Positions 1 through 11,287 of a stretch of 11,287 nt of DNA are shown piece by piece. Location of the stretch: the NCBI GenBank assembly GCA_030622125.1, contig JAUXGM010000074.1:1-11287 (forward strand). Reading direction: 5' to 3'. Numbering within the stretch: the stretch's first letter is position 1; the number at the start of each line of letters is the position of its first letter. Both the position numbers and the translations under genes were made by a program. This DNA comes from a bacterium (GTDB taxonomy: Bacteria > AUK180). The notes beneath the pieces were generated by a model. That model searched no databases. It saw only the letters and a list, made by a program, of their open reading frames with translations, and was not told the DNA's origin.

Positions 1-1823
1 GCGTCCTTACCGTCATTGAATCTAAAACAATAATTAATTATACCATCGACTGTATAGGATATTGGGGAAGAGGTATAAACATATCCAACTCCACCTTTAT
101 AATAATCACTTCCACCGATTTTTGTAAGCGTATGTTTCTCGCCGGATTCATAAATACCGGAATCATCGGCATCGATCCATACCTCAAATTGTGATGTAGG
201 CGCGTTATTATTTTCATCACTATATTTTATCATAAAAGTAAATGTAGTAACCCCAGCAGTGCCAGAATCAGGTTCAACCCCATCGGTAATATATCCGACG
301 GTGCCGATCCAATCAAGTTCTGGAGCATAATTAGTATAACAATAAAGATTTTTTGTTGTTCCATTGGCAGTTGCCATTGGTGTATCTGTGGATGAATATA
401 TCGCAATGGGTGAGGAAATTGAGTAATCTGCATAGGTAGAATCATAATCCTCTATCCAAAATTTATTTACTGTACCGGTATTTGATGTTCCTGCATCACC
501 ATATTGATCAGGATAATGAACACCATTAGCTACATCAAAAACATCAAAATAATAATCACCCCTCGGATTGGATGAAATAAGGTCTGTAATATCAAGGACA
601 ATATCATTTGTAGGGAAAGAATGATTTCCACCTCTTCCATATCTTTCATCAAATTCCACTGTACCTGCAACATCGGTTCTTCGTATTTTTTTTATTACAT
701 CACCTCTTGCTGTGTGAGAAATATTTATTGCCGCCACATATTTCGGCGTATAACCAACTTTATCATAAAAGAAAAATCCCCATTGATAATCAATTTTCTT
801 GATCAATTCATAAGATATATAGTAAAAACCATCCGGAACATTCTCCCATGCATATATGCCTGCACCCCATGAATTTACTACCTTGAATGCACCGGATCTT
901 GTTGTTCCATCTTCCGAATAAGGTCCATAGTTATCGTCGTATCCAACAATTGTTTGAGCATGGTTACAACTTGCCGTATTACTATAAGTATCTTTTGTTA
1001 GAAGATCATTTGCATCAAAATTTGCAAATTCTCCCGCATCAACACAAAATGATACGAGCACCTTGCTGCTGACAAGATTTTTTATGTCATTGACTGCATT
1101 TGCATCAGGAAAATATATATAATAGACCGCACCTCTCAAACTTCTATATTTTATTGCTTCCCTCCAGGCTGCCTCGCTGGGCCAGGAGGTTACCTGACTA
1201 TCATCATAAGGCATCTTTCCCCAAGAACATGCTCCTGATTTATCTAATAAATCAATAGCATCTTGAAATGTAGAGCCATTATCAGCCCCGCTGTTTATTT
1301 GATGATAAACAAAATCGGGACTCATTATTTTTGAATGGTAAGATGAAGGCGTTGGTTGATTGTTTGGAGCATCCCATGATGCACCGGAAAGATCCCAACT
1401 TTGGTCAATTGCTTCTTGAAATGTTTTGATATAATATCCGATTGACCAGCATGTACAGGAACCTTCATATCTTTGATCTCCAACAGGAGGAAAGTAGTTA
1501 GAAGTAGAATTGTCATAAAATACGGGAGCTTTTACTCCTTTCATCAGCGGCAAGATCGATTTTACAACCTTTCCATTTTTTAGCATATTGTTGTATTGTC
1601 CTTCCGTAAGTGGAGCGAATCCGGTGCAATGACCGTCCACAATAACATTATAATTTTTACCGGGTTCATAAACGCCGACTGCATCCTTCATATCCTGGAT
1701 ATCCTTATTTGTAAAATTATCGTAAGTAATGTTAAGATCTCCCTTTACAACCGATCTTTCAACTGAAAAACAGTTTACCGAAAGCATTAAAACAAAAATC
1801 AACAGTAAAAGCTTTTTATTCAT
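1..1823 (-). CDS. Secreted papain-family (C1) cysteine peptidase with C-terminal beta modules, partial
   Basis: The reading frame starts at ATG 1823, after an AGAGGTG ribosome site, and runs 607 codons to the window edge, so the C-terminus is missing. Residues 1-20 form a Sec signal peptide (MNKK, then a Leu/Ile/Val core, likely cut after CFS). The C1 peptidase fold spans about 90-345. It has the oxyanion Gln117 in VGDQ, a GSCTCW motif (Cys123 lies six residues after the Gln, as in papain; Cys125 is an alternative nucleophile), His288 in CNHAQTIVGY and Asn317 in VVNSWG, so a complete Cys-His-Asn set is visible. Residues about 360-475 look like the beta-rich lectin-like domain that follows some bacterial C1 peptidases. 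From about 505 a module contains DGVEPDSGTAG and a calcium-loop-like DADDSGIYESGE, a type often repeated in tandem. The protein probably acts outside the cytoplasm on proteins; its substrate is unknown. The fold assignment is firm, the module names are inference. Confidence 0.85.
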   Translation of the reverse strand, partial: MNKKLLLLIFVLMLSVNCFSVERSVVKGDLNITYDNFTNKDIQDMKDAVGVYEPGKNYNVIVDGHCTGFAPLTEGQYNNMLKNGKVVKSILPLMKGVKAPVFYDNSTSNYFPPVGDQRYEGSCTCWSIGYYIKTFQEAIDQSWDLSGASWDAPNNQPTPSSYHSKIMSPDFVYHQINSGADNGSTFQDAIDLLDKSGACSWGKMPYDDSQVTSWPSEAAWREAIKYRSLRGAVYYIYFPDANAVNDIKNLVSSKVLVSFCVDAGEFANFDANDLLTKDTYSNTASCNHAQTIVGYDDNYGPYSEDGTTRSGAFKVVNSWGAGIYAWENVPDGFYYISYELIKKIDYQWGFFFYDKVGYTPKYVAAINISHTARGDVIKKIRRTDVAGTVEFDERYGRGGNHSFPTNDIVLDITDLISSNPRGDYYFDVFDVANGVHYPDQYGDAGTSNTGTVNKFWIEDYDSTYADYSISSPIAIYSSTDTPMATANGTTKNLYCYTNYAPELDWIGTVGYITDGVEPDSGTAGVTTFTFMIKYSDENNNAPTSQFEVWIDADDSGIYESGEKHTLTKIGGSDYYKGGVGYVYTSSPISYTVDGIINYCFRFNDGKD

Positions 1824-1847
1824 AGCCCACCTCTAAATTATTTCTTA

Positions 1848-1876
1848 ATGATACCAAATTTTTCAAAATAAATCAA
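1848..1876 (-). promoter_or_regulatory. Probable sigma-70 promoter of the C1 peptidase gene
   Basis: On the minus strand TTGATT (1876-1871) and TATCAT (1853-1848) are separated by exactly 17 nt. The -10 lies 24 nt upstream of the ATG at 1823, leaving room for a short leader that contains the AGAGGTG ribosome site (about 1829-1835). No competing promoter was seen between this one and the repeat at 1920-1948. Confidence 0.55.
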
Positions 1877-1919
1877 GAATCTGTTTTTCCTAGTTTTTTG
1901 CGAAATAAGAAATATAATT

Positions 1920-1948
1920 ACCACAGAGCACGCGGAGCACACTGAGTT
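1920..1948. repeat. Period-9 dispersed repeat of the CACAGAG/CGGAG type
   Basis: After ACCA-type lead bases there are three 9-nt units: CACAGAGCA (1922-1930), CGCGGAGCA (1931-1939) and CACTGAGTT (1940-1948). It is followed by an A-rich stretch (about 1949-1980). The layout, a CC lead then 9-nt units with a constant core and two variable bases, is the same as in the element starting at 1991, but the core differs. I recognise this sort of sequence as an intergenic repeat in many draft genomes. Its function is unknown. Confidence 0.6.
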
Positions 1949-1990
1949 AAAAAAAGAAGAAATAAAAGAAAAAAAAATAATATAATTTAT

Positions 1991-2231
1991 TTAACCACGG
2001 ATTGTACGGATTACACGGATTTCAAAGTCTTTTAAATTTTCAGTTTAAGTGATTTTACTAAATCACTTTTCATTAAATCCTTTTTTTAAAGTAGAAAATT
2101 AATTTTCTCCTAATTAAAAAGATTTCGAATAATGAAATTTCATTTCATAACTGAAAATTTAAAGATGAATTCTAAAGATTTTTCTGATTTTAATAATTTT
2201 AATCTGTCAAATCTGTCTAATCTGTGGTTAA
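1991..2231. repeat. 241-bp inverted-repeat element (MITE-like), complete copy
   Basis: The element starts TTAACCACGG and ends GTGGTTAA. Its 31-nt termini are imperfect inverted repeats (24 of 31 positions match), each built of three 9-nt units: ACGGATTNN on the left, ACAGATTNN on the right read inward. A second inverted block, TTTAAATTTTCAGTT, lies at 2031-2045 and, inverted, at 2149-2163. The core has a perfect 9-bp hairpin with a 4-nt loop (2047-2068), the palindrome AGAAAATTAATTTTCT (2093-2108) and the palindrome AATGAAATTTCATT (2131-2144). It has no coding capacity. A related copy begins at 11175. The TTAA at both ends could be part of the element or a target duplication. The rest of the gap 1824-2320 holds the peptidase promoter, the repeat at 1920 and, at 2261-2295, a possible further degenerate relative. 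Confidence 0.8.
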
Positions 2232-2320
2232 TACTCTTACTTTTATGGGTGAAAGAAAATTCCCGTCATCCTAAATCCTGTGTTATTAGTGGTTTAAAAT
2301 TTCGCAAATGCCTCTTTTCC

Positions 2321-3562
2321 TTATTCATATCGCAAAGCATCCATCGGGGTTGTTTTGCCGGCTTTTATTGCAGGATAAAGTCCCGATACTATGCCGACAA
2401 TAATTGCGAATAAAAGTCCAATAGCTACAATAAATATATTTAATGAGACGGTTATTTCTATTGACCTAAGTGCAAAAATAGTAGCAACAATTCCTATAAT
2501 TGCTCCGATAAACCCGCCAAAAAGTGATAGAATGGTTGATTCCATTAAAAATTGTAATTTTATATCATTTGTTGTAGCACCGATTGCCTTTTTTAATCCT
2601 ATTTCCCGAATCCTTTCTTTTATGGTAGCAAGCATAATATTTGTAATCCCAATTCCTCCGACCACAAGTGAAATTATGGAAATGAGCCCAAGAATAAAAT
2701 TCCACATTCTTTGGGTTTTTTGGAATTCTTCAATGTTTTCCGCCCTACTTTCAAGTGTAAAATCCTCAGTACCGCGCCTTGTTATGAGAATATTTTTAAT
2801 TTTTGTTTCTATCTTTTCGTTGAGAGCATCGTTTTTTATGACATCATCATCTAATCGGTATGAGAGGGTAATTTTTTTATTTCCACTTAGTCGTAATATC
2901 ATTGTTCTAAGAGGAATAACAATTACGGAATTACGCCATTCTGTCCATCGGCTATGACCGCGGCGCCCTGATTCAATTTCCTTTAATCTACCGATAACCC
3001 TAAAATTTTTGCCTTTTAATTTTATTGTTTTACCAATACAATTGGGTGAGTCAAAAAACCGTTTCGCAATATATGCTCCAATAATACAGACCTTTTCGCC
3101 ATACTGTTCATCATCCGAAACAAACAGCCGTCCCTGTTCTATTTTATAATCTTCATCTAAAAGATAATTGTTCATTGCTCCGACAATTCTTGTTTCCTTT
3201 TTATTTTTTCTTGTTTTTACCGAACCGTATACCGATTGATTCGGACTTATCTGATATATCTTTTTTAACTTTGCATCTTTTATTGCAAGATAGTCGTAGT
3301 AAGATATGCCGTACTCCTTTGAATGGATAGTCTCGCCTTTTGCAATACGAGAAGGTGGTAGATAAGAAATAGTAACTCGATTTACCCATCTTTTCATCCA
3401 TTGTGCACTTCTTTTTTGTCCGGCGCTTATAAGTGTGAACATAACTATAAGTGATGAAACACCAAGAATTATTCCGAGAATGGTCAAAAAAGATCTCATC
3501 TTATTTATAATGATCTCTCTTATACCCTCATTAATGATTTCTGACAAAATAGTAATTTTCAC
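2321..3562 (-). CDS. MacB/FtsX-family ABC transporter permease
   Basis: The 413-residue protein has the MacB-type permease layout. A cytoplasmic start with NKMRSFLTILGIILGV leads into the first membrane helix (about 25-45). An extracytoplasmic MacB_PCD-like domain follows (about 50-285), then an FtsX domain with three helices (about 288-310, 339-364, 375-397) that includes ATIKERIREIGLKKAIGA and ends in YPAIKAGKTTPMDALRYE. The start is GTG 3562, which overlaps the ispD stop as GTGA and lacks a good ribosome site, so translational coupling is likely. No ATP-binding subunit or membrane-fusion partner is encoded here, so the partner must lie elsewhere. Known relatives export macrolides, peptides or lipoproteins or act in envelope stress; the substrate here cannot be read. 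It is the last gene of the radA operon and no clear hairpin-plus-T terminator follows it. Confidence 0.88.
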   Translation of the reverse strand: MKITILSEIINEGIREIIINKMRSFLTILGIILGVSSLIVMFTLISAGQKRSAQWMKRWVNRVTISYLPPSRIAKGETIHSKEYGISYYDYLAIKDAKLKKIYQISPNQSVYGSVKTRKNKKETRIVGAMNNYLLDEDYKIEQGRLFVSDDEQYGEKVCIIGAYIAKRFFDSPNCIGKTIKLKGKNFRVIGRLKEIESGRRGHSRWTEWRNSVIVIPLRTMILRLSGNKKITLSYRLDDDVIKNDALNEKIETKIKNILITRRGTEDFTLESRAENIEEFQKTQRMWNFILGLISIISLVVGGIGITNIMLATIKERIREIGLKKAIGATTNDIKLQFLMESTILSLFGGFIGAIIGIVATIFALRSIEITVSLNIFIVAIGLLFAIIVGIVSGLYPAIKAGKTTPMDALRYE

Positions 3563-4212
3563 TTAATTATTTTCACCATATCCATATAATCGGAAAGATA
3601 GGTTATCTTAAAATTCAATCTATCTCCTACTATGAGATGTATTTTTAAACCAAGCTTTTCCAATATAACACCTTCATCGGTAATATCCTGCATCTCTTTA
3701 CCATTATACTCAATAATCCTTCTCAATATTTCGCCGTTAAATCCCTGCGGGGTTTGTATTTGATAAATATCTTTCCTTTCAATTGTTTTTGTTTCATTTT
3801 CATTATACAATCGCAAAGTATCGGTAACCTTTATAGCAGGAAAACAGTTTCCATTTTTTTCCGTTTCTTCTATTATTTTTTCAACCAGATCCTTTTTTAT
3901 GTTCGGCCTTGCCGCATCATGAACAAGTATAATATCGTTTACTTCCGGTTTTACGGTATAGTATGCTGAAACAAGTGAAGCAAATCTTATATCTCCGGCA
4001 GTTGCCATATAAATGCCGGTAATGTTTTCTTCCTTTATTTTTTTCATCTTTTTACTATCGGCAACAACAACAATATCATCAAAGACATTAAATTCAATTA
4101 TATTTTTCAAGACATAAGTAAAAACAAGTTCATTCCCAAACATCATCATTAGTTTGTCATTGCCAAAACGTTTAGCGGCACCACCGGCGAGTAAATAAAG
4201 TATTTTTCTCAT
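3559..4212 (-). CDS. ispD: 2-C-methyl-D-erythritol 4-phosphate cytidylyltransferase
   Basis: This enzyme joins CTP and 2-C-methyl-D-erythritol 4-phosphate to give CDP-methylerythritol in the non-mevalonate isoprenoid pathway. At 217 residues the length is normal. Visible motifs are the nucleotide-binding LLAGGAAKRFGNDK (Arg15, Lys20; the loop between them is shorter than in the E. coli enzyme), VHDAARP, KVTDTLR, the TPQGF signature and ITDEGVILEKLG, ending with GDRLNFKIT. The usual RQDSV-like segment reads GDIRFASLVSAY, a mild divergence. The ATG overlaps the disA stop by 4 bp (ATGA), with a weak GAGGG site about 10 nt upstream. ispF, often adjacent, is absent. radA-disA-ispD linkage is known in Bacillus, which supports the call. 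Confidence 0.93.
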   Translation of the reverse strand: MRKILYLLAGGAAKRFGNDKLMMMFGNELVFTYVLKNIIEFNVFDDIVVVADSKKMKKIKEENITGIYMATAGDIRFASLVSAYYTVKPEVNDIILVHDAARPNIKKDLVEKIIEETEKNGNCFPAIKVTDTLRLYNENETKTIERKDIYQIQTPQGFNGEILRRIIEYNGKEMQDITDEGVILEKLGLKIHLIVGDRLNFKITYLSDYMDMVKIIK

Positions 4213-5309
4213 AATATATTATCCCTCAATTTTAACATCTCTTCTTTAATAAGGGAAGCTCTGACATCGCCAACGCCTTCTACTTCTACAAGTTCCTTTT
4301 GCGATGCTGCAAATATCTTCTGAAAACTTGGAAATTTTTCAATAATCTTTTCTATTGTATTTTCAGGAATCTTCGGGATCTTTAACAGCATTCTATATCC
4401 TCTTGGTTCGACTCTTTTTTCCAGGGTTACAAGTGTTTTTTGATAACCCAATACCGAAAGAATATTCAAGGGCTCAAGGTAGTTGAATTTAGCAAACATA
4501 TCAAAGATATTTATAATGTCATCTTCCGGAATTTTATTTTCATCTGTAATATAATCCCTTATAAGATATACACCATCTTTAATTTCTTGAGATAATTCAT
4601 CAATTCTCATTTTTAAAAGTCTGCCTGCTTCTCCAAGTTCTATGATCTTTCTTTCTATGAGCCAGAGTATTTTCTTTAATTTAAGATACTGTAATATACC
4701 ATTAACTATGTCTTGAAGTGTTGTCGTACCCTTAATCTCAGATATGGTGATAGCACTGTATCTATCAGATAGTTTCTTTATGTAATGTTCATAGGTTATC
4801 ACTGCTTGTGATGCTTCGGCAAGTAGTTCCGGAATATATTTTAAGGAATATTTTATGTTTTTGAAGAACAATGTAACAACATTTCTCTTTTTTGAGATCG
4901 CAAGAACCGAAAGTCCTGTTTCTTTCGCAAACCTTTCGGCAACCCGATGTCTTGTGCCTGTTTCAGTAGATTTCGCTAATGTGGACGGATGTAAATGAAC
5001 ATTGCTATAGAGTATCTTATCGGCATTTTTTGTAAGGACTAATGCCCCATCCATTTTTGATAATTCATAAAGTCCGGTCGGGGTAAAATCCTTATTATGT
5101 TCAAAACCGATCTCCATAATACCTTTTTTCTTGGGAAAGCCAAGTACGATCAATCCGCCTAATTTTGCCTGAACAATATAATCAATACCTGTTCTTAGCG
5201 GCATTCCGGGAGCAATTAGTTGAATCACCTTCTTAAATTCTTCGTCCACCGCTATATTTTTGCTGTACCGCTCTAACTCGGACATCCATTCAATAAATCT
5301 ATCATCCAT
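4209..5309 (-). CDS. disA: DNA-integrity scanning diadenylate cyclase DisA
   Basis: DisA condenses two ATP into cyclic di-AMP and scans DNA for branched structures. The 366 residues match the family length. The N-terminal DAC domain (about 1-145) has the catalytic KMDGALVL (Asp87-Gly88-Ala89) and the ATP-binding GTRHRVAERFAKETG (Arg120-His121-Arg122), both intact, so activity is expected. A helical linker follows, and the C-terminal helix-hairpin-helix DNA-binding region (about 315-366) contains ELVEVEGVGDVRASLIKEEM. The ATG at 5309 lies 2 nt after the radA stop, with a GAGGG ribosome site 9 nt upstream. Co-transcription with radA agrees with the known RadA-DisA relationship, in which RadA can modulate DisA. 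No c-di-AMP phosphodiesterase or riboswitch is visible in the window. Confidence 0.96.
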   Translation of the reverse strand: MDDRFIEWMSELERYSKNIAVDEEFKKVIQLIAPGMPLRTGIDYIVQAKLGGLIVLGFPKKKGIMEIGFEHNKDFTPTGLYELSKMDGALVLTKNADKILYSNVHLHPSTLAKSTETGTRHRVAERFAKETGLSVLAISKKRNVVTLFFKNIKYSLKYIPELLAEASQAVITYEHYIKKLSDRYSAITISEIKGTTTLQDIVNGILQYLKLKKILWLIERKIIELGEAGRLLKMRIDELSQEIKDGVYLIRDYITDENKIPEDDIINIFDMFAKFNYLEPLNILSVLGYQKTLVTLEKRVEPRGYRMLLKIPKIPENTIEKIIEKFPSFQKIFAASQKELVEVEGVGDVRASLIKEEMLKLRDNIL

Positions 5310-5311
5310 AA

Positions 5312-6649
5312 TTATATACCCTCGATTAAATTTTTTATATTGTGAATACTTTTAATATGTGTTTTGTTTTTTAATTCTCCGGCATTGGATTTTGGAATAA
5401 AAAAATTGTCAAACCCAAGTTTTTTCGCCTGTTTTATTCTCTGTCCGATCTTTGTAACACTTCTAACCTCTCCCGTTAAACCAACCTCACCCACGATGAC
5501 GGCATTGGGATTAAGTTTTTTATCTCTGAATGAAGAAAGTATCGCTGCTATGATCGCAAGATCAAGTGAGGTTTCCCTAACCTTTATACCGCCGATCACA
5601 TTAACGAATATATCTTCATTTGAAAGGAAAAATCCGCCGATCTTTTCAAGAAGTGAAATCAGCATAAAAACCCGTTGTTGATCATATCCGATCGTTAATC
5701 GTTTTGGTATCCCGAATTTTGACGGTGTTACAAGTGCTTGAATCTCAACAAGTATTGATCTGGAGCCTTCGTTTATAATCGATATTACCGTTCCGCTTGA
5801 ATCTTTCGGACGTTCAGAAAGGAGGTATGAAGACGGATCCAATATCTCGGAAAGTCCCGATTCTTTCATTTCAAAAAGACCGATCTCCTGAGTTGATCCA
5901 AATCGATTTTTCATCGGACGGATCATTCTAAATTGGTGGTATCTATCGCCTTCAAAATACAAGACCGCATCAACCATATGTTCAAGTGTTTTTGGACCGG
6001 CGGATATGCCTTCTTTTGTTACATGCCCTACAATAATGGATGGGATCTTATGGGATTTTGAAAATTCTATTATCCTGTAAGCTACTTCTCTTACCTGCGA
6101 TACGGTTCCCGGAGATGATTGTAGAGAAGAGGAATAAGTAGATTGAACTGAATCCAATATTACTATTTCCGGCTTTTCTTCTCTCAATGTTCCTATGATC
6201 GCTTCTATTTCCGTTTCAGACATAAAATAAATATTTAAGGAATCAATATGCAATCTATTCGCTCTTATCTTTTGCTGTTCAAGTGATTCCTCCGCCGAAA
6301 TATAAGCAACTTTTCTTCCTTTCTTTCCGAGTTCATTAGCGATTTGCATCAAGATCGTTGATTTACCGATACCGGGCTCTCCCGCAAGAAGGACAACCTC
6401 ACCGGGAACAAAACCTCCGCCAAGAACACGATCAAATTCCGGTATCTCAGTTTTAGTTCTTTCATATTTAAGTTTTTCTATTTTATCAAGTGTGTAAAAT
6501 TCCCCCTGCCTTTTATTTATTTTTTGCCGAGGACCTACTTTTTCTTCAACAAAACTGTTCCACGCTTCACAACTTGGACACTGTCCGAGCCATTTAGAAG
6601 AGATATAGCCGCAATTTTGACAGACGAACTGATTTTTGATCTTCTTCAT
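5312..6649 (-). CDS. radA: DNA repair protein RadA (Sms)
   Basis: RadA is a RecA-like ATPase/helicase that processes recombination branches. The 445-residue protein is full length. It has an N-terminal zinc finger (Cys10, Cys13, Cys24, Cys27), a RecA core with Walker A GEPGIGKST (90-98) and Walker B EIVILD (161-166), the RadA-specific KNRFG (247-251), and a C-terminal Lon-protease-like domain (about 325-445) with GEVGLTGEVRSV. That last domain lacks an obvious catalytic Ser-Lys pair, as is normal for RadA. The start fits the family, because the zinc finger begins at residue 10. There is no Shine-Dalgarno site; a perfect promoter ends 5 nt before the ATG, so the mRNA may be leaderless. It is the first gene of the radA-disA-ispD-permease operon. 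Confidence 0.97.
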   Translation of the reverse strand: MKKIKNQFVCQNCGYISSKWLGQCPSCEAWNSFVEEKVGPRQKINKRQGEFYTLDKIEKLKYERTKTEIPEFDRVLGGGFVPGEVVLLAGEPGIGKSTILMQIANELGKKGRKVAYISAEESLEQQKIRANRLHIDSLNIYFMSETEIEAIIGTLREEKPEIVILDSVQSTYSSSLQSSPGTVSQVREVAYRIIEFSKSHKIPSIIVGHVTKEGISAGPKTLEHMVDAVLYFEGDRYHQFRMIRPMKNRFGSTQEIGLFEMKESGLSEILDPSSYLLSERPKDSSGTVISIINEGSRSILVEIQALVTPSKFGIPKRLTIGYDQQRVFMLISLLEKIGGFFLSNEDIFVNVIGGIKVRETSLDLAIIAAILSSFRDKKLNPNAVIVGEVGLTGEVRSVTKIGQRIKQAKKLGFDNFFIPKSNAGELKNKTHIKSIHNIKNLIEGI

Positions 6650-6654
6650 ATTTA

Positions 6655-6683
6655 ATTATATCAAAATCGATAGTTATTGTCAA
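6655..6683 (-). promoter_or_regulatory. Consensus sigma-70 promoter of the radA operon, leaderless configuration
   Basis: The minus strand reads TTGACA (6683-6678), 17 nt, then TATAAT (6660-6655), a perfect match to consensus at optimal spacing. Only 5 nt (TAAAT) separate the -10 from the radA ATG at 6649. Transcription should therefore start at or within about 2 nt of the start codon, giving a leaderless or nearly leaderless message. There is no room for a Shine-Dalgarno site. Confidence 0.8.
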
Positions 6684-6934
6684 TTTTTTCGCTTATCTTT
6701 TTTATTATTTTCTATCATAGTGTAAAGCCGGCGCTAAAAAATTCTATCGGGGGAGCAATTATCGGTATATCAATTCTTGTGCTGGAAAAATTTTGTTTAT
6801 TATTTAAATTGTTTGAACATTTACCTAAAATAATAATTGGTTTTTTCCCCTTCCTAATGATTGTTTACTTTATAACTTTAATTAATTTCTTTATCAATTT
6901 TTACCGTGAAATAATTCCATTTGAAGAAAATTAA
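6677..6934 (+). pseudogene. Fragment of a membrane protein, possibly YihY/BrkB-like C-terminus
   Basis: This open stretch has protein-like character but no credible start: an in-frame TAG lies at 6671-6673, the only early start is a TTG inside the radA -35 region, and there is no ribosome site. It encodes hydrophobic helices (FSLIFFIIFYHSV, then GGAIIGISILVL, then IIIGFFPFLMIVYFITLINF) separated by EKFCLLFKLFEHLPK, ending REIIPFEEN. The arrangement, Gly-Ala near a first helix, Lys-Phe-x-x-x-x-Phe, then a Tyr-containing last helix, recalls the C-terminal third of the YihY/BrkB (formerly RNase BN) family. That resemblance is weak and from memory. The best reading is a gene remnant whose 5' part was lost at the radA promoter. 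It could instead be a chance open frame. Confidence 0.3.
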
Positions 6935-6955
6935 AGTTCCAGTTGTTAACCCATT

Positions 6956-7014
6956 TGTCATTCTGAGGGATTTATCAGCCGATTATTCAAATTCCGGTTT
7001 ATCGGAAAGAATCC
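6956..7014. repeat. Degenerate TGTCATTCTGAG...GAATCC dispersed repeat
   Basis: The segment starts TGTCATTCTGAGGGATTT and ends GGAAAGAATCC. It has an internal CCGAT/ATCGG inverted pair around an AT-rich loop. It resembles the widespread intergenic TGTCATTCTGAG...GAAGAATC repeats of many genomes, here diverged. Open frames running through it are best treated as non-coding. Confidence 0.45.
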
Positions 7015-7044
7015 ATCCGTTCTTATTATTCTTCATTTATCCCG

Positions 7045-7077
7045 TTATTATGAGGATTTTGAAAAAATCCGTAATAA
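7045..7077. other. Imperfect inverted repeat (hairpin)
   Basis: TTATTA (7045-7050), a 3-nt bulge and GGATTTT (7054-7060) pair, across a GAA loop, with AAAATCC (7064-7070), G and TAATAA (7072-7077). The stem has 13 pairs with an internal bulge. It lacks a T-run directly after the stem, so it does not look like a typical intrinsic terminator. It may be part of the surrounding repeat debris. Confidence 0.4.
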
Positions 7078-7226
7078 TCTCATTCTTTTCTTTTATTTTT
7101 CTTTTAAAAATGGGGACGGTGGTTGCAAAAGTAGAAAAATTGCCAAAGAAACCAATATAATAAGATTTAGTGTAAATGGGTTTATGAGTAGATGAGGAAA
7201 TAAAGATTTGAGAAAAAATGAACAAA

Positions 7227-7276
7227 TGGATTCGTGCCGGAGTTTATCCCGCACTTGATGCGGGGCAGGAATGACA
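7227..7276. repeat. TGGATTC...GGAATGACA dispersed repeat with CCCGCA hairpin
   Basis: The unit runs from TGGATTCGTGCCGG to GGAATGACA. Its core is a perfect hairpin, CCCGCA (7248-7253), loop CTTGA, TGCGGG (7259-7264), and it is clearly richer in G+C than its surroundings. Similar units, GGATTC...GCGGG...GGAATGACA, are scattered intergenically in many bacteria. No gene is associated with it here. Confidence 0.55.
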
Positions 7277-7304
7277 ATACCGATAGAAATTTAGGAAAAT
7301 TAAT

Positions 7305-7376
7305 GAGATTCCTACGGAAACTTTGTTTCCTTTGAATGACAAGAGGAAAGAAATGAGATTGCCACGCCCTAAACGG
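7305..7376. repeat. GAGATT...GAATGACA repeat unit plus a truncated second unit
   Basis: The first unit starts GAGATTCC at 7305, contains a hairpin GGAAAC (7316-7321), loop TTT, GTTTCC (7325-7330), and ends GAATGACA (7334-7341). A second GAGATTGCCACG unit starts at 7355 and fades after about 20 nt. Both look like relatives of the TGTCATTC...GAATCTC repeat in reverse orientation. The stretch 6935-7560 as a whole contains only such repeats and AT-rich filler; I see no gene in it. Confidence 0.45.
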
Positions 7377-7392
7377 GACACACCAAAAAAAA

Positions 7393-7440
7393 GATTAAAA
7401 GGTTAAAAAGTTCAAAAGTTCAAAGGTTCAAAGTCAAAAA
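7393..7440. repeat. Degenerate short tandem repeat, GTTCAAA units
   Basis: Successive units read approximately AGGTTAAAA, AGTTCAAA, AGTTCAAA, GGTTCAAA and GTCAAAA, spaced 8-9 nt. It is a low-complexity array with a constant GTTCAAA core. No coding role is seen. Confidence 0.5.
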
Positions 7441-7474
7441 TCAAGAAAAAATATTATACATGCTTTTGCATTTT

Positions 7475-7506
7475 AACTCAAAACTCATAACTCGCAACTC
7501 ACAACT
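7475..7506. repeat. Period-7 tandem repeat, AACTCNN
   Basis: Four exact-period units AACTCAA, AACTCAT, AACTCGC and AACTCAC (7475-7502) are followed by a partial AACT. The five-base core is invariant and the last two bases vary. It lies between the GTTCAAA array and the CCTCTAA array that overlaps the neighbouring gene's end. Confidence 0.7.
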
Positions 7507-7557
7507 ATTAAACGTATGTCCCGCTTGTTTTCTGAATTTAATATTGTTTTTCACTAT

Positions 7558-7585
7558 CCTCTAACCTCCAACCTCTAACCTCTTC
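7558..7585. repeat. Period-7 tandem repeat, CCTCTAA, overlapping a gene's 3' end
   Basis: Units CCTCTAA (7558-7564), CCTCCAA (7565-7571) and CCTCTAA (7572-7578) are followed by a diverged CCTCTTC (7579-7585). On the minus strand this array encodes the last codons (about LEVGG) and the TAG stop of the FGE-like gene. Confidence 0.7.
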
Positions 7586-8664
7586 TTAGGTATCTCAACC
7601 TTGTATCTGAAACCGATGCCATCTGTTCGGTAAAGAGGACAAAGCCCGATAACGGGATAGTTCATCTGTTCAATTGCCGCCTTGTATGAACCCCCGATTA
7701 TATATCTATCCGCACAGGTAAATTTGGGATATTGGATCACCTTGACAACATCAGCGGTCCATTCATATATATTTCCAACAAGATCATATATCTTTTTGCC
7801 GTTATAGATGATGGGCGGATAAGAACCGACAACCGATGTGTATTTACTGCCGTCATCATTAAAACCTTTATACTTATATTTGCTATTTGAAAATCTGAGG
7901 TTCGCATCTTTAAATTTCGGCTTTTCCGTCTCATTTAATTTGATGAAATAAAATTCTTTCTTTGGAAATATATCTTTTTTAATGACTAACTTTGCCCAAT
8001 CATTTCTTGTTATTATTTCACCATCTATCCATTTGATATACGCCATAATCTCCCACCAGCTGACACCGATTACCGGAGTTCCTTTTTTATTCGATGATCT
8101 GTCGTTTTTCCAGTATGGATCATCGGAAAGGTTCCAATAGCGCGGGTTTGTCCATTGATAATCCGTATTATACTTCCAGGCAAGGGTATCAAGCGTTATT
8201 ACTTTATCTGTGATATGCCAATAGTTTTCATCGGAGTATCCGCCGATATCAACAAACTCACAAAATTGAATGTTCATTGTTTCATAACTTGAAATAAATG
8301 TAGTTGTTTTCTTTGTTTTTAAAAATTCTATCATCTCGCTTCCAAGGGCTTCCCCGTCATATACTAAAATAACCGGAGAAAAATCCCGAAGTGTGCGGTT
8401 ATTTATGATGATCTGATAATTCTTTTTTGTTTCAATCTTTCCAATATCCCCTCTGATAAAATCGTTCTCTTTTTTGTATAGATTATCATCTTTTGTATCT
8501 ATAAGATAGACCTCTAAATCGTTCTTTTCCCTATCATAAAGTTTAAAAGAAATGGTAATTGAATTCTTATGACTCTCTTTTTTTACATTATATGCTAACG
8601 GTACCTGATTTGCGTAGGAAATCATATTGAACAGAATTATGCCGATAAAAATTATTTTCTTCAT
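7561..8664 (-). CDS. Exported FGE/SUMF-domain protein
   Basis: This 367-residue protein has a Sec signal peptide (MKKIIFIGIILFNMISYA). A small beta-sandwich-like region (about 22-105) with ITISFKLYD and GDIGKIE resembles the N-terminal domain of secreted SUMF proteins in several phyla. The formylglycine-generating-enzyme (FGE-sulfatase) domain (about 120-360) shows YETMNIQFCEFVDIGGY, a TPVIGVSWWEIMAYIKW block, DLVGNIYEWTADV, RYIIGGSY and a GIGFRYKVE ending. In active FGE two cysteines sit close together near the end. Here only one is present (in GLCPLYR) and the position of the second is not cysteine, so catalysis of formylglycine formation is doubtful. A ligand-binding or structural role is more likely. 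AGAGGGG precedes the ATG, which overlaps the permease stop by 1 bp (TAATG). The extreme C-terminus is encoded by a heptamer repeat. Confidence 0.85.
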   Translation of the reverse strand: MKKIIFIGIILFNMISYANQVPLAYNVKKESHKNSITISFKLYDREKNDLEVYLIDTKDDNLYKKENDFIRGDIGKIETKKNYQIIINNRTLRDFSPVILVYDGEALGSEMIEFLKTKKTTTFISSYETMNIQFCEFVDIGGYSDENYWHITDKVITLDTLAWKYNTDYQWTNPRYWNLSDDPYWKNDRSSNKKGTPVIGVSWWEIMAYIKWIDGEIITRNDWAKLVIKKDIFPKKEFYFIKLNETEKPKFKDANLRFSNSKYKYKGFNDDGSKYTSVVGSYPPIIYNGKKIYDLVGNIYEWTADVVKVIQYPKFTCADRYIIGGSYKAAIEQMNYPVIGLCPLYRTDGIGFRYKVEIPKKRLEVGG

Positions 8665-9680
8665 TAAAATCCCCTCTGTGCAAGCGGAATTATCGGAAAT
8701 ATTATATTTAAAACAATTGCAAGTATTGGAGGAATAATTATAAATGATATAAGGTATAAAATAAATCCTTTTGTCTTTAATACCTTATAAAGCAATGGAA
8801 TGGAGGTAAAGCAAATACCTGTACCTGTAATACCGAATGCAATGCCGGCTCCAACGGGCATACCTGAATAGATGAACGGAGCAATGGATATAATATCTCC
8901 GCCATTGCAAAGATGGATCGGAATACCTACAAGTGATACCAAAAATGCCGATAAGATATTTTTTGAAAAGAACCATTTCGTATAATTTTTCGGTACTAAA
9001 AAAATTAACAGTGATGTGATCACAATCCCCAAAAATAGGTACTTTAAAAGACGATAGAAATTGTCACTGCCGCTGTTTATAGGATTTCTTGATCTTGTAT
9101 TCAGGTTTATTCCCGATCTGAATACGCTTTTCTCTTTTTTATTTTTTTTTGAAGTAAATATAATTATGATGATCGATGTCAAAAAAGCAAAGATAAAAGA
9201 AAAGATTATTCTTATAATTGTCGGATAGAGTCCAAGTATCTTTAATGATAGTATGATTATAACGGGACTGAGTATCGGAGCTGTTATTAAAAATAGAAGT
9301 TTCGATAGTTCTTCGATACTGTTTTTTGAGTTGTATCCGGTAACAAATGGAAATGCCGCACAGGAACAGATCGGAAGTATTGCAGCGGAAAGGAAAGCAA
9401 GTATTGGATTTTGTAAAAAAATTTTTTTCTTTATTAATGCAGCGATTAAGGTTGCGGTAGCAAAGATAGGAATCGTTGCCGCAGAATAATAAAAAATACC
9501 GAGAAATACCTCCTTAATAAAAATAATAAAGGAGACATCTGTCATAAAACCCTCTGCATAGATTGGACAGGTCCTACAAAACACTAAAAATGAAAGGGAA
9601 GAATCCTTGTTTATCGGAAGGAAAAAAATGATTCCAAAGAGAGCAAGTAATAGAAAAACAATCTTTTTTACGACTTTCAT
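8664..9680 (-). CDS. DUF318/ArsP-like permease with cysteine motifs
   Basis: The 338-residue membrane protein has about eight or more hydrophobic helices and matches the predicted-permease family that includes ArsP (trivalent organoarsenical efflux) and YraQ. The family hallmark appears as ILPICSCAAFPF (Cys105, Cys107), and its second half-repeat as GIPIHLCNGGDI followed by GMPVGAGIAFGITGTG. An additional CRTCP pair (Cys35, Cys38) lies just after the first helix, on a short loop. A charged, poorly conserved loop (about 180-215, KKNKKEKS) joins the two halves. It probably moves a thiol-reactive metal, metalloid or related solute across the inner membrane, but the substrate cannot be read. The ATG overlaps the rex stop as ATGA and has no clear ribosome site, so coupling to rex is likely. 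Confidence 0.8.
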   Translation of the reverse strand: MKVVKKIVFLLLALFGIIFFLPINKDSSLSFLVFCRTCPIYAEGFMTDVSFIIFIKEVFLGIFYYSAATIPIFATATLIAALIKKKIFLQNPILAFLSAAILPICSCAAFPFVTGYNSKNSIEELSKLLFLITAPILSPVIIILSLKILGLYPTIIRIIFSFIFAFLTSIIIIIFTSKKNKKEKSVFRSGINLNTRSRNPINSGSDNFYRLLKYLFLGIVITSLLIFLVPKNYTKWFFSKNILSAFLVSLVGIPIHLCNGGDIISIAPFIYSGMPVGAGIAFGITGTGICFTSIPLLYKVLKTKGFILYLISFIIIPPILAIVLNIIFPIIPLAQRGF

Positions 9681-10314
9681 ATATTACATCTATTCATACA
9701 AAATGAGATAACCTCAAGCTCTCTTGCAAGATCAATATTGCGAATATAGATATTATTTTTTCTCGCCGGTAATATTGTTGATGTAAAATTAAGGATTCCC
9801 TTAATATACTTGGAATCAAGGTTGTTTATTATCTTAATTGTTTCTGAGGTCGGTACCGTAAGGAGTGCTATCTTGATTTTATTTTTTTCGATAAAACTAT
9901 TGACCTCTTTTATGTTATATATTATTGTTTCTCCTATTTTTTTACCTATTTTTTTAGGATTAATATCAAATGCAGCAATAAAATTGAAATTTGCAGTTCT
10001 AAAACCCTGATATTTTAATAAAGCCGTTCCCAAGCTACCCACTCCTATGAGGATCACATTTTTTTTTCTATTTATACCAAGATTTTTTCTTATTTGCACA
10101 ATTAATTTATCAATATCATATCCTCTTCCTCTTACACCGAAATCACCAAAATGAGAAAAATCCCTTCTGATAACATCCGGTTTAATGCCACATAAAATTG
10201 ATATATCGGATGATCTTACCACTTTTTCCCCCTGAGATTTTGCATATTTAGGCATCGCAGATAACTTGCAAGCCGTATTACAACTATTTCCGGAATTAGT
10301 TTCTTTTCTTTCAT
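9677..10314 (-). CDS. rex: Redox-sensing transcriptional repressor Rex, interrupted by a frameshift
   Basis: Rex senses the NADH/NAD+ ratio and represses fermentation and respiration genes. The gene starts at ATG 10314, 6 nt after AGGAG. The first frame encodes MKEKKLIPEIVVIRLASYLR and continues to RGKKW, then a TAA (10218-10216). The second frame carries on the alignment: VVRSSDISILCGIKPDV, RRDFSHFGDFGVRGRGYD (winged helix), the NAD-binding VILIGVGSLGTALL, AAFDINPKKIGKKIGE, LLTVP, KGILNF and IDLARELEVISF. The break lies in a G5A5 tract (plus-strand 10223-10232). One additional base restores 212 residues, the normal length. The cause could be a sequencing error, a mutation or slippage. The second frame has an internal ATG (10255), but a protein from there would lack the first DNA-binding helix. 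It leads the rex-permease-FGE-like operon. Confidence 0.9.
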
Positions 10315-10375
10315 CGGCTTCTCCTTTTAAAGATACACTTTTTTGTTCATTTGTAAAATTTATAACATCCGTTAC

Positions 10376-10403
10376 ATTATAGCCTTTAATTTGTTAAAGT
10401 CAA
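10376..10403 (-). promoter_or_regulatory. Promoter of the rex operon
   Basis: The minus strand has TTGACT (10403-10398) and TATAAT (10381-10376) separated by 16 nt. The -10 is a perfect consensus. Transcription should start near 10369, giving a leader of about 55 nt that contains the AGGAG site (10325-10321) just before ATG 10314. The promoter begins right after the stop of the small basic gene at 10416. Confidence 0.65.
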
Positions 10404-10406
10404 ATT
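10388..10406. promoter_or_regulatory. Candidate operator, possibly an autoregulatory Rex site
   Basis: AATTTG (10388-10393), 7 nt, CAAATT (10401-10406) is a perfect 6-bp inverted repeat, 19 bp in all. It covers the -35 hexamer of the rex promoter, and its minus-strand form contains TTAACAA, the half-site of known Rex operators (TTGTTAA-N4-TTAACAA). The other half does not match that consensus and the dyad spacing differs. Assignment to Rex is therefore inference from position and half-site only. Confidence 0.35.
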
Positions 10407-10415
10407 TTCTTGCAT

Positions 10416-10586
10416 TTAGGGTTTTTCCAATTTCCGGTGTTTTTCTTTTCTTGTGTATTTACTTTTATCTTTATGTATCTTTGATGGAGGAATACTTCCA
10501 ATTATGTTTCGTGCCTCTTTTTTAATTTCCTTTATATTGCTTTTTTTCTTATGATGTCTTTTTTTCTTTTTATGTTTCTTTATCAT
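10416..10586 (-). CDS. Small, very basic protein of 56 residues
   Basis: The frame from ATG 10586 to TAA 10416 encodes 56 residues, about half of them Lys, Arg or His. A poly-basic head (MIKKHKKKKRHHKKK) is followed by a short mixed segment (IKEIKKEARNIIGSIPP) and a basic tail (SKIHKDKSKYTRKEKHRK). Such composition fits binding to nucleic acid or the ribosome. I do not recognise the family with certainty, though GSIPPSKIHKDKSKYTRK feels like a conserved core. There is no clear ribosome site. It follows the OsmC-family gene by 53 nt on the same strand and could be co-transcribed with it. It ends 13 nt before the rex -35. AT-rich DNA favours Lys codons, so a chance open frame is possible, but the absence of stops and the Pro/His/Tyr pattern support a real gene. 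Confidence 0.55.
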   Translation of the reverse strand: MIKKHKKKKRHHKKKSNIKEIKKEARNIIGSIPPSKIHKDKSKYTRKEKHRKLEKP

Positions 10587-10613
10587 AATAACTTAAATAT
10601 TTTTTACAAAACA

Positions 10614-10649
10614 GGAAAAATCAAAAAATTCGGTTTTTTTTATATTTCC
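10614..10649. terminator. Possible weak AT-rich hairpin at the end of the OsmC-family gene
   Basis: GGAAA (10614-10618) can pair with TTTCC (10645-10649), and an internal AAAAAA can pair with the T-run at 10634-10641. The structure overlaps the stop codon of the OsmC-family gene. It is almost entirely A-T paired and lacks a normal GC stem, so termination here would be partial at best. Confidence 0.2.
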
Positions 10650-11050
10650 ATTCCATTTAAAATTATTGTATGGGTAATAACAGCTGTTTTTCTTAACATT
10701 GCAGTAACAGAACAATATTTTTCTTGTGATAACTCCACAGCTCGTTTTGCCGCTACCTCCGGTATTTCACCATTTATTTTATAAGTAATATGAATTTTTG
10801 TATAGACCTTCGGATATTCTTCCGCTCTTTCCACCTGACCTATAAATACATTAAAATCGTTTATGATTACTCTTTTTTTTTGCAGTATGGAGACAACATC
10901 CATTCCACTGCAACCGATAAGCGATATAAGTAGCATTTCCATAGGTGTTGTTCCAATCCCTGTTTTTTGACTCAGTATTATTCCTTGATTTCTTGGATTT
11001 GAAGCAACCATCTCTAAATCATTGTGAGTCCATCTTATATTGATGTCCAT
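10640..11050 (-). CDS. OsmC/YhfA-family redox protein
   Basis: The OsmC superfamily contains thiol-dependent hydroperoxide reductases and related redox proteins. The 136-residue protein fits the YhfA-like branch. Visible signatures are TTPMEMLLISLIGCSGMDVV (the first conserved Cys, at residue 47), VERAEEYPKVYTKIHITY in the beta core, and the helix AVELSQEKYCSVTAML carrying the second conserved Cys. Both active-site cysteines are thus present. It is expected to be a soluble cytoplasmic homodimer; the peroxide substrate is unknown. The ATG at 11050 has AGGAG 6 nt upstream (11061-11057) and its own promoter. The small basic gene and the rex operon follow on the same strand, and a second promoter separates rex, so this is a neighbouring rather than obligate partner. 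Confidence 0.88.
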   Translation of the reverse strand: MDINIRWTHNDLEMVASNPRNQGIILSQKTGIGTTPMEMLLISLIGCSGMDVVSILQKKRVIINDFNVFIGQVERAEEYPKVYTKIHITYKINGEIPEVAAKRAVELSQEKYCSVTAMLRKTAVITHTIILNGMEI

Positions 11051-11078
11051 AATTTACTCCTATTAATTTTACAGTTGA

Positions 11079-11107
11079 ATTTTACAATATTTACTACTTT
11101 CAGTCAA
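11079..11107 (-). promoter_or_regulatory. Sigma-70 promoter of the OsmC-family gene
   Basis: TTGACT (11107-11102), 17 nt, TAAAAT (11084-11079) on the minus strand. The predicted start is near 11072, leaving about 20 nt before ATG 11050, enough for the AGGAG site at 11061-11057. Confidence 0.65.
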
Positions 11108-11134
11108 ATGATTGTCGTGTTCCAATACATTTTG

Positions 11135-11154
11135 GACTTTTTTTAAAAAGAGTC
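11135..11154. terminator. 20-bp near-perfect palindrome with a T-run on the plus strand
   Basis: GACTTTTTTT and AAAAAGAGTC form inverted arms with one mismatch, and on the plus strand TTTTT follows directly (11155-11159). This resembles a weak intrinsic terminator, but no plus-strand gene leads into it. On the minus strand it lies upstream of the OsmC-family promoter and could end transcription from beyond the window or mark an operator. Confidence 0.3.
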
Positions 11155-11174
11155 TTTTTGCCAAATAAGATTTT

Positions 11175-11287
11175 TTAACCACGGATTTAACGGATTATAC
11201 GGATTTTTAAGATTTCTAAATTTTCAGTTATGAAATGAAATTTCATTATTCTAAATCTTTTAAATTATTAGAAAATTAATTTTCTAC
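11175..11287. repeat. Second copy of the inverted-repeat element, cut by the window end
   Basis: It starts TTAACCACGGATTTAACGGA, with three 9-nt ACGGATTNN units. From about 11219 its interior is nearly identical, base for base, to the reverse complement of 2092-2160 of the complete copy, including the palindromes AATGAAATTTCATT and AGAAAATTAATTTTCT. It therefore has a GGATT-type terminus joined to the arm that, in the other copy, carries the AGATT-type terminus. It also lacks roughly 25 nt between terminus and interior. Confidence 0.75.

Follow-up and report, generated by a model that had tools for sequence, protein, structure and literature searches.

The permease gene and the exported FGE-like gene of the analysed DNA constitute a two-gene unit that is conserved across three phyla, with the same gene order, a shared strand and close spacing, while the rex gene in front of them is best read from sequence comparison as a displaced orphan that landed before the pair and is no part of the module. 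The stretch analysed here (the window; 11,287 nucleotides) is contig C57 of a MAG assigned to Ca. Mcinerneyibacteriota (G000; 2.08 Mb, 96% complete). On its minus strand, rex is followed by the permease gene with a 4-bp overlap (ATGA), and the permease gene by the FGE-like gene with a 1-bp overlap (TAATG; Table 1). The overlaps described in an earlier note on this DNA were borne out by the open reading frames, and so were its family calls: FGE-sulfatase (PF03781) scored 68.7 bits against a cut-off of 23.3, ArsP_1 (PF03773) 90.9 bits against a gathering cut-off of 32.3, and the NCBIfam Rex subfamily 186.9 bits against a cut-off of 126. The three genes had further been placed behind one promoter. 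A sigma-70-like site agreeing at 11 of 12 positions does lie upstream of rex and is the best of 18 matches in this AT-rich region, where promoter-like matches are in total at chance level and as frequent as in shuffled sequence; from the sequence, it may serve as the single promoter of all three genes. No RNA families were found in the window. At 3-1823, an exported papain-like cysteine peptidase, recognised by eye, runs off the contig end.

Table 1. Features of the rex-permease-FGE region in the window.
Feature	Position	Strand	Basis
Exported FGE-like protein, 367 aa	7561..8664	-	Pfam, alignment, models
ArsP_1/DUF318-superfamily permease, 338 aa	8664..9680	-	Pfam, NCBIfam, invariant cysteines
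Main rex frame of the assembly (192 aa), beginning within the winged helix	9677..10255	-	ORF, NCBIfam
rex start in another frame: ATG at 10314, AAAGGAG upstream, MKEKKLIPEIVVIRLASYLRCL... then stop	10216..10314	-	Comparison with orthologues
Site of the relatives' palindrome GTGAAAGT-N4-ACTTTCAC; the TTATAA core and some of the right arm survive	10351..10374	-	Motif scan
Promoter-like TTGACT-16-TATAAT before rex	10376..10403	-	Sigma-70 scan

The pair was found in four Mcinerneyibacteriota genomes (G000, G002, G005, and G006). The FGE gene overlaps the permease gene by 1 bp in G005 and lies directly behind it in G006; in G002 the two genes are on different contigs, and an FGE gene sets in at the contig end downstream of the permease, with the same 1-bp TAATG overlap. 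The nearest permeases outside this phylum are those of G142 and G279 and of family f71. In G142, representing a second phylum, 11 bp separate the permease gene from the FGE gene that follows it, and family f71, representing a third, carries the pair in seven genomes (G347, G395, G397, G398, G400, G401, and G402), with gaps of ~10 bp in four of them and E-values of 1e-74 to 1e-102 against the A6 profile. That the two genes stand back to back in three phyla suggests that the permease and the FGE-like protein work together. Searching 386 genomes with an FGE profile at E<=1e-30 returned only six pair-bearing genomes and one other, G298. Pairwise identities of the two proteins tracked each other closely (r=0.97 over 55 species pairs), as expected from co-inheritance. 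On the permease tree, the pair-bearing rows cluster by phylum, and with the rows at hand four changes account for the presence or absence of an FGE partner, where almost all shuffles need more. This agrees with an old pair that was lost several times.

Such losses are visible in the third phylum, where the FGE gene of G390 is reduced to a broken initial part and the permeases of G392 and G216 stand without one. The reverse case is G298, in which an FGE-like relative with the same cysteine pair (L139 2976-5107) occurs without an ArsP_1 permease, behind a predicted polytopic membrane protein that looks YbhN/LPG-synthase-like by eye. Neither component thus absolutely needs the other. These cases lend some weight to an alternative in which the FGE-like protein has a generic binding or adhesive role after export, its cysteines form only a disulfide, and its position behind the permease comes from an old neighbourhood inherited together and not from joint function. 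I consider this rather unlikely, as the spacing stays between a 1-bp overlap and an 11-bp gap in most loci of three phyla while the genes around the pair change from phylum to phylum.

In G001 and G004 the locus has shrunk to a single ORF of ~135 aa (L037 7439-7903 and L036 6475-6882), in which permease residues 5-75 are joined in frame to FGE residues 320-363; this open deletion scar brings together the permease CQTCP and the FGE GLCPLHR motifs. The two fused ORFs differ at six sites, with dN of 0.011 and dS of 0.037, and neighbouring genes have dS of 0.12-0.29. The resulting dN/dS of ~0.3 rests on six substitutions, too few to decide whether the remnant is a functional protein. Loci of the third phylum (L120 7308-11003, L108 7152-11273, L123 2815-3993) encode, on the same strand and behind the permease or the pair, a large exported protein that by eye resembles a C25-type peptidase. 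The loci read showed no recognisable gene for a metal-responsive regulator or another metal function next to the pair.

The earlier note had treated rex as the third member of this unit and proposed a genome search for the trio, holding that its confinement to one strain would speak against it. Part of the three-gene unit survives this search, namely the permease-FGE pair; rex does not, since it adjoins the pair only in G000, with no rex by the pair in any other genome examined, and conservation of the trio was consequently rejected. Nor is the gene intact as assembled, a point missed in the earlier note: in the frame that runs up to the permease, the beginning of the winged helix is absent. 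The start, MKEKKLIPEIVVIRLASYLRCL, matches the N-terminus of Rex in G001, G002, and G004 and is found in another frame, which opens at an ATG preceded by a strong ribosome-binding site, AAAGGAG, and stops at ~10216. Compared with rex of G001 and G002, one base is missing near position 10245, which puts the start of the DNA-binding domain out of frame. The window Rex thus shares the CoA_binding/Rossmann core and a partial winged helix with Rex repressors and differs in its frameshifted N-terminus; the Put_DNA-bind_N domain stays below the Pfam cut-off, and there is no complete winged helix in one frame. As assembled, rex is either a frameshifted gene or the site of an assembly error, and it is probably broken.

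Orthologues of this rex (54-55% identical at the protein level) head an Mrp antiporter/membrane-bound hydrogenase operon in G001, G002, and G004, with the small subunit of an energy-converting hydrogenase ~7 kb downstream on the same strand. In G001, rex overlaps mnhE by 4 bp, a junction as tight as that with the permease in the window. Just past the -10 box of the rex promoter, all three genomes carry a perfect palindrome, GTGAAAGT-N4-ACTTTCAC, which was the sole zero-mismatch match in each genome scan (G002:C162:21297-21316, G001:C47:12894-12913, and G004:C13:181301-181320; L080, L082, and L083). Its GTGAA and TTCAC elements are 10 bp apart, as against 4 bp in the canonical Rex site (PMC5355995), and on account of this spacing the Rex subfamily of these relatives may use a new, candidate operator. 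The palindrome was also tried as a regulator of the pair itself in the relatives and was rejected, as the sequence before the permease gene contained no good site in G002, G005, or G006.

G000 offers neither of these elements. The palindrome had no match in the genome at 0-2 mismatches, and what is left of it at the corresponding position of the window was either eroded or never complete; canonical Rex sites in the window were at chance level. No Mrp/hydrogenase operon headed by the orthologue of the window rex was found in G000, and no hydrogenase small subunit was detected there. The single MnhE of the genome is encoded on contig C85 behind a different, intact rex paralogue (L103 980-2208), in a cluster that resembles one on contig C64 of G001; a near-canonical Rex site (TTGTGAACACAAGCACAA, 12 of 14 positions) lies upstream of this second rex. 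C85 ends within the Mrp cluster, so the hydrogenase genes of this second cluster may be missing from the assembly only.

Three accounts of the window rex have to be weighed. The one put forward in the earlier note is a single redox-controlled export operon, in which NADH would relieve repression by Rex and all three products would be made together. Overlaps of 4 bp and 1 bp downstream of a single promoter-like site agree with it, as does the lack of an obvious Shine-Dalgarno sequence before the permease gene, which suggests coupling to rex translation. It is nevertheless very improbable: rex is frameshifted and stands beside the pair in no other genome examined, the palindrome conserved at the rex promoters of the relatives is absent, and the scan for canonical sites gave chance-level results. 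NADH-sensing or redox control of the pair is consequently left unsupported, the more so as the orthologues head a different operon. A second account, in which an error in assembly or sequencing gave rise to the frameshift and a functional Rex took the pair into its regulon in this lineage only, is better placed and still somewhat unlikely. Only one base is missing, the remainder of the gene is open and conserved, and no other window gene was seen broken; set against this, the operon under its control in the relatives was not found in G000, and the missing palindrome is evidence independent of a frameshift that might be an assembly error. The simplest account would be that the operon headed by the window-type rex was lost in the G000 lineage and that rex became joined to the permease and then began to decay, with the loss of the operator palindrome and the frameshift as its traces. 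With rex placed outside the module in this way, the case also carries a caution, in that tight overlaps alone were no proof of joint function and comparison with relatives exposed the newcomer gene.

Six cysteines of the permease (C35, C38, C105, C107, C258, and C290) are invariant in all 15 sequences. They include the CRTC and CSC motifs pointed out earlier: C35 and C38 form a CxxCP motif near the N-terminus, and C105-S-C107 is a membrane C(S/T)C motif, which all surveyed ArsP proteins carry (PMC4435449). The CxxCP loop is predicted to face outwards from the positive-inside pattern, with positive segments before TM1 and after TM2. CxxCP is absent or altered in more distant permeases (G046, G064, G267, and G270) and is hence not a feature of the whole superfamily. 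All 15 module permeases match the SO_0444 and SaoE models, which represent the nearest characterised permeases, and both family cut-offs lie far above the scores reached: the window permease obtained 58.5 bits with SO_0444 (NF033936; equivalog cut-off 300) and 64.5 bits with SaoE (NF040736; equivalog cut-off 325). No solved structure was matched by sequence.

SO_0444, a Cu/Zn efflux transporter of the same superfamily within PF03773, is needed for growth under Zn or Cu stress, with complementation listed among the evidence (PMC3219624), and in Nitratiruptor a gene of its family responded to Cd and Cu with strong induction (PMC10092412). It differs from the window permease in that it adjoins a ZntR-like regulator (PMC3219624), of which none was recognised beside the window pair, and in that no exported FGE partner is known for it. 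SaoE likewise shares the superfamily, and no other Sao proteins were recognised when the ORFs adjoining the pair were read in the loci examined, the Sao models having been run on part of the neighbours at most. ArsP exports organoarsenicals (PMC4435449) and has both PF03773 and C(S/T)C in common with the window permease; in contrast to it, the latter is not in an ars operon, and neither the CxxCP loop nor an FGE partner is described for ArsP in the literature examined. By analogy with these three relatives, export of a thiol-reactive solute is plausible.

The partner carries a signal peptide (by inspection), an Ig/FN3-like domain (~22-115), and an FGE-sulfatase domain (~123-353), which was matched in 12 of 13 members. 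Its best solved-structure matches by profile are SUMF1/FGE (E 7.6e-22), and it carries the GNxxEW and GFR motifs. AlphaFold, run twice (on 7 and 13 sequences), was confident only for the N-terminal Ig/FN3-like domain, an addition not shared with FGE/SUMF1. The positions after GGSY/GGSW, which I take to be in register with the active-site cysteines of human FGE, are occupied by A/T and M/L and not by cysteine in all members covering the region. With the catalytic positions lost, formylglycine formation is unlikely. A different pair of cysteines, C317 and C342, is invariant in all 10 FGE-like sequences covering it and recurs in G298; these two may simply form a structural disulfide. In FGE proper, the two active-site cysteines bind Cu(I) (PMC12123546).

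On this basis, I tentatively favour, with less than even confidence, a two-gene module in which the permease, followed directly by its exported FGE-fold partner and with rex outside, exports a thiophilic soft metal, metalloid, or organometal that the partner handles. The permease would move this species out of the cytoplasm via the membrane cysteines CSC, C258, and C290, and the outward CxxCP loop and the partner would bind, hand over, or otherwise handle it outside the membrane; alternatively, the partner may handle the redox state of the module cysteines there. The substrate is the weakest step. A more specific version, namely a relay that passes the metal, metalloid, or organometal from the membrane cysteines via CxxCP to a pseudo-FGE with swapped cysteines, is fairly doubtful. 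It may also be that the solute moved by the permease is a sulfur or selenium compound or a thiol instead of a metal, and that the partner, distantly related to the EgtB/SenA/OvoA domains, binds it on the outside. EgtB, SenA, PvdO, and OvoA are indeed the best sub-threshold NCBIfam matches of the FGE-like protein, the ArsP superfamily takes in TSUP carriers (PMC7176098), and one SO_0444 member has Sec in its CxC (PMC13188914). This is quite unlikely nonetheless, as the best structure matches are to FGE proper, and the DinB-type iron-binding N-terminal domain of EgtB/OvoA/SenA was not detected, with FGE-sulfatase the only domain found by Pfam.

Each protein belongs to a known superfamily; what is probably new is the linkage of the two genes, along with the permease subfamily that carries CxxCP and the FGE-like partner with its swapped cysteines, none of which was found described in the open-licence literature. 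As the search was confined to such papers, the novelty of the conserved module is probable and not proven, and searching for SaoE or DUF318 by name gave nothing directly useful. For most of the widespread DUF318/ArsP_1 permeases no substrate is known, and a conserved exported partner provides a testable handle on one subfamily. The pair also adds a probably non-catalytic role to the FGE fold, whose known members include a copper-thiolate enzyme. G000 encodes a second FGE-domain protein (G000:C119:563-1825; L076), which has an N-terminal domain of CsgG-like look and is unrelated to the pair.
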